This document shows, piece after piece, positions 1 to 64,000 of a stretch of 64,000 nucleotides of DNA. Every line of letters begins with the position of its first letter. Within the stretch, counting starts at the first letter, position 1. The notes under the pieces were generated by a model. That model was given only the letters and a program-made list of their open reading frames with translations. It searched no databases and was not told the DNA's origin. The translations under genes and the position numbers were made by a program. The DNA is taken from contig CAMYVX010000001.1 of the NCBI GenBank assembly GCA_947302535.1, forward strand, positions 1 to 64,000, given 5' to 3'. The DNA comes from an uncultured Caryophanales bacterium (GTDB lineage: Bacteria; Bacillota_I; Bacilli_A; RFN20; CAG-826).

Positions 1-219
1 AGTTTGATAAAATCCTGTTTTTGGCTAAAACCGGAATTTACTCTGAGAATTTACGAAGCGGAGTTAACCTATACAAAAAAGTCTAGCTTAATAAAGAGGG
101 TAAAACTGCCATAAATCACAAAAATGTTGAACTATTCAAATAGTTGTGTAAAATATAAAGCAACATTCTTAATATCCGTGTTTCTTTGTAGAAGAACACA
201 ACTAGGAGGAAATATTAAA

Positions 220-939
220 ATGAACAAAAAGATTGTTATTAGTTTAATTGGATTAACTAGTGCATTTTGTATGGCGGGTGCTGTTGGCTTAGTTTCTAAC
301 TTCAGCAAATCAAACAATGTTACCGCTGTCAAAGCCGAAGCCCCTACCAACACAAGAAGAGTTTGGATTATCGATAACAACAATTCATCTGATCCAAATA
401 CTGGTTGGTGGACAGGTAGCACTATGTGGGCTTACTGTTGGAATTCTAACGGCGAATCTGAGATCAAAGTTGAAGAAGAGGTCTTAAGTGATTATTACAA
501 AGGTCTCTGGTATTTTGATGTAAATCTAGAAGAAGCAACATCTGGCTTAAATGTCATTATGCGAATCGGTAATTCAGATGGTGCGTACAATTGGGGAACC
601 AATAACCAAACATTCACTCTTTCTCTTGGAGAATTTGGCGGAGAAGATACTATTTGGCTTAATGGCGGTGTTACTTGGGATGGTGATAAAAATAGAAATA
701 GTAGAAATGCATCAATCGGAACCACTAATGGATTTAGTGGCGAACAATTAGCGGTTGTTACATCTAAATATGACACTTGCTCATCCGCCAACACAAACGG
801 ATATAATGCTTATCCACAATTCAAAAAGAATTTCGTTGATAAAACAGCTGAAAGCGCTCTCTCAACATTAGTCTATGGTCAATCAACATACACCATTCAA
901 GATTATGTTGATGGTATGGCTCTTAGATACGGTGCATAA
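220..939 (+). CDS. Secreted protein with signal peptide, possible carbohydrate-binding-module-like fold
   Basis: Internal ATG at 220 preceded by AGGAGG; N-terminal hydrophobic signal MNKKIVISLIGLTSAFCMAGAVGL; W/G/N-rich beta-type sequence. The upstream ORF start at 124 lacks an SD. Confidence 0.7.
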   Translation: MNKKIVISLIGLTSAFCMAGAVGLVSNFSKSNNVTAVKAEAPTNTRRVWIIDNNNSSDPNTGWWTGSTMWAYCWNSNGESEIKVEEEVLSDYYKGLWYFDVNLEEATSGLNVIMRIGNSDGAYNWGTNNQTFTLSLGEFGGEDTIWLNGGVTWDGDKNRNSRNASIGTTNGFSGEQLAVVTSKYDTCSSANTNGYNAYPQFKKNFVDKTAESALSTLVYGQSTYTIQDYVDGMALRYGA

Positions 940-961
940 TTAACAATTTAACTTAAGGAAG

Positions 962-991
962 AAGTCTACAAGCGATTGTGGACTTTTTTTA
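962..991 (+). terminator. Rho-independent terminator
   Basis: gtctaca-agcga-ttgtggac followed by a T run just after the 939 stop. Confidence 0.6.
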
Positions 992-1070
992 ATAAAATAA
1001 AACCATTTCAATGCGTTTAATTATCACTTAATAAAGCAAAGTGATACAATACCTCTCGGAGACAAAAATT

Positions 1071-2324
1071 ATGGACTATAAAACTGTACCTATTACATTA
1101 ATAACTGGTTATTTAGGAAGTGGTAAAACGACGTTAATTAACCATATCCTTAAAAACACTAAGGGCTATAAATGCGCTGTTATCGTTAATGACATTGGAG
1201 AAGTCAATATCGATGCCGAACTCATTGAACAAGGTGGGGTTGTCTCTTCTAAAGACGAAAACCTTGTCGCCTTACAAAATGGCTGTATTTGCTGCACCTT
1301 AAAGAAAGACTTAATTGAGCAACTTGCTGATTTAGTTAATTCACAAAAATATGACCATATCTTAATTGAAGCATCTGGTATTTGTGAGCCTATCCCTATC
1401 GCTCAAACCATCTGCTATATGGAAGAAGAATTTAAAAAGCAAAAACTTCCTCTCTTCTATCATTTAGACGCTGTTGTTTCAGTTACTGATGCTTTAAGAC
1501 TTAAAGATGAATTTGGCTGTGGCGATGTCTTTAAAGACACAGTAAGAGGCGAAGAAGATTTAGAAAATCTTGTCATTCAACAAATCGAATTCTGTGATGT
1601 TGTTATATTAAATAAGGTTGATGAAATCTCTAAAGATGAATTGCTTAGAGTAAAGAAAGCAGTCAAAGCCTTACAACCCAATGCGAAGATTATTGAAACT
1701 AATTACTGCGATGTCGATATGAAAGAAATATTAGACACAAATATGTTCTCTTTTGAAAAAGCCGCTACAAGCGCAGCTTGGATTCAAGAATTTGAAGACT
1801 GGTCAAACGAAGTAGATGCTGATAAAGATCATGATGAAGATGAAGATGAGCACGAACATGAACACGAACACCATCATCACGAAGAAGAACACGAACATCA
1901 TCACCACCATCACCATCATCATGAAAACGGCATTGATGAAAACGATGATGAAGGCACTGCTGATGAATATGATATCAATACCTTTGTTTATTATCGTAGA
2001 AGACCATTCTTAAGAGAAAAATTTGAAGATTGGGTAGCAAGTAACGGACGCAACATTATCCGCGCTAAAGGAATCCTATATTTCGTTGGTGAAGAGAAAT
2101 ACGCTTATGTCTATGAATCATGTGGTAGACAAAGAAAACTCACCAATAACGGCACTTGGTATGCAGTTAAACTTAGCAAAAAACAATTACAATTCTTAAT
2201 CGAAAATGATAAAAACTTCGCTCATGATTATGACGAGAAGTATGGTGACCGCTTAATTAAACTTGTGTTTATCGGTCAAAATCTTGATAAAGAAGGAATT
2301 AAAAAAGAATTAGATTTAATCTAA
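1071..2324 (+). CDS. CobW/ZNG1-family GTP-binding metallochaperone with His-rich internal segment
   Basis: Walker A GYLGSGKT, NGCICCTL (CxCC) motif, NKVD; SD-like cggaga before the ATG at 1071; HEHEHEHHHHEEEHEHHHHHHHHH segment. Confidence 0.9.
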   Translation: MDYKTVPITLITGYLGSGKTTLINHILKNTKGYKCAVIVNDIGEVNIDAELIEQGGVVSSKDENLVALQNGCICCTLKKDLIEQLADLVNSQKYDHILIEASGICEPIPIAQTICYMEEEFKKQKLPLFYHLDAVVSVTDALRLKDEFGCGDVFKDTVRGEEDLENLVIQQIEFCDVVILNKVDEISKDELLRVKKAVKALQPNAKIIETNYCDVDMKEILDTNMFSFEKAATSAAWIQEFEDWSNEVDADKDHDEDEDEHEHEHEHHHHEEEHEHHHHHHHHHENGIDENDDEGTADEYDINTFVYYRRRPFLREKFEDWVASNGRNIIRAKGILYFVGEEKYAYVYESCGRQRKLTNNGTWYAVKLSKKQLQFLIENDKNFAHDYDEKYGDRLIKLVFIGQNLDKEGIKKELDLI

Positions 2325-2331
2325 AAGAAAG

Positions 2332-2354
2332 CCCGCCTCATTTACTGAAGCGGG
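2332..2354. terminator. Convergent (bidirectional) terminator
   Basis: CCCGCcTCAtttacTGAaGCGGG between convergent genes. Confidence 0.6.
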
Positions 2355-2360
2355 TTATCT

Positions 2361-2552
2361 TTATTTAGAAGAATATTTCTTGTGGTAAGCCTTAAGTATC
2401 TTTTTCTTACTAGTATGGCAGCATGCACAATCCCCAACCGGAAGATGATGTGCCCGTCTATAGATGTAGCGGAAAAGTAATATACTTATGAGGGCAATAG
2501 AGGCACTAATACATATAACCGCTAAAAGGATAGATAAAGCTAATCCAGACAT
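2361..2552 (-). CDS. FeoB-associated Cys-rich small membrane protein
   Basis: One TM helix then GDCACCHTSKK; directly downstream of feoB. Confidence 0.75.
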   Translation of the reverse strand: MSGLALSILLAVICISASIALISILLFRYIYRRAHHLPVGDCACCHTSKKKILKAYHKKYSSK

Positions 2553-2555
2553 AAA

Positions 2556-4901
2556 TTAAGCTCCTAAATTTTGAGAATCTTTTTTCTTGTTATAGAAATG
2601 GATAAAAACAAAGAAAGCAACAGCGACAGCAATCATAGAGATGGTTACTGGAATGGCCCAAGCTAAAGATTCTTTACTAAACATTGATAAGAAACAATAA
2701 ATAAAGCTAGAAGCCACATAAGAAGTGACAATCCAGAATAATAATGTCCATTTGAATGTGCCTTTTCTTAATTCTGCTTTTGCAGTCGCACATGCAGCAA
2801 AGCAAGGAATGGTTAACATATTAAAGGCAATAAAGGAAATACAACCTTGCCATGTAATACCAGAGGCCGCAATTAAAGAAGCTGCGGCTTCAATACCATC
2901 TTCATCTGCTTCAATCGCCTCAATGGCTTCTGGAGATAAAGAAGAAATAACAATTGCTGCCATAGTAATAAATGTAGCAACAACGTTTTCTTTAGCAATT
3001 AAACCAGTAATCGCGGCAACCGCAAAGACAAAGCCTAAAGATGTTAATTGAGAACCAAAGCCTAATGGAGTAAAGATTGGTTGAATAAATTGACCAATAC
3101 TTTGGAGAATTGATCCTTCAAATGTTCCTAAATATGACCAGTTCCAACCAAAATTAGATAAGAACCACACCACTATGGTGGAAGCTAAGATAATAGTGAA
3201 AGCTTTCTTCACAAAGTGTTTAGCCTTATCCCATAGGTGAATCATGAGAGATTTAAATTGAGGTAAGTGATACGCTGGTAATTCCATAATAAATGGAGCG
3301 GCCTCTCCTCTCATCGTGGTCTTTCTCATAATAATTAAACAAGTAATCGCCGCGGTAATACCAATGACGTACATTAAGTATGTAATAACGTCTGCATTAC
3401 CAAAGCCAAAATATTGGACTAAACCTCCAGAAATCGCTACTAAAATAGGAAGCTTCGCCCCACAAGAGAAAAACGGAATAACTCTAATCGTCGCTACTTT
3501 TTCTTTTTCATCAGCGAGAGTTCTCGTATTAATCATCGCGGGAACGGAACAGCCAAATCCCATAATCATAGGGATGAAGGCTCTTCCTGATAAACCAAAT
3601 TTACGGAAAATTCTATCTAAGATAAAGGCGACACGAGCCATATATCCGGTATCCTCCATAATGGAGAAGAATAAGAATAAAACTAAGATTTGTGGAAGGA
3701 ATCCTAAAATAGCAAATAAGCCACCTAAAACACCATCACAAATAAAACCAGTAAACCACTGGGCTTGTTCTGGCAAACCAGACTCCATCGCGTAGCGGAG
3801 TACGCCCATACCATGCGCCGTACCCACGACATCATCTCCAATAATCGCATTAAACGACATATCAAAGAAGTTGTATAAGATGACTCCAGGAGAAGCTATA
3901 CCCTTTTCACCCCAGAATAATCCTTCATAAATTGAACCTTCAAAACATGGAGTGAAATTAACTCCAAAAGAATGAAGGAAGAATAAATCTTCAGAGAATG
4001 TTAAGTGGAAGACAAAGAATAAAATCGCCGCAAAGATTAATAGGCCCCACACCTTATGAGTGAGAACTTTATCAATTTTATCACTTCTAGTTGTCTTAAC
4101 CTTTTCTTCACTATTATTCTCTTCGTTTCTAATAATGACATTAGAGAAGTTGCTAGCGATGTAGTTATATCTTTCATCAGCAATAATAGCCTCAATATCA
4201 TCGCCAAAAACGTCATTTTTAATGGTTTTTTTAAATTCGCCCACCATCTCTAATAAGTCTTCATGATCTTTAACTTCAATCTCATCGCCTTCCGCTAATT
4301 TAACCGCATGGAACAATGGATTAGCGACGCCTTTACCTTTAAAGGCAATAGTTAAGTCACCGACTAAATGATTGATGTCTTTATTTTGAATAACGCTATG
4401 ACCTTTCCTTGGCTTCTTGCTAGTTTCATAAGCCGCCTTCATTAAGTCATCAAGATTGTTCTCTTTTAAAGCAGAAACTTTAACAACAGGGACACCAAGT
4501 TTTTCCTCTAAAATCTTTTCATCTAACTTATCGCCTTGTTTATCTAAGACGTCCACCATATTAACCGCAATAATTAAAGGAACATCAATCTCTAATAATT
4601 GTGTTGTTAAATATAGGTTTCTTTCTAAGTTAGTCGCGTCAACAATATTGATAACGCAGTCAGGTTTTTCATCAAGAATGTAGTTTCTTGAAATCACTTC
4701 TTCGTTTGTATACGGAGAAAGCGAATAAATACCAGGGAGGTCAATGATGGAAATATGTTCTTCAAGCTTTTTATATGTTCCATCTTTTTTCTCAACAGTA
4801 ACGCCAGGCCAGTTACCAACATGAGCGGTGGAACCAGTCAAAGCATTAAATAAAGTGGTTTTACCACAGTTAGGATTGCCCGCTAAAGCAAATCGTTTCA
4901 T
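2556..4901 (-). CDS. feoB: Ferrous iron transport protein B
   Basis: N-terminal G domain GNPNCGKTTLFNALTG, DLPGIYSL, NMVD; multi-TM permease with Gate-type repeats. Confidence 0.97.
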   Translation of the reverse strand: MKRFALAGNPNCGKTTLFNALTGSTAHVGNWPGVTVEKKDGTYKKLEEHISIIDLPGIYSLSPYTNEEVISRNYILDEKPDCVINIVDATNLERNLYLTTQLLEIDVPLIIAVNMVDVLDKQGDKLDEKILEEKLGVPVVKVSALKENNLDDLMKAAYETSKKPRKGHSVIQNKDINHLVGDLTIAFKGKGVANPLFHAVKLAEGDEIEVKDHEDLLEMVGEFKKTIKNDVFGDDIEAIIADERYNYIASNFSNVIIRNEENNSEEKVKTTRSDKIDKVLTHKVWGLLIFAAILFFVFHLTFSEDLFFLHSFGVNFTPCFEGSIYEGLFWGEKGIASPGVILYNFFDMSFNAIIGDDVVGTAHGMGVLRYAMESGLPEQAQWFTGFICDGVLGGLFAILGFLPQILVLFLFFSIMEDTGYMARVAFILDRIFRKFGLSGRAFIPMIMGFGCSVPAMINTRTLADEKEKVATIRVIPFFSCGAKLPILVAISGGLVQYFGFGNADVITYLMYVIGITAAITCLIIMRKTTMRGEAAPFIMELPAYHLPQFKSLMIHLWDKAKHFVKKAFTIILASTIVVWFLSNFGWNWSYLGTFEGSILQSIGQFIQPIFTPLGFGSQLTSLGFVFAVAAITGLIAKENVVATFITMAAIVISSLSPEAIEAIEADEDGIEAAASLIAASGITWQGCISFIAFNMLTIPCFAACATAKAELRKGTFKWTLLFWIVTSYVASSFIYCFLSMFSKESLAWAIPVTISMIAVAVAFFVFIHFYNKKKDSQNLGA

Positions 4902-5140
4902 TAACGTTTATCCTCCACTTCTAAAACCACTAATTTGGCTTCGGAAAGCCTTAATGATAATTCATATCCTCTAATAGTAATTTCTAAAGGATCTCCAAGT
5001 GGGGCTTTTTTACGTAAATAGACTGTCGCACCAGGAGTAACTCCCATGTCGAATAGTCTTCTGCGAAGGCGCCCCTCGCCCTCGACTTTTTTAATTAGGC
5101 CAGTCTCGCCTATTTGAAATTGATCTAGTGTTTTTAGCAT
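4901..5140 (-). CDS. feoA: FeoA domain protein
   Basis: SH3-like FeoA sequence LRRRLFDMGVTPGATVYLRKKAPLGDPLEI. Confidence 0.92.
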   Translation of the reverse strand: MLKTLDQFQIGETGLIKKVEGEGRLRRRLFDMGVTPGATVYLRKKAPLGDPLEITIRGYELSLRLSEAKLVVLEVEDKR

Positions 5141-5153
5141 AATTCCTACCTTT

Positions 5154-5366
5154 CTACGCTACTAGTATCTTGGAAGCTATGGAGCGGTCTAATGCCAATC
5201 GACCATCTTTTACGATTAAAATCACTCCCCCATTCATAGATGAAACAACAGTGACTTTAGAGTTAACTAAAATACCTAAACTCTCTAAGTGCTTTTTGTT
5301 CTTCTCATCTAGGAGAATCTTCACTACTTTTAGTTCTTGATTTAAAGGGGCTAACATAATTGGCAT
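5154..5366 (-). CDS. feoA: Second FeoA domain protein
   Basis: HLESLGILVNSKVTVVSSMNGGVILIVKDGRLALDRSIASKI; same operon; SD ggagg upstream. Confidence 0.88.
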   Translation of the reverse strand: MPIMLAPLNQELKVVKILLDEKNKKHLESLGILVNSKVTVVSSMNGGVILIVKDGRLALDRSIASKILVA

Positions 5367-5380
5367 AATGGCTTCCTCCG

Positions 5381-5396
5381 GTTAGTTAAAACTAAC
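5381..5396. promoter_or_regulatory. Putative metalloregulator operator 1
   Basis: Perfect palindrome GTTAGTTAAAACTAAC upstream of the feo operon. Confidence 0.65.
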
Positions 5397-5414
5397 ATAT
5401 CTAGAAAAATAATA

Positions 5415-5430
5415 GTTAGTTGTCGCTAAC
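5415..5430. promoter_or_regulatory. Putative metalloregulator operator 2
   Basis: GTTAGttgtcgCTAAC, second copy of the same half-site between feoA and the DtxR gene. Confidence 0.6.
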
Positions 5431-5477
5431 CATTACAATTATATTACTAATGTATGACGTGTCAAATAGATTATAAG

Positions 5478-5840
5478 TTACTTATCTAAGAATTCTTTTA
5501 GTTTCAAAAAAGATTCTTCATTAATATCGTGTTCAATTTTGCAAGCTTGCTCTTCCGCTTGAAGCGGATCAACACCAATCTTTATAAATAACGCTGTTAA
5601 GTATTTATGCTTTTCTAGCGTTTGTTTCGCAATCATTCTTCCGCTTTCGGTTAACTTAAGACCGCCATCATCTTCAACAGTAATAAAACCATCTTGCTTA
5701 AGCTTTTTAACCGCAATAGAAACACTTGGTTTGCTAAAACCAAGCTTATTAGCGACATCAATAGATTTAGGGCAATGCCCATCGCTTGAAAGTTGAAGAA
5801 TAGCTTCTAAATAATCTTCTCTAGATTCGCGTTTATCCAT
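5478..5840 (-). CDS. DtxR/MntR-family metal-dependent transcriptional regulator
   Basis: wHTH SREDYLEAILQLSSDG...KLGFSKPSVSIAVKKLKQDGFI plus AEEQACKIEHDI metal/dimerisation region. Confidence 0.92.
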   Translation of the reverse strand: MDKRESREDYLEAILQLSSDGHCPKSIDVANKLGFSKPSVSIAVKKLKQDGFITVEDDGGLKLTESGRMIAKQTLEKHKYLTALFIKIGVDPLQAEEQACKIEHDINEESFLKLKEFLDK

Positions 5841-6000
5841 ATAGATTATTATTAAGCATTTTCAACATATTTTCAAAACAAAAGACTTCATTTCTGTATT
5901 TAAAATCGTTGGATCTAATAACAAAACCACAACCAACGAGTTTTGAGTACTCTTTGGCGGCAGCGATTAACTTTTGTTGAATAGATTCTTTAAAGGTCAT
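5833..6000 (-). CDS. Small ORF (55 aa) overlapping the DtxR start; faint resemblance to a PBECR-type domain N-terminus
   Basis: Frame read by eye: MTFKESIQQKLIAAAKEYSKLVGCGFVIRSNDFKYRNEVFCFENMLKMLNNNLYG*; below the length cutoff of the ORF track; no clear SD. Confidence 0.35.
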   Translation of the reverse strand: MTFKESIQQKLIAAAKEYSKLVGCGFVIRSNDFKYRNEVFCFENMLKMLNNNLYG

Positions 6001-6003
6001 AGT

Positions 6004-6101
6004 AAGAAAAAAACGTTTTTAGGTGCGTCACCACCGCGCGAACAGGTTTTAAGTCTCTGTTCCGACCAATCTTGAGGATATTTTAATGCCTTCCTCTTGG
6101 C
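6004..6101 (-). ncRNA. Candidate structured RNA, family unknown
   Basis: Minus-strand TTTACA-17 bp-TATATT promoter (6108-6136); CCAA/TTGG plus GAGGA/TCCTC stem, GAACAG/CTGTTC hairpin, GGTG/CACC hairpin, then a T7 run. Confidence 0.4.
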
Positions 6102-6337
6102 AATCATAATATAGTATTTCTATCGAATAATGTAAACAAAAATGTAACTGTTTTCTAAAGAAAAGGATTGACACATTGTATCAATCCTATTTAACTAATT
6201 TAAAAAGTTTTCTTTGAGATATACTATAACAAGTTTTTATTTCTACCTGCCAATAGAAGTTCTTTAAAATTATAACTTGCAAAACATAATTATAAGTATT
6301 GATAATTATAATAATTAGGTATTATAGTGTTCAAAGT

Positions 6338-7540
6338 ATGATTGATTTAGAAAAACAATATCAAAAATATCTCAACAAAAACATCTACATAAATATGTCT
6401 AGAGGTGTGCCTGATGCACGTCAATTAGATTTATCGGAAAGCATTTTAAATGTACTTCGTTCAGGCAATTGTCTAAAGATAAACAATATTGATTACAGAA
6501 ATTACGGATTGCTAGATGGTATACCTGAATGCAAGGATTTGTTTTCTAATATTTTAGATATACCACAAAACAATATAATTATTGGTGGTAACTCTTCGCT
6601 TGCATTAATGTATAATGCTATATCAAAATCCATGACCAATGGAGTTTGCGGTTCAACCCCATGGAACAAGTTAAGCAAAGTTAAATGGTTGTGCCCTGTT
6701 CCGGGGTACGATCGCCACTTTGCAATATGTGAGTATTTCGGAATTGAGATGATTGATATCCCAATGAACGAAGATGGACCAGATATGGATTTAGTCGAAA
6801 AATATATCAAAGATGACTCCGTAAAAGGGATTTGGTGCGTTCCAAAATATTCAAATCCAACTGGGGTTACATATAGCGATGAAACAGTAAGAAGATTTGC
6901 AAAACTTAGACCAGCCGCTAAAGATTTTAGGATTTATTGGGATAACGCGTATGCAGTTCAAGATTTATATGAAGAGAAAATAGAACATCTATTAAATATC
7001 TATTCTGAATGCAAAAAGAACAACAATGAAGATATTGTTTATATTTTTACATCCACAAGTAAAATCACCTTTCCTGGCGCAGGCATCTCTGCGATGGCGG
7101 CAAGTGAGAACAATAAAAAAGATATGCTCGAGCAAATGAAAGTTCAAACTATAGGATATGACAAAATCAATCAATATAGGCACGCTCTTTTTTTAAAAGA
7201 TTTGAAGAATATAATGAAAAGACACGCAGATATACTTAGACCCAAATTTGAACTTGTCGAGAGAATATTTTCTAAAGAACTAATTGGCTTTGCAACTTGG
7301 TCTAAACCACTAGGTGGGTATTTTATCTCACTCAATGTTAAAGGGTGTGCGAAAGAGGTTGTTGAAAGATGCAAAAAAGCGGGGGTTATTTTAACTAATG
7401 CCGGGGCAACATATCCATACGGAATAGATTCATCTAATTCAAATATAAGAATCTCTCCTTCATCCGTCTCACTAAAAGAATTAGAAGTCGCTTTAAAAAT
7501 CATTTGCTTAAGTGTGAAGCTCGAAACAAAGCAATCTTAA
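6338..7540 (+). CDS. PLP-dependent aminotransferase (class I-like, Aminotran_MocR type)
   Basis: INMSRGVPDARQLDLS, SNPTGVTYSDETVRRFAKL, TSTSKITFPGAGISAMAAS; ATG at 6338. Confidence 0.85.
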   Translation: MIDLEKQYQKYLNKNIYINMSRGVPDARQLDLSESILNVLRSGNCLKINNIDYRNYGLLDGIPECKDLFSNILDIPQNNIIIGGNSSLALMYNAISKSMTNGVCGSTPWNKLSKVKWLCPVPGYDRHFAICEYFGIEMIDIPMNEDGPDMDLVEKYIKDDSVKGIWCVPKYSNPTGVTYSDETVRRFAKLRPAAKDFRIYWDNAYAVQDLYEEKIEHLLNIYSECKKNNNEDIVYIFTSTSKITFPGAGISAMAASENNKKDMLEQMKVQTIGYDKINQYRHALFLKDLKNIMKRHADILRPKFELVERIFSKELIGFATWSKPLGGYFISLNVKGCAKEVVERCKKAGVILTNAGATYPYGIDSSNSNIRISPSSVSLKELEVALKIICLSVKLETKQS

Positions 7541-7552
7541 AATATAGGTTTA

Positions 7553-9151
7553 ATGAAGATGAAAGAAAAATGCATTTTAATAGATATAAAAAATAAGGAC
7601 ACCACCGCTCTAAACAAAGAGGTAATGAATTTAGCTATAGATTCATTTTTGGAAGATAACCCTAAAAATAACATCAACGAAATCATATATGGTGATAGTT
7701 TTTCAAAAGTTTTTCTAGAAATCTTAAACAATGATACGACTAATGTTAAAAACAAAGACTTGTTATATGATATTTTAGAAAAAATATATGACCACTGGAG
7801 ATCGATAAAACGTTACATAATATCAGATCAAAATAATCCAAGGTTTGAAGAGTTGGATTTCTTGACTCTATTTGATAAATTCACTGAAGCATTGCTGGGA
7901 AAATATAGAGAATTATGCTTTAAGCTTACCGGAAAGAAATTCACCGTTTATAGACAGCTCCCGGCTTTTGCAAACGCATTCTTATTAACAGATAGCAATT
8001 CAAATTATATTTATAAAGAATTAGAAAGCGCGAAAGTAATTACAAAGATTGCTTTTAGAACGCCTTTTGTTTCTTATTCTGCATCCAACAAAAGGACCGG
8101 CATCTTCGAAATAATTAATGCCAATCCAATTGATGGATTAAATCTTTCTAATAAGAAATGGTTTTTAATACCAATTTTATGTGGCAAAAGCAGAATTCAT
8201 GTGTGCATTTCAGAAAGATATATTTCGTTAGGTGTTTCCTTATCAAATTTATTTCAGTTTGATGATGATTATAAAAACTCAAAACCAGATGGAATAATTC
8301 TTTTCGGATCCAACACAATTGACGGAATCTATTATGACAGAGAAAAAGATATTTATATCGGCTCTTTGAAAGAGCGGGATGAAATTGATTACTTTGGCTA
8401 TTTAAAGAAGATAATTCTAACAGTTCATAACATTAAAATGATAGAGAATGGCAAATTACCAATTCATGGTGCTGGAATATCAATAAAATTGAACGATATG
8501 ACAACAAAAAACGTGGTTATTGTAGGAGACTCTGGGGCAGGGAAAAGTGAAACAATTGAAGCTCTTCGCTTAATCGCAAAAGGCCAAATACAAGAAATCA
8601 CCACTATTTATGACGATATGGGTTATTTCGAAATTATTGATAATCAAATATATACATCAGGAACAGAAATTGGTGCGTTTGTTAGAACCGATGATTTAGA
8701 AAATGACTATGTTTATAAAGTGTTTGATAGAGCAATATTCTTAAACCCAAAAGGAAAAAATGCTCGATTGGTTTTACCTGTTTCTACATATAAAGAAGTA
8801 TCAAATAAATATCATGTTGATTATGTGTTTTACGCTAACAACTATAAGAATAGTAGAGAAAAAATTCATATTTTTAAACAAGTTGAAGATGCGTTGCTCG
8901 TATTTAAAGAAGGTAAACGATTTGCGTTAGGTACAACTGGAGAAAAAGGGTTGGTACAAACTTTCTTTGCAAATCCTTTTGGTCCAATTCAATTAGAAAA
9001 TACTACCAATTCACTATTAGAAACTTATTTTCAATTATTATTTAATAATAATATACCAATTGGCGAATTATTTACTGGATTAGGATTAGAAAATGGTAAA
9101 GACAATCCAAAATACGCAGCCCGACATCTGATTGAACTATTGATTAAATGA
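7553..9151 (+). CDS. Phosphoenolpyruvate carboxykinase-like / HPr-kinase-like P-loop protein
   Basis: VVIVGDSGAGKSETIEALRLIAKG P-loop; TIYDDMGYFEI; GELFTGLGLENGKDNPKYAARHLIELL C-terminus. Confidence 0.7.
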   Translation: MKMKEKCILIDIKNKDTTALNKEVMNLAIDSFLEDNPKNNINEIIYGDSFSKVFLEILNNDTTNVKNKDLLYDILEKIYDHWRSIKRYIISDQNNPRFEELDFLTLFDKFTEALLGKYRELCFKLTGKKFTVYRQLPAFANAFLLTDSNSNYIYKELESAKVITKIAFRTPFVSYSASNKRTGIFEIINANPIDGLNLSNKKWFLIPILCGKSRIHVCISERYISLGVSLSNLFQFDDDYKNSKPDGIILFGSNTIDGIYYDREKDIYIGSLKERDEIDYFGYLKKIILTVHNIKMIENGKLPIHGAGISIKLNDMTTKNVVIVGDSGAGKSETIEALRLIAKGQIQEITTIYDDMGYFEIIDNQIYTSGTEIGAFVRTDDLENDYVYKVFDRAIFLNPKGKNARLVLPVSTYKEVSNKYHVDYVFYANNYKNSREKIHIFKQVEDALLVFKEGKRFALGTTGEKGLVQTFFANPFGPIQLENTTNSLLETYFQLLFNNNIPIGELFTGLGLENGKDNPKYAARHLIELLIK

Positions 9152-9316
9152 TTTGTTTACAAGTTCTTCCATGTTGTATTTATGAGTAACACCTCTTTCG
9201 ATTTTAATATAGTCGTCAATGGTTATCTCTCCTATGTTAAGAAGTTTTTCATAATACACCATAGTTACTATGTAGTTATGGAATCGCTCCACATATTGTT
9301 TATTTAGGTTTTCCAT
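9137..9316 (-). CDS. Small SHOCT/resolvase-accessory-like protein (59 aa)
   Basis: MENLNKQYVERFHNYIVTMVYYEKLLNIGEITIDDYIKIERGVTHKYNMEELVNKSFNQ*; strong SD AAGGAGG upstream; just below the ORF-track cutoff. Confidence 0.65.
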   Translation of the reverse strand: MENLNKQYVERFHNYIVTMVYYEKLLNIGEITIDDYIKIERGVTHKYNMEELVNKSFNQ

Positions 9317-9398
9317 ACACCTGATCCTCCTTGTATTTCCACTAATCGCTCTAAGTGAAAAATAATGGAAGAAAAAGGGTCAGTCAATTGGCTTATCA

Positions 9399-9590
9399 AT
9401 GTTAGTCGGAACACTAGGCATGATTTCTTCTGGTATTGTCTCGATAGTCACCAATGATGAATCGATAATTGTTCTTCCAATTTCGCTTTTGATTATTCCC
9501 TTGATAATTGCCATTGTTCTATCACTTTTATTCGTTAAAAAAATAACGGATCAATATTTGGATAATGAAATAAAAAACATCTCAAATTGA
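9399..9590 (+). pseudogene. C-terminal fragment of a membrane protein abutting an IS element
   Basis: Open frame extends upstream of the listed ATG without an alternative ATG or SD; two TM segments; ends at the IS boundary. Confidence 0.4.
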
Positions 9591-9624
9591 ACTGGTCAAC
9601 GAAAAGTAGACAGTTCAAAAAAGC

Positions 9625-10431
9625 TCAATACCCCATGTCAGATTTAAACTGATGTGGGGTTTTGTATTGTAAACAGTACATTGGACGCTCATGATTGTAG
9701 TAATGAATGTATTCTTTTATCAAAGATAAAACATCATCGCATTTCTTCAAATTAAAATCGATGAATAGTTCGTCTTTGATCCATCCATTTAAAGATTCGT
9801 CTATCGGATTGTCTGTCGGAGTTCCCGCTCGAGACATTGAATGAATAATGTTATTATTAGTTAGAAGCTTATTAAAGGCTTCAGAAGAATAAACCGAACC
9901 TTGATCTGTGTGCAAAGTAGATAAGTTGGTTTGTTCTTTTTCTTTTATAAGACTAATAACTTGTTCTAATCCTTCGAAATAAGGTTTTATATCACCTTTT
10001 CGATCAGTTAATCCAAATCCCACAATTTCACGATTGAATGTATCGAAATATAATGTAAGTTCGTAATAGATTCCTTTGGAATAGAAGGCTGTCATATCAG
10101 AAACGATGATTTCTAATGGTTTAGATGCGTTCCAGTTATTCCATATGAGATTGTCGTAGATATAGCTACTTTCCCCAGGTTTCTTATATCGATAATGTTT
10201 TGATTCACACATTATCCCTGCATATTTCCTACATCTATAAACATATTCAGGTGACATGATTACTCCATGATGTTTCTTGATATAAGCCGCTAACCAACGA
10301 TAACCATGAGCTTTATGTTTTGATGATAGTTCTTTAATATATTCGACATCCTTCATTCTTTGGATATGCCTCGCTGAAGGATGGGCTTTACGATATTTCC
10401 ATTTGTAATAACCGCTTCGATTTATATCCAT
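9625..10431 (-). CDS. IS3-family transposase OrfB (DDE integrase core)
   Basis: SDMTAFYSKGIYYELTLYFDTFNREIVGFGL, HTDQGSVYSS, HERPMYCLQYKTP; probably expressed as an OrfAB frameshift fusion. Confidence 0.95.
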   Translation of the reverse strand: MDINRSGYYKWKYRKAHPSARHIQRMKDVEYIKELSSKHKAHGYRWLAAYIKKHHGVIMSPEYVYRCRKYAGIMCESKHYRYKKPGESSYIYDNLIWNNWNASKPLEIIVSDMTAFYSKGIYYELTLYFDTFNREIVGFGLTDRKGDIKPYFEGLEQVISLIKEKEQTNLSTLHTDQGSVYSSEAFNKLLTNNNIIHSMSRAGTPTDNPIDESLNGWIKDELFIDFNLKKCDDVLSLIKEYIHYYNHERPMYCLQYKTPHQFKSDMGY

Positions 10432-10475
10432 AACATTACAAAGTAATGAAACGGGATATTGTTTAGATAATTCTT

Positions 10476-10859
10476 CTAAGACTTCGTATTCAAGTCTTTG
10501 ATAGTAACGTATTCCTTTTTTGAACCAACTCCTTTCACTTGGTACCCTTTTTTTAATCTGGCTACCTCAATTTCTAACTTCATCACTTTTAATCGAAGTT
10601 CTTCTTCTTTGGTTTTGTTTTTCTTGTTTCTTAACCCTGCAAGATGATTAAACCCATGAGATTTTTTGCCTGTTTGGCTACGCAATCCATCGATACCAAA
10701 TTCTAGATATGCTTTTTTCCATTTCTTGAATGAAGAACCAGCGATTTCGTATTTGTCTGCAGTTTTTCGATAAGATGGGTGCTGGTCATTTAAGTATTCT
10801 AGAATAATCATCTCTTTCTCTTTTGGACTGCGCATTGTATTTTTCTTTTTTGTTCGCAT
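10476..10859 (-). CDS. IS3-family transposase OrfA (helix-turn-helix)
   Basis: SPKEKEMIILEYLNDQHPSYRKTADKYEIAGSSFKKWKKAYLEFGIDGL; upstream of OrfB in -1 phase. Confidence 0.92.
   Translation of the reverse strand: MRTKKKNTMRSPKEKEMIILEYLNDQHPSYRKTADKYEIAGSSFKKWKKAYLEFGIDGLRSQTGKKSHGFNHLAGLRNKKNKTKEEELRLKVMKLEIEVARLKKGYQVKGVGSKKEYVTIKDLNTKS
10514..10522 (-). other. Programmed -1 ribosomal frameshift site (A6G type)
   Basis: Minus strand cAAAAAAGg; shifting -1 here yields FKKGIRYYQRLEYEVLEELSKQYPVSLLCNVMDINRSGYYKW, contiguous with OrfB. Confidence 0.75.
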
Positions 10860-10959
10860 TTAAAACCTCCTTTTGAATAGAATAGCAAAGAAAAAAGTGG
10901 ATGGGGCTTTTTTGCCCTTGTCCACTTTTATCCTAGCACTCCACTAGCGGGTCATTTTT

Positions 10960-11375
10960 TGTTGTCTGAGCCATCGTGCGAATGATGAGCGAGTTAAAAC
11001 CCCCAGATAGTCTGGGGTGGAGGTAAAACTTATAGTTTTGCCCAAAAGAAAATCTCCTTACAATATTAATGCGGACCAACGCGTTAATATGAAAGGAGAC
11101 ATATGCCTCGAGACGAATTAAGTTTAGCACATACTGTATGGAACTGTAAGTACCATATCGTGTTTGCTCCAAAATAGCCGAATACATTAGGAATCAACTA
11201 AAGGAGGATGAAGCGGTTGTCCAAATGACAATCGACTTCGACGAAGACCCGTTTACGGGTAGCTAAGGACAAAAGCAAGCGGTGGTCCGCATTTCGCCCT
11301 TGATGGGGGCGGCTAGTAATAGAGGGCTAATATCTGCCCGACTATGAAAAACCACCGGATTGTCCGATGGATATT
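10960..11375 (+). mobile_element. Internally deleted IS200/IS605-type element (MITE-like)
   Basis: Left hairpin ccccagatagtctgggg; truncated tnpA MPRDELSLAHTVWNCKYHIVFAPK followed after a frameshift by EYIRNQLKEDEAVVQMTIDFDEDPFTGS*; GC-rich ends. Confidence 0.75.
11103..11273 (+). pseudogene. tnpA (IS200-type Y1 transposase) remnant
   Basis: N- and C-terminal tnpA segments joined by a deletion plus frameshift at ~11175. Confidence 0.75.
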
Positions 11376-11463
11376 TATTTCTTTATAAAAAATATCACGG
11401 TACAGTGATATAATTATGTTGAGTTTTAGAAAGTATAAACATTTAAATAAGGAGATAATTGTT

Positions 11464-11892
11464 ATGTTTAACAAAGTTAAAAATGTTTACCCTCTAGATG
11501 ATTATAAATTGCTTGTCCAGTTTTGCGTTGGTGTTACAAAGATATATGATGTAAAACCATTATTTAAATGGAAAGATGTTTTCAAAACGTTAAAAGAAAA
11601 CGAATTATTCTATGCTGTTTATGTCGATGTAGGCGGATGTGGAATAGTGTGGAATGATTATGTTGATCTTTCTTGTGATGAACTATGGGAAAATGGAAAA
11701 GAAATAAAAACACCGTTTGATGGTTTGATGTCAATGAATGACGCTACTACGATTTGGGGATTAAATGAATCTACATTAAGAAAGGCCATATCATATGGAA
11801 AACTAAAAAACGGAATTGATGTATGTAAATATGGCAAACAATGGGTTGTTTCTATCGAAGCAATGAATAGGGAATATGGGCAACCACATTAA
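11464..11892 (+). CDS. DUF2442 protein with C-terminal helix-turn-helix
   Basis: MFNKVKNVYPLDDYKLLVQFCVGVTKIYDVKPLF...FYAVYVDVGGCGIVWNDYVDLSCDELWENG then MSMNDATTIWGLNESTLRKAISYGKL; SD aaggag upstream. Confidence 0.8.
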   Translation: MFNKVKNVYPLDDYKLLVQFCVGVTKIYDVKPLFKWKDVFKTLKENELFYAVYVDVGGCGIVWNDYVDLSCDELWENGKEIKTPFDGLMSMNDATTIWGLNESTLRKAISYGKLKNGIDVCKYGKQWVVSIEAMNREYGQPH

Positions 11893-11925
11893 ACAAAAAA
11901 TAATGTTTAGAAATATCGAATAATC

Positions 11926-11954
11926 TTACAAAAGGATAGGAAGATGAATATAAT
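11926..11954 (+). promoter_or_regulatory. Sigma-70 promoter of candidate ncRNA
   Basis: TTACAA - 17 bp - TATAAT. Confidence 0.65.
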
Positions 11955-11960
11955 ATAATT

Positions 11961-12162
11961 GTCAAAGGTGGAGATGTACGGTCACTACGGTAGCGCTACT
12001 GACTGTGATTCGTCAGCGTACGACCACGCCGCACCCTAGCCATAGGGTGGAATCGGGGATGCAGGTGGAAGGCTAATAGATGACCTCTAACGATTAAGTC
12101 GCTTTCCTTAATGAGGCTGTCCTGCTTGGCAAACAATTGATGACTCAGATGAGTCATTTTTT
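11961..12162 (+). ncRNA. Structured non-coding RNA (~200 nt), family not identified
   Basis: Dedicated promoter; closing helix GTCAAaG/CTTGGC, GTACG/CGTAC, CTGAC/GTCAG, CCCTA/TAGGG, GCAGG/CCTGC, CCTC-ATTAAG/CTTAAT-GAGG; intrinsic terminator; no ORF; GC-richer than surroundings. Confidence 0.7.
12140..12162 (+). terminator. Rho-independent terminator of the candidate ncRNA
   Basis: ATGACTC AGAT GAGTCAT followed by a T run. Confidence 0.8.
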
Positions 12163-12173
12163 GTTGCTTAGAA

Positions 12174-12207
12174 AAAAAGGCACCTTCATTTTCGAAAGTG
12201 CCTTTAA
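12174..12207. terminator. Terminator (bidirectional)
   Basis: AAAGGCACCTTC...GAAAGTGCCTTT flanked by A and T runs. Confidence 0.7.
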
Positions 12208-12224
12208 AGGGGGATTATAGAAAA

Positions 12225-13046
12225 CTAATATTCAGTTTTTCTTTTTAGATATTCATCTAAGACATCATCCCATTGATGATATTTATAGATTTTATGCATG
12301 CTCTCAATATCCCATTGTTTAATATTTGCCGTGTGGGGATAGGGGAACCAGAATAATCTTTTAGAAAAGTGTCTAACTACAGTCCATTTATGTAAGAACT
12401 TTTGGTCATTAAATCTTTGAGGGAGATGCTTTCTTTTTTTTGTGGATTTCACAATCGCGGTTTGATCAGCAAATATGAATTTTTTTCTTCTTAATTGGTT
12501 TCTCGCTTTTTCAAATAAACCAGTTTCTTTACATTTCTTCATGTTAAATAGAAGAACTCCAGCGTTTAAATAACCAGGATGATGTAAGAAAACGTATTTA
12601 CCATAATGGTCACACGCACCTGCATATTCGTATTTAGTGATATCTTGGTCATATAGCAACGCTATATCGCGGTTAAACATAATATCGCAGTCTAAATATA
12701 AAAGCTTATCAGGAATGTCTTCAATAAGGTCAGCGAGTAAACGAATAAGAGTGTAAGGAGAGCAATACGCCTTTTCGTTTGGGCAACCACCTAATTCACG
12801 AGTATAAATATCTTTAACATCAATGAGATGAACTTGGCTAGATTCATCATATTCTTTGACTAATTTCTCTAAGCATAATCTTTGAGCTTCGTTAATGGGT
12901 TCAAATTTCTTATTCATCTCAGTCATATCCATAGTGAATATGTATATATTTAAAGGAGTCTTTTCACTCCTTTTTAAAATGGATAATGTACCTGTAAGAA
13001 CACCATCAAAGACATTCTTTGAACCACAAAATAAGATGTTTTTCAT
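12225..13046 (-). CDS. Glycosyltransferase family 8
   Basis: DKLLYLDCDIMFNRDIALLYDQD, YLNAGVLLFNMKKCKE, FADQTAI; preferred start MKNILFCGS. Confidence 0.88.
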   Translation of the reverse strand: MKNILFCGSKNVFDGVLTGTLSILKRSEKTPLNIYIFTMDMTEMNKKFEPINEAQRLCLEKLVKEYDESSQVHLIDVKDIYTRELGGCPNEKAYCSPYTLIRLLADLIEDIPDKLLYLDCDIMFNRDIALLYDQDITKYEYAGACDHYGKYVFLHHPGYLNAGVLLFNMKKCKETGLFEKARNQLRRKKFIFADQTAIVKSTKKRKHLPQRFNDQKFLHKWTVVRHFSKRLFWFPYPHTANIKQWDIESMHKIYKYHQWDDVLDEYLKRKTEY

Positions 13047-13047
13047 T

Positions 13048-13944
13048 TTATGAACTCGCCTTCTTTCTATATTCAATTAATTCCACTTCGTTAAATTCTG
13101 TTAATTCCACCATAGAGTTATAAACTTCATCTCTTAATTTCTTAATCGCATCTTTACTTGATAAAGAGGCATCAGGATAAAATGGTCCTCTAATGCGAGT
13201 AATGATTTGTACTTTATTGGGGTTCTTTCTTCTTTTATATGTATTAACAAAACAGTAAACTGGAACCTTTAAACTAACAGGGTAAGTAAAAGAGGTGTCC
13301 TTAAAGGGACGGATATGAGTGTAATAAGGCCATAGATGAGCTTCTGGATAAATAAAGATTGCGTTCTTTTTCTTAATGCGACGAGCAATCTCATTAGTAA
13401 AGTTTTCTCTAGCCCCAATTGTATCTGGAAGAGGAATGGCTCCTAGATAAGGAATAATCTTACCAAATCCAGGCATAGAAACATTGTTAGGATGAACAAT
13501 AACAGAAGATCTCTTTGGATGAGAGATATGGCAAGGCATAAAAGCATCCCCAATTATTTGAGTGTGATTGCCATATATAAAATAGCCAGTCTTCTTTCCC
13601 TTTTTAAGTAGTTTCTTTCCTTTAATTTTATGATGGAATTTTATTTTCAAATAAAACCAAGAAAGAGGAAGAGCGAAAAAGCGATATAAAAACGTAGAGA
13701 AGAATCTACCGAAAATAGTTTTAGGATGATAACGATACTTTTCATCAATCGTTTTCGCTTTAATTTCTGCGATTGAAAACTCGTCATTTAATTCATCTTC
13801 ATATTCAATGACATCAGGTAAACCTTTTATTTTTCCCATACAGTATAACTTTACTACAAATTTATACTGTCTTACTAATATTTTCTTTTTTGCTGGTCCA
13901 CTAAAATAGAATAATAAAAGCAACCCACATAATAGATTGCTCAT
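13048..13944 (-). CDS. 1-acyl-glycerol-3-phosphate acyltransferase-like (PlsC family)
   Basis: NHTQIIGDAFM (NHxxxxD-like) and IYPEAHLWPYYTHIRPFK. Confidence 0.8.
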   Translation of the reverse strand: MSNLLCGLLLLFYFSGPAKKKILVRQYKFVVKLYCMGKIKGLPDVIEYEDELNDEFSIAEIKAKTIDEKYRYHPKTIFGRFFSTFLYRFFALPLSWFYLKIKFHHKIKGKKLLKKGKKTGYFIYGNHTQIIGDAFMPCHISHPKRSSVIVHPNNVSMPGFGKIIPYLGAIPLPDTIGARENFTNEIARRIKKKNAIFIYPEAHLWPYYTHIRPFKDTSFTYPVSLKVPVYCFVNTYKRRKNPNKVQIITRIRGPFYPDASLSSKDAIKKLRDEVYNSMVELTEFNEVELIEYRKKASS

Positions 13945-13964
13945 TATTGATGTATATTTATGAA

Positions 13965-14588
13965 TTATTGGTTAATTTTGAAAAGTTTGCCTCTACCTAA
14001 AATGGTTTTGTCATAATATATCTTTGCATTGATATAATTTGCTATTTCTTCTGAGACATCATCTAAACTACATTTTAACTCTTCTCTTAGCCAAGAAACA
14101 TAAAGAAAACAAATGCCAGCAGTGCAAAAATTTATGGAAGCATAAACTTCCTCTTCAATCGAGGCAAATGGACTTCTCTTACTTTCTTTTTCTACTAGTT
14201 TGTTGGCGAGGTCTCTAGAAAAGCTAATTAAAAAATCAGGAGCGGTTCTCACTTTAGCCATCTTTTTATATAATTCCAAGTTTTCCATAATCTTTATATT
14301 AATCACTTCCTTAAAAAACTTCTTTGGATCACTGAAAAATACTTCTCCATCAAAATGAGTTAGTATTTCTTCAAGTCTTTTGTAAAAGTAATTATGAATT
14401 GTTTCAGGGATTTGCCATATGCCTTTATAGTGTCGGTAAAAAGTGGTGTGGTTAATATTGGCCTTACGACAAATCTCACTAATGGTAATCTCAGTGATTC
14501 TCTGCTTGATAAATATATCAAGAAAGGCATCAATGATACGATTATCCACCTCGCTATAGTTTTTGTTCCTATTTTCAATTGTTATCAT
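13965..14588 (-). CDS. TetR family transcriptional regulator
   Basis: N-terminal HTH ITISEICRKANINHTTFYRHYKGIWQI. Confidence 0.9.
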   Translation of the reverse strand: MITIENRNKNYSEVDNRIIDAFLDIFIKQRITEITISEICRKANINHTTFYRHYKGIWQIPETIHNYFYKRLEEILTHFDGEVFFSDPKKFFKEVINIKIMENLELYKKMAKVRTAPDFLISFSRDLANKLVEKESKRSPFASIEEEVYASINFCTAGICFLYVSWLREELKCSLDDVSEEIANYINAKIYYDKTILGRGKLFKINQ

Positions 14589-14611
14589 AATTTTTACCTA
14601 ACATTATGATA
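14583..14611. promoter_or_regulatory. Inverted repeat over the tetR start
   Basis: TATCATAAT-N11-ATTATGATA. Confidence 0.45.
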
Positions 14612-14630
14612 GTCCTTTAAATGATAATTT

Positions 14631-14647
14631 TGCAACAAACTGTTGCA
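14631..14647. promoter_or_regulatory. Putative TetR operator
   Basis: Perfect TGCAACA-AAC-TGTTGCA inverted repeat upstream of the divergent tetR gene. Confidence 0.65.
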
Positions 14648-14758
14648 TAAAAAGGCCCTATATACGCGCTTAGGCGCATTTTTTGTTTACTAATCCTGGT
14701 TTTTAAGTTAATATTCACTTACTTGCGTTTAAGCGTATATGCGTAATGGAGGTTCAAT

Positions 14759-16081
14759 ATGACCAAACAAGAAGTATTAAAGTTAATCAAAGAGAATAAC
14801 ATTTCCTACATTCGTTTACAGTTCTCTGACATGCTTGGCTATGTTAAAGCAGTGGAGATTCCTGTTTCTCGAATCGAAGATGCTTTAGACAATAAGATTA
14901 TGTTTGATGGCTCTTCTATTGAAGGATTTGTCCGTATCAAAGAAGCTGACATGTATTTACATCCTGATATTGATACATTCTTAATTCTTCCTTTTGAAGA
15001 TTTATCTTATGGAGGAGTGGCTCGTTTTATTTGTGATGTCTATACTCCTGAAGGAAAACCTTTCCCTGGAGACCCACGTTTAATCTTAAAAAAACAAATT
15101 GAAAAAATGAAAGAATTGGGTTTAACCCAAATGAATGTTGGTTTTGAACCAGAATTCTATCTTTTCAAGGCTAATGAGAATGGCGATATCGATATGTCTG
15201 ATAAGGCTTCCTATTTTGATTTAACACCATTCGATGGTGGAGAAGAAATTAGAAGAGAAATCACTCTTGTTTTAGAAAAGATGGGATTTGATATTCAAGC
15301 CAGTCACCACGAAGTGGGACCTGGACAAAACGAGATTACCTTTAAATATAGAGATGTTCTCACTGCTTGTGATTTAGTGCAAACATATAAACAAGTCGTT
15401 CAAGTAGTGGCGAGAAAACATGGTTATATTGCAACATTTATGCCAAAACCAATCGAAGGAAAAGCTGGTAACGGCATGCACACTAATTGTTCCTTCCTTG
15501 GAAAAGATGGCAAGAATGTCTTTTTCGATGAAAAAGATCCATTACAATTATCAAAGATTTGCCGTAAATGGATGAGCGGAATTATTGAACATGCTCGTGA
15601 ATTAGCCCTTTTAACTAATCCATCTGTTAATTCTTATAAACGTTTAGTGTCTGGCTTTGAAGCTCCTATCTACGTATGTTGGAGTGACGCGAATAGAAGT
15701 TCTTTAATTAGAATTCCTGCCGCCAGAGGCATGGCTACAAGAACTGAATTAAGAAACGTGGATCCATTTGCTAACCCATATATCGCTCTCGCGGGCATTA
15801 TGGCGTGCGGATTTGACGGCATTATTAACGATAAAAAAGAAGTGCCACCAACAGACGATAATATTTTTGAATTAACCGATGATGAAATTGATGAACGCGG
15901 CATTAAACGTTTACCAGAAACATTGCATGAAGCCGTTGTTTTATTCAAAAAATCAAAGATTTTAAAAGAAGTTCTTGGTGAACATACTTATAGCAAATAT
16001 CTTATTGCAAAAGAACAAGAGTGGAAGTCCTACCACACTTCTGTTTCTAAATGGGAAACTGAAAACTACCTCGGGAGATAA
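14759..16081 (+). CDS. glnA: Type I glutamine synthetase
   Basis: MFDGSSIEGFVRIKEADMYL, GFEPEFYLF, NEITFKYRD, KPIEGKAGNGMH, NPYIALAG. Confidence 0.98.
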   Translation: MTKQEVLKLIKENNISYIRLQFSDMLGYVKAVEIPVSRIEDALDNKIMFDGSSIEGFVRIKEADMYLHPDIDTFLILPFEDLSYGGVARFICDVYTPEGKPFPGDPRLILKKQIEKMKELGLTQMNVGFEPEFYLFKANENGDIDMSDKASYFDLTPFDGGEEIRREITLVLEKMGFDIQASHHEVGPGQNEITFKYRDVLTACDLVQTYKQVVQVVARKHGYIATFMPKPIEGKAGNGMHTNCSFLGKDGKNVFFDEKDPLQLSKICRKWMSGIIEHARELALLTNPSVNSYKRLVSGFEAPIYVCWSDANRSSLIRIPAARGMATRTELRNVDPFANPYIALAGIMACGFDGIINDKKEVPPTDDNIFELTDDEIDERGIKRLPETLHEAVVLFKKSKILKEVLGEHTYSKYLIAKEQEWKSYHTSVSKWETENYLGR

Positions 16082-16084
16082 TTT

Positions 16085-17866
16085 ATGTGTGGAATAGTTG
16101 GCTGTATTGGCAAAATAAATACTAAAAAGTATTTAATTGAAGGTTTAAAGACCTTAGATTATCGTGGATATGACTCCGCGGGAATCGCTTATTTAAATAA
16201 CAATCAAGTAGAGATTTGTAAAACTGTTGGTAGTGTTTCTTTGCTTGAAGAGAAATCTCCAAAAGAAATCACTTCCTTTATAGGAATTGGTCATACACGT
16301 TGGGCCACTCACGGAGTGCCTTGCGATATTAACTCTCACCCAGTTCAATCTATGAATAAGACTATTACTCTGGTTCATAATGGAGTTATTGAAAACTTCA
16401 TGGAAATCAAAAAAGAACTGATGGAAAAAGGATATAAATTTACTTCCGCGACCGATAGTGAAGTTATTGCTTCTTTGATTGAAGACACTTTAAAAAGTGG
16501 CAAAAGCATGTTAAAGACCTTACAAAGTGTCATGAAGAAACTTGAAGGAAGCTTTGCTTGCTCTATTATTTGGGAAGAAGATAAAAAACATTTATATCTT
16601 ATCAAACGTAGTTCACCGATTATGGTGGGCGTTGGTGATGGCTTTAATCTTGTTGCTTCTGACGCCGTCCCAATTATTGAATACACAAAAAAGATTATTG
16701 ATTTAGATGACGATCAAATCGCGATTATCTCTGATAAAGAAGTTAACCTTTACGATATTCATGTTAGACCAGTCATCATTAAATATTCCGATAAAGAACC
16801 AAGCTTATTGAGTAGAGATTTAAATGGATATCCCCATTTTATGCTCAAGGAAATTGAAGAAATTGAAAATGTCGTGAGAAGACTTTGTCTTAATTTCTTT
16901 AATGGTGAAGAATTTACCTTTGACCCACATCTAATGAAAGACTTACACGCAGCAGATAATATTATCTTTATCGGCTGTGGTACAAGTTATCATGCTTCAT
17001 TAGTGGGCGCTCGTTTCTTTAGAAAACAAGAAATTGATGCGGATGTCTTTATCGCTAGTGAATGGGCATATTACCCACAAATTTCAGGAAAGAATCCATT
17101 TGTCATCCTCCTTTCTCAATCGGGCGAAACAGCGGATTTAATCCACTGCATGAGAATTATTAAAGAAAAAGGTATTAAGACCTTAGTGGTAACAAACACT
17201 AAAGGTAGTACCTTAGAAAGAAATGCTGACTATTCTATCCTTCTTAATGCTGGACTTGAAGTAAGTGTGGCCTCCACTAAAGCATATTCTGCTCAAGTTG
17301 CCGCTCTTGCTTTATTAACTTCAGCCTTAAAAGATAGAAAGAAAGTCGTCGTTGATTTAAATGAAGCTTGTAAAATCATTTCTCAAATTCGTGTTAGAGA
17401 AAAATCTAGATTACAAGCATTAGCCAATAAACTTAAAGATAGTGAACATCTCTTCTTCCTTGGAAGAGGATATGACCATGACTTCTGTTTAGAAGCTTCT
17501 TTGAAACTTAAAGAAATTAGTTATATTCATTCTGAAGCTATTCCTGGAGGAGAACTCAAACACGGGCCAATTGCTTTAATTGCACAAGATACTCCAGTTA
17601 TCGTCTTCATTAGTGATCCTAACACCGCTTCAAGTATGAGAAATAACATTCAAGAAGTGAAAGCTAGAGGCGCTGATGTTTATGTTGTTGCCACACATTC
17701 ATTATCTAAGGAAGATGATTTTATCATCATCCCAGATTACCCCATCTATCTTTCTAGTATCGCTATTGCACCAATTGCCTTCTATTTTGCTTATTATGCG
17801 TCCTTAGCCAAAGGCTATAATGTTGATAAACCTCGTAATTTAGCTAAATCTGTGACTGTCGAATAA
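16085..17866 (+). CDS. glmS: Glutamine-fructose-6-phosphate aminotransferase (isomerizing)
   Basis: MCGIVGCIGK Ntn start, HTRWATHGVPCDINSHP, GCGTSYHASLVGA, LSQSGETADL, AKSVTVE C-terminus. Confidence 0.98.
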   Translation: MCGIVGCIGKINTKKYLIEGLKTLDYRGYDSAGIAYLNNNQVEICKTVGSVSLLEEKSPKEITSFIGIGHTRWATHGVPCDINSHPVQSMNKTITLVHNGVIENFMEIKKELMEKGYKFTSATDSEVIASLIEDTLKSGKSMLKTLQSVMKKLEGSFACSIIWEEDKKHLYLIKRSSPIMVGVGDGFNLVASDAVPIIEYTKKIIDLDDDQIAIISDKEVNLYDIHVRPVIIKYSDKEPSLLSRDLNGYPHFMLKEIEEIENVVRRLCLNFFNGEEFTFDPHLMKDLHAADNIIFIGCGTSYHASLVGARFFRKQEIDADVFIASEWAYYPQISGKNPFVILLSQSGETADLIHCMRIIKEKGIKTLVVTNTKGSTLERNADYSILLNAGLEVSVASTKAYSAQVAALALLTSALKDRKKVVVDLNEACKIISQIRVREKSRLQALANKLKDSEHLFFLGRGYDHDFCLEASLKLKEISYIHSEAIPGGELKHGPIALIAQDTPVIVFISDPNTASSMRNNIQEVKARGADVYVVATHSLSKEDDFIIIPDYPIYLSSIAIAPIAFYFAYYASLAKGYNVDKPRNLAKSVTVE

Positions 17867-17868
17867 GC

Positions 17869-18714
17869 ATGAAAAAGAAACTTTATAGCGGTATCTACGT
17901 AGGAGAAAGAGCCTTATATAACACTGTTAATGCTTTGGTAAAAGAAAGCACTTTTATGGATGGAGAATCACCCTTAAAAGAATCCAAAAATATTGAAGTC
18001 TCACATTCAGTTTTTAAATGGAAATATCCTTTATGGTACTGCCATAACGTTAAAGTTCATGATACAACCTTCGTCGAAGAAGCGAGAAGTGGAATCTGGT
18101 ATACCCATAATATTCATATGGAAAATTGCCACATCTCCGCTCCAAAACAATTCCGTAAATCATCTTTTATAACGCTTAAGAATTGTTGCTTACCAAATGC
18201 ATTAGAAACAATGTGGAACTGCCACGATATTGAACTTGATAATGTTAATGCATCAGGAGACTATTTTGGTTTAAATGCAGTTAATGTTAAAGTTAAAAAC
18301 TTTAATTTAATTGGAAATTACGCTTTTGATGGTGGTAAAAACATCGAAATTCGTAATTCTAAATTAGATAGTAAAGATTCTTTTTGGAACTGTGAAAATG
18401 TGACAGTTATTGACTCCATTATTGTTGGTGAATATTTAGGGTGGAATAGTAAAAATCTCACCTTTATTAACTGCACAATTCAATCCCATCAAGGGATGTG
18501 CTATATCGATGGTTTAAAGATGATTAATTGTAAACTCCTTAACACTGATTTGTGTTTTGAATTTTGTCATAATGTTGAAGCTGATATTACTACTCATATC
18601 GACTCTATTAAAAACCCATATGATGGGCATATTAAGGCGAAATCAGTTGGAGAAATCATCTTAGATGATAAATTTATTGATCCAACAAAAGTTAAAATTG
18701 AGGTCAAAGAATAA
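17869..18714 (+). CDS. DUF3737 right-handed beta-helix-like protein
   Basis: YSGIYVGERALYNTVNALVKESTFMDGESPLKESKNIEVSHSVFKWKYPLWY. Confidence 0.88.
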   Translation: MKKKLYSGIYVGERALYNTVNALVKESTFMDGESPLKESKNIEVSHSVFKWKYPLWYCHNVKVHDTTFVEEARSGIWYTHNIHMENCHISAPKQFRKSSFITLKNCCLPNALETMWNCHDIELDNVNASGDYFGLNAVNVKVKNFNLIGNYAFDGGKNIEIRNSKLDSKDSFWNCENVTVIDSIIVGEYLGWNSKNLTFINCTIQSHQGMCYIDGLKMINCKLLNTDLCFEFCHNVEADITTHIDSIKNPYDGHIKAKSVGEIILDDKFIDPTKVKIEVKE

Positions 18715-19871
18715 TGAAATATGATTTTGACGATTTGGCTTCAAGAAAAAATAGCTCATCTTATAAATGGGACTATAAAGAAAAAGCCCTTCCTATGTGG
18801 GTTGCGGATATGGACTTCAAGAGTCCTGATTTTATTTATGAATCGCTTAAGGAACGTTTAGATATTCGTGCTTATGGCTATACTTTTGTGGATGAAGAAT
18901 TCTATTCTTCTATCACTAAATGGTGGTTAAACCGTCACCAAGTTTCTTTTAAAAGAGACTGGATGATTTATTCTTCTGGAATCGTAGCCGCTATTTCTTC
19001 TATGGTGAGAAGTTTAACTAAAGAAGGAGATAATGTACTTGTTATTTCTCCAGTTTATAACATCTTCTTTAACTCCATTCTTAATAACAAAAGAAAGGCC
19101 GTTGAGTATCAACTTGAATATAAGAATAACGAGTATCATATCGACTTTTCTAAGTTAGAAAAAACTATTGTTGACAATGATATTAGGTTATTAATCTTCT
19201 GTAATCCACAAAACCCAACAGGGAACATTTGGAATAAAGAAGAAATTAAAAAGATTGGAGAATTAGCTAGAGAATATAACTTTTTAGTTATTTCTGATGA
19301 AATCCACTGCGATATCACTGATCCAAATTATTCATATACTCCATTCATTTCTATTAAAGAAAATGAGGATATTTCTATTACCTGTATCTCATCCGCTAAA
19401 GTATTTAATCTTGCCGGCTTACAAGCCTCTTGTTTAGTGATACCAAATAAAGAAATTAGAGATAAAGTTAATCGCGGACTTAATAACGATGAAGTTGCCG
19501 AGCCTAATTTCTTCTCTATCGCTGCAAATATTGCGGCTTTTAAGCAAGGCGAAGAATACGTTAATCAATTAAATGAATATATCTATCATAATAAGCAATA
19601 TCTCTATTCTTTTATCAAAGATAAATTACCAAAATTAAAAGTAGTGGAAGCCCACAGTTTATATTTAGTTTGGGTTGATATTTCTTTCTATTCTCAAGAT
19701 AGTGTTTCTTTTACTAACGACTTATTTAATAAGACTGGTTTATTCGTTAGTGAAGGTAATGAATATCACGGTAACGGACATGGTTTTATTAGAATCAACG
19801 TTGCTACGAGTTTAGAAAATATAAAAGAAGGATGTAATCGTTTGTTTGACTACATCCAATCTCTTAAATAA
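18714..19871 (+). CDS. MalY/PatB-family PLP aminotransferase (cystathionine beta-lyase-like)
   Basis: YDFDDLASRKNSSSYKWDYKEKALPMWVADMDF, NPQNPTGNIW, SDEIHCDI. Confidence 0.93.
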   Translation: MKYDFDDLASRKNSSSYKWDYKEKALPMWVADMDFKSPDFIYESLKERLDIRAYGYTFVDEEFYSSITKWWLNRHQVSFKRDWMIYSSGIVAAISSMVRSLTKEGDNVLVISPVYNIFFNSILNNKRKAVEYQLEYKNNEYHIDFSKLEKTIVDNDIRLLIFCNPQNPTGNIWNKEEIKKIGELAREYNFLVISDEIHCDITDPNYSYTPFISIKENEDISITCISSAKVFNLAGLQASCLVIPNKEIRDKVNRGLNNDEVAEPNFFSIAANIAAFKQGEEYVNQLNEYIYHNKQYLYSFIKDKLPKLKVVEAHSLYLVWVDISFYSQDSVSFTNDLFNKTGLFVSEGNEYHGNGHGFIRINVATSLENIKEGCNRLFDYIQSLK

Positions 19872-20585
19872 TTATTTATTTTTCTTAGTAAATATTAGTT
19901 CAGGTTTTTGAATACTGACTTTATAATCATCAGGAACTGATTCAGTTAAAAAGACGTTAGAACCAATAACAACATTATTACCAATAACAACATCCCCTCC
20001 TAATATAGTCGCATTCGCGTATATGGTAACGTGAGAGCCAATCGTGGGATGTCTTTTTATTCCCTTCATCTTTTGGCCTTTGCTTAGCGATAAGGCACCA
20101 AGGGTAACGCCTTGATAGATTTTAACGTTTTTACCAATAACGCTTGTTTCACCAATAACAACACCAGTTCCATGGTCTATGAAGAATGGGGTAGCAATAG
20201 TAGCGCCTGGATGGATATCAATACCGGTGATTTTATGAGCTTCTTCACTAATAATACGAGCGGTAACTCTATATCCTAATTTATATAATAAATTAGATAT
20301 ACGGTAATAGATAATAGCTTTATAGCCAGGGTAGCAAGCAATAATTTCTTCTTTACTTTCCGCTGCTGGATCGCTTTCAAGGAAGAAAGATAAATCTTTA
20401 TCTAATTCTTTTTTAACTTCACAGAGCGAAGAGATAAAACAATCAGCGTTTTCTTCTTTTTGACAAATGATTTTAAGGAAAGATTCTTTTAATTCTTCTT
20501 TCTTTAAACAATCACAAAATAGATAAGTTTCAACCTTATCAAAGAATTCGATTAAAGATTTTTTATCAAAGCATGTGTTAATCAT
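19872..20585 (-). CDS. cysE: Serine O-acetyltransferase
   Basis: Left-handed beta-helix: [50 protein letters not shown]. Confidence 0.93.
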
Positions 20586-20586
20586 C

Positions 20587-21783
20587 TTAATATTTCTCTT
20601 GAACAAATTTTTGGAATTCTAATGCATCATCAAGATTTTTGAATCTTGCAAAGAAGAATTCTTTACCCATAGCTTTCGCAATTCCATCTGGATAATAATC
20701 GTGAAGTCTAATTAAATCTTGATATTTATCAAAGACCTCTTGAGTGCTATGAACGTAGTGGAATCTATCCTTTCTCGCTACAGAGATAGCAATATAATGA
20801 TCTCTATTTAAATCCACAGTGGTGGAGTCATTAACAATAACATCCGCATAGATATCATAATATGAAGCATCTAGTGCGGTAGCGAGTAAATCAGGAGTGT
20901 AGCCTCCAGGAGAGCGCATATTAACTTCTAAAGCAATAATATCGCCACTTTTGCCTAATCCTGGTCTATCTTTTGTTAAAACAAAGAATTCGATGTGGAA
21001 ACATCTTTTTCTAATACCAAAGGAAGCGACAACCTTTTCTCCCATTTTTCTAAACTTCGCTGGCATATCTGCTTTCGCATAATAATAGACATCCATGTCA
21101 TTATTCACAACTTCAGCGATAGGAGTGGGGAAGGTTTCATTAAAGGCAACAATAACTTTGCTCTTGCTATCACAAATACCGTCAAAAGAAGTGATATAGC
21201 CTTCTAAGAACTCTTCCATAATGTATTGAGTATCAGGATGAGTGTTATGGAAATACACTAAGTCATCATGATTGTTAATACGATATGTCGCATTCGCTCC
21301 CACACCGTTATCGGGTTTAGCGAATACTGGATAACCAACTAAATCAATAAATTTCTCTGATTCTTCTAAAGAAGAAACTAAATGATATCTAGCAACTTTT
21401 ACTCCAGCTTTTTCAAAATAAGCTTTCATTTTGCTTTTATATTTGATCTTCTCCATTTCTTCAGGAAGAGTAGAAGTATTAATACCTAGATATGCACGTA
21501 GCTCCGCATCTTTTTCGAGCCAGAACTCATTATTAGACTCAACATAATCGATATGGCCATATTTGTTTCTTAAATAATCTAAAGTATTTTTCATCCAATC
21601 AAGATTGGCCATATTGGAGACATAACAATATTCAGTTAAGTTCTCTTTTAACTCTTGATTAAGTACTTCATAAGGTTCGTCCCCAATACCAAGGACAGTG
21701 ACGCCTTTATTACGTAAGGATCTTACGAAATGGGAGTACATTGATGGAAAATTAGGTGAAATAAATACAAAATTCATGTACAT
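20587..21783 (-). CDS. ATP-grasp family carboxylate-amine ligase-like protein
   Basis: [57 protein letters not shown]. Confidence 0.88.
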
Positions 21784-21874
21784 AATTTAAAACTAATTCA
21801 TACAAAAAAACAAGTTATTACATTATATCTTTATATGATATAGTGTAGGTAATAAGCGAAATAAGGAGAAAAAT

Positions 21875-22249
21875 ATGTCCCAAAAATTTTATCGTTGCCC
21901 TATATGTGGAAAGATTATTGCTATGGTGGAAGAAAGAGCTACACCAACGATTTGCTGTGGTGAAGTAATGGAAGAAATTATTCCTAACACTTCCGATGGC
22001 GCGGCGGAAAAACACGTTCCAGTTTATAAAGTTGAAGGTAATTTAGTTCATGTTGAAGTTGGTAGTGTCATTCACCCAATGACTGAGCCTCATTATATTG
22101 AGTGGATTTCTATTCAAACAAATAAAGGCAATCAACGTAAAGTCTTAAAACCGACTGATGAACCAAAGGCTGACTTTATGTTATTACCAGGAGAAAAAGT
22201 GGAAGCAGTTTATGCGTACTGCAACCTCCATTCACTTTTTAAAGCATAA
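21875..22249 (+). CDS. Desulfoferrodoxin-family superoxide reductase
   Basis: YRCPICGKII...TICCGEVMEEI, EKHVPVYKVEGNLVHVEVGSVIHPMTEPHYIEWI, YCNLHSLFKA. Confidence 0.95.
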   Translation: MSQKFYRCPICGKIIAMVEERATPTICCGEVMEEIIPNTSDGAAEKHVPVYKVEGNLVHVEVGSVIHPMTEPHYIEWISIQTNKGNQRKVLKPTDEPKADFMLLPGEKVEAVYAYCNLHSLFKA

Positions 22250-22532
22250 AACTTTTTCTTTTGTTTTATTGTTCGTTTTAACTACTTAACTATAAGTTTA
22301 GTTTATAAAAAAGTATGAAAACAGCTCACTTTTGTGGGCTTTTTCTTATAAAGTCGAGTGCTTTTATTACTTTTTAACTGAACTCTTATACTACATTAAT
22401 CAATCTATTTTTTAAGTGGACAAAAAGAAGATTTTGACAGTGTAAAACTTTTTGCTAATTTTTCTTTTTTTAATTTATTAAATTAGATAATATATATGCA
22501 CACTGTTTTTCTAAATAGTGGTTTATATCATT

Positions 22533-22556
22533 AAAAACATCAAGTGCGATGTTTTT
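22533..22556 (+). terminator. Terminator/attenuator hairpin in the nrdD leader
   Basis: AAAAACATC-aagtgc-GATGTTTTT immediately upstream of the nrdD SD. Confidence 0.55.
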
Positions 22557-22583
22557 CTATCACCTATATAAGGAGAGCTTTTT

Positions 22584-24953
22584 ATGCTAAGAGTAAGGAA
22601 AAGAGATGACTCTCTCGAAGAGTTTAATATCGCTAAAATTGAAAGTGCGATAGAAAGAGCGTTTATTGCGGAACACAAGTTCTACAATCGTGACATCATC
22701 CAGATGTTAGCGCTCAGAGTGACTGCGGATTTCAATTCTAAAGTCAAAGATGAAGCTGTCGGAGTGGAAGACATTCAAGACAGTGTGGAAATTGTATTAA
22801 TTCAAGCTGGATATATCGATGTCGCTAGAAGCTATATCGTTTACCGTAAACAACATAAAAACTTAAGAGAATTAAAATCCACAAATATTGATTATAAAAA
22901 CGTTATCAATAACTATTTAAAGATTAACGACTGGCGTGTTAAAGAAAACTCTACAGTTACTTATTCCGTCGGTGGTTTGATTTTATCAAACTCTGGTGCG
23001 GTGACTGCGAACTATTGGTTAAGCGAAGTCTATGATCAAGAAATCGCTAATGCGCATAGAAATGCGGATATTCATATCCATGATTTATCTATGCTTACAG
23101 GCTACTGCGCTGGTTGGTCTTTAAAACAATTAATTCAAGAAGGTTTAGGCGGAGTTCCTGGAAAGATTACCTCTTCCCCAGCCGCTCACTTATCAACACT
23201 TTGTAACCAAATGGTAAACTTCTTAGGTATTATGCAAAATGAATGGGCGGGCGCGCAAGCCTTCTCCTCTTTTGATACCTATTTAGCTCCATTTGTAAAG
23301 GCTGATGGATTAACTTATAAACAAGTGAAACAATGTATTCAATCATTTGTTTATGGTGTTAATACACCATCTAGATGGGGTACACAAGCACCATTTAGTA
23401 ATATTACCTTAGATTGGGTAGTTCCAAACGATATGGCGGAACTTAACTGTATTGTCGGTGGTAAAGAAATGCCATTCAAATATAAAGACTGCGTTGAAGA
23501 AATGGCGATGGTCAATAAAGCCTTCATTGAAATCATGATTGAAGGCGATGCGAATGGTCGTGGATTCCAATACCCAATCCCAACATATTCCATCACTCGT
23601 ACATTTGACTGGAGTGAAACCGAGAATAATAAATTATTATTCACAATGACCGCGAAATACGGTACACCATATTTCTCTAACTATGTTAATTCCGATATGG
23701 AACCAACTGACGTTAGAAGTATGTGCTGCCGTTTAAGACTTGATTTACGTGAATTACGTAAAAAGTCTGGTGGCTTCTTTGGTAGTGGTGAATCTACTGG
23801 TTCTATCGGCGTTGTGACTATTAATATGCCAAGAATTGCCTTCTTAGCGACCGATGAAGCTGATTTCTATGCTCGTTTAGATAGAATCATGGATTTATCT
23901 GCCCGTTCACTTAAAATCAAAAGAGACACAATTACCGCTTTACTTGAAGCGGGATTATATCCATATACCAAACGTTATTTAGGAACATTCAATAACCACT
24001 TCTCCACAATTGGACTAGTGGGCATGAATGAAGCTTGCTTAAATGCGAGATGGATTAGAAAAGATTTAACTGATCCACAAGCTATCCAATTCACTAAAGA
24101 TGTCTTAAATCATATGAGAGAAAGACTCTCTGATTACCAAGAATTATATGGTGATTTATATAACTTAGAAGCTACTCCTGCAGAATCTACTGCCTTCCGT
24201 TTAGCGAAACACGATAAAGAAAAATATCCAAATATCATTACTGCTAGTGAGAATGGTCACACTCCTTATTACACCAATTCTTCTCACTTGCCAGTGGGCT
24301 ATACTGATGATATTTTCAAGGCTTTAGATATTCAAGATGGTTTACAAACCCTCTATACCAGTGGCACGGTTTTCCATACCTTCTTAGGACAAAAATTACC
24401 ATCTTGGAAATCTTGTATGAATTTAGTCAGAAAAATCGCAGAAAACTATCATATTCCATATTACACAATGTCTCCTACATACTCTGTATGTAAAGACCAT
24501 GGATATTTAGACGGCGAACAAGAAGTTTGTCCATATTGTGGTAGCAGAACTGAAGTCTATTCTCGTATTACTGGCTACTATAGACCAGTACAAAACTGGA
24601 ATGATGGTAAGAGTGAAGAATTCGCGATGAGAAAAGAATACGTTCCTGAAACCTCTGTTTTAACTCATGGAGAAGCGTGTCACTTAAAAGACGCTCCTGA
24701 TACAAAGGTAAAACCTTTACTTCAAGAAACATTACTCTTCGCCACTAAAACATGCCCTAACTGCAAAATGGCAAAAATGTTACTTGATAAAGCTGGAATT
24801 AAATATGTTGTCGTGGATGCAGAAGAAAACGCTGATAAGACAAAAGAATTCCATATCACTAAAGCACCAACATTAATCGTGCCTAATAGTGAAGATTATG
24901 ATGTTTATGAAAATGCCTCAAACATCAAAGGATATATAGAAAGTATTCATTAA
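22584..24953 (+). CDS. nrdD: Anaerobic ribonucleoside-triphosphate reductase with C-terminal redoxin domain
   Basis: ATP-cone N-terminus; CPYCGSRTEVYSRITGYYRPV glycyl-radical/Zn region; C-terminal LLFATKTCPNCKMAKMLLDKAGIKYVVVDAEEN...APTLIVP. Confidence 0.95.
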   Translation: MLRVRKRDDSLEEFNIAKIESAIERAFIAEHKFYNRDIIQMLALRVTADFNSKVKDEAVGVEDIQDSVEIVLIQAGYIDVARSYIVYRKQHKNLRELKSTNIDYKNVINNYLKINDWRVKENSTVTYSVGGLILSNSGAVTANYWLSEVYDQEIANAHRNADIHIHDLSMLTGYCAGWSLKQLIQEGLGGVPGKITSSPAAHLSTLCNQMVNFLGIMQNEWAGAQAFSSFDTYLAPFVKADGLTYKQVKQCIQSFVYGVNTPSRWGTQAPFSNITLDWVVPNDMAELNCIVGGKEMPFKYKDCVEEMAMVNKAFIEIMIEGDANGRGFQYPIPTYSITRTFDWSETENNKLLFTMTAKYGTPYFSNYVNSDMEPTDVRSMCCRLRLDLRELRKKSGGFFGSGESTGSIGVVTINMPRIAFLATDEADFYARLDRIMDLSARSLKIKRDTITALLEAGLYPYTKRYLGTFNNHFSTIGLVGMNEACLNARWIRKDLTDPQAIQFTKDVLNHMRERLSDYQELYGDLYNLEATPAESTAFRLAKHDKEKYPNIITASENGHTPYYTNSSHLPVGYTDDIFKALDIQDGLQTLYTSGTVFHTFLGQKLPSWKSCMNLVRKIAENYHIPYYTMSPTYSVCKDHGYLDGEQEVCPYCGSRTEVYSRITGYYRPVQNWNDGKSEEFAMRKEYVPETSVLTHGEACHLKDAPDTKVKPLLQETLLFATKTCPNCKMAKMLLDKAGIKYVVVDAEENADKTKEFHITKAPTLIVPNSEDYDVYENASNIKGYIESIH

Positions 24954-24955
24954 TA

Positions 24956-25858
24956 ATGATTTACGATTTAATTATCATCGGTGGTGGTCCCTCAGGGATG
25001 ACCGCCGCTTTATATGCTTTAAGAAATAATCGTTCCGTCCTTATTCTAGAAAAGGAAAATTTTGGTGGGCAAATTGCTAATTCTCCACGAGTGGAGAACT
25101 TCCCAACCATTATGGAAATTTCTGGTAGCGAACTTTCTGATAGATTATTCACCCAAATTACCGAATTAGGCGCGGAATTTGAACTTGAAGAAGTCTTACA
25201 TATTGAAAAAGAAAATGACATTTTCCATATCAAGACTAATTATCATGAATATGAAAGTCGTACAGTCATCATCGCTACTGGAGTCACTCATCGCAAGATG
25301 AATCTTCCTGGTGAAGAGATATTCATTGGTAATGGCATCTCTTTCTGTGCAGTATGTGATGGACCATTTTATAAGGATAAAGAAGTTTGCTTAATTGGGG
25401 ACGCGAATACGGCGTTACAATATGCCTTGCTTTTAACACAATACTGCCCCAAAGTTCATATGTTCACTTTATTTGATAAATTATTCGCGGATCAAATCCT
25501 TATCGATAGAGTGAAGAATAACAATAAGATTGATATCACTTCTAATGTCGCTTTAATTAAATATCAAGGTGACAATAAACTTAAAGGATTAGTGTTTGAA
25601 AACACTAAAACGCATGAATTATTAGAAGTAATTACGGATAATGTCTTTATTTGTATTGGTCAACTTCCTCATAACGAAATATTCACTAACCTCGTGGATT
25701 TAGTTAAAGGCTATATCGTTGTTGATGAAAATATGATGAGTAAAACCCCAGGCTTATTCGCAGTAGGGGACTGCAGAAAAAAAGAAATCCGTCAACTCGT
25801 GACGGCGTGTAATGATGGAGCGATTGCCGCACTTGCGGCGAATAAGTATCTCTCTTAA
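24956..25858 (+). CDS. trxB: Thioredoxin reductase-like FAD/NAD(P) oxidoreductase
   Basis: IIGGGPSGMTAALYALRN, CAVCDGPFYKDKEV (CxxC), FAVGDCRKKEIRQLVTACNDG. Confidence 0.93.
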   Translation: MIYDLIIIGGGPSGMTAALYALRNNRSVLILEKENFGGQIANSPRVENFPTIMEISGSELSDRLFTQITELGAEFELEEVLHIEKENDIFHIKTNYHEYESRTVIIATGVTHRKMNLPGEEIFIGNGISFCAVCDGPFYKDKEVCLIGDANTALQYALLLTQYCPKVHMFTLFDKLFADQILIDRVKNNNKIDITSNVALIKYQGDNKLKGLVFENTKTHELLEVITDNVFICIGQLPHNEIFTNLVDLVKGYIVVDENMMSKTPGLFAVGDCRKKEIRQLVTACNDGAIAALAANKYLS

Positions 25859-26541
25859 TAGCCTCTTAGATAAACATTATTAACATAAGGTAGCAAGATA
25901 TTCTTAAAGTCTATCGCTACCTTTTTTTCTACTTCATGTAAACCTTTTTGAATTACTGTTTCTCTATCGACAAACTTTTGTAAATAGATTTTATCCGCAC
26001 CTTTAATTAATTCGCCTAATTCTTTAATGGATTTTTCATTATGAAATTCTTTCACTAAAGTAGTTCTAAATTCATATGACACTTTATTTTCTTTTAATAT
26101 AGCAATTGATCTTTTTAAGTTATCTTCATTAATCTTTAATACCCCACAGGTGACAGGATATAAATCTAAAGAATTCTTAATATCCATAGCGACATAATCT
26201 AAAAGATTATTATTAATTAAATCTAATAAGACATCTGGATTAGATCCATTTGTATCTAACTTGATTCTAAAACCTAATTCTTTTATCTCTATAATTCTTT
26301 CTTTTAATTCCTTCATTAAGGTGGGTTCGCCTCCTGAAATAACAACCGCGTCTAATAGGCCCACTCTAGTTTTTAAAAAAGAAATAATATCTTCAAAAGG
26401 AATATAAGTTTTACTTTCTAAGATCGATAAACCATTATGACAAAATGGACAACGGTAATTGCAAGTAGGCGTAAAAAGAATGCAAGAGACCATATCGTCA
26501 TAATCTAATAAAGACATTTTATCAATCGCCACAAATTCCAT
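25855..26541 (-). CDS. nrdG: Anaerobic RNR activating protein (radical SAM)
   Basis: PTCNYRCPFCHNG (CX3CX2C), VISGGEPTL; adjacent to nrdD. Confidence 0.92.
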   Translation of the reverse strand: MEFVAIDKMSLLDYDDMVSCILFTPTCNYRCPFCHNGLSILESKTYIPFEDIISFLKTRVGLLDAVVISGGEPTLMKELKERIIEIKELGFRIKLDTNGSNPDVLLDLINNNLLDYVAMDIKNSLDLYPVTCGVLKINEDNLKRSIAILKENKVSYEFRTTLVKEFHNEKSIKELGELIKGADKIYLQKFVDRETVIQKGLHEVEKKVAIDFKNILLPYVNNVYLRGY

Positions 26542-27036
26542 AGTGATATCATTTTAGCAAAACATTAATAATAAATTAATGAGAAAGTTATTAAGCACAA
26601 ATTAAAGCAAACTTCTATGTAACACGTGTTACAAACAAGTTTAGAGAAATAAATGTTTTTCTTAATACTTATGTATTAATAAATTTAATATCAAAACATC
26701 AAAAGAATTGGACGATGCTGAAAATGCACTAGTATCTTTAAATATTGCAGATTTACTCAGTAAACCTTTTAAAATTTCATCTGTTTTGACATTAAAAGTC
26801 GCAAGCGAAGGAAAGAATAAAACCATTCGCGAATATGAAGTTGATAAATACGAGTATAGGGCACGTAAGTATAAGGATTAGTGTTCTCTTTGGGAAATTA
26901 TCTAATCAAAGCGTATTTGATTATTAGAACCACAAATGTGGTTCTTTTTGTATCCAATATAATAACTATATTATTTAGAATCTAAACCATATAATTTCTT
27001 ATTTGCATTTATACATTATATGTATATAATTGAGCC

Positions 27037-27519
27037 ATGGAAAAGAAAACAAATATCTCATGGGATGAATATTTTATGGGTATGGCGGTCCTTTCTTCTT
27101 TAAGAAGTAAAGATCCAAATACTAAAGTTGGAGCGTGTATCGCCGATAACGAACACAAGGTTGTTTCTATTGGCTATAACGGCATGCCTCGTCATATTGA
27201 TGATGACTGCTTAAGCTGGAATAAAGGTGAAGGATTAGATAGTAAATATCTATATGTATGTCATGCTGAATTTAACGCTATTTTAAATACTAGAGATGGA
27301 ACCGCTTTAAGAGGTTGCACACTTTATGTCACATTATTCCCATGTAATGAATGTACAAAAGCTATTATTCAAACAGGAATTAAAGAAGTAGTGTACCTTG
27401 ATAATAAATATAAAGATACGATTACTACACAAGCTTCTTTAAAGATGTTAACACTCGCGGGAGTTAAAGTTAGACAATACACCGCGAACGTTCCTGATAT
27501 TAATTATCATGATAATTAA
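27037..27519 (+). CDS. Deoxycytidylate deaminase (ComEB-like)
   Basis: SKDPNTKVGACI, CHAEFNAILN, LFPCNECTKAIIQTGI. Confidence 0.95.
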   Translation: MEKKTNISWDEYFMGMAVLSSLRSKDPNTKVGACIADNEHKVVSIGYNGMPRHIDDDCLSWNKGEGLDSKYLYVCHAEFNAILNTRDGTALRGCTLYVTLFPCNECTKAIIQTGIKEVVYLDNKYKDTITTQASLKMLTLAGVKVRQYTANVPDINYHDN

Positions 27520-28294
27520 AGAATACGTAAAATATAAAAAAGAAGTATTAAAAGACGAGGTTTCTAAAATGATAAAGAAACCTCATTTAACTATTGTGCA
27601 ACTTAATGAAGACGCGGCTAGTAATGCCTATGTTAAAGGTAAGATTAAAGATGCTAGTGAATTAGGTATAGAAGCAGAACTAATTAAATTAGATGTAACA
27701 ACTAGCCAAGAAGAATTACTAGAAGTAATTGATAGATTAAATAAAGATAATAATGTCGATGGCTTTATTGTGCAAATGCCTTTGCCTAAAGGAATTGATG
27801 AAGAGACTATTAAATTAGCCATCTCTCCTAATAAGGATGTGGATGGATTTCATCCATTATCATCATTAAATCCATGTACCCCACAAGGAATCATGAATTA
27901 TTTGCATCATGAAAATATACCTTTATTAGGCAAGAATGCAGTAGTGTTAGGAAGAAGTAACATTGTTGGTAAACCCATGGCCAAGCTTCTTTTAAAAGAA
28001 AGCTGTAATGTTACTGTTTTACATAGTAAAACTACATTCGAAGATATGTACCGCTATATAGAGAATGCGGATATTATTGTCGTGGCGATTGGAAAAATGC
28101 ACTTCCTTGATAATCGTTTTAAATATAAACCAAGCGCGGTTATCGTTGATGTTGGTATCTCTAGAGATGAAAATGGTTTACATGGAGACGCTGTTCCTGA
28201 TCTTCCGGTAGCCTTACAAACCCCAGTTCCAGGAGGAGTGGGATTATTAACTAGATTAGCCTTGATGGAGAATCTATTAACAATAACTAGATAG
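27509..28294 (+). CDS. folD: Methylenetetrahydrofolate dehydrogenase/cyclohydrolase
   Basis: VGRSNIVGKPMAKLLL, QMPLPKGID, PVPGGVGLLTRLALMENLL. Confidence 0.97.
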   Translation: MIIKEYVKYKKEVLKDEVSKMIKKPHLTIVQLNEDAASNAYVKGKIKDASELGIEAELIKLDVTTSQEELLEVIDRLNKDNNVDGFIVQMPLPKGIDEETIKLAISPNKDVDGFHPLSSLNPCTPQGIMNYLHHENIPLLGKNAVVLGRSNIVGKPMAKLLLKESCNVTVLHSKTTFEDMYRYIENADIIVVAIGKMHFLDNRFKYKPSAVIVDVGISRDENGLHGDAVPDLPVALQTPVPGGVGLLTRLALMENLLTITR

Positions 28295-28341
28295 ATTTTT
28301 AATTATTTATTACGATGTAATAAAATAATACACATATTTAT

Positions 28342-28390
28342 ACAAACTAGACAGTGTCTAAATTATTACATTTTTAGTTTGTATTTTTTT
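28342..28390 (+). terminator. Terminator after folD
   Basis: ACAAACTA ... TAGTTTGT followed by a T run. Confidence 0.6.
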
Positions 28391-28419
28391 AATATTTTAC
28401 TCATAATGCAAATGTAAAA

Positions 28420-28526
28420 AATCGCAACCACGGGAATGGCTGCGATTGGGAATATGTTGAACATATCCAAGCCGGAGACATAGTAACATATTCCACTTTA
28501 ATATTCCATTAAAAGGAGGAATTGTT
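28420..28526 (+). promoter_or_regulatory. Structured 5' leader with alternative pairings
   Basis: AATCGCA-a-CCA(cgggaa)TGG-c-TGCGATT hairpin; GGAATATGTT can pair locally with AACATATCC or distally with AACATATTCC; CTTTAAT/ATTAAAAG hairpin abuts the SD AGGAGG. Confidence 0.5.
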
Positions 28527-29231
28527 ATGCCTGTCTATGAAAATGAGATTTACATTAAACTAATTAGGCCAGTCCCTGAAACGTGGCCCACAGATGTTTA
28601 TGGGATACCATTTATTAAAAAGAGCAATATTGATATTTCTGACATCAATAATGGTAAATGGCTAATTGGACTAAATAATGCAAATAGCAAAGATAAAAAT
28701 AAACTTAAAAAGATAGTCCATTCATTTAAGAATGATGATGAGATAAATCGTTTCTATAATAAACCTTATTTTATGTTGGAAAGATTATGCCCTTACTATT
28801 GCGTAGCGACATTTGATTTTAGTATGGATAAGAAAATGAAGAAAGCTCAAATAATAGACGCAACATTTAAGAATAGATGGTCTGGAGCATGGCTTCAAAT
28901 GAATGGACAGGAAAGAGTAATTGTAACTGTCGGTTGGGTTGAAGAAGATACTTACGATATTTGCTTTGCGGGTATTGAGGATGGAACAACCTTACTCATT
29001 TCCACACTCGGAATTATTAAAGATGGAGACTATAACCTATTTATAAAAGGTTATAAAGAGATGAGAAAAAGATTCCCATCCTCTCAAATAATATGTGTAG
29101 GCAATAGGCTTGAATGTATGGACGATGACATTTGTTATGTTTCTTATAAAGATAGTTTTGGAAATAGAGATAATTACCATGAAAAATGGCAATATCACTT
29201 TTTAAACTGGGAACTAAAGGAGGTGGAATAA
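28527..29231 (+). CDS. DUF4417 domain protein
   Basis: YCVATFDFSMDKKMKKAQIIDATFKNRWSGAWLQMNGQERVIVTVGWVEEDTYDICFAGIEDGTTLLISTLGI; SD aaaggagg. Confidence 0.8.
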   Translation: MPVYENEIYIKLIRPVPETWPTDVYGIPFIKKSNIDISDINNGKWLIGLNNANSKDKNKLKKIVHSFKNDDEINRFYNKPYFMLERLCPYYCVATFDFSMDKKMKKAQIIDATFKNRWSGAWLQMNGQERVIVTVGWVEEDTYDICFAGIEDGTTLLISTLGIIKDGDYNLFIKGYKEMRKRFPSSQIICVGNRLECMDDDICYVSYKDSFGNRDNYHEKWQYHFLNWELKEVE

Positions 29232-29233
29232 TT

Positions 29234-29638
29234 ATGTCTTCTAGAGGAGCTGTAATTTTAAACGGTCATTTTGGTACTGACGAATATCGCACTATTTATG
29301 TCACTGATAGCGGTGCTAAAATATTAGAGGGGAACGACAAAAAACATCATTCTTTACCAGATTATGCTCATACACCTAATTCAGTTTATGTAAAAATGAA
29401 ATATGATGGCGTAACGCTTCATGAAATGAGATTTTATGATGATGAAAGAAAACCAATTATTGAGATTGCCTATCACCCAGAACCAAAAATAAATAATGGG
29501 AGTAGGGGAGATATAGTTCATTTCCACATTTATCACGGATTAGATAGAGACGAACCTATTAGAATGGATGAGCATCCAGAAATTAAACAAAAATATGCTA
29601 AATATTTAAAGGAGTTTGGATTGTATGATTTATGCTGA
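29234..29638 (+). CDS. Uncharacterised protein resembling C-terminal regions of polymorphic toxins
   Basis: VTLHEMRFYDDERKPIIEIAYHPEPK...DIVHFHIYHG resembles the RFYDENGxxxLDIDYxxH...PHxH pattern; SD ggaggt. Confidence 0.5.
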   Translation: MSSRGAVILNGHFGTDEYRTIYVTDSGAKILEGNDKKHHSLPDYAHTPNSVYVKMKYDGVTLHEMRFYDDERKPIIEIAYHPEPKINNGSRGDIVHFHIYHGLDRDEPIRMDEHPEIKQKYAKYLKEFGLYDLC

Positions 29639-29975
29639 TTTAAATCAATTTCTTGATACAGGGTGGTTTCAAGAAGCCACTTTATATTACAAAGGTCACA
29701 CATACTGGTGTGAAGGCACTTGGGATCATTCTAAAGAAAAACCAATGCATTTCTTTGTTTATAGGTATAAATCTGATTTACATGTAGACAAAAAAGGAAC
29801 TATATATACAACTCGAACACTCGTTAACGGTGATTGGGTTGACTATTCAACAGTCCTTGATGTTTGGGGATATGGTGAAGAAGACGTTAAGGAATTATTC
29901 CTTAAAGCCAAAATATTTGATGGAAAATCATTCTGGGAAGTTGAAAAAGAACTAGCCTGGTATGATGAAGATTGA
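29625..29975 (+). CDS. Uncharacterised protein, putative partner/immunity of the preceding gene
   Basis: MIYADLNQFLDTGWFQEATLYYKGHTYWCEGTWDHSKEKPMHFFVYRYKSD; overlaps the preceding gene by 14 nt. Confidence 0.5.
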   Translation: MIYADLNQFLDTGWFQEATLYYKGHTYWCEGTWDHSKEKPMHFFVYRYKSDLHVDKKGTIYTTRTLVNGDWVDYSTVLDVWGYGEEDVKELFLKAKIFDGKSFWEVEKELAWYDED

Positions 29976-29993
29976 AATAATTAACTTAAAAAA

Positions 29994-30011
29994 TATAACC
30001 TTTCGGTTGTA
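29994..30011. promoter_or_regulatory. HipB-type operator O1
   Basis: TATAACC-TTTC-GGTTGTA. Confidence 0.7.
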
Positions 30012-30033
30012 ATTTTTCCTTTTTTGATTATAA

Positions 30034-30051
30034 TATAACCAATAGGGTATA
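30034..30051. promoter_or_regulatory. HipB-type operator O2
   Basis: TATAACC-AATA-GGGTATA, exactly 40 bp after O1; adjoins -10 TATAAT at 30029-30034. Confidence 0.7.
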
Positions 30052-30073
30052 AAATTGCATTTTTTGACAAAAA

Positions 30074-30091
30074 TATACCCTTTGAGGTACA
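30074..30091. promoter_or_regulatory. HipB-type operator O3
   Basis: TATACCC-TTTG-AGGTACA, exactly 40 bp after O2. Confidence 0.65.
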
Positions 30092-30094
30092 AAA

Positions 30095-30316
30095 ATGAGT
30101 AAAGAAAGAACCATATTTTCTAAGTTTATTAAAGCCGAAAGAAAAAAGAGAGGATATACTCAAAAAGTTTTCGCTATGCGTTCTGGGCTTGGCTTACGAT
30201 TTGTTCGTGAACTAGAACAAGGTAAAGAAACATTAAGAATGGATAAAGTAAAACAAGCTTTGAGTTATTTTGGCTATGACTTCTCTATTAAGAGAATAGG
30301 AGAAGATGATGAATAA
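30095..30316 (+). CDS. XRE-family HTH regulator, HipB-like
   Basis: FIKAERKKRGYTQKVFAMRSGLGLRFVRELEQGKETLRMDKVKQAL. Confidence 0.9.
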   Translation: MSKERTIFSKFIKAERKKRGYTQKVFAMRSGLGLRFVRELEQGKETLRMDKVKQALSYFGYDFSIKRIGEDDE

Positions 30317-30638
30317 TATCGCTTACGTTTATTATAAAGATATATTCGCAGGTACATTAGTTAAAAGCGATAGTGGTTTTATCTTTACTTATGATGATTC
30401 TTATTTTAAAAATAAGAAGAATAGACCAATATCACTTCTTTTTCCTCTAGATAAACAAGAATATCAGTCTAATACTTTATTCCCATTCTTTGATGGTTTA
30501 ATCCCTGAAGGGTGGCTTTTAGAAGTTGCGATTAAAAGATATAAGCTTGATTATAAAGATCGCTTTCAAATTTTATTAGAAACTTGTTCTGATTGCATTG
30601 GTGCAGTTTCCATTAGAAAGGAGAAGATTGATGGCTAA
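30306..30638 (+). CDS. HipA N-terminal-domain protein, HipS-like
   Basis: AYVYYKDIFAGTLVKSDSGFIFTYDDSYF...PISLLFPLDKQEYQSNTLFPFFDGLIPEGWLL; standalone HipA subdomain 1. Confidence 0.88.
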   Translation: MMNNIAYVYYKDIFAGTLVKSDSGFIFTYDDSYFKNKKNRPISLLFPLDKQEYQSNTLFPFFDGLIPEGWLLEVAIKRYKLDYKDRFQILLETCSDCIGAVSIRKEKIDG

Positions 30639-31554
30639 ATGTTTGTGCTGTAATAAAGAATTAAGCCCTGATGATTTATACTGGCATAAATCATGTATTA
30701 AATCATTTTTCGATTTAACTTCTTTACCTTCTATTGATTTGAACGACGTTGAAGGACAATTTAAAACAAAAGCTGAACAACTCCTTGATGATAAAAATGT
30801 TGTTACTGGGGTACAAAAGAAACTTTCTTTAGGGCTTTCTAAAGATGAAAAGAAACTAACAATTAAAGACTATCCTCAAGGATATATCATTAAACCAGAA
30901 AATAATGAGTATAAAGAAATCGCTAGAGCGGAACATTTGGTGATGTCGATGGCGGACTCCCTTAATATAAGAACCGCACCTCATGGGCTTCTTCCTTTTA
31001 AAAATGGCTCATATATTTATATAACTAAAAGAATTGATCGCTTAAATAACACAAAGATTCATATGGAAGATATGTGTCAGTTATCAAATAAGATGACTGA
31101 AGATAAGTATGATGGCTCATATGAATATTTAGGGAAACGCATTCTTTATTTTACAAATAAACAAGATGATATTATTGAGTACTATTACCTTCTTTTATTC
31201 TGCTTTATTTCTTGTAATTCTGATATGCACTTGAAGAATTTTTCTCTTGTTGAAAGTGATGATATTTCTTTGTCAAAAGCGTATGACTTACTTCCAGTAA
31301 ATATCATTTATCCCAACGACCAAGAAGATGTAGCGTTAACACTGAACGGAAAAAAGAAAAATCTTAGAAGAAATGACTTCGTTAAATTAGGGGAATCTTT
31401 AAACATACCTAATAGAACAATGCTTTATTTATTTAATGAGATATATAGTCATAAAGATAACTTATTAAAAATGATTGATGAAAGTTTATTAAGCGATAAA
31501 TTTAAAAAAGACTTCAAAGAAGAACTAGCGAGACGAATTGAAATCTTTAAATAA
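30631..31554 (+). CDS. HipA-like serine/threonine kinase, HipT-like, with N-terminal Cys motif
   Basis: CLCCNKELSPDDLYWHKSCIKSFF; GYIIKPENNEYKEIARAEHLVMSMA; CNSDMHLKNFSLV catalytic region. Confidence 0.9.
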   Translation: MAKCLCCNKELSPDDLYWHKSCIKSFFDLTSLPSIDLNDVEGQFKTKAEQLLDDKNVVTGVQKKLSLGLSKDEKKLTIKDYPQGYIIKPENNEYKEIARAEHLVMSMADSLNIRTAPHGLLPFKNGSYIYITKRIDRLNNTKIHMEDMCQLSNKMTEDKYDGSYEYLGKRILYFTNKQDDIIEYYYLLLFCFISCNSDMHLKNFSLVESDDISLSKAYDLLPVNIIYPNDQEDVALTLNGKKKNLRRNDFVKLGESLNIPNRTMLYLFNEIYSHKDNLLKMIDESLLSDKFKKDFKEELARRIEIFK

Positions 31555-31557
31555 AAC

Positions 31558-31602
31558 AAAACACCACATTAAACCCTAACCTAAGGGAAATGTGGTGTTT
31601 TT
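31558..31602 (+). terminator. Terminator after hipT-like gene
   Basis: AAACACCACAT ... ATGTGGTGTTTTT. Confidence 0.75.
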
Positions 31603-31750
31603 GGAAATCTTGATTATGTTTTCACGTCAACATGCTTACAACAATAATCTATTGAGGAAATTTTAATAAAGTGAAATTATTCACTATTTAGATTGTTTAA
31701 AATGTATGAGTATAAATAATAATTATAGTAAGTTATAGTTCAAAGAACTA

Positions 31751-31978
31751 TTAAGCGATAACTCTTTGAACGTTAAAGCGGTTATCATTATTACAAATAT
31801 AATTCAAATTATGCTTGTCGTTATTGATTTCATAAATGTCTTCAATTTGTAAATCGAAAACATAATGCTTTCTGGAGTATTCAAACATATAATCAACCGC
31901 TTTCTCACGGCTTTTAAACATTTTGTTGATGACCACAGGTTGGCCAGCAAGATTTCCGCGTAAAGAATAGAGTTTCAT
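31751..31978 (-). CDS. Small conserved hypothetical protein
   Basis: MKLYSLRGNLAGQPVVINKMFKSREKAVDYMFEYSRKHYVFDLQIEDIYEI; SD gggaggt upstream. Confidence 0.65.
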   Translation of the reverse strand: MKLYSLRGNLAGQPVVINKMFKSREKAVDYMFEYSRKHYVFDLQIEDIYEINNDKHNLNYICNNDNRFNVQRVIA

Positions 31979-32178
31979 AATAATACCTCCCATTCGGCAG
32001 TTTAACGTCATGCTAGGGACGAAGAGGTATTTTTACTCTTCCTTCTCTTGGAAGAACACTATATTAGCACTATTTTTTGGTTTGTAAAGAGGTATTTGAT
32101 AAAAAAACACAAAATTTTTCTTCGCTTTATATTTATTAAATATATGTTATTATAACTACATAAAAAGGAGGAAGAATC

Positions 32179-33657
32179 GTGAAAAAGTATTATTTAGTTC
32201 TCCCTTTACTCATCTGTTTTCTAGCGGGCTGTTCCACTAGTGTAAGCCCTAATAGCAATAAACCTAGTGATTCAGGTGATCCCACCCCCACCCCCCCCCC
32301 CCCCCCCAAACCAACACCAGTAGACCCAAGTGACGTGGATCCATATGAAAATGAAGAATATGAAGAATTCTTCCTTCCGACTAGTAAGATAGAGATGTCT
32401 TTAACTTTCTCTAAAGAAGCATTAGCTAAGCTCATTAAATATGGACAAAGTGGAGATTATTATAAAGAAGAGATGTATCATCCTTGTTCTTTCTCTACTA
32501 CCGTCAACGGTAAAGTAACTACTTACGAAGAAGTAGGAGCAAGAATGAGAGGTAACTGGTCTAGAGAAGACGATTTTGTTGTTGATGAAGACGGTAATAT
32601 ATATGGCGATAGACTTCCTCATCTTAAACTAGCATTTGATAGAATCTTCAACGATTCTAATGTTTGTGATTATTATGTTCGTCAATATAGCGACGAGCAA
32701 ATAAATGAAAGAGATTCTAGACGTCTATTTGATATGAAAAAAATAGACTTAAAATGGAACCGTAATAAAGATGAATCATATACAAGAGAACTCTACGCTT
32801 TAAAAGCTTTTAAAGATGTCGGAGTAGTGGCTCAAAGTGCGAATCTTCTTAATTTATCTATTTCTAATGGAGAAACCACGAAGAGTAAACCATACATGGT
32901 TTTAGAATCAGTTGATAAACAATTAATTAAAAAGAATTTTAATCATAAAACCCTGAATAAAGGTGATTTATATAAATGTACCTATAACCATAATGGACCA
33001 GCGACTTTAGGAGAAGACACGGCGAATAAGGTCGGTATTGAATCCGCGAATTATTCTCCAGTCTATGCTTTAAAAACTAATGAAGAGACCTCTGATATGT
33101 CCATTATGAGAAACTTCATTAACGATACCTCTGTTAGAAATGTATCCGCGGAAGAATATAAAGAAGTTTTTGATAATAAAGTAGATGTTACTTCTTTCTT
33201 AAAATTCGCCGCGATGTCTTGGGTTGTGGGTAACCCTGATGACTTAAGAAATAATTATAATAATTATTATATTTACTTTAATGCGGAGAATAAGGCTGTC
33301 TTTATCCCTTATGATAATGACCGTGTTTTTGGTATTACTAATGGGTTAGATAGCAATATCTCCACAATGGATATGTTCTCTGATCGCTGCTCTAACACCG
33401 CAAGTGGGGACGGTTGTAAAGTACCTATTTTAAGAAGAACTTGTGTTCCTGGTAGCTCTAGTAGACCTATTATTGAAGAATATAAAGATATTTATGAAAG
33501 CTACTGCAAAAAATACGCCGAAGAATATTTAAGCACTTCCGCATTTAAAGAATTCACTGATAAGTTTTATTATTCTAGTAAGAATATTGACACTGATACA
33601 CATGGCAATATGTCATTCAGTGAATATGCCTCTAATAAATTAAGCACCATTAAATAA
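32179..33657 (+). CDS. CotH kinase-family lipoprotein
   Basis: Lipobox LICFLAGCS; Pro-rich linker; VGNPDDLRNNYNNYYIYFNAENKAVFIPYDNDRVFG; GTG start with SD aggagg. Confidence 0.88.
   Translation: MKKYYLVLPLLICFLAGCSTSVSPNSNKPSDSGDPTPTPPPPPKPTPVDPSDVDPYENEEYEEFFLPTSKIEMSLTFSKEALAKLIKYGQSGDYYKEEMYHPCSFSTTVNGKVTTYEEVGARMRGNWSREDDFVVDEDGNIYGDRLPHLKLAFDRIFNDSNVCDYYVRQYSDEQINERDSRRLFDMKKIDLKWNRNKDESYTRELYALKAFKDVGVVAQSANLLNLSISNGETTKSKPYMVLESVDKQLIKKNFNHKTLNKGDLYKCTYNHNGPATLGEDTANKVGIESANYSPVYALKTNEETSDMSIMRNFINDTSVRNVSAEEYKEVFDNKVDVTSFLKFAAMSWVVGNPDDLRNNYNNYYIYFNAENKAVFIPYDNDRVFGITNGLDSNISTMDMFSDRCSNTASGDGCKVPILRRTCVPGSSSRPIIEEYKDIYESYCKKYAEEYLSTSAFKEFTDKFYYSSKNIDTDTHGNMSFSEYASNKLSTIK
32291..32307 (+). 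repeat. Homopolymer C17 tract inside the CotH-family coding sequence
   Basis: 17 consecutive C residues in an AT-rich genome, encoding part of the PTPTPPPPP linker. Confidence 0.97.
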
Positions 33658-34412
33658 TGCATCCAACTATATTTGGTTTCATTGATTCCTATATCCTTTT
33701 AGTTTGTCTTGGGATAATCGCTTCTTTTCTTGTTACTTATTTTTATTTAAAAAATAAAGTTAATAAAAATCAGTTAATAGATATCTATATTCTTTTAACT
33801 TTTTCTATTATTGGAGGGATTATCTTCGCTATTTTATTTGAGAATCTATATGAACTAATAGATAAAGGCAGTTTATATTGTTGGACATGGGGCATGACCT
33901 TTATTGGAGGATTAATTGGGGGAGTATTAGTCTTTATTATCCTTTATCTAATATATGGTAATAAGCGTGGTATAGATATTAAATATCTATTAATAATCGC
34001 TCCTGGTAGTGTTTCATTAGGGCATGCTTTTGGGAGGATTGGTTGTTTCCTTCATGGTTGCTGCTATGGGAAAGAAACAACATCATGGTTAGGAGTGAAG
34101 TTTCCTTTTCTTGACTATATAGTTTTACCCACCCAGTTATTTGAAGCGATATTCTTATTTATCCTCGCTATTACGCTTATCTATTTAGCGGTCAAATTAA
34201 ACTTTAAATACAATGCATGTATTTATTTACTTGGATATGGTTTATTCCGTTTTATTAATGAATTCTTTAGAGGGGATTATCGAGGCGGAACTTTACTAGG
34301 TTTATCCCCTTCTCAGTGGTGGTCACTTATATTTATCTTATTGACGCCTCTAGCATTTTATTTGATAAGTAAATATATTAAGGATAACAATGAACAAGAA
34401 TCAGTTTTATGA
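33657..34412 (+). CDS. lgt: Prolipoprotein diacylglyceryl transferase family protein
   Basis: LGHAFGRIGCFLHGCCYGKET; multi-TM; RFINEFFRGDYRG. Confidence 0.88.
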   Translation: MHPTIFGFIDSYILLVCLGIIASFLVTYFYLKNKVNKNQLIDIYILLTFSIIGGIIFAILFENLYELIDKGSLYCWTWGMTFIGGLIGGVLVFIILYLIYGNKRGIDIKYLLIIAPGSVSLGHAFGRIGCFLHGCCYGKETTSWLGVKFPFLDYIVLPTQLFEAIFLFILAITLIYLAVKLNFKYNACIYLLGYGLFRFINEFFRGDYRGGTLLGLSPSQWWSLIFILLTPLAFYLISKYIKDNNEQESVL

Positions 34413-35121
34413 CATCTTATTGATGTTTCTTATTTATCTATTCTCCGCTTGTTTCCCTTGGAACCTTATTTTTCATAATGATATTTATTTACTGATAAGC
34501 GCACAGATTATCTTAAGTGCGATTGTTCTAGCATATCTTATCTATATGATTAGATATAGAGGATATTTATATCCTCCTAGAAGAAATAGGTGGATGAATA
34601 TCCTATTATTTATCCCCGTTATTGTTATTTGTTTTTCTAATTATTTATATCTACCTTTTTATCAATATCAAAGCATTAATTCTTTTTCTTTATACACATG
34701 GTTATGGATTATATTAACTGTATTTACAGTTATTAATGAAGAAATATTATTTAGATATATCCTTCTACATATTTTAACTTTTGATAAACCAATTACTAGG
34801 ATATTACTCTCTTCATTAATTTTTGCTTTATTCCATATATCTCACTTTTTAACAACCTTTAATCCTTATTATTTATTAAGTGTTGTTTATACTTTTGCTT
34901 TAGGAATGATATTAGGGCTTCTTTATCAATATGGCAAGTCTCTTACTATGTGTATTATTTTCCATTTCCTATTTAATTTATGTAATGATGTTTTATTCTC
35001 GACATTTTTCATCATTAATAATCAAATAGGGATGGTAGTGGTCTCCGTCATTATAGGTATAGTTATAGCTATATATTTAGCAAGCCTATATCTATTAAGA
35101 TTTAAAAAAGAAGACTTCTAG
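34390..35121 (+). CDS. CPBP family intramembrane glutamic metalloprotease
   Basis: VINEEILFRYILL, LIFALFHISHF, CIIFHFLFNLCND. Confidence 0.9.
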   Translation: MNKNQFYDILLMFLIYLFSACFPWNLIFHNDIYLLISAQIILSAIVLAYLIYMIRYRGYLYPPRRNRWMNILLFIPVIVICFSNYLYLPFYQYQSINSFSLYTWLWIILTVFTVINEEILFRYILLHILTFDKPITRILLSSLIFALFHISHFLTTFNPYYLLSVVYTFALGMILGLLYQYGKSLTMCIIFHFLFNLCNDVLFSTFFIINNQIGMVVVSVIIGIVIAIYLASLYLLRFKKEDF

Positions 35122-35546
35122 TCTTCAATATTATCTAATATATCTTTAACACACTGATATATTTGATTAAACACTTTATCAAATCTACCTGTATACCATG
35201 GATCCTCTATCTCATTAATTGATGGAGTGTATTTATATATAGGTATGATTTTGTCACTATGACCAAATCTAGAGATAAGAGAATAATAATTCTCTTCATC
35301 CATATAGAATATATAATCTGCTTCAATAAATTCTTTATCGCTTATCCTTTGTGCGTAGTGTCTCTTAAAAAGGATATTATTTCTTATTAGTTCTTTCTTC
35401 ATTGGAGGATAGATATCATTACCAATCTCCTCATACGAAGTAGCGCGTGAAATAACATCAAACTTATCATTGAGTGATTTAAATATATATTCTCCCGCTG
35501 GGGAGCGGCAGATATTACCATGACAAACAAAGATAATCTTTTTCAT
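35118..35546 (-). CDS. Low molecular weight protein tyrosine phosphatase
   Basis: FVCHGNICRSPAGEYIF; DPWYTGRFDKVFNQI. Confidence 0.93.
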   Translation of the reverse strand: MKKIIFVCHGNICRSPAGEYIFKSLNDKFDVISRATSYEEIGNDIYPPMKKELIRNNILFKRHYAQRISDKEFIEADYIFYMDEENYYSLISRFGHSDKIIPIYKYTPSINEIEDPWYTGRFDKVFNQIYQCVKDILDNIED

Positions 35547-35605
35547 ATATCTTAAATGTTAATTATCTTGCAAGAGTAAGACAATTATTATTTAATAATA
35601 TCGCT

Positions 35606-35690
35606 GCACCTATGGCGGAACTGGCAGACGCGCTAGACTTAGGATCTAGTGAGGCAACTCGTACAGGTTCGATTCCTGCTAGGTGCACCA
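35606..35690 (+). tRNA. tRNA-Leu (anticodon UAG)
   Basis: 85-nt cloverleaf with variable arm; acceptor GCACCTA/TAGGTGC; loop ctTAGga; GGTTCGATTCC T-arm; encoded CCA. Confidence 0.97.
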
Positions 35691-35691
35691 A

Positions 35692-35725
35692 GATATGTAT
35701 ATTAAATTAATATACATATCTTTTT
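35692..35725 (+). terminator. tRNA terminator
   Basis: GATATGTATATTAA-ATTAATATACATATC followed by TTTTT. Confidence 0.8.
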
Positions 35726-35828
35726 GTTTTTATCTGAAAACTTAGTCTTTCTTTTATTTGCGGTCAACATAAATATATAGTATATTTACAATACTGTTCA
35801 TATACCTTTATTGTGGACTTTTTAACAA

Positions 35829-37682
35829 ATGAAACTTAGTAAGCTATTTAATTACCATCTCATATATGTGATTCTTGATTTTGTTTTAGCGCTTGGCGTG
35901 ACATTCATTTCATTTTTATCATTCTATGGTTTTAATTGGCTATCTGATCACCCTGCGACAATTATTTATTCTTTATCTATTGCTGGCTTAACAGTAGTGG
36001 TGTTCCTTATTGCTAAGATATATAAGTTTATAACTATAAACATTGGATTATTTGAGTGTATTCGTATTATGGTATGCACTTTACTTATCCATGTAACGGG
36101 TTTAATTGTTATTTCATTTGTTCCTGAATTACCTAAATTTAGTCCATTTGTGTTTACATGGATGTTATCAACAACTTCGTTGTTATTCCTCCATCCTTTA
36201 CTTCGTGTTTTTGTTAGAGTCTTTAATATTGCCTCCAATATTACTAAAAAAAGAAGTGGTGTAAGAACCATTGTTATAGGTGCAGGTGCAACCGGTAAAG
36301 TTGTAGTGGATGAATCAAGAAGAAACGCTGCTAACCACAATTACATTGTTGCTATCGTGGATGATGATATTCATAAGATTGGTGGATTATTTGCCAATAT
36401 CCCTGTTAGAGGTCCAATTTCAAACATCGCTAAGATTATTGAAGAATATAAAGCTGAAGAAGTGATTATCGCGATGAGTTTAATTTCACCAAAAAGATAT
36501 CATGATATTTTACTTTTATTAGACTCTTGCCCTGTTAGAGTTAGACGTATGCCTTTATTCTCTGAGATGGAAGGACCTAATGATAAACGTATTATCGATG
36601 TTGATTTAGAGGACTTATTAGCAAGAGAGCCAGTTAAGCTAGATAACCATGGCATTAACGATATGCTATATGGTAAATGCGTTATCGTTACTGGTGCAGG
36701 TGGATCTATTGGATCTGAATTAGTAAGACAAATATTCAATACTCATCCATCCACTTTGATTCTTTTTGATATTTACGAAAACTCTACTTATGACATTCAA
36801 ATGGAATTAGTCAAAAAGATGAGAGATGAGAATATCAAAGATATTAAGTTAGTCACTTTAATTGGTTCAACCTATAATGAGACTAGAGTAGAACAAATAT
36901 TTAAAAAATATAAACCAGACTATGTTTATCACGCGGCAGCTTATAAACATGTTCCATTAATGGAAGATAGCCCCGCTGAGGCTATTAGAACTAATGTCAT
37001 TGGTACATATAATGTTGCCAAAATGGCGGATAAATATGGTGTGAAGAAAATGGTATTGGTATCCACTGATAAGGCTGTTAGACCTACGAATGTGATGGGG
37101 GCCACTAAAAGATTTGCAGAAACCATCATCCAGTACTTTGATAGTAAATCAGAGAATACTAAATACGCTGCTGTTAGATTCGGTAATGTTTTAGGCTCCA
37201 ATGGTAGTGTAGTTCCATTATTTAAAAAACAAATTGAAGCTGGTGGACCAGTAACAATCACCGATAAAGAAATAATTAGATACTTCATGACCATTCCTGA
37301 AGCGGTATCTTTAATACTACAATGCGGATTATTCGCTGAAGGCGGAGAAATCTTTATTTTAGATATGGGTAAACCAGTTAAGATTCTCTCATTAGCGGAG
37401 CGACTAATTAGACAAGCTGGCTTAAAACCATATGTTGATATTAATATCATCGAAACTGGCTTGAGACCTGGTGAGAAGTTATTTGAAGAACTTCTTTTAG
37501 ACGCCGAGCATCAAATTAAAACTTCTAATGAAAGAATTTATATTGAAGAAACAGAGTCTATCAATACTGGTTTAGAAAAAGATGTTTTAGAAGCTTCTAA
37601 AGCTTTTGATATGGATGAAACAATTGATGTTAAAGAATTAATTGGATCTTTAATCAAAACATACACAATAGATAGAAAATAA
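35829..37682 (+). CDS. Polysaccharide biosynthesis nucleoside-diphosphate-sugar epimerase/dehydratase (CapD/EpsC family)
   Basis: Four TM N-terminus; IVIGAGATGKVV; VTGAGGSIGSELVRQI; YHAAAYKHVPLMEDSP; VSTDKAVRPTNVMGATKR. Confidence 0.96.
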   Translation: MKLSKLFNYHLIYVILDFVLALGVTFISFLSFYGFNWLSDHPATIIYSLSIAGLTVVVFLIAKIYKFITINIGLFECIRIMVCTLLIHVTGLIVISFVPELPKFSPFVFTWMLSTTSLLFLHPLLRVFVRVFNIASNITKKRSGVRTIVIGAGATGKVVVDESRRNAANHNYIVAIVDDDIHKIGGLFANIPVRGPISNIAKIIEEYKAEEVIIAMSLISPKRYHDILLLLDSCPVRVRRMPLFSEMEGPNDKRIIDVDLEDLLAREPVKLDNHGINDMLYGKCVIVTGAGGSIGSELVRQIFNTHPSTLILFDIYENSTYDIQMELVKKMRDENIKDIKLVTLIGSTYNETRVEQIFKKYKPDYVYHAAAYKHVPLMEDSPAEAIRTNVIGTYNVAKMADKYGVKKMVLVSTDKAVRPTNVMGATKRFAETIIQYFDSKSENTKYAAVRFGNVLGSNGSVVPLFKKQIEAGGPVTITDKEIIRYFMTIPEAVSLILQCGLFAEGGEIFILDMGKPVKILSLAERLIRQAGLKPYVDINIIETGLRPGEKLFEELLLDAEHQIKTSNERIYIEETESINTGLEKDVLEASKAFDMDETIDVKELIGSLIKTYTIDRK

Positions 37683-37683
37683 T

Positions 37684-38310
37684 ATGACAAAAAGAAAGTT
37701 TTTATCAGTTAGACAGAAGATTTATCTACCTTTTAAAAGGTTTTTTGACATACTATTTTCTTTGCTTGCTATCATTGTTTTCTCACCGCTTTACATTATT
37801 ATCGCCATCATAGTTAAATGTTCCTCGAAAGGACCCGTTTTTTTTAAACAAGAACGTGTCGGAAAGAACAAAAAGCATTTTAAAATTCTTAAGTTTAGAA
37901 CTATGAGAATTGATACACCTAAAGATGTTCCAACGCATATGTTAGAGAATCCGGAGCAATATATTACGGGCATTGGCAAATTCTTGAGAAAGACTTCTTT
38001 AGACGAAATACCTCAAGCATTTAATATTTTTGTTGGTAACATGTCAATAGTTGGGCCACGTCCGGCTTTGTACAACCAAGACGATTTAATAGCTGAGAGA
38101 GATAAGTATCACGCAAATGAGATTGTTCCAGGCCTATCTGGTTGGGCTCAATGCAACGGCAGAGACACGTTACCAATACCAGAAAAAGCCAAACTAGATG
38201 GAGAATATGTTAAAAGATTCAACATCTGGTTCGATATAAGAATTATCTTCAAAACAGTGTTCCAAGCTTTTAGAGGCAAGGATGAAGTTGAAGGAAAAAC
38301 AAATAGTTAG
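37684..38310 (+). CDS. Undecaprenyl-phosphate sugar transferase (bacterial sugar transferase family)
   Basis: GPVFFKQERVGKNKKHFKILKFRTMR, RKTSLDEIPQAFNIFVGNMSIVGPRPAL. Confidence 0.96.
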   Translation: MTKRKFLSVRQKIYLPFKRFFDILFSLLAIIVFSPLYIIIAIIVKCSSKGPVFFKQERVGKNKKHFKILKFRTMRIDTPKDVPTHMLENPEQYITGIGKFLRKTSLDEIPQAFNIFVGNMSIVGPRPALYNQDDLIAERDKYHANEIVPGLSGWAQCNGRDTLPIPEKAKLDGEYVKRFNIWFDIRIIFKTVFQAFRGKDEVEGKTNS

Positions 38311-38346
38311 GTATTAATTAAAATTAATGTAGAATATATTTCAGTT

Positions 38347-39225
38347 ATGGAAAAGCAAAGATTCAAAACGACAATTACATCAAAACATAAGCTCTTTGAT
38401 CTACATCTTAGAGAAACTTTTAAATATAGAGATTTAATTTGGCTTTTTGTTAAAAGAGATTTTACCGCTTTATATAAGCAGACAATTCTTGGACCATTGT
38501 GGGCGATCATACAACCTCTTTTAACTACATTTGTTTTTTCATTTATTTTTGGTTCCTTGGCCGGATTAACAACCGCAGATGTTCTTGGAGATTTTAATAT
38601 CCCTAGTTTCTTGTTTTATATGTCTGGAACAATGCTGTTTACTTATTTTTCAACAAACGTCAATAAGGTATCAAAGATATTCATTGAAAATAGGCGTACC
38701 ATGGGAAAGGTATATTATCCGAGATTGGTTCAACCTATTGCTACTTCATTATCAAATTTGATTCCTTTAATTATTAACTTATTTTTATTCATAATCGTTT
38801 GGTTGATTTTCTTATTAACAGGATCTACTGACATGCAAGCGACATGGTGGTTATTATTTATACCTTTGATTGTGTTGCAGTTAATCGTTTTGTCGTTGGG
38901 ACTGGGTATGATTATCTCAGCCGTAACAACAAAATATAGAGATTTACAAATGCTTGTTGGATTTGGACTTCAATTATGGCAATATGCCTCACCGATTGCC
39001 TATGGTATGACCATGATAACCAAACCGCATCCAGAGTTAGAATTGCTTTATACTTGTATAAATCCATTAACGCCTATTGTAACTACATTTAGATATGCAA
39101 TGTTTGGAATTGGTTATTTCAATTACATCCCATATCTTGTCGGTTGGGGAATTACTTTACTTGTAGCATTTATTGGTTTGATGCTCTATTCCAAAACCGA
39201 AAAGAATTTTATGGATACTATTTAA
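38347..39225 (+). CDS. ABC-2 type polysaccharide export permease (Wzm-like)
   Basis: RDFTALYKQTILGPLWAIIQPL; multi-TM; precedes the ATPase. Confidence 0.94.
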   Translation: MEKQRFKTTITSKHKLFDLHLRETFKYRDLIWLFVKRDFTALYKQTILGPLWAIIQPLLTTFVFSFIFGSLAGLTTADVLGDFNIPSFLFYMSGTMLFTYFSTNVNKVSKIFIENRRTMGKVYYPRLVQPIATSLSNLIPLIINLFLFIIVWLIFLLTGSTDMQATWWLLFIPLIVLQLIVLSLGLGMIISAVTTKYRDLQMLVGFGLQLWQYASPIAYGMTMITKPHPELELLYTCINPLTPIVTTFRYAMFGIGYFNYIPYLVGWGITLLVAFIGLMLYSKTEKNFMDTI

Positions 39226-39235
39226 GGAGACAACT

Positions 39236-40510
39236 ATGGTTAGCGATGAATTAATGTTAAAAGTTGAAAATGTCTCCAAAGTTTATAAGCTTGGTGAAAT
39301 TGGTGGTACAACACTTAGAGATGAGCTTCAAAGGGTGTGGGCCAAGATTAGAAAAAAAGAAGATCCAACGAAGAAAATTGGAGCAAAGAATTATAACAAA
39401 GGCGAAAAATTTAAAGCTCTCAACAATATTTCTTTTGAAGTTAAAAAAGGTGAAAGAATTGGAATTATTGGCCACAATGGTGCAGGAAAATCAACACTTT
39501 TAAAGCTTATTTCAAGAGTAACCGGACCAACAGATGGAAAGATTTATCTTAATGGTCGTGTAGCTTCTATGCTTGAGGTCGGAACGGGTTTCCATGAAGA
39601 ACTTACTGGTAGAGAAAATGTTTACTTAAATGGTGCAATACTTGGTATGACTAAAAAAGAAGTTGATGCCAAGATGGAAGACATCATTGAGTTTTCTGAA
39701 GTTAGACAGTTTATTGATACACCTGTTAAACGTTATTCTTCAGGTATGTATGTGAAATTAGCATTCTCAGTTGCTGCTCATCTTGATTCTGAGATTATGA
39801 TTATGGATGAAGTTTTGGCAGTTGGAGACATGGCTTTCCAAAATAAATGCTTAACGAAAATGAGAGATGTCTCCGAACAAGACGACAGAACAATTCTTTA
39901 TGTTTCTCACAACATGAATACGATTAGACAATTGTGCGATCGTGTAATCGTTCTAAATCATGGCGATATTGTTTTTGATGGTGATGTTGAGGAAGGAATT
40001 AAGAATTATTTAGGAGTTTATTCTGAAGACAAACTACCAGTTGAGTATGATATGTCTCAAAAAAAGAGAATTTACGAATTTGGTAAACACGCAAAACTTC
40101 TTTCATTGAAAATCTTGAACAAAGAGAACGCAACCTTTGAAGGAAATGAACCTTTAAATATGAAAATTACTGCGATTTCCTATAAAAAAATGTCTCGTGG
40201 TTGTTTTATCTTCTCTGTCTTGGATTCGAACGGAGCGAGAGTTGGCGCGACATCTACAAGTTATTTTACTGTGTCGGAGAATGAGACAGTGGAGAGAACA
40301 TTTTCACTTGATTTAACAAATCTTGCTTATGGAAGATATTTCATTTATGTGGCATTTGCCGATATCGGTGATGATGAATCAGTTATAGAGTACGATGATC
40401 CTGCTGTAAAAGTCTTTATTGAAATTGTTGATAAAAGAAAGACTGGATTCAAATGGGATAAAAAATATTACGGAAATGTATATTTTCCTCAAGCAAAGGA
40501 AATTTTATGA
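39236..40510 (+). CDS. ABC polysaccharide export ATPase with C-terminal extension (Wzt-like)
   Basis: IGIIGHNGAGKSTLLKLISRV, YSSGMYVKLAFSVAAHLDSEIMIMDEVLAVGD; ~170-aa beta-type C-terminal domain. Confidence 0.95.
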   Translation: MVSDELMLKVENVSKVYKLGEIGGTTLRDELQRVWAKIRKKEDPTKKIGAKNYNKGEKFKALNNISFEVKKGERIGIIGHNGAGKSTLLKLISRVTGPTDGKIYLNGRVASMLEVGTGFHEELTGRENVYLNGAILGMTKKEVDAKMEDIIEFSEVRQFIDTPVKRYSSGMYVKLAFSVAAHLDSEIMIMDEVLAVGDMAFQNKCLTKMRDVSEQDDRTILYVSHNMNTIRQLCDRVIVLNHGDIVFDGDVEEGIKNYLGVYSEDKLPVEYDMSQKKRIYEFGKHAKLLSLKILNKENATFEGNEPLNMKITAISYKKMSRGCFIFSVLDSNGARVGATSTSYFTVSENETVERTFSLDLTNLAYGRYFIYVAFADIGDDESVIEYDDPAVKVFIEIVDKRKTGFKWDKKYYGNVYFPQAKEIL

Positions 40511-41373
40511 AAATCATAGCGAGATGTCTCGAAAAAATAAAAACCCGTTTTCGCGAATCGTCATCTTACAGAAATAAGCAAACTATAAACGGAAAAAAAG
40601 TTATTAAATACGCCGTCAATATAGAATATTCCAATTTTCCTGTTGGTGCGCCTTTAAACATTGGTGATACCTTATCGCAAACAATTTATGAATACTTGAA
40701 AGCAAAATATAGTTTAGTGGAAAAGAAACATAAGAAGACTATACATTTGAATATGGTTGGTTCAATAATCGGTTTCAAAAGCTATGACGCGACAATTTGG
40801 GGTAGTGGTATCTTACAAGAGAGTTTCGAAGACAAGATTCAATATCGATCAAAATTCGTTAAATATGACATTAGAGCTGTAAGAGGGCCTTTAACACGTG
40901 AGGTACTTTTAAGATGCGGTTATGATTGTCCTAAAGTTTATGGTGATCCGGCAATTTTGCTTCCTTTGATTTACACTCCTAACAATATAACTAAACACTA
41001 TGGAGTTTCAGTCGTTAGGCATTACAATGATAAAACCATTATTCCTAACGAATTTCACGAAATAAGTGTTGCAACAGACGATTATAGGAATTTTGTTGAT
41101 GAGATCTGTGCTTCCGAACTTGTGATATCCTCGTCCTTGCATGGATTAATTATTGCTGAAACATATGGAATACCTACAATTTGGTTTAATCCTTATGGAC
41201 AAGACGATTTTAAATATAGAGACTGGTATTTATCAATTGGTGTGGAAAATCCCGCAAAAATTCATAGTATTTCTGAAATTAGCAATATAAAAAATGTTGG
41301 TTTAGAAAAGAAAATATCTAAGCTCATTGAACCGTTGTTACAGTCTTTTCCTTTTGAATTTTGGAGTAAATAA
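40507..41373 (+). CDS. Polysaccharide pyruvyl transferase family protein
   Basis: IWGSGILQESF, RAVRGPLTREVLLRCGYDCPKVYGDPAILLPL, ELVISSSLHGLIIAETYGIPTIW. Confidence 0.92.
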   Translation: MKIIARCLEKIKTRFRESSSYRNKQTINGKKVIKYAVNIEYSNFPVGAPLNIGDTLSQTIYEYLKAKYSLVEKKHKKTIHLNMVGSIIGFKSYDATIWGSGILQESFEDKIQYRSKFVKYDIRAVRGPLTREVLLRCGYDCPKVYGDPAILLPLIYTPNNITKHYGVSVVRHYNDKTIIPNEFHEISVATDDYRNFVDEICASELVISSSLHGLIIAETYGIPTIWFNPYGQDDFKYRDWYLSIGVENPAKIHSISEISNIKNVGLEKKISKLIEPLLQSFPFEFWSK

Positions 41374-41375
41374 TA

Positions 41376-42569
41376 ATGGAAAACAAGCCTCGTATAATTT
41401 TTGGAAAACCATATTTATCGTTTGAAGATGAGTATGTATTTTTGAATTGTGACGTTTCAATTAATAACGAAATAAAAACTTTCTGGTTTAAGTATGATAA
41501 GAAATTTGAGAAATACCTAGTTACTGAGTCTAACGAAGCTTTTGTTTTATCGTTCTTGCCTTATTGTATGAAGAAAAACGTTGATATTAAATGTGAGCAT
41601 CCAGTTAATGAAGTATTTAAGAATCAGATCGAAGAATATCTTATACCAACCTTGGCAAGAAATATTAAGAGTTACAATAAAATTGAAATTCAATCTCCGA
41701 TTAATAACATAACGTATGCCGGGAAAGGCGTTGCAGTTGGAATCAGTTGTGGTGTTGATTCAACATATACAATCTTAAAGAATGATAAAACCCACTCTAA
41801 AGATAGCGGTTTGAATATAAACTATGTAACATTTTTTAACGCCGGGTCTTCTGGTTCTTCAGAAAAAAGTTATGACTTATATAATAAGAGACTCGAAGAA
41901 GTAAAAAAGGCCGCTGAATTTTTAGGGTTAGAATTAATCGCTGTTGATACTAATATTAATTCGATTTATGTTGATTTTGATTATGAATCTGTTCATTCTT
42001 ACAGAACTCTTTCGATTCCTTTAACATTGCAGAAGCTCTTTTCAAGATATTACTATTCAAGCTCGTTTGTTTTTGAGGACTTTAAGTTCGATGATAAAGA
42101 TCCAACATATCATGATTTGCTGACTATGATATGCGTGAGTACACCGTCTTTAACTTTTATGGTTGTGGGTGGTGAAGTTACAAGAATTGAAAAAGTAAAA
42201 TTCATATCACAGTTTGATTTTCCAAAACATTTTTTGAATGTTTGCGTACGAAAAGAAACAAATTGTTCAAAATGTTTTAAGTGCATAAGAACAATGTTAG
42301 ATTTATATTTAATCGGAAAATTAGATGAATTTAATGCTGTTTTTGATGTTGACCATTTTCATTCACATTTTGATGAATATGTAGTTTATGCAATCGAGCA
42401 CAGACAAGATATTGATATGCCTGAAATCTATGAACATCTTTGTGCAAGAAAAGCAATTAAACATAAGCATAGACGTGCGGTTAGAGTTAATCGGTTGAAA
42501 AGGATGATACTAGGAACCTTCATTGGAAGTATCTATAAGAAGTTAAAACATCAAGAGGGTAAGAAGTAA
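41376..42569 (+). CDS. PP-loop ATPase-like protein with Cys cluster in capsule locus
   Basis: VGISCGVDSTYTIL PP-loop-like; QueC-reminiscent C-terminal NCSKCFKCIRTM. Confidence 0.6.
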   Translation: MENKPRIIFGKPYLSFEDEYVFLNCDVSINNEIKTFWFKYDKKFEKYLVTESNEAFVLSFLPYCMKKNVDIKCEHPVNEVFKNQIEEYLIPTLARNIKSYNKIEIQSPINNITYAGKGVAVGISCGVDSTYTILKNDKTHSKDSGLNINYVTFFNAGSSGSSEKSYDLYNKRLEEVKKAAEFLGLELIAVDTNINSIYVDFDYESVHSYRTLSIPLTLQKLFSRYYYSSSFVFEDFKFDDKDPTYHDLLTMICVSTPSLTFMVVGGEVTRIEKVKFISQFDFPKHFLNVCVRKETNCSKCFKCIRTMLDLYLIGKLDEFNAVFDVDHFHSHFDEYVVYAIEHRQDIDMPEIYEHLCARKAIKHKHRRAVRVNRLKRMILGTFIGSIYKKLKHQEGKK

Positions 42570-42575
42570 TTTAAA

Positions 42576-43811
42576 ATGAAAAAGATTTTATTGATTCCAA
42601 GCCAATCATTTCCTATTCCGGCTGTTAAGGGTGGTGCAGTCGAAACTTTGCTGACTCAACTAATCGAAGAAAACGAGAAAAATAAGAGAGCTCAATTATT
42701 TGTTGTCTCTAAAGATGACGAGGAAGCAAAAAAGTTTAAGTTTGATTATTCAAAAATCTTTTATTTCAACAAAAAAAGTTCATCTTTTGGTTTTTCCGTA
42801 ATTTGTTTCTTTAGAAAACTTATCTTTAATCGATTAACAAGAAGGATTTTTAAAAAAGCAAAATACGGATTTAGAGAGTTAAACTATTTTGGTTATAGGT
42901 GCGCAAAAATAGCGAAAAAGATTAAACCGGATATCGTTGTTTCTGAAAGTTACGACCATGTTCATAGATTGTGGCCTTTGGTAAAACTTGTTGGAAAAGA
43001 CAACTTTTACTATCATTTGCACTATACGAAACAGGAAGTTTTGGATGTTAGAAAAATGATGCCCAATACCATTGCAATAAGTGAATTTGTTTTAGACAAC
43101 TGGGCAAAAGATAAAACTATTGGCGGGAGAAATGTTGTTTTATATAACGGAATCGATCTTGCTTCATTTGATTGCAAACTTTCTGCAGATGATATTTCAT
43201 TATTGAGAAAATCATTTAGTCTAAATGACTCCGATTTTGTTGTTCTATTTACTGGCAGATTAAGACCACACAAAGGTGTTTTAGAATTGTTGAGAGCTTT
43301 TAACAATATTGAATCTAATGATATCAAACTCATATTAGCAGGTGACTTTCTTTCTGAATCAAAAGAACACAATATTGATGAAAGCGAATTTGAAAACAAG
43401 TGTCTAGAAATTATTAGCCATAATAAAAATATCATTAGAACTGGAAATGTTGATTATAAAGAAATTAATAAACTCTATTTTCTGAGTGATATACAGATAA
43501 TTCCGTCTATGTGGGAAGAAGGGGCCGGTCTTGTTGCAATAGAAGGAATGGCAAGTGGACTTCCTTTAATAATAACTAACTCTGGAGGAATGCCAGAATA
43601 TACCGGGAAAGAGTGCGCAATTATTTTAGAAAGAGATTCTAATTTAATAAATAACATTTCCGAATCAATATTGAAGTTATATTCCAACAAGGAATTGCGA
43701 GAGAAGATGTCTCAGGCGGTTAGAAACAGATCAAAATTATTTTCCAAAGAGCATTATTATCAACAATATATGAATATCCTTTTAGGGGAGGATGAAAAAG
43801 GTGCAAAATAG
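42576..43811 (+). CDS. Glycosyltransferase family 4
   Basis: VLFTGRLRPHKGVLELLRAF, PSMWEEGAGLVAIEGMASGLPLIITNSGGMPE. Confidence 0.94.
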   Translation: MKKILLIPSQSFPIPAVKGGAVETLLTQLIEENEKNKRAQLFVVSKDDEEAKKFKFDYSKIFYFNKKSSSFGFSVICFFRKLIFNRLTRRIFKKAKYGFRELNYFGYRCAKIAKKIKPDIVVSESYDHVHRLWPLVKLVGKDNFYYHLHYTKQEVLDVRKMMPNTIAISEFVLDNWAKDKTIGGRNVVLYNGIDLASFDCKLSADDISLLRKSFSLNDSDFVVLFTGRLRPHKGVLELLRAFNNIESNDIKLILAGDFLSESKEHNIDESEFENKCLEIISHNKNIIRTGNVDYKEINKLYFLSDIQIIPSMWEEGAGLVAIEGMASGLPLIITNSGGMPEYTGKECAIILERDSNLINNISESILKLYSNKELREKMSQAVRNRSKLFSKEHYYQQYMNILLGEDEKGAK

Positions 43812-44799
43812 TTTACTATTTTCTATTATTTGTCCTATTTATAATGCTGAAAAAAGTTTAGTTTCTGCAATCAAATCTATTCTTAAACAAGATTATCTAA
43901 ATTGGGAATTGATATTAGTGGATGATGGCTCTACTGATTCTTCACCTTTAATCTGTGATTGCTATTGTAAAGGTGATAGTAGAATAAAAGTTATCCATAA
44001 ACCAAATGAAGGCCAAGCTAAAGCTAGATTTGAGGGTGTTCTTGTTTCAAATGGCGATTATTTACTGTTTTTAGATAGCGATGATCAATATGAGCCGAAT
44101 GCTTTAAGCATCTTAAAAAATAAAATTTCTAACACCTCCTTAGAAGCAATTGTATATAATGCCGTAATTATTTCAGACACCAAAAGGGGCTCAGTTTACG
44201 AGTTTGATTTAAGCAAAGTAGATTGTCCAATGGTGGAATGCTTTGGAAAACGAAGAGTCTCATATTTGTGGTCTATTTGTTTTAAAAAAGATTTTTTATT
44301 AAACATCGATCAAAATACCAAAGATACCTTTTTTAGGTTAAGCTACAGTGAAGATTTTTATCTTATTTATAACGTTATCAAAAATGTAAAATGTGATCGC
44401 TTTGGGATTATTGATGAAAAGTTATATCGTTATATTTATAACGAATCATCTATTACAAAAACTCAAAATGCCTCAAAACTTGTCGATAGATTTTATGTTT
44501 TTAATAACGTTTATAATGATATTTATAGGAACTATCCGAACCTATATAAATTAATAAGCGAATCAGACAAGGATGTTGCTGGTTGGACCTATTTATCTGC
44601 GGCCAGAAAGATAGCGGTAGAATACGACCATGAATGTTATCTACCGTTAATCAAACAAATTAGAACATCATTCTTGTTTAGACACATGAACAAGTTTAAA
44701 AAAGATAAATACAATATGGTTGGATACATTTTATTAAAATTAAAAATGTATAAACGATTTAGAAAATATATAATTAAAAAAGAAGGCAAAGCGAAATGA
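43792..44799 (+). CDS. Glycosyltransferase family 2
   Basis: FSIICPIYNAEKSLVSAIKSILKQDYLNWELILVDDGSTDSS, LFLDSDDQYEPNAL. Confidence 0.94.
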   Translation: MKKVQNSLLFSIICPIYNAEKSLVSAIKSILKQDYLNWELILVDDGSTDSSPLICDCYCKGDSRIKVIHKPNEGQAKARFEGVLVSNGDYLLFLDSDDQYEPNALSILKNKISNTSLEAIVYNAVIISDTKRGSVYEFDLSKVDCPMVECFGKRRVSYLWSICFKKDFLLNIDQNTKDTFFRLSYSEDFYLIYNVIKNVKCDRFGIIDEKLYRYIYNESSITKTQNASKLVDRFYVFNNVYNDIYRNYPNLYKLISESDKDVAGWTYLSAARKIAVEYDHECYLPLIKQIRTSFLFRHMNKFKKDKYNMVGYILLKLKMYKRFRKYIIKKEGKAK

Positions 44800-45887
44800 A
44801 AATTAATGTAACTAGATCATCAATGCCATCTTTTGAAGAATATTGTGAAGAAATAAAAGATATTTGGGAATCTAGATGGCTGACAAATCACGGTGTTAAA
44901 CTTCAAGAATTAGAAGAAAAGCTAAAAAAATATCTTGGAGTTAAAAATGTTGTGATGTACACAAACGGTCATTTAGCGTTAGAGGCCGCTATTTCGTATT
45001 TTTATTTCCCTAGAGGAAGCGAAATAATTACTACTCCATTTACTTTTGTGAGCACAACCAACTCCATTATTAGATGTGGAATGGTTCCAGTATTCTGTGA
45101 TATCAACGATAAAGACTACACGATTGATGTAACTAAAATAGAAGCATTAATTACAGATAAGACAGTCGCGATTATGCCTGTACATGTTTACGGCGATATT
45201 TGTGATGTAGAAGCAATTGAGAAAATTGCTAAAAAACATCATTTAAAGGTGATTTATGACGCTGCTCACGCCTTTGGAGTTAGATATAAAAATAGAGGTA
45301 TTGCTAGTTATGGAGAAATCTCTATGTTTAGTTTCCACGCTACAAAAGTATTCCACACCATTGAAGGTGGATGTTTGTGTTTTAATGATGATTCTATGAA
45401 ATTACCTTTAGAACAACAAAAAGACTTTGGAATCGTGGACGCCGAGCGCTGCGATTATGCTGGTGGCAACGCCAAAATGAATGAATTCCAAGCTTCTATG
45501 GGATTATGTAACTTAAGACATATTGATGAATATATCTCCTCTCGAAAAAAGGCCGTAGAGCAATATCAAAAAAGATTATCGGGAATTAAAGGTATTAGCT
45601 TATTAAAACCTCAAGAAGATGTTTTATCTAATTATGCTTATTTACCAGTTATTTTTGATGACTATAAAAAGAGTAGAGATCAAATTAAAGATGAACTCGC
45701 TAAAGATGATATTGGAGCGAGGAAATATTTCTATCCAATAACTAATGAATGTTCTTATTCGAAAGGTAAATATAAAGGAGACACTCCAATCGCAGAGTCG
45801 ATTTCTAAAAAAGTATTAACATTGCCTTTATACTCTGATTTATCAATTGAGGAAGTAAATCTAATTTGCGATATTATTCTAAAATAA
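44796..45887 (+). CDS. DegT/DnrJ/EryC1/StrS aminotransferase
   Basis: MYTNGHLALEAAISYFY, TPFTFVSTTNSIIRCGMVPVFCDI, DAAHAFGVRYKNRGIASYGEISMFSFHATKVFHTIEGG. Confidence 0.95.
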   Translation: MKINVTRSSMPSFEEYCEEIKDIWESRWLTNHGVKLQELEEKLKKYLGVKNVVMYTNGHLALEAAISYFYFPRGSEIITTPFTFVSTTNSIIRCGMVPVFCDINDKDYTIDVTKIEALITDKTVAIMPVHVYGDICDVEAIEKIAKKHHLKVIYDAAHAFGVRYKNRGIASYGEISMFSFHATKVFHTIEGGCLCFNDDSMKLPLEQQKDFGIVDAERCDYAGGNAKMNEFQASMGLCNLRHIDEYISSRKKAVEQYQKRLSGIKGISLLKPQEDVLSNYAYLPVIFDDYKKSRDQIKDELAKDDIGARKYFYPITNECSYSKGKYKGDTPIAESISKKVLTLPLYSDLSIEEVNLICDIILK

Positions 45888-45888
45888 T

Positions 45889-46809
45889 ATGAGTGTAGCA
45901 AGTAAAATCTGTTATCGTTTAAAATTAAAAAAATACTTCAAGAAAGTTGAATGTTTTTTAGATGACGGATATTACACTTTAAATGATAAAACAATAAAAC
46001 GAATTAACAAAAAAGACGTTTCATTTTATCGCCGTTTTAAAGTATCTTCTAACAATAACAAATTAGCGAATTATAACTCTGGCAGTTTGTTTTTTACAAA
46101 GTATAAAGCAGGTTTATTAACTGATGATAAAGCTTTTTATTTTATAAATAACAAAGATAGATATGGATTATACAAAACAAATTATTCTCGCTATATCGAT
46201 AGGCTTGTTTATCCATGTATAAGCTTAGAATTTGTTGACGGTAAAATGCTAGTTATTGCCCCAATCGTAAAAGGGTTATTGATTAAAGATTGTTCTCGAT
46301 TTGAAATCTTTCTAGATAAGTTATTTGATTTTGCTAGTAAATCTCAATACGAATATAAAGACGCTGTTGAGAGTGAAATAAAACTTCCATGGTATGTTCA
46401 ACATGGGGACTGTAAAAACGCTAACATCATATGGAATGAAGATAACAAAAATTTCACAATGATTGATTTAGAGGCAATTGATATATACCCGCCTTTATAT
46501 GATGTCTTTTATTATCTTTTTATTGCCAAAAAAGAAGAGTCTATTTCAATTTTAAATAGTGATGAATTTAACAAAAAAGTTAGAGGCTTTTATTCTAGAT
46601 TAACAAAAGATGTTCCAGACAACATTCTAGATATTACCTTAGCTAATTATGCTTACTACACCTCATCTAAAGTTAGTAAAGGTGTTGAATTATATGAGTA
46701 CGATTTTTATTTGTTTTGGAGACATTTCGATTCTTTTGATAAATACCCATTAACTCAAAAAGTATTAAAGGAATACGAAAACAAACTTAAGGAATACAAG
46801 ATCAAATGA
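45889..46809 (+). CDS. APH/choline-kinase-like phosphotransferase
   Basis: WYVQHGDCKNANIIWNEDNKNFTMIDLEAIDIYPPLYDVFYYLF. Confidence 0.7.
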   Translation: MSVASKICYRLKLKKYFKKVECFLDDGYYTLNDKTIKRINKKDVSFYRRFKVSSNNNKLANYNSGSLFFTKYKAGLLTDDKAFYFINNKDRYGLYKTNYSRYIDRLVYPCISLEFVDGKMLVIAPIVKGLLIKDCSRFEIFLDKLFDFASKSQYEYKDAVESEIKLPWYVQHGDCKNANIIWNEDNKNFTMIDLEAIDIYPPLYDVFYYLFIAKKEESISILNSDEFNKKVRGFYSRLTKDVPDNILDITLANYAYYTSSKVSKGVELYEYDFYLFWRHFDSFDKYPLTQKVLKEYENKLKEYKIK

Positions 46810-47831
46810 TTAATATTGATGAGATTATTAAAAATAAAAATTTAAAACCTATTGCTGAAGCATTTAATCCTTCTAAAGAGGTTATGGTCAGTGTTTTTTG
46901 TTTAACATATAACCAAGAAAAATATATTAAAGAGGCTTTAGATTCATTTTTAAATCAACTTGTTGATTTTAATGTTGAAATAGTAGTGCACGATGACGCT
47001 TCCACCGATAATACTCAAAATATTTTGAAAGAATATTCAAAAAAATATCCAAATGTTGTTAAGGTATTCTTTGAGAAAGATAATCAATATTCTAAAGTCG
47101 GAGACACAATTGAAATTGAAAGAATTCATATCAAAAACACTAAAGGAAAATATATTGCTTCTTGTGAAGGTGATGATTATTGGACCGATCCTTATAAACT
47201 AGTTTTACAAGTTAATGCGCTTGAAAATAATTCAAACTGCTATTTTTCTACCCATAGAGTGACAATTAACAATTTACTAGAACCAGATAAAATAGATATT
47301 CTCCCGAACTTTAAAAGAAAAACAGGAATCATTCATCAAAAAGAGTTTGTAGATATGGTTAATAATGATTATCCATTTCAGACAAGCTGCTATTTTATGA
47401 AAAAGGAATTTTATGAAAAGTTTCTTTTAGACAGACCTCTATATTCTCAAATAATACCAACCTCAGATGAGGCGGTCATGTATTATTTTGGTAATCTCGG
47501 CGATGTCTATTTTATTGATAGAGTTATGTCTTGTTGGAGAAAGTTTACCGAGAATAGTTGGAACGTCACCAATCTTATTAACGCAGATTCTAATGCACAA
47601 AATGAACGTAGAAGAAAATTTGCTAAAGGGATAATCGAATATTACCGATATAGTGGGGAGAGATTTCCTTCTTGTACTGAAAGAGCAAATCGCTTGATGA
47701 TCGACACATATTTATCAGAAGGAAACTTAAAAGGCTTATTTGAAAATAAAAGCATGAGAAAGACTCTTAAACGTCAAGGACGTATAAGGTATTATAAACT
47801 TAGAATTAAAATGATTTTAAAGCATTGCTAA
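46806..47831 (+). CDS. Glycosyltransferase family 2
   Basis: VSVFCLTYNQEKYIKEALDSFLNQLVDFNVEIVVHDDASTDNT, GDDYWTDPYKL. Confidence 0.92.
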   Translation: MINIDEIIKNKNLKPIAEAFNPSKEVMVSVFCLTYNQEKYIKEALDSFLNQLVDFNVEIVVHDDASTDNTQNILKEYSKKYPNVVKVFFEKDNQYSKVGDTIEIERIHIKNTKGKYIASCEGDDYWTDPYKLVLQVNALENNSNCYFSTHRVTINNLLEPDKIDILPNFKRKTGIIHQKEFVDMVNNDYPFQTSCYFMKKEFYEKFLLDRPLYSQIIPTSDEAVMYYFGNLGDVYFIDRVMSCWRKFTENSWNVTNLINADSNAQNERRRKFAKGIIEYYRYSGERFPSCTERANRLMIDTYLSEGNLKGLFENKSMRKTLKRQGRIRYYKLRIKMILKHC

Positions 47832-47843
47832 CAGGGAAAAAAC

Positions 47844-49595
47844 ATGGAAATAAACATAATTCATCCAGATATTTCAACTAATTATAAAATTAAAAAACGA
47901 TACCTTAAAAAAAGGGTCAATCGAACATTTTTAAGGCACAGGTCAGAGCATAAAAAAGCTTGCCGAGATTATAAAAACTTTATCCATGACAACAAATTAT
48001 TTTGTTCTACTCCTTCTGGAATAACAAACAAGAAAATAGTTGTTTATACGTGTATTTTCGGTGGATATGATGATCCGCCACGAATTCTAAAAAAGGACCC
48101 TAACTGTGATTATTATATTATTACAGATCTTCCAAAAGAAAAATGTGGTGATTGGGCTAAATTAGATTTAACTTTGCCTAAACAGCAGGCTGAAGACAAG
48201 ACTATGTTAAATAGGTTTTTTAAGATAAATCCTCAAAATATAGAGCTATTTGAAAAATATGAGTATTCGATTTACCTTGATGGAAATATTGATGTTATTG
48301 GTGAATTAACCCCGTATATTTATCTTCTAAATGATAAAGTTCTTGGAGCATATTTGCATCCTAATAGAAATTGCATATATCAGGAGGCAAAAAAATTATC
48401 CTTGCGCAAAGCGCCCAGAGAGTTGCTTTTTCCTCGAGTTGATAGGTATAGAAGTGAAGGATTTCCTGAGAATTTTGGCTTAACTCACAATTGCTTTTTA
48501 GTGAGAAAACACAATGACAACAAATGTATTAAGTTAATGAAATTGTGGTGGGAAGAGACTTCAAGCAACGTCCATAGAGATCAACTGTCTTTAATGTACT
48601 GTGTGTGGAAAATTGGAATGACAATTAATGATTTGGCGTTATTTGGATCTAATGTTGATTTTTCTTGTTCTTTAAATGTTAAGCCACATAACCATTCGTT
48701 TAAAAAGAAAGCAACAATAAAAACAAGAATCAGCGATTACATCTATAATTTAATTACAAAAGGACGATTCAGCGACAGTTTTGCTGTTCGGTTTTTGTAT
48801 AAACGTAAATATGGCAAGAAAATGAATATAAAAGATCCCATTTCTTTTTCGGAGAAGATAAACTGGTTAAAAATATATAATCACAATCCATTACTAACTT
48901 ATGTTGCCGATAAAGCAACTTTTAAAAAATATGTTTCTAAAAAATTAGGGGATGATAACTATACTTTTAAAACTTTTGGTATATATAAAAATGTAGAAGA
49001 AATAGATTTATCTGCATTACCTCCATCATTTGTTATAAAAGCAACACACGATTCTGGAAGTATTATGATCGTTAAAGACAAAAAATATTTTGACAAAGAA
49101 TATGCGGTTAAATGGTTCAACCAGAAATTATCTAAAAATTACTATTTCAGAAATAGAGAATGGTCTTATAAGAATGTGATTCCTCAACTAATTGTTGAAG
49201 AGTATATAAGCGAGTTGTCTGACATCAATAGTGTAGAATACAAATTTTTTACTTCTTTTGGAGATACAAAATTTCTAAGTGTTCAATCAGGAAAAATACA
49301 CACTGACGAGGAAATGAGCAATTTCTTTGATTCTGAATTTAATCCAATTGATGTAAGTGTATCACATGAAAAAAGAAATAATAGAGTATTTAAACAACCA
49401 ACACAGTTTGGCGAAATGAAAAAGATAGCCAAATTGGTTTCTAGCGATTTTCCTTTTGCAAGAGTAGATTTTTGTATTATTGGTGGGGGGTTATATTTGA
49501 CCGAAATAACTTTTTATCCTCATGCAGGATTTATTAATTTTGTTCCAGATGAGTACGATACAGTTTTCGGAAAAATGATTGATATAAAAAAATGA
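47844..49595 (+). CDS. Bifunctional protein: DUF616/TOD1-MUCI70-like glycosyltransferase domain plus TupA-like ATP-grasp
   Basis: VVYTCIFGGYDDPPRILKKDPNCDYYIITD and SIYLDGNIDVIG (N-term); ISFSEKINWLKIYNHNPLLTYVADKATFKKYV...PPSFVIKATHDSGSIMIVKDK (C-term). Confidence 0.82.
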   Translation: MEINIIHPDISTNYKIKKRYLKKRVNRTFLRHRSEHKKACRDYKNFIHDNKLFCSTPSGITNKKIVVYTCIFGGYDDPPRILKKDPNCDYYIITDLPKEKCGDWAKLDLTLPKQQAEDKTMLNRFFKINPQNIELFEKYEYSIYLDGNIDVIGELTPYIYLLNDKVLGAYLHPNRNCIYQEAKKLSLRKAPRELLFPRVDRYRSEGFPENFGLTHNCFLVRKHNDNKCIKLMKLWWEETSSNVHRDQLSLMYCVWKIGMTINDLALFGSNVDFSCSLNVKPHNHSFKKKATIKTRISDYIYNLITKGRFSDSFAVRFLYKRKYGKKMNIKDPISFSEKINWLKIYNHNPLLTYVADKATFKKYVSKKLGDDNYTFKTFGIYKNVEEIDLSALPPSFVIKATHDSGSIMIVKDKKYFDKEYAVKWFNQKLSKNYYFRNREWSYKNVIPQLIVEEYISELSDINSVEYKFFTSFGDTKFLSVQSGKIHTDEEMSNFFDSEFNPIDVSVSHEKRNNRVFKQPTQFGEMKKIAKLVSSDFPFARVDFCIIGGGLYLTEITFYPHAGFINFVPDEYDTVFGKMIDIKK

Positions 49596-50752
49596 AAAGA
49601 ATTATTAAACATTTAATTGGAGGAATTAAAGGAGCGTTTATAGTTATATTCGCATTTTTGCTTTTTCCTTTTGCCCGCTTATTCTTGTGGCATAGGAAAA
49701 TTTGGATTGTTTCAGAATATGGCTATGAGGCAAGAGATAATGGCTACTCTTTCTTCAAATATATGAGAGGAAACCATCGCGAAGTTAATTGTTACTACGC
49801 GATTGATTTTAAGTCGAGCGATTACCCTAAAATAAAAGAATTAGGGAATGCTATTAAGTTTGGTTCTTTTAAACATCTGCTTTATTTCTGTGCTGCTAGA
49901 TATATTATCAGTTCCAAAACACAAGGGTTCTGTCCTAGTTACTATTTGACTTTGTTAAGAAAGAAGATGCATCTTTGGGGTAAATATGTTTTTTTACAAC
50001 ATGGTATTACTAAAGATGATCAAAAATTCTTATATAAGAAACCTTCTAAAATAGATTTATTTATTTGTGGCGCTAAACCTGAATATGAGGATATAAAGGC
50101 TCATTATGGTTATAAGGAAAATGAAGTGGCTTATACCGGTTTTGCTAGATTTGATGATTATTTTGGTTTAACGGCAAAAAAACAAATATTAGTTATGCCA
50201 ACATGGAGACGATATGCGGAAAATGTCAACTTTGTTGACACAGAGTATTACAAAACATGGTATTCGTTTGTTAACTCCAGCGTACTCAATGATCTTTTAA
50301 AACAGCACAATGTTCTATTGAATTTCTATTTGCATCCTCAGTTCAAAGAGCATTTGCCATTATTTAATACCAAGTGTTCAAACATCAAAATTATTCCTTT
50401 TGATAATTCTGATCTTCAAGTATTGATAAGAGAGTCAATGATGTTTATAACTGATTTTTCAAGTTTGGCTTTTGATTTTGGTTATATGAAGCGACCAGTA
50501 ATCTATTACCAATATGACGAAAAAGAATATTTTGAAAAGCATTATATCAAAGGATACTTTGACTATCGCAGAGATGGATTTGGTAGTGTTGTTAACACAT
50601 TTGATGAACTAATGGATAGTATCCGTGACTGTTTTGGAAACAACTTTATTATTAAAGAAAAGTATGGAATGAATCAAAAAGAATTCTTCCCTCTTTATGA
50701 TGATAAGAACTCTGAGAGAATATATAACGCTATTAAGAATTTGAAGAATTAG
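49592..50752 (+). CDS. CDP-glycerol glycerophosphotransferase family (TagF/TagB-like)
   Basis: LWGKYVFLQHGITKDDQKFLYKK, VMPTWRRY, FITDFSSLAFDFGYMKRPVIYYQYD. Confidence 0.92.
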   Translation: MKRIIKHLIGGIKGAFIVIFAFLLFPFARLFLWHRKIWIVSEYGYEARDNGYSFFKYMRGNHREVNCYYAIDFKSSDYPKIKELGNAIKFGSFKHLLYFCAARYIISSKTQGFCPSYYLTLLRKKMHLWGKYVFLQHGITKDDQKFLYKKPSKIDLFICGAKPEYEDIKAHYGYKENEVAYTGFARFDDYFGLTAKKQILVMPTWRRYAENVNFVDTEYYKTWYSFVNSSVLNDLLKQHNVLLNFYLHPQFKEHLPLFNTKCSNIKIIPFDNSDLQVLIRESMMFITDFSSLAFDFGYMKRPVIYYQYDEKEYFEKHYIKGYFDYRRDGFGSVVNTFDELMDSIRDCFGNNFIIKEKYGMNQKEFFPLYDDKNSERIYNAIKNLKN

Positions 50753-51846
50753 GAATTATATAAATATCTAAGTGTATTGATAAACTGTTCGCAAGAAAAC
50801 TTATCCTTGTTGATAGGTTTTTTTCTTTGATTTCCATTTGTTTTAAAATAATTAATTATTTTATTTGCCCAGAGATTAACATCTAATTCAATGAAATCTG
50901 TGTTGCCCATATCTGCATCGTTTGGAATATCTATATTTGCAAAACAATGAATTCCACATGCTTGAGATTCAATCAATATGAGTCCAAAACTTTCCATTGT
51001 GGATGGATAGAGCATAAATGATGTTTCTTCGTTTAATTCTGTTCTATCAATCTTATTTCCCAAGAATTTGATATTGTCTTGAAGATTGTTTTCATCAATA
51101 TAATCTTTCATTTTTTGCAAATAGCCTTGTTCTATCTCTGCACCAACGATATTCAAAATAACATCAGGGTATTCTTTCTTGATTTCTTTTATTACAGCCA
51201 AAGAAAACAATTGATTCTTCCTAGATGAGAAAGTGGCAATTTGAGTTAAAACAAGGCTATTGTGTTTACACTCTGTTATTATGCCGAATGTGTTCTCATC
51301 ATAAATGTTATATAAGACAACACCTTTGTTTTTATAATTATTTAATTCGAGTGATTTTTGACTTACAAAAGCAATGTTAGTACAACACTTCATCGCTTTC
51401 TTTTGATACCAGTTGAACATTGATTGACTGAATGTTTTATTTTGTGGGTAAGCGCTTTTTGCAGAACAAATATGGAGTATTCTTTTTTGGACTCCCGCCT
51501 TTTTAGCTTCTTTTATGAATGGATAAGAAAAGCCTTCATGAAAGGAATGAATAGCAGAATACTCTTTTAAGTTAATATTATCCTTCAAGAACCTCTTAAC
51601 CCTCTTATAATACTTTGTTGTTAACCAGAAAAACTTTTTGAAAAAGTTGTCTGGCTTAGGGCAATTAAATCTATAAACTTTTCCTCCATAAGAAATGAAT
51701 TCTTTTTCAAAATACATATCATTATCTTTTAAAACGATAATGTCAAATTGGTAGTCTTTATTCAGCTGCCTTACAATCGACATAAAAACAACTGGCACCC
51801 CAGATAAAGACATATTCGAATCTGCGATGAGTAATATTTTTTTCAT
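50749..51846 (-). CDS. Glycosyltransferase family 4 (opposite strand)
   Basis: ADSNMSLSGVPVVFMSIVRQLNKDY, TFSSRKNQLFSLAVIKEIKKEYPDVILNIVG, MLYPSTMESFGLILIESQACG. Confidence 0.92.
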   Translation of the reverse strand: MKKILLIADSNMSLSGVPVVFMSIVRQLNKDYQFDIIVLKDNDMYFEKEFISYGGKVYRFNCPKPDNFFKKFFWLTTKYYKRVKRFLKDNINLKEYSAIHSFHEGFSYPFIKEAKKAGVQKRILHICSAKSAYPQNKTFSQSMFNWYQKKAMKCCTNIAFVSQKSLELNNYKNKGVVLYNIYDENTFGIITECKHNSLVLTQIATFSSRKNQLFSLAVIKEIKKEYPDVILNIVGAEIEQGYLQKMKDYIDENNLQDNIKFLGNKIDRTELNEETSFMLYPSTMESFGLILIESQACGIHCFANIDIPNDADMGNTDFIELDVNLWANKIINYFKTNGNQRKKPINKDKFSCEQFINTLRYLYNS

Positions 51847-52059
51847 GCGACTAATAAAAGTTTATATTTTAGATTTTGTTTGGTCAAACATTATATGAAT
51901 GAATAACTTAATAAAATAAAGTTATAAAACGATAATATCCATGCTATAGTATTCATACTATGAAAAACGCAATTCTAAGTACAATAATTGTGAGATTGGA
52001 CGTTGCCGATATGGTGCCCTTCATTTATTTGAAAAAAAATTAAAGAGGTATTAATCAAG

Positions 52060-53274
52060 ATGTCTAATTTTTTAAATAGAGTCATAAATGATAAGAAAAC
52101 AAATCTTATAACAGTATTATGCTTAATATTTTTTTCATTATTGGTTATTTTTCCTATCGGCGCTATTAATTCATCAACAGTCGTTGAAAACACCTCTGAA
52201 TATTTAGCGGATGTTGCTGAAGACCATACAGTAAACGGAAGGTATGCAGCGATGATGATTGAACCCAACGACGCCACCGATAAAACTGTCAATAACCCTT
52301 ATTATGAATTCCATTATCTTTATGGAATTTTTAGGGAAGGACTTGCGACTTACGTTGGAACGGTTAATGCCGATAAATCCCATACGGTTAAACTCAAAGA
52401 CATTGATGAAGATGTTAATTTTTCTTTTCTTAACGTTGATACTGGTTTTGGGGTTGCTGATATCAAAGATAAAGATGGGGAACACCTATATTACAAACAG
52501 GAGTTCTATCCTTTGAAGTTGATGTTTTATAGCGATCATCCTCAAGTTAAAGGAGCAAACTCGTTCCTATATATTTCTCAAAGTAGAGCAAACTGCATTC
52601 TCGATAAATATGGTTTAGAACATACAACCGATAATTACAAAAAAATACTAAATAAAGAAGAGTATTTAATAACATTGGAATTTGATGGGGAAGAGTATAA
52701 ATTTTCAATCGACAACATCTACTTGGAAGATGATTACTTTTATGAAGCGCTCGATGAAACTATAGGAGAATTTTTCTTAGCTGGTCAATGGTATCCACCA
52801 GGTTTTAAAAGACAGGGTTTATTCTTTCTTAGAAATTATGCATATCAAAACAAATATTACATTCAGTATGCGACTAAACTTTATTCGTTAGATGATTTCG
52901 ATTTTAAAATTCTGGATCATAATTTCACAAACGGTTTTAAAATTGATGAAAGCAAGCTCGTTTATGTGGGCAATAAGTCTAGCGATGTTTGGTCTATATT
53001 ACTTCTTATTTTTGCTGTAATTGTGTTGGTTGCCGCCATTATTTTGATTGCGGTGGGCGCATTTAGTTTTACTATTTCGAATTCCTTATTTGTTGGTGGC
53101 GCCGCTCTTATTCCATACATCATTTTTTGGATTATACATGCTATAAGCAAGAGCGCTCTTTTGTTTTCTAATTTCTCAACAACTTGTGAGATTTGGTGTT
53201 TACTAGGGTTGACTATTGCTTATTTTGTTCTATTTCTTGCTAAAAGAAACAGAAGAGTAAAGGAGACAGAATGA
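52060..53274 (+). CDS. Uncharacterised membrane protein with large extracytoplasmic domain
   Basis: N-terminal TM, ~280-aa hydrophilic region, three C-terminal TM segments; SD aaagagg. Confidence 0.7.
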   Translation: MSNFLNRVINDKKTNLITVLCLIFFSLLVIFPIGAINSSTVVENTSEYLADVAEDHTVNGRYAAMMIEPNDATDKTVNNPYYEFHYLYGIFREGLATYVGTVNADKSHTVKLKDIDEDVNFSFLNVDTGFGVADIKDKDGEHLYYKQEFYPLKLMFYSDHPQVKGANSFLYISQSRANCILDKYGLEHTTDNYKKILNKEEYLITLEFDGEEYKFSIDNIYLEDDYFYEALDETIGEFFLAGQWYPPGFKRQGLFFLRNYAYQNKYYIQYATKLYSLDDFDFKILDHNFTNGFKIDESKLVYVGNKSSDVWSILLLIFAVIVLVAAIILIAVGAFSFTISNSLFVGGAALIPYIIFWIIHAISKSALLFSNFSTTCEIWCLLGLTIAYFVLFLAKRNRRVKETE

Positions 53275-54542
53275 AAAATTTTATCTCCAAACTGAAAAAT
53301 AATTTGGTTCTTAAAAAGATATTTTATTGGGGAATAGTGTCATTCCTATTCCTATATACTTTTTCAATACCTGCATTTTCAGGAAGAACTGGTTGGTATA
53401 TTATTTCTTATTTTTTGATGGCGGCGTTCGCCGGATGTACCTTTGTTTACACATTTTTGTACACTCATTTCAAAATTAATAGATGGTTGATTCTACCTGC
53501 TTCTTTTATGCTATTTGCTTTCCTAGGAACGGCTTTTTATTCTCATGCTTTTGTTGGCACTAGCGGGAAAATAGGATGGACAACTTTGTTATTAATGTTT
53601 TTAACTTTAATAATCTTCTATTATGCTTTTGTGGCTATTGAGAATAAAAAGATTATTCTTATTGCAATAATAGCTGCTTTCTTAGTGTTTGCCTTTTATT
53701 TCGCTTACGTATACAGGGACAAGATCATCCATCTTCAATTATCAAGCGAAAGAATTGATATTTATTTTGATAATCAAAATACAATTGGGTTTTACTTCGC
53801 GATTGCGTACGCTTTGTCTTTATATATTGGTTTATTCTATGATAAGAAAATTGAATTGTTGTTTTTAATACCAGCATTTATATTTTTCTTTTTAGGATTC
53901 TTTACTGGCAGTAGGGCATTTTTAATATCTGTCGTTGTGGGAAGCGTTGTTATTTTGTTTTTCAAATTAAGGAAACACAAAATTATCTTTTTAGTAGTCT
54001 TTGGTTGTATGATTGCATCTTTCTTTATATTGATTAACATCCCTCAATTAGCATTTTTAAAAGATCAATTCGATAGAACCATTTATACAATTTTTGGAAT
54101 TGGTAATTCTAAAGTTGATACCTCAACCGTCCAAAGAGCGGTATGGCCAGGATATGCTTTCTATTTAGGTGGAAGGAACCTTATATTTGGCTATGGTGTT
54201 AATGGGTTTAGCATTTATTCTGGAGTAGGAACATACGCTCATAATAATTTTGCAGAGGTATTGTGTGATTTTGGTTTAATAGGTCTTGTTTTGTTCAACG
54301 CTTGCTTGTTAATCCCTTTTATTCTTTCTTTTAAGCCGAAAGACAAATATTTATATTTGGTTTCGATTCTTTTCTTTGTTTATTTTATTAGAAGTTTCTT
54401 TGGAGTCGTCTATTATTCAAAAGAAACATACCTTGTTTTAGCTCTTCTTTTCTTCTTAACGAAGGATTGCAAACTACCAGAGTTTAAAAGAGCTATCAAG
54501 AGTGAACCAACCAATAATTCTTACGATGAGGTTAGCATTTAA
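53271..54542 (+). CDS. O-antigen ligase/polymerase-like membrane protein (Wzy/WaaL)
   Basis: ~10 TM; FGYGVNGFSIYSGVGTYAHNNFAEVLCDFGLIGLVLF. Confidence 0.88.
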   Translation: MKNFISKLKNNLVLKKIFYWGIVSFLFLYTFSIPAFSGRTGWYIISYFLMAAFAGCTFVYTFLYTHFKINRWLILPASFMLFAFLGTAFYSHAFVGTSGKIGWTTLLLMFLTLIIFYYAFVAIENKKIILIAIIAAFLVFAFYFAYVYRDKIIHLQLSSERIDIYFDNQNTIGFYFAIAYALSLYIGLFYDKKIELLFLIPAFIFFFLGFFTGSRAFLISVVVGSVVILFFKLRKHKIIFLVVFGCMIASFFILINIPQLAFLKDQFDRTIYTIFGIGNSKVDTSTVQRAVWPGYAFYLGGRNLIFGYGVNGFSIYSGVGTYAHNNFAEVLCDFGLIGLVLFNACLLIPFILSFKPKDKYLYLVSILFFVYFIRSFFGVVYYSKETYLVLALLFFLTKDCKLPEFKRAIKSEPTNNSYDEVSI

Positions 54543-55582
54543 TGAAAATCATGTTTATTTGTGACACAATGGGCTCCGGAGGAGCTGAAAGAGTTATTGC
54601 CACATTATCAAATGGTTTTGTTGAACGTGGGCATGATGTTTCTATTTTGATGCTGTCTAATGAAGCAAAAGAACCATTTTACAAATTGGATAACAAGATT
54701 GATTTGCTTTATATTGAAAATAGCAAAGCTAGGTTTTTTAAGAAAGCCAAATTGATTAGAAGAGTAGTAAAAAACAATAAACCCGACATTGTTATTTCAT
54801 TCTTATCGTATGTTTGTATATATACATGGTGGGCTTTAAGGCACACTAAGATTCCTTATATTGTTTCTGAAAGAAATGATCCAAATCACAGAGGAAGATT
54901 AAAACAATATTTATTAAATAAATCATTTAAGAAAGCATCTGGATGCGTATTTCAAACAGAAGATGCGATGAAATGGTATAAGAAGATTGCTAAATCTAAA
55001 TCAGCCATTATTCATAACCCAGTATCACTTGATTTTGTTCCTAATGATAATAAAAAAACAAAAAAACAAATTCTTTACGTTGGAAGGCTGAATGAACAGA
55101 AAAACTGTTCGATGTTAATAGATGCGTTTGATATATTTAGCAAAAAAAATAACGATTATACATTAAAGATGTATGGGAATGGACATATGTTAGATAGTCT
55201 TTTAAAACAAGTTAAAGACACAGGTTTAGAAAAATGTGTTTCTATATTACCGAGCAGTAAGACTTGGCAAAAGGATGAATACGATTCCTCTGTTTTTGTT
55301 CTTTCTAGTAGATTTGAAGGAATGCCTAACGTTTTAGCGGAAGCTCTTTCGCTAGGTATACCATCAGTATCTACGGATTGTACAATTGGTGGGCCCAGAG
55401 AACTCAAAAAGATTTTCCCAGACTTGCTAATTTTATCTAAAGACAATGATTCAAATAGTTTTGCTGAGGCTATGGAAAGAGCGATTAGTTTAGATAGACA
55501 AAAACCAAATGTTCCAGAATGCCTACAAACAGAGTTTATTGTTAATAAATGGCTTGATTTTATCAAGGAGATAAAGAAGTAA
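54542..55582 (+). CDS. Glycosyltransferase family 4
   Basis: MIFICDTMGSGGAERV-type start (MKIMFICDTMGSGGAERVIATL), ILYVGRLNEQKNCSMLIDAF, SSRFEGMPNVLAEALSLGIPSVSTDCTIGGPREL. Confidence 0.94.
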   Translation: MKIMFICDTMGSGGAERVIATLSNGFVERGHDVSILMLSNEAKEPFYKLDNKIDLLYIENSKARFFKKAKLIRRVVKNNKPDIVISFLSYVCIYTWWALRHTKIPYIVSERNDPNHRGRLKQYLLNKSFKKASGCVFQTEDAMKWYKKIAKSKSAIIHNPVSLDFVPNDNKKTKKQILYVGRLNEQKNCSMLIDAFDIFSKKNNDYTLKMYGNGHMLDSLLKQVKDTGLEKCVSILPSSKTWQKDEYDSSVFVLSSRFEGMPNVLAEALSLGIPSVSTDCTIGGPRELKKIFPDLLILSKDNDSNSFAEAMERAISLDRQKPNVPECLQTEFIVNKWLDFIKEIKK

Positions 55583-55584
55583 CT

Positions 55585-56622
55585 ATGAAAAAGATGCTTT
55601 TTATCTCTTGCTTAAATACTTCAAAAGAAAAGTTTGATGGCGAACGCATCAAATGCACTTTGATATATGAATCATTAAGGAAGTTTGCTGATTTATCTTT
55701 GATAAACTTAAGTGGACATAAGATTATCAATACATTATCAATCTTTTTCAAAGCGCTTTTTGGTAGAAGAAAGTATAAATACATAGTGATATCAAAGGAT
55801 GCTCACGGCGCTAATATTATTCAAAAAGTATTAAGGCTAGCCAGATACCCATCTAATAGGGTTGTCTATTTTGAAATCGGACCATTTTTATATGACAGAA
55901 TTCTAAATGGATCAATCAAAAAAGAAACATTTATTAAGGATAAACTCATAGTGGTGGAAACCTCATCTATGAAAGAAGAACTTCAATCATTAGGCTTTGA
56001 AAGAATAAGTGTTTTTCCAAATTTTAAACCAATTTGTAGGATTGATTTTAATGAACAGCATTATCCAAAGGATGTACTTAAACTTGTTTATCTATCTAGG
56101 ATAGAAGAGCCTAAAGGAATCTATGATTTAATTGATTGTTTAGTGGAACTAAATCAAGAAAAAACTAGATTTGTTTTGGATGTATTTGGTAGGCCACAAA
56201 ATAAGGATGAAGAGGCAAAAATCAAAGAGCTTTCAGATAAATACGATTTCATTAATTTCCAAGGAATGATGGAAGTTGGTAGTAAGGAGAGTTATGAGAA
56301 CCTTTCTAAATATGACTTACATGTATTTCCTACAAAATATAGAGAAGGTTTCCCTGGTTCGATAATTGACTTTTTTATTGCGGGTGTACCAACTTTGTCA
56401 GCCTCATTTGCAAGAGCGCACGAAGTATTAAGCGAAAACGACTCAATTATTTATGAGCAAGGCAATAATAATGATTTAATGAATAATTTAGAGTTTATTT
56501 ACAACAATCAAACCAAATTGGTTGATTTAAGAAAGAACTCTTTTGAAAGAAGAGAACAATATTCTGTTGAAAGCTTTGAGAAGTATTTAAAAGAGTTGAT
56601 TGAGAGAGATTTTAATGAATAA
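55585..56622 (+). CDS. Glycosyltransferase (GT4-like)
   Basis: LVYLSRIEEPKGIYDLIDCL, FPTKYREGFPGSIIDFFIAGVPTLSASFA. Confidence 0.88.
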   Translation: MKKMLFISCLNTSKEKFDGERIKCTLIYESLRKFADLSLINLSGHKIINTLSIFFKALFGRRKYKYIVISKDAHGANIIQKVLRLARYPSNRVVYFEIGPFLYDRILNGSIKKETFIKDKLIVVETSSMKEELQSLGFERISVFPNFKPICRIDFNEQHYPKDVLKLVYLSRIEEPKGIYDLIDCLVELNQEKTRFVLDVFGRPQNKDEEAKIKELSDKYDFINFQGMMEVGSKESYENLSKYDLHVFPTKYREGFPGSIIDFFIAGVPTLSASFARAHEVLSENDSIIYEQGNNNDLMNNLEFIYNNQTKLVDLRKNSFERREQYSVESFEKYLKELIERDFNE

Positions 56623-57364
56623 CAAAGTTAGTATTATCACTCCTGCATATAATTGTATAAACACTATTAAGGGAACATATGATAGTGTTCTTTCTCAAAC
56701 ATACAAAGATTGGGAATGGATAATAGTGGACGATTGTTCCAAAGATGATTCTTTTTCTTTTATTGAAGAATTAGCTAAAAATGAACCAAGAATAATTGTT
56801 TTACAGACACCAAAGAATGGTGGCTCTGGTGTAGCGAGAAACTTAGCATTAAAACACGCGAAAGGCAGATATATCACTTTCCTAGATTCTGATGATCTTC
56901 TTGATCCTAATTATTTAGAATGTCAATTAGAATTTATTAAAGATAATGGACCGCTTATTTCAGCGGGATATAGAAGACAAGCAGAACATACATGTACTGA
57001 TTTCTATGCACCTGAAGAAACAGATTATAAAAAAGCATTAACAGGTAATCCCTTATCTTGCTTAACCACTATGTATGATAGAAGTGTTATAGGTGATTTA
57101 TATTTTGATGAAACATATAACCGACATGAAGACTATATCTTCTGGTTAACAATATTAAAAAGAGGAATAGTGGCTAAAGGTAATCACAAGATATTAGCTA
57201 CTTATATTATTCACTCTAATAGTAAGAACTCTAATAAATCTAAATTAGTTAAATCTATGTATCGTGTATATCATGAGTCACAAGGATTCAATTGGTTAAA
57301 GAGTTGGATACTAGTTTTCAGATACGCTTTATATAGTAGAAAAAAATATAGAAATGTTAAATAA
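56615..57364 (+). CDS. Glycosyltransferase family 2
   Basis: VSIITPAYNCINTIKGTYDSVLSQTYKDWEWIIVDDCSKDDS, FLDSDDLLDPNYL. Confidence 0.93.
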   Translation: MNNKVSIITPAYNCINTIKGTYDSVLSQTYKDWEWIIVDDCSKDDSFSFIEELAKNEPRIIVLQTPKNGGSGVARNLALKHAKGRYITFLDSDDLLDPNYLECQLEFIKDNGPLISAGYRRQAEHTCTDFYAPEETDYKKALTGNPLSCLTTMYDRSVIGDLYFDETYNRHEDYIFWLTILKRGIVAKGNHKILATYIIHSNSKNSNKSKLVKSMYRVYHESQGFNWLKSWILVFRYALYSRKKYRNVK

Positions 57365-57426
57365 ATTTTGTGTTTGTTTTATTAAGATATATGTGAAAGA
57401 TATAGCGACTAAGGAAGGCACTTATT

Positions 57427-58701
57427 ATGAATAGAGAACAATATGATAAACTGCTTGTACTGTCAGCATCTGAACTTAGAGATTTCTTTATTCTCTATAT
57501 TGGTCTTGACTGTTTTTTAAAAGATAAACATATTATAAAAATGAGCAAACCTTCATTTCTAAAAGAGATGAATTACAATACTAAACAAGACAGGATTCTT
57601 TGGGAACCATATAGTTTTAGGCTCAAAATATTTGATATTAATAGTACTTATTATTTGTTGTTTAGAAATAAGGATAAAAAAATCAGTGAGTTTATTGAAC
57701 CCGGAAATATAAAGTTTAAAGAGCTGTCGAACTACGAAGATTCGCTTCCTAACGAAGTGATTGACTTATTAATTGACGCCTGTCATAACAATGTTAAAGG
57801 CGAAGAAGGTTATAAGAATATTCAAGCATTATTCAATTTAAAAAAGACCAACGATTTTGGCTATCGATTTATTGTTGGATCGGGTATTAATTATGGCTAT
57901 AATATGCCACAATGGTCTGAATTAGAAAACCAATTCAAAACCGTTGTTGATGGTATTTTTAAGAAGAATATATGTGATGCAATAAACAAAAGTGTGTTTA
58001 ACACTAATTACGGTTCGTTTCAGATTGTTAAGGACATTTCCTATAGCAATTATAAAAGCATTTTAGAATCAATGATTAATTTATCCAAGGATCCAACTCC
58101 TTATGACAATACAACATTAACCGCTATTGCAGCTGTGCTATATGCTCAAAGCTTAAATCATCCAAATGAAACTCAGCGTGTTTTAACATTCAATTACGAC
58201 GACTTATTAGAAAGATCATTGTTAAATTGCTATAACGAAGAAGCTTTAACAATTTACAAATATTCAATTGCAAAAGCGGCCCAACCAGGTTTTTCTTATT
58301 CTGTAATCCATTCTCATGGTTTTATTCCAAAATATCCAGAACCAGTTCTTGGGCAGAACTATGATTCAATTGTTTTAACAACAAATGAGTATTTTGAAAA
58401 TTATAAAAATCCATCTTCTTATGGTTATAGTCAATTATATGAACACCTCAATAAAATTTGTTGCTTTATTGGTAATGGATTAACTGATTACGAAGAACAA
58501 AAAGTCGTAAGCAAACATTTTAATGATTATCCATCAAGTTTTCATTTTTACTATAATTCAATTGAAGGGTTGCCAATTGAAGCGATAATGTACAAAACAA
58601 TATTTTTGTTAAAGATTGGCGTCATTCCTTTGTGGTATTCTTCACATGACGAGTATAAAAACGAATTTTATTCGTTTGCAAAAGTATTGGGAGTTGATTA
58701 A
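57427..58701 (+). CDS. SIR2-like domain protein (putative NAD-dependent defence effector)
   Basis: FIVGSGINYGYNMPQWSELENQF, VLTFNYDDLLERSLL, VIHSHGFIPK, CFIGNGLTDYEEQKVV. Confidence 0.85.
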   Translation: MNREQYDKLLVLSASELRDFFILYIGLDCFLKDKHIIKMSKPSFLKEMNYNTKQDRILWEPYSFRLKIFDINSTYYLLFRNKDKKISEFIEPGNIKFKELSNYEDSLPNEVIDLLIDACHNNVKGEEGYKNIQALFNLKKTNDFGYRFIVGSGINYGYNMPQWSELENQFKTVVDGIFKKNICDAINKSVFNTNYGSFQIVKDISYSNYKSILESMINLSKDPTPYDNTTLTAIAAVLYAQSLNHPNETQRVLTFNYDDLLERSLLNCYNEEALTIYKYSIAKAAQPGFSYSVIHSHGFIPKYPEPVLGQNYDSIVLTTNEYFENYKNPSSYGYSQLYEHLNKICCFIGNGLTDYEEQKVVSKHFNDYPSSFHFYYNSIEGLPIEAIMYKTIFLLKIGVIPLWYSSHDEYKNEFYSFAKVLGVD

Positions 58702-58911
58702 ATCAAAAAATATCAATATTTTGCTTACATCTGTTTATTTTTATATAGTCAATAGTTTGTGATATTTGTGGTGAATCTTTAAAATCGCCTAATATTGTAG
58801 ATAATTATGGTAGAAATTGTTTAATACCAAATGATGTGAGACAAAATTAAATAATAAAAAAGACATCTTATCTATAATTAAGTTGTTCAAGCTTTATAGA
58901 AGGAGATGTCC

Positions 58912-59205
58912 ATGAGTATTTTAGCATTAGAAAGAAACTATATACCAATAGACATTGAAACAAGACTACATGCCTGCCTCCGTAGGACTGTTTCAGAATG
59001 GCTAATAAGAAAGATTACATCTTTCTATCACATCAAAAGAAGTTCTTTTTATCGATGGTTAAAAAGATTTGATGGAACTAAACAAATCATTAGTGGATCA
59101 TTCACATAAACCATTAAATGATCATCCAAATAAGCTTAAAGCAAATATTGTTAAGAAACGTTTTTATTATCCTATCATTATTTATAGGAAAAGCGGCTGT
59201 TATTA
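58912..59205 (+). pseudogene. Truncated, frameshifted transposase fragment
   Basis: HTH part RKITSFYHIKRSSFYRWLKRFDGTKQ then, in another frame, SLVDHSHKPLNDHPNKLKANIVKKRF. Confidence 0.7.
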
Positions 59206-59381
59206 AAAAACAGTATCTTTATTGATAGAAATATTGTTAAAAATTACTGAATCTTTCTAACTTGTTTTATTCTGAAGCAAAATGACAGTTATAAACATGT
59301 ATACGTTCAAACAATTAAGTTTCAATGATCATAACAATTTTATATAATAAAGGCTAATAACTCTAGGAGCATAGAACATTA

Positions 59382-60578
59382 ATGTCTACAAACAATTTCT
59401 TTGCAAAGAAAAAGGACTGGTCTAAAACAAAAGATAGTATTTTAGGGTCGTATTTAACTCCTTATTTTTATAAGTTATTGGCTTACCACAGGCCAATTTG
59501 TTATATTGACTGTTTTGCAGGTAAAGGAAAATTTGATGACGGAGAAAACGGATCGCCATTAATAGCCTTAGAATGTATTAAAAAAGATTTGACTGTTTCA
59601 AAATATGTTAAGAAACAGATTAAAGCATACTTTATTGAGTTAAATCATTTTAAAGACCTAGAAAATAATCTTATCGTTGATAATATTGATGATTTAAGCA
59701 TCGAGGTAGTGGGAGGAAGATTTGAAGATAATATTGACCTTATTTTAAATAATCATCCTTTTGATACTGTTTTTCTTTATGTCGATCCATATGGAATAAA
59801 AGCTCTTGATGTTAAAAAGTTTTGTTCATTTAAGACTAACGAAACAAAAAGTGTAGAAATGCTTATAAATTTTAATACCTGGGGCTTCTTTAGAGAGGCG
59901 TGCAGAGTTCTCAAGGTAGATTTTAAACTTGATGACGCAATAAATGAGTATCTTGTCGAGTATGAACCAGCTAATGACATTAATAGAGATGAATTGACAA
60001 GGATAGCTGGTGGCGATTTTTGGATAAAAATAGTACAGGATTTTAAAAATCAATTGATTTCTTCAAAAGAAGCTGAGAAATTATTGGCTGACGGAATTTC
60101 AGACGCTTTCAAATCAAAATATAAATACGTTTTAAATGTGCCAGTTAGATCAAATCAAGATAACATAATTCCTAAGTATAGGTTGTTTCATTTAACGAAT
60201 CATGATGAGGGGTGCCTTATCATGGCCGACATAATGTATAAGCGAATAAACGAGTCGATTGAGAGGCAGCAAGGTGGGCAGATGTCCATTTTTGAATTCA
60301 ATACTGAAGGAAATTTAGAGAGTCAAGAAAATACCAAACAAATGATTAAAGACATTTTTCCTAGTTCGTCTATTTGTCTTACCCCGTTCTTGTGTGAATT
60401 TTTCACCAAATTCGGTATTGAAACTGGGAGTTCGAAATTAATTGAATATATTAAAGAATTAGAATATGAAGGTTTCCTAAAGATTAGCCGCTTTCCTGAT
60501 AAAACAACAAAGGGGCAGGAAAGTACATTTATGAGAGAAGACAAAAAACATAAAGTAATTTTAAATAAGGCGGTGTAA
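59382..60578 (+). CDS. tcmP: Three-Cys-motif partner protein TcmP
   Basis: KDWSKTKDSILGSYLTPYFYKLLAYHRPICYIDCFAGKGKFDDGENGSPLIALE; TVFLYVDPYGIKALD. Confidence 0.93.
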   Translation: MSTNNFFAKKKDWSKTKDSILGSYLTPYFYKLLAYHRPICYIDCFAGKGKFDDGENGSPLIALECIKKDLTVSKYVKKQIKAYFIELNHFKDLENNLIVDNIDDLSIEVVGGRFEDNIDLILNNHPFDTVFLYVDPYGIKALDVKKFCSFKTNETKSVEMLINFNTWGFFREACRVLKVDFKLDDAINEYLVEYEPANDINRDELTRIAGGDFWIKIVQDFKNQLISSKEAEKLLADGISDAFKSKYKYVLNVPVRSNQDNIIPKYRLFHLTNHDEGCLIMADIMYKRINESIERQQGGQMSIFEFNTEGNLESQENTKQMIKDIFPSSSICLTPFLCEFFTKFGIETGSSKLIEYIKELEYEGFLKISRFPDKTTKGQESTFMREDKKHKVILNKAV

Positions 60579-60582
60579 CAAT

Positions 60583-61347
60583 ATGAAAACCATTACTCGA
60601 AAAACATTATTATATAAAACAGGGGTTGAATATGGTGATTTTACGATCAACCACGTTTTAGGGTGCTCTCACGGTTGCCTATTTCCTTGTTATGCATTTA
60701 ATATGGCTAAAAGATTCGGAAATGTAAAAACATATAAAGATTGGCTTGAACCAAAATTGGTTTCAAATGCTTTGGATTTATTAGATAAAGAAATTCCAAG
60801 GTATAAAAATAAGATTAAATCTGTTCAATTGTGTTTTACAACTGACCCATTTATGAATGGTTATTCCGAAGTTTCTGAAATGACCATTAAAATTATAAAT
60901 AAATTAAATAAAAACAAGATTAAGGCTGTAACATTAACAAAAGGAACAATTCCGGAATCAGCATTAAAAACTGAAAAATACAATGAATACGGAATAACTT
61001 TAGTCTCGTTAAGTGAAGATTTTAGAAGACAATATGAACCATTTACCTCCTCTTATGAAGAAAGGATTGCGTGTCTGAGAAGGATGCATGAGGCTGGGTT
61101 TAAAACGTGGGTTAGTATTGAACCTTATCCAACGCCTAATGTAATTGAACAAGATCTAGTCGCAATTTTAAATAGTGTTTCCTTTGTTGATTATATTGTT
61201 TTTGGAAGATGGAACTATAATAAAGTTATTTCAAGTTATAAGGATAGGGATATGTTTTTTAATATATCTGTTAAAACTGTTATTGATTTTTGTGAAGGGC
61301 ATAAAATTAAGTATCATATAAAAAATGGTACTGTTAGGTCAAAATAA
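60583..61347 (+). CDS. Three-Cys-motif (radical SAM/SPL-like) protein
   Basis: NHVLGCSHGCLFPCYAFNMAKRFG (CX3CX3C); immediately downstream of tcmP. Confidence 0.88.
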   Translation: MKTITRKTLLYKTGVEYGDFTINHVLGCSHGCLFPCYAFNMAKRFGNVKTYKDWLEPKLVSNALDLLDKEIPRYKNKIKSVQLCFTTDPFMNGYSEVSEMTIKIINKLNKNKIKAVTLTKGTIPESALKTEKYNEYGITLVSLSEDFRRQYEPFTSSYEERIACLRRMHEAGFKTWVSIEPYPTPNVIEQDLVAILNSVSFVDYIVFGRWNYNKVISSYKDRDMFFNISVKTVIDFCEGHKIKYHIKNGTVRSK

Positions 61348-61417
61348 TATTTGGTTATGTTTGTTGTTCTCAAATATACTTCAAGTACAGATTTTAAAAT
61401 AGCGGAAACGATATAAG

Positions 61418-62710
61418 ATGAGTAAAAGATGTTACGGAGATATAATTGAGCTTCATAAAAATTACGGAGTAATTAGCACGATGGTTGAAGACCGTAAAGT
61501 TAAATTATACTTTAATACTATATCTTCAATGTTTGATGCAAACCACAAACCGCTACTGAGACAAAAAGTCTCTTTTGAGACCAGGAATATGTTATGGCGT
61601 GGCATCAATATAGTATGTGCATATAACATCAAATCAGAAGACGGTCCCTTGGTGAAATTAGTTTGCTTGAATAATAAGGAAACAGATTTTTCAAGATATC
61701 TTTTTGCATCTCTTCGTTCCAACAGCTTGCCAGGGAAGAACACCTTAGATAAATTAATTGAAGCAGATAAACAAATATCATTATTTTATTTGAAATGGAT
61801 TTTATTTATCGAAAAAGAAGCAAAAGTAGCTTTATCGAGAGCAATTGAATTAGTTGGTAAATCATCTTCTTGGCTAATTTCGAAGTTAGATTCAACCCCT
61901 ATCACTAAGAAAATTTTAAAAAATGCACTAGTTGGAATTAAAGAGAAAACCTGGCTATCAATTTCGTCCGATTTTGTTGTGTTCTCTCAAAAGAATAATG
62001 ACCCTAATGATGTTGAAGTAATTGATGCTCCGGTTGAACTATTACTCTCAACCGTTACACTAGCGGAATTATCCGACATTATCAAAACCGTGTTTTTAGA
62101 GCTTTCTTTGCTTAAGCAAAAAGAAAATGATCTTTACATTTATTTATGGTATTTGGAAGGTATGCTTTCTGATTTATCAATAATTAGAAATGCGGCTGCA
62201 CACGGGAATGCATTGGCCCCGCTCATTGCTAATGACACGTTTGACCCTGCATATTTTTACGAAATGGCTGACGTTTTTCCTCAATGGAATTCTAATGACT
62301 CCTTAAATAATGCGGAAAATTATAAACCATTCACATTTATTCGTTTTTTGACTAAGGGAGAAGCTAAAAGTGGCGTTCACCTTTCTGGCAGGCGCAACCT
62401 TCCCCCTCAATTTGAAGCTTTATTTTTTACGAAATCTTTATTTATAAATCCATTTAAGAAGTCATTGTTTTCTATGTTTTTTCTTGTGCATGCGACATTT
62501 GCCTTTTTTAATAATGATGAAAGAGATAATTTTTACAACGACTTACATCAGTCCGGTTTATCATTTTTTAATGGGGATCGCGAGTCACCATTTACTGGAT
62601 ATCCGGACAAAATTAATTCCTTATCTTCTAAACTTTTAAGAATTGTCTGGCTAGTTTTGTCATATGGAGATAGTACCCGCTTTAAGTGCTTTGCCAGTGT
62701 GTGTAAATGA
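61418..62710 (+). CDS. Abi-family HEPN protein with N-terminal cold-shock/OB-like domain
   Basis: N-term YGDIIELHKNYGVISTMVEDRKVKLYFNTISSMFDANHKPLLRQKVSFETRNMLWRGINIVCAYNI; C-term SDLSIIRNAAAHGN (RX4H at 62186-62203). Confidence 0.75.
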   Translation: MSKRCYGDIIELHKNYGVISTMVEDRKVKLYFNTISSMFDANHKPLLRQKVSFETRNMLWRGINIVCAYNIKSEDGPLVKLVCLNNKETDFSRYLFASLRSNSLPGKNTLDKLIEADKQISLFYLKWILFIEKEAKVALSRAIELVGKSSSWLISKLDSTPITKKILKNALVGIKEKTWLSISSDFVVFSQKNNDPNDVEVIDAPVELLLSTVTLAELSDIIKTVFLELSLLKQKENDLYIYLWYLEGMLSDLSIIRNAAAHGNALAPLIANDTFDPAYFYEMADVFPQWNSNDSLNNAENYKPFTFIRFLTKGEAKSGVHLSGRRNLPPQFEALFFTKSLFINPFKKSLFSMFFLVHATFAFFNNDERDNFYNDLHQSGLSFFNGDRESPFTGYPDKINSLSSKLLRIVWLVLSYGDSTRFKCFASVCK

Positions 62711-62921
62711 TTTCCAAAGTTAATCAAAATTACCATTAACTGAAACAATTATTACATTAGGACTTGCTGTTTTGAGTGCGATGATTTCTTTTTTATTGTT
62801 TTCAAATCCCTTTCTTCAGAATTACAAAAAAAGACAAACAAAAAATCAATGATACATTGGAAAAACTATAAAGTTATAACAACTTAAATACAATCATATT
62901 TATTTAACAATGAGCGGAATC

Positions 62922-62940
62922 ACTGTATAAAAAATACAGT
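62922..62940. promoter_or_regulatory. Operator-like inverted repeat upstream of the AAA ATPase
   Basis: ACTGTA-TAAAAAA-TACAGT, 19 bp. Confidence 0.6.
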
Positions 62941-62978
62941 TTTTAATTTACTTTCAAAATTGAGACTGATATTATATT

Positions 62979-62997
62979 AGTGTAGAAAAACTACAGT
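62979..62997. promoter_or_regulatory. Second operator-like inverted repeat
   Basis: AGTGTAG-AAAAA-CTACAGT, 19 bp; overlaps the expected transcription start. Confidence 0.6.
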
Positions 62998-63008
62998 GAG
63001 GATGAAAC

Positions 63009-64000
63009 ATGTTAAAAAAGATTATTATTCGAAACGTTAATTCTATTGATGTTTGTGAAATCGATTTTACAAAAGGAAATTTTAAGTTCGGCGATGAAAA
63101 CATTCTTGAAGATGTAGTCAATCCGATTGCCATCTATGGTCATAATGGTAGTGGTAAATCATCTGTTTTGAATGCTATTGGATTTTTTATTTCCCTTATG
63201 TACTATCCCGCAGAGGCTTTAGCACCTTTTGTTGTTAATGATTTCTTGTTTCAAGAATATTTATCAGGAAATAGAACCGATAAAGAAAAGATAAAAGGCA
63301 GCATCTATTTAGAATTCGATATTAATAATGATAGTTTTTGTTATTTATTAGAAACGTCTAGGGACAACTATATAAGTAGAGAATTCTTAAAAAAGAATGA
63401 TTTAGTTTATTTTGAAAGAGAAAAAAGTTCCTATAGATATAAAGATGAAAATAGACAAATAAAGGACAATTCACTTCTCGCCCCTCTTTTACGTATTTTA
63501 GCTTCAGAAGAGATTATGGATATAACAATTCAATCTGTCTTTGCATATATTAGCTCATTCACGTTTATAAATTTGCCATTTATTAATAGAGGATCATTTG
63601 TTACATCAAAATTATTTAACAATACTAATATATATGATTTATTAGTTAAAAAGTCTGAGGAAGTTAAAAAGTTGTTGGAAGAATACGATAGTTTTCCTGT
63701 TTACAAGATAGTGAAGAATAATAGGATTTCTCCAAATGGGCTAATTGCATCTCAATATAATATTGTTTTCGATGATGACGGATTTAAAAAACAATTACCA
63801 ATAAATATGATTTCGGTCGGTATGCATAACCAAAGTGTTTTGCTTTCTATCATAGCTACGGTGCCTGAAAACAGTGTTATCTTTATTGATGAGGTTGATC
63901 TCGCGCTACACCCATCGACAATAAAATCATTCCTAAAAGTCATTAGAGATAAGCATATTCAAGTAGTTTTTACTTTGCATAATACTTTTGCATTGCAAAT
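63009..64000 (+). CDS. AAA-family ATPase (SMC/OLD-like ABC-type fold), truncated by window end
   Basis: Own translation (absent from the ORF track because no stop is in the window): MLKKIIIRNVNSIDVCEIDF...IAIYGHNGSGKSSVLNAIGFF...ENSVIFIDEVDLALHPS. Confidence 0.88.
   Translation, partial: MLKKIIIRNVNSIDVCEIDFTKGNFKFGDENILEDVVNPIAIYGHNGSGKSSVLNAIGFFISLMYYPAEALAPFVVNDFLFQEYLSGNRTDKEKIKGSIYLEFDINNDSFCYLLETSRDNYISREFLKKNDLVYFEREKSSYRYKDENRQIKDNSLLAPLLRILASEEIMDITIQSVFAYISSFTFINLPFINRGSFVTSKLFNNTNIYDLLVKKSEEVKKLLEEYDSFPVYKIVKNNRISPNGLIASQYNIVFDDDGFKKQLPINMISVGMHNQSVLLSIIATVPENSVIFIDEVDLALHPSTIKSFLKVIRDKHIQVVFTLHNTFALQ

Follow-up and report, generated by a model that had tools for sequence, protein, structure and literature searches.

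The window analysed here, a stretch of 64,000 nucleotides of DNA from an uncultured Caryophanales bacterium, carries an independent RNA gene that has both a promoter and a terminator of its own, as comparison with related sequences confirms. The RNA belongs to a real, previously uncatalogued and pseudoknotted family, many copies of which lie just downstream of the gene for a conserved protein of about 120 amino acids that itself belongs to an unnamed family. In our view this RNA quite likely acts as the antitoxin in a type III-like toxin-antitoxin system whose toxin fold, gene order and RNA are all new.

Structure of the RNA gene

All features of the gene lie on the forward strand. It begins with a sigma-70-type promoter, TTACAA-17-TATAAT (11926-11954), read from the sequence as a -35 hexamer TTACAA at 11926-11931, a 17-nt spacer and a -10 hexamer TATAAT at 11949-11954, and it ends with an intrinsic terminator, ATGACTC-AGAT-GAGTCAT plus a T-run (12140-12162), of which the hairpin occupies 12140-12157 and the T-run extends to 12162. 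An initial annotation had placed both signals correctly, the terminator also being returned by a terminator scan, and its proposal of an ORF-free structured RNA beginning near 11961 agrees with the existence of homologues (best blastn E value 1e-84). Taken alone, the window RNA shows only mild stability relative to shuffled sequences (z=-1.43), and proof that it is an RNA therefore had to come from its relatives. From an alignment of 40 short copies (A2), with a structure derived by hand and the window copy excluded, we built a covariance model, R1. This model recovers the window RNA from the 5' strand to the 3' strand of helix P1 (11960-12131) with E=3.7e-9 and 39 bits. In A2, 93.4% of the cells pair and two-sided changes occur at 21 of 26 pairs, a level reached by none of 500 shuffles and lost when the helix partner is slid by one column. 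Covariation is therefore strong. The covarying helices are P1, P3, P4 and a helix between the loops of P2 and P4, which forms a kissing pseudoknot.

The individual helices were also checked in the window copy plus 22 relatives that share its 5' domain (n=23). P1 (11960-11965 with 12126-12131) is paired in 21-22 of 22 sequences. P2, formed by GTGG at 11968-11971 and CCAC at 12024-12027, is invariant and for this reason provides no evidence from covariation. It is extended by GTACG at 11976-11980 and CGTAC at 12017-12021, the outer three pairs of which form in 23/23 sequences and the inner two in 16-17/23. The pseudoknot joins CAGC at 12014-12017 to GCTG at 12116-12119, is kept in 22-23/23 sequences and covaries strongly in the minimal RNAs. 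The P3 hairpin CACCCTA/TAGGGTG (12032-12049) covaries in the 23-sequence set as it does in A2, and P4 (GCAGG at 12061-12065, CCTGC at 12121-12125) forms throughout (23/23), with several pair types at its outer pair. P5 (GGAAG at 12067-12071, partner at 12102-12106) has only five informative sequences and is present in part of the RNA copies; relatives carry the variants GGAGC/GCTCC and GGAAAC/GTTTCC. The fold drawn by hand in the initial annotation survives in part: P1, GTACG/CGTAC, CCCTA/TAGGG and GCAGG/CCTGC all stand. Its CTGAC/GTCAG helix does not: single pairs of it form in as few as 6 of the 23 sequences, and its 3' strand belongs to the pseudoknot. A further proposed helix, CCTC/GAGG, competes with the pseudoknot and, with five informative sequences, is without clear support.

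Across the family the conserved core is surrounded by variable extension arms. Minimal forms of about 86-99 nt occur beside two enlarged ones, which have either a longer P2 arm or an additional module close to P4; chimeras combining both enlargements also occur, the window copy among them. To count expression signals we used 89 copies whose ends were set by the model alone, the flanks playing no part in their choice. In 78 of the 89, P1 is preceded at a distance of exactly 5 nt by a -10 hexamer with at least five of six matches, the same spacing as in the window. A terminator follows the RNA in 82 of the 89, compared with 21% of shuffled flanks, and three of the seven copies without one run straight into a second RNA. 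A search of Rfam 15, at the gathering cut-off and at E<=10, returned only terminator-like chance matches, none of which reached the gathering cut-off, in keeping with the initial annotation, which saw no core signatures of SRP, RNase P, tmRNA or T-box RNAs.

Distribution of the RNA family

A blastn search of 279 genomes of the order found matches in 32, and R1 found 131 copies in 69 of 273 genomes of the order. Except for one weak match, all of these copies fall within one family of uncultured rumen and gut Bacilli, and no further copies were found by R1 in 245 genomes drawn from the phylum. The exception (L208:~1508-1580, E=1.2e-5) is in a genome of another family of the order, G075, and is possibly a divergent copy. 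A DNA pattern searched over 85,462 species gave 52 matching stretches, counted as genome-contig matches, 50 of them in uncultured gut Bacilli; the other two, in a Chloroflexi genome (L152) and in Acaryochloris (L170), were rejected as chance. Records of relatives carry the titles 'Bacilli', 'Bacillales' or 'Erysipelotrichaceae bacterium', and their origins include the rumen, horse faeces and comparable material. No match to the RNA was found in phage and plasmid collections. Two patterns gave no match in viral contigs, and six matches to a third were discarded as chance, the RNA being absent around them.

The distribution is patchy and multicopy. Some loci carry tandem arrays, and several different RNAs can share one array. 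The toxin and RNA arrays often follow closely on a tRNA-Asn(gtt)-tRNA-Glu(ttc) pair (L055, L064, L129, L242, L245, L246, L270, L276 and others), which is likely an insertion hot spot. Type II toxin-antitoxin genes are found no more than 10 nt from some of the lone RNAs; they encode an MqsA-like antitoxin (L264:~1000-1470) and a YafQ toxin, itself with an HTH neighbour (L269:~1160-1475).

The protein partner

A profile built from the alignment of the ~120-aa protein (A1) matches 49 of 279 genomes of the order, and in 395 genomes of the class and 392 of the phylum it matched members of the same bacterial family only. For 55 of 57 distinct full-length proteins the RNA follows on the same strand, 15-43 nt behind the stop codon where the distance was measured; 51 of these pairs were found automatically and four were read by eye where the parser had missed the 3' end of the RNA. 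Of the two unpaired proteins, one (L095) is near a contig end and the other (L127) is a distant outlier with a different P1-closed sequence behind it. The latter sequence, GTGATAACC...TTATCAC (L127:1917-2020, genome G201), possibly represents a third RNA family. By genome coordinates, 59 of 64 protein matches are paired with an RNA, and three of the remaining five are paired by motif. Distances between proteins correlate with distances between their RNAs (Mantel r=0.63, matched in 0 of 9999 permutations), a figure that includes whatever host phylogeny contributes.

The loss of partners is one-sided. About 50 RNAs stand without the protein, whereas intact proteins that lack the RNA number one or two at most, although some of the seemingly lone RNAs are at contig ends or are weak matches (G075, G127, G014) and the MAG assemblies are incomplete. 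In several cases (G225:C59, G163, G166, G121 and G235:C20) the toxin gene has decayed and the RNA has been retained. Such an asymmetry is as predicted for an antitoxin and not for a cofactor.

The protein has no family match in Pfam or NCBIfam and no convincing match in PADLOC or PHROGs. An AF2 model (pLDDT 86) has a helix at residues 59-71 and strands at 73-76, 83-89, 97-106 and 111-120. Foldseek gave no match at E<=0.001, the best being weak (1.9e-3). Its top ranks are held by phage domains of the MuF C-terminal type (probability 0.98-0.99), and the only meaningful PDB match is BrnT (3u97, probability 0.75). H49 and D61 are conserved in 51/51 sequences and H55 and T/S116 in 50/51, with H55 placed shortly before the helix and T/S116 within the final strand. 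In the published description of the BECR layout (PMC5512222), four strands come after a helix and the active-site residues are H and S/T; the model and the conserved residues reproduce this arrangement. From the predicted fold together with the H/H/D/T residues, the protein is likely a BECR-type RNase similar to MuF-C and BrnT.

The window copy lacks such a partner, and neither a toxin nor a convincing toxin remnant was found in the window. The description of the RNA as a stand-alone gene, made in the initial annotation, holds for this copy; at other loci the RNA frequently follows a protein gene, with which it forms a pair. The ORF just upstream (11416-11892, forward strand), with Pfam DUF2442 and HTH_59 domains, is outside the conserved pair and was rejected as the partner, having no relative in any other fetched locus. 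It matches PHROG 2655, labelled excisionase (3e-34), and no integrase was identified beside it. Two complete protein-RNA pairs are found elsewhere in the same genome, a 1.17-Mb draft, on contigs C33 and C2. In both (L060:1-210 and L141:2241-2402) the RNA terminator is interrupted near the contig end in an insertion-like manner. A 93% identical copy of the window RNA occurs in another genome (G232:C18), within a four-RNA array beside a toxin. The absence of a toxin from the window, the lack of relatives of the DUF2442-HTH ORF, the pairs elsewhere in the genome and the near-copy in G232 suggest that the window copy is most likely an orphan antitoxin RNA, an extra copy without its toxin.

A candidate toxin-antitoxin system

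In the mechanism that we propose, complete loci would encode a toxin of about 120 amino acids, a predicted BECR-type endoribonuclease, just upstream of the RNA, and the RNA, directly following the toxin gene, would be made from a promoter of its own. It would fold into the P1-closed, pseudoknotted structure, bind the toxin and block its RNase activity. When production of the RNA drops, for instance because a phage infects the cell or the element is lost, the toxin, being the more stable of the two, would be set free. We infer the RNase activity from the structure model and the conserved residues, and toxicity, direct binding and neutralisation would follow from the same scheme. The orphan RNA of the window may guard against the two toxins encoded elsewhere in its genome, or against incoming toxins.

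Other explanations of the linkage were weighed against this antitoxin reading. The protein and RNA might form a defence RNP nuclease, the RNA being an activating or specificity cofactor whose variable arms set the target. Such a role would suit the variable extension arms on a conserved core and the different RNAs found within one array, but protein-less RNAs are common and keep their structure, RNA-less proteins are almost absent, and the RNA diverges in step with the toxin rather than varying freely as a guide would; we regard a cofactor as unlikely. Still less probable is regulation of the upstream gene's expression by the RNA, in a type I-like manner or by attenuation, without binding of the protein. 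The position of the RNA directly behind the gene and on the same strand would fit, yet the RNA has promoter and terminator signals of its own, is not antisense to the gene, has a conserved structure and persists where the gene is gone.

The multicopy state of the RNA and its many lone copies, that in the window included, might also be expected of a small RNA with a general regulatory or housekeeping role, carried along with the protein gene only because both sit in the same islands. Its presence in only 69 of 273 genomes does not suit a housekeeping RNA, and linkage within 15-43 nt in 55 of 57 proteins, together with joint divergence, is hard to obtain by hitch-hiking, which makes this a very improbable account. 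A last alternative is that there is no RNA gene at all, and that the stretch is a decayed element, another DNA-level structure or, as raised in the initial annotation, a transposon end; an IS3-type transposase and an IS200-like remnant do lie just upstream in the window. Against it, homologues occur in many unrelated contexts, compensatory changes preserve single-strand pairing, and promoter spacing and terminators are conserved, so that we give it almost no weight.

The antitoxin reading invites comparison with the type III systems ToxIN, CptIN, TenpIN and AbiQ. As in these, a small RNase-like protein is genetically paired with a pseudoknotted non-coding RNA, here a conserved pair with a covarying loop-loop helix, tandem RNA units occur, and the distribution is patchy. 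In known type III loci the toxin is preceded by RNA repeats of about 34-50 nt; one promoter serves both, and a terminator separates them (PMC5086642, PMC12373285). The present gene order is reversed, the toxin coming first and the RNA having its own promoter, and the RNA is usually a single unit of 86-175 nt rather than a set of short tandem repeats. The protein also differs, being BECR/MuF-C-like according to Foldseek, with no Pfam or NCBIfam match to indicate a ToxN-like protein. Two type III features are thus shared and three are not, and we therefore call the system type III-like and not type III. In a second known case, AbiF/Abi_2, the protein is neutralised in cis and in trans by a structured RCd22-type RNA with its own terminator (PMC12373285). 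The present RNA is likewise structured and terminated on its own, and would likewise neutralise its protein, but neither the Abi_2 protein (Pfam) nor the abiF RNA motif (Rfam) was found here. BrnT, a type II toxin, resembles the ~120-aa protein in being an RNase toxin of related fold, with no sequence similarity detected between them. BrnT is neutralised by a protein, BrnA, and is not known to be inhibited by an RNA. The PBECR/MuF_C proteins (PMC5512222, PF18819) share with the present family the predicted fold of a helix and four strands and the conserved H and T/S. They have been described as phage-borne or solo predicted RNases (PMC5512222), and we found no description of a partner RNA for BECR, PBECR or MuF_C proteins in the openly licensed literature.

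MuF_C proteins were also encountered among the loci collected here (PF18819, 29.2 bits against a cut-off of 27.6). Located about 122 nt upstream of some of the present RNAs, they were considered as a second partner and dropped because an RNA of their own stands in between. This RNA is different and short, resembles an H-type pseudoknot (GAACCGA..GGCTCCAATTGCCA..CTTGGGTTC) and directly follows the ORF at its stop codon. It occurs in L278-L282, L284-L286, L289 and L294, twice in tandem in L285, and in longer tandem forms in L287, L288, L295 and L296. It has no match in Rfam, and it covaries in a small sample of nine hand-picked stretches (0/500 shuffles). Several of these loci follow tRNA-Asn and tRNA-Glu genes directly, and in them the present RNA comes next. 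Sequence profiles do not connect the two protein families (hhalign probability 0.8%), which are linked by the fold search only.

Pairing of BECR proteins with RNAs may thus be a general theme. Tentatively, and as a possibility that we rate below the antitoxin reading itself, the BECR-fold RNase toxins of these gut Bacilli could make up a whole class of toxin-antitoxin systems built from protein and RNA: no fewer than two or three unrelated structured RNA families would stand behind different BECR proteins, and mixed orphan arrays behind tRNA genes would serve as banks of immunity to foreign toxins. Few toxin folds are known to be inhibited by an RNA antitoxin; they are the ToxN-like proteins and, recently, Abi_2. 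If the present interpretation is correct, a further unrelated RNase fold would be inhibited by a large, well-folded RNA, RNA inhibition of RNases would have evolved more than once, and likely functions would be assigned at once to two unnamed families, one of proteins and one of RNAs. The protein-RNA pair offers a clean, testable system, and if orphan antitoxin RNAs do form such arrays behind tRNA genes, immunity conferred by RNA against the toxins of mobile elements could be tested directly.

Follow-up and report, generated by a model that had tools for sequence, protein, structure and literature searches.

Cas13 is believed to descend from HEPN RNases of the AbiF type, of which those studied are kept in check by an antitoxin RNA: AbiF is neutralised by a non-coding RNA (ncRNA) with abiF motifs, and replacement of its residues R202 and H207 abolishes toxicity (PMC12373285). 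HEPN domains and cold-shock-like (CSD-like) OB folds meet in other described systems. HEPN-STAND NTPases carry both in one protein, as does the gene described here, but theirs is an N-terminal HEPN domain with a STAND NTPase and the OB fold at the C-terminus (PMC3710099). CoCoNuT systems, predicted to act in RNA-targeting defence, also use CSD-like OB folds and HEPN RNases; unlike the present gene, they are multi-gene systems of McrBC type with the cold-shock domains on CnuB/CnuC and the HEPN domain on CnuE (PMC11090510). Among retrons, the type IX retron-Kva2 has a HEPN RNase effector, and cold-shock proteins are also named as effectors (PMC13405049). The HEPN domain of Kva2 lacks RxxxxH, however, and a reverse transcriptase adjoins neither copy of the gene reported here.

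Gene and domain architecture

The window (the whole stretch of DNA analysed, 64,000 nt) contains a single intact open frame for a protein of 430 aa, in which the following parts were distinguished:

61418..62710, + strand, whole ORF: 430 aa, OB/CSD-like domain, Abi_2 HEPN domain (predicted RNase) and C-terminal region
61418..61642, + strand, N-terminal OB-fold, cold-shock-like domain: residues 1-75, with RNP1-like KNYGVI at 14-19 and YFN at 31-33
61643..61735, + strand, weakly conserved linker: residues 76-106, one predicted helix, 11% identity to the Enterococcus relative, low pLDDT
61736..62209, + strand, HEPN (Abi_2/AbiF-type) domain: residues 107-264, from the PF07751 match, hhalign, AlphaFold2 helices and the PbAbiF match
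62186..62203, + strand, predicted catalytic motif R257-N-A-A-A-H262: conserved column in the Abi_2 alignment, RNACAH in the relative (locus L049)
62210..62707, + strand, C-terminal region: residues 265-430, 29% identity to the relative, without a Pfam family

This architecture of OB domain, Abi_2 HEPN domain and C-terminal region is well supported and, in our judgement, very likely correct. Compared with AbiF/AbiD proteins (PbAbiF, PDB 8vz6; AbiFCd of C. difficile), the protein shares a HEPN domain with RNxxAH, the conserved D, E..K and R..H residues and a defence-island setting, and PbAbiF is its top structural match. In contrast, it has 430 rather than about 300 residues, an OB domain for the first ~39 residues and a long conserved C-terminal region, and abiF ncRNA was undetectable in the searches given below. 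No description of an Abi_2 HEPN domain with an N-terminal OB domain was found in the literature searched, which lay mostly outside subscription journals, and the combination is apparently rare and undescribed.

HEPN domain

Abi_2 (PF07751) is the sole Pfam family in the ORF. It matches residues 112-266 at 29.0 bits, above the cut-off of 25.6 (E 1.6e-6), and spans profile positions 36-182 of 184. The earlier note had read RNAAAH as a HEPN motif in an Abi_2-like context, and this string (257-262) indeed lies inside the Pfam match, at its end and at the HEPN catalytic position. Since an R[NHD]xxxH string arises in 3% of shuffles of the 430-aa protein, the string by itself is weak proof and the evidence is the position of the motif. 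D117, E132, K/R136, R257, N258, A261 (mostly) and H262 align with almost every one of the 20 viral Abi_2 fragments compared, R257 and H262 with all of them, and a profile-profile comparison with Abi_2 proteins of relatives (hhalign) gave P 7e-9 over residues 98-273.

AlphaFold prediction from the 430-aa sequence alone reached a pLDDT of 36. The AlphaFold2 model used here was obtained with an alignment of the protein, the 20 viral Abi_2 fragments and the Enterococcus relative, and showed the HEPN helices at residues 107-145, 161-180, 215-229 and 238-261, with pLDDT of up to 92 in blocks of ten residues. A helical HEPN domain was modelled around RNAAAH, as the earlier note had anticipated. The top structural match among the chains compared was the PbAbiF dimer in complex with its ncRNA (8vz6), with residues 88-359 of the model placed on residues 40-300 of a PbAbiF chain (189 residues, rmsd 5.2) at Z 7.1, which is below the tool's safe level of 8 for helical folds. 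Alone this value is not decisive, but together with the sequence evidence the relationship of the HEPN domain to AbiF is firm. By analogy with AbiF, the domain would act as an RNase, and it would be expected to dimerise. Foldseek with the whole AlphaFold2 model gave no significant matches, probably because of its loosely modelled regions, and PDB sequence searches with the full 430-aa protein returned chance matches only.

The AbiF N-terminal segment (profile positions 1-35) is missing from the protein. Since profile position 36 is the first one covered by the Abi_2 match, and residue 88 of the model aligns with residue 40 of PbAbiF, the OB domain occupies the place of the first ~39 residues of AbiF. 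Some short Abi_2 members likewise lack the segment of profile positions 1-35.

The C-terminal region was absent from the earlier description of this gene. Residues 265-430 are conserved in the Enterococcus relative, the model of this part is helical with low to middling pLDDT, and Pfam gave no matches for residues 291-430.

N-terminal OB domain

Residues 1-75, in which a CSD-like pattern had been noticed, are conserved in the relative and were modelled as the predicted OB-type domain of five strands (3-12, 17-23, 26-32, 50-60 and 63-70). The pLDDT was mostly 70-76 up to residue 50 and lower beyond, for a part that was modelled from two sequences only, without a cold-shock sequence or template. 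Its structural neighbours in the PDB are largely OB domains, and repeatedly the cold-shock domains of UNR/CSDE1. The single closest match is that of the OB domain of Dis3L2 to residues 1-72 (Z 5.8); several UNR cold-shock domains match residues 1-75 with Z 3.3-4.7 and 14-25% identity, and CspA, CspB, YB1 and S1 domains are found as further matches. The OB fold of residues 1-75 is well supported as a predicted structure.

Sequence searches by themselves are only suggestive of a cold-shock identity. Up to E 10, residues 1-84 matched neither CSD nor any other Pfam family. When all PDB sequences were searched with a profile built from the two proteins, four matches appeared at E up to 10, two of them CSDE1/UNR cold-shock domains (E 0.51 and 0.7), in whose alignment KNYGVI falls on the RNP1 motif. 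With hhalign, cold-shock proteins of relatives matched in a full-length, colinear manner at P 0.0078, a result equalled by 3 of 200 column shuffles.

Like the cold-shock domains compared (Pfam CSD; UNR/CSDE1, CspA/B, YB1), the domain shows a five-strand OB fold and an RNP1-like KN[YF]GV, which is KNYGV in the 430-aa protein and KNFGV in the Enterococcus relative. Unlike them, it is below Pfam detection and keeps the RNP aromatics only in part: the Lys, one aromatic and the Gly of RNP1 are kept, but both proteins have Val in place of the second aromatic. The alignment register of RNP2 moves by 1-2 residues between methods. "Cold-shock-like" is thus the best label for the domain rather than a proven membership. 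The OB part is net basic in both proteins, with 12 K/R against 8 D/E in the window gene and 13 against 4 in the relative. Because of the Val at the second RNP1 aromatic and the uncertain RNP2 register, it is only plausible that this domain binds single-stranded RNA or DNA.

Relatives and distribution

Protein searches of 395 genomes of the class, 224 of the family and 392 of the phylum, as well as of phages, plasmids and viral contigs, gave no relatives; the weak matches L032, L035 and L053 were inspected and found to be unrelated. A relative emerged when degenerate patterns built around the HEPN motif were run against 84,980 species genomes; these patterns had been set with probes whose residues outside the chosen motifs were scrambled. 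The single true relative is from Enterococcus sp. MSG2901 (locus L049, E 1e-24) and matches residues 7-136 and 193-411. Residues 1-75 are the best conserved part, with 34% identity; the HEPN part has 30% and residues 265-430 have 29%. Identity is thus about 30% across all three parts, which therefore belong together.

Close to a run of seven A, the reading frame of the Enterococcus copy (L049:5992-7256) breaks into two overlapping parts. A mutation, a sequencing error or programmed frameshifting may be the cause, and with its frame split this copy may be inactive.

A two-sequence profile was run on genomes of the Enterococcus order (178), the genus Enterococcus (15) and the order of the window genome (78), and no third member was found. 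The other profile matches there are an Abi_2 gene (G102) and a chance match (G783). In a survey of Abi_2 matches, none of the other frames listed resembled the 430-aa ORF in length and make-up; a 735-aa Abi_2 fusion has a different N-terminus, helical-looking by eye. The family of OB and Abi_2 proteins is rare in the collections searched, and the narrow pattern scan will have missed members.

Proposed mechanism and alternatives

The architecture suggests, rather than proves, that one protein combines a sensor with a killer nuclease. In the reading that we prefer, although it falls a little short of an even chance, the gene encodes an HEPN RNase of the AbiD/AbiF kind with an OB domain for its N-terminus, acting as a self-contained abortive infection protein with gating or targeting by nucleic acid. 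Two chains would pair via their HEPN domains, so that both RNAAAH motifs form one RNase site, which would be kept quiet in healthy cells. Upon phage infection, the OB domain would engage phage ssRNA or ssDNA or damaged host RNA, and this engagement would release or direct RNA cleavage, so that the infected cell stops growing or dies. The RNase step follows the AbiF precedent, while OB binding, gating and abortive infection are steps that we infer.

A bolder proposal, of which we are doubtful, is a single-gene immune RNase whose OB domain replaces both the N-terminal segment of AbiF and its control by RNA antitoxin, senses phage single-stranded nucleic acid directly and activates its own HEPN site; it would be a guide-free counterpart of Cas13 derived from the same AbiF ancestor. 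If true, an AbiF relative with an OB domain and no recognisable antitoxin RNA would represent a different control of the same nuclease, and the question of control could be approached with one gene.

OB, S1 and cold-shock domains often act as substrate arms. Accordingly, the OB domain might be a constant RNA-binding arm that supplies the HEPN site with tRNA or mRNA, with control by expression, by dimerisation or by a phage protein acting on the C-terminal region. That residues 1-72 match the Dis3L2 OB domain best is consistent with this, and the conserved C-terminal region offers another possible control surface. Against it, the OB part stands in place of the AbiF N-terminus and is not added behind it. 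We regard such an arm as possible but doubtful.

Control by RNA was also considered, that is, a classical AbiF-like toxin under an RNA antitoxin (type III-like toxin-antitoxin) with an OB domain that helps to hold the RNA. That the top structural match is an AbiF with bound ncRNA, and that AbiF is neutralised in this way (PMC12373285), agrees with it. However, the abiF RNA (RF03085) was not found in the window or L130 at the gathering score, nor in positions 56000-64000, L001 and L049 at E up to 5, so that even permissive thresholds near the gene gave nothing, although a divergent RNA could escape. Neither was a repeat array found adjoining the window gene, and the gaps flanking it fold no better than shuffles. 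RNA control of this kind is unlikely. That these searches revealed no partner or antitoxin RNA able to explain control also counts against the preferred reading.

Several of the cold-shock domains of UNR are non-canonical. As UNR domains are the best CSD matches, the N-terminal domain could be a degenerate OB fold for protein contacts (recognition of a phage protein or binding of a partner) instead of nucleic acid, and the Val at the second RNP1 aromatic in both proteins and the missing Pfam CSD match also point in this direction. The net basic charge and KN[YF]GV, kept in both proteins, argue against it, and a role in protein contacts is rated as quite unlikely.

Genomic context

The gene lies within a defence island that breaks up a polysaccharide gene cluster. 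The run of defence-type genes reported in the earlier note was recovered around it, with SIR2-like, TcmP/radical-SAM, AbiLi-like ATPase and RloB-like genes:

57427-58701, upstream: SIR2_2/AbiH-like protein (E 4.4e-8 and 5.6e-6), then 680 bp without a clear gene
59382-61347: TcmP (TIGR04474, E 1.8e-33) and a radical-SAM/DUF5131-like protein, like the PADLOC candidate pairs PDC-M30/M41
63009 onward and L130:510-2421, continuing beyond the window end: AbiLi-like AAA ATPase (E 1.7e-36) and RloB-like/PDC-M12B partner
L130:4824-17462: two serine-recombinase-like fragments, a dGTPase-like HD protein, an SF1 helicase, a large protein without Pfam matches and a Fic protein

In the last of these stretches, the Fic protein is followed by a UDP-sugar dehydrogenase-like gene that belongs to the polysaccharide cluster.

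The Enterococcus copy is flanked on one side by a PIN protein and on the other by a clear Gabija pair (GajA E 2e-185, GajB E 2e-227). The two copies have no neighbours in common, although both are in defence islands, and these differing neighbours favour a self-contained gene. That the gene belongs to a multi-gene system, either with the TcmP/radical-SAM pair or with the AbiLi-like ATPase and RloB-like genes downstream, is very improbable: the radical-SAM gene is on the same strand 70 nt upstream of the ORF, but neither pair adjoins the Enterococcus copy and the downstream gap is 300 nt. A role as retron effector was dropped, with no reverse transcriptase among the ORFs around the window gene or the Enterococcus copy.

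Two minor features were observed next to the genes. The PIN_8 protein directly upstream of the Enterococcus copy (L049:4331-5914) has a zinc-ribbon-like C-terminal stretch. In the window, a short frame without a good start at 62742-62853, in the gap between the 430-aa ORF and the AbiLi-like ATPase gene, encodes a hydrophobic, membrane-like stretch (ETIITLGLAVLSAMISFLLF...), and is either a remnant or a small peptide gene.
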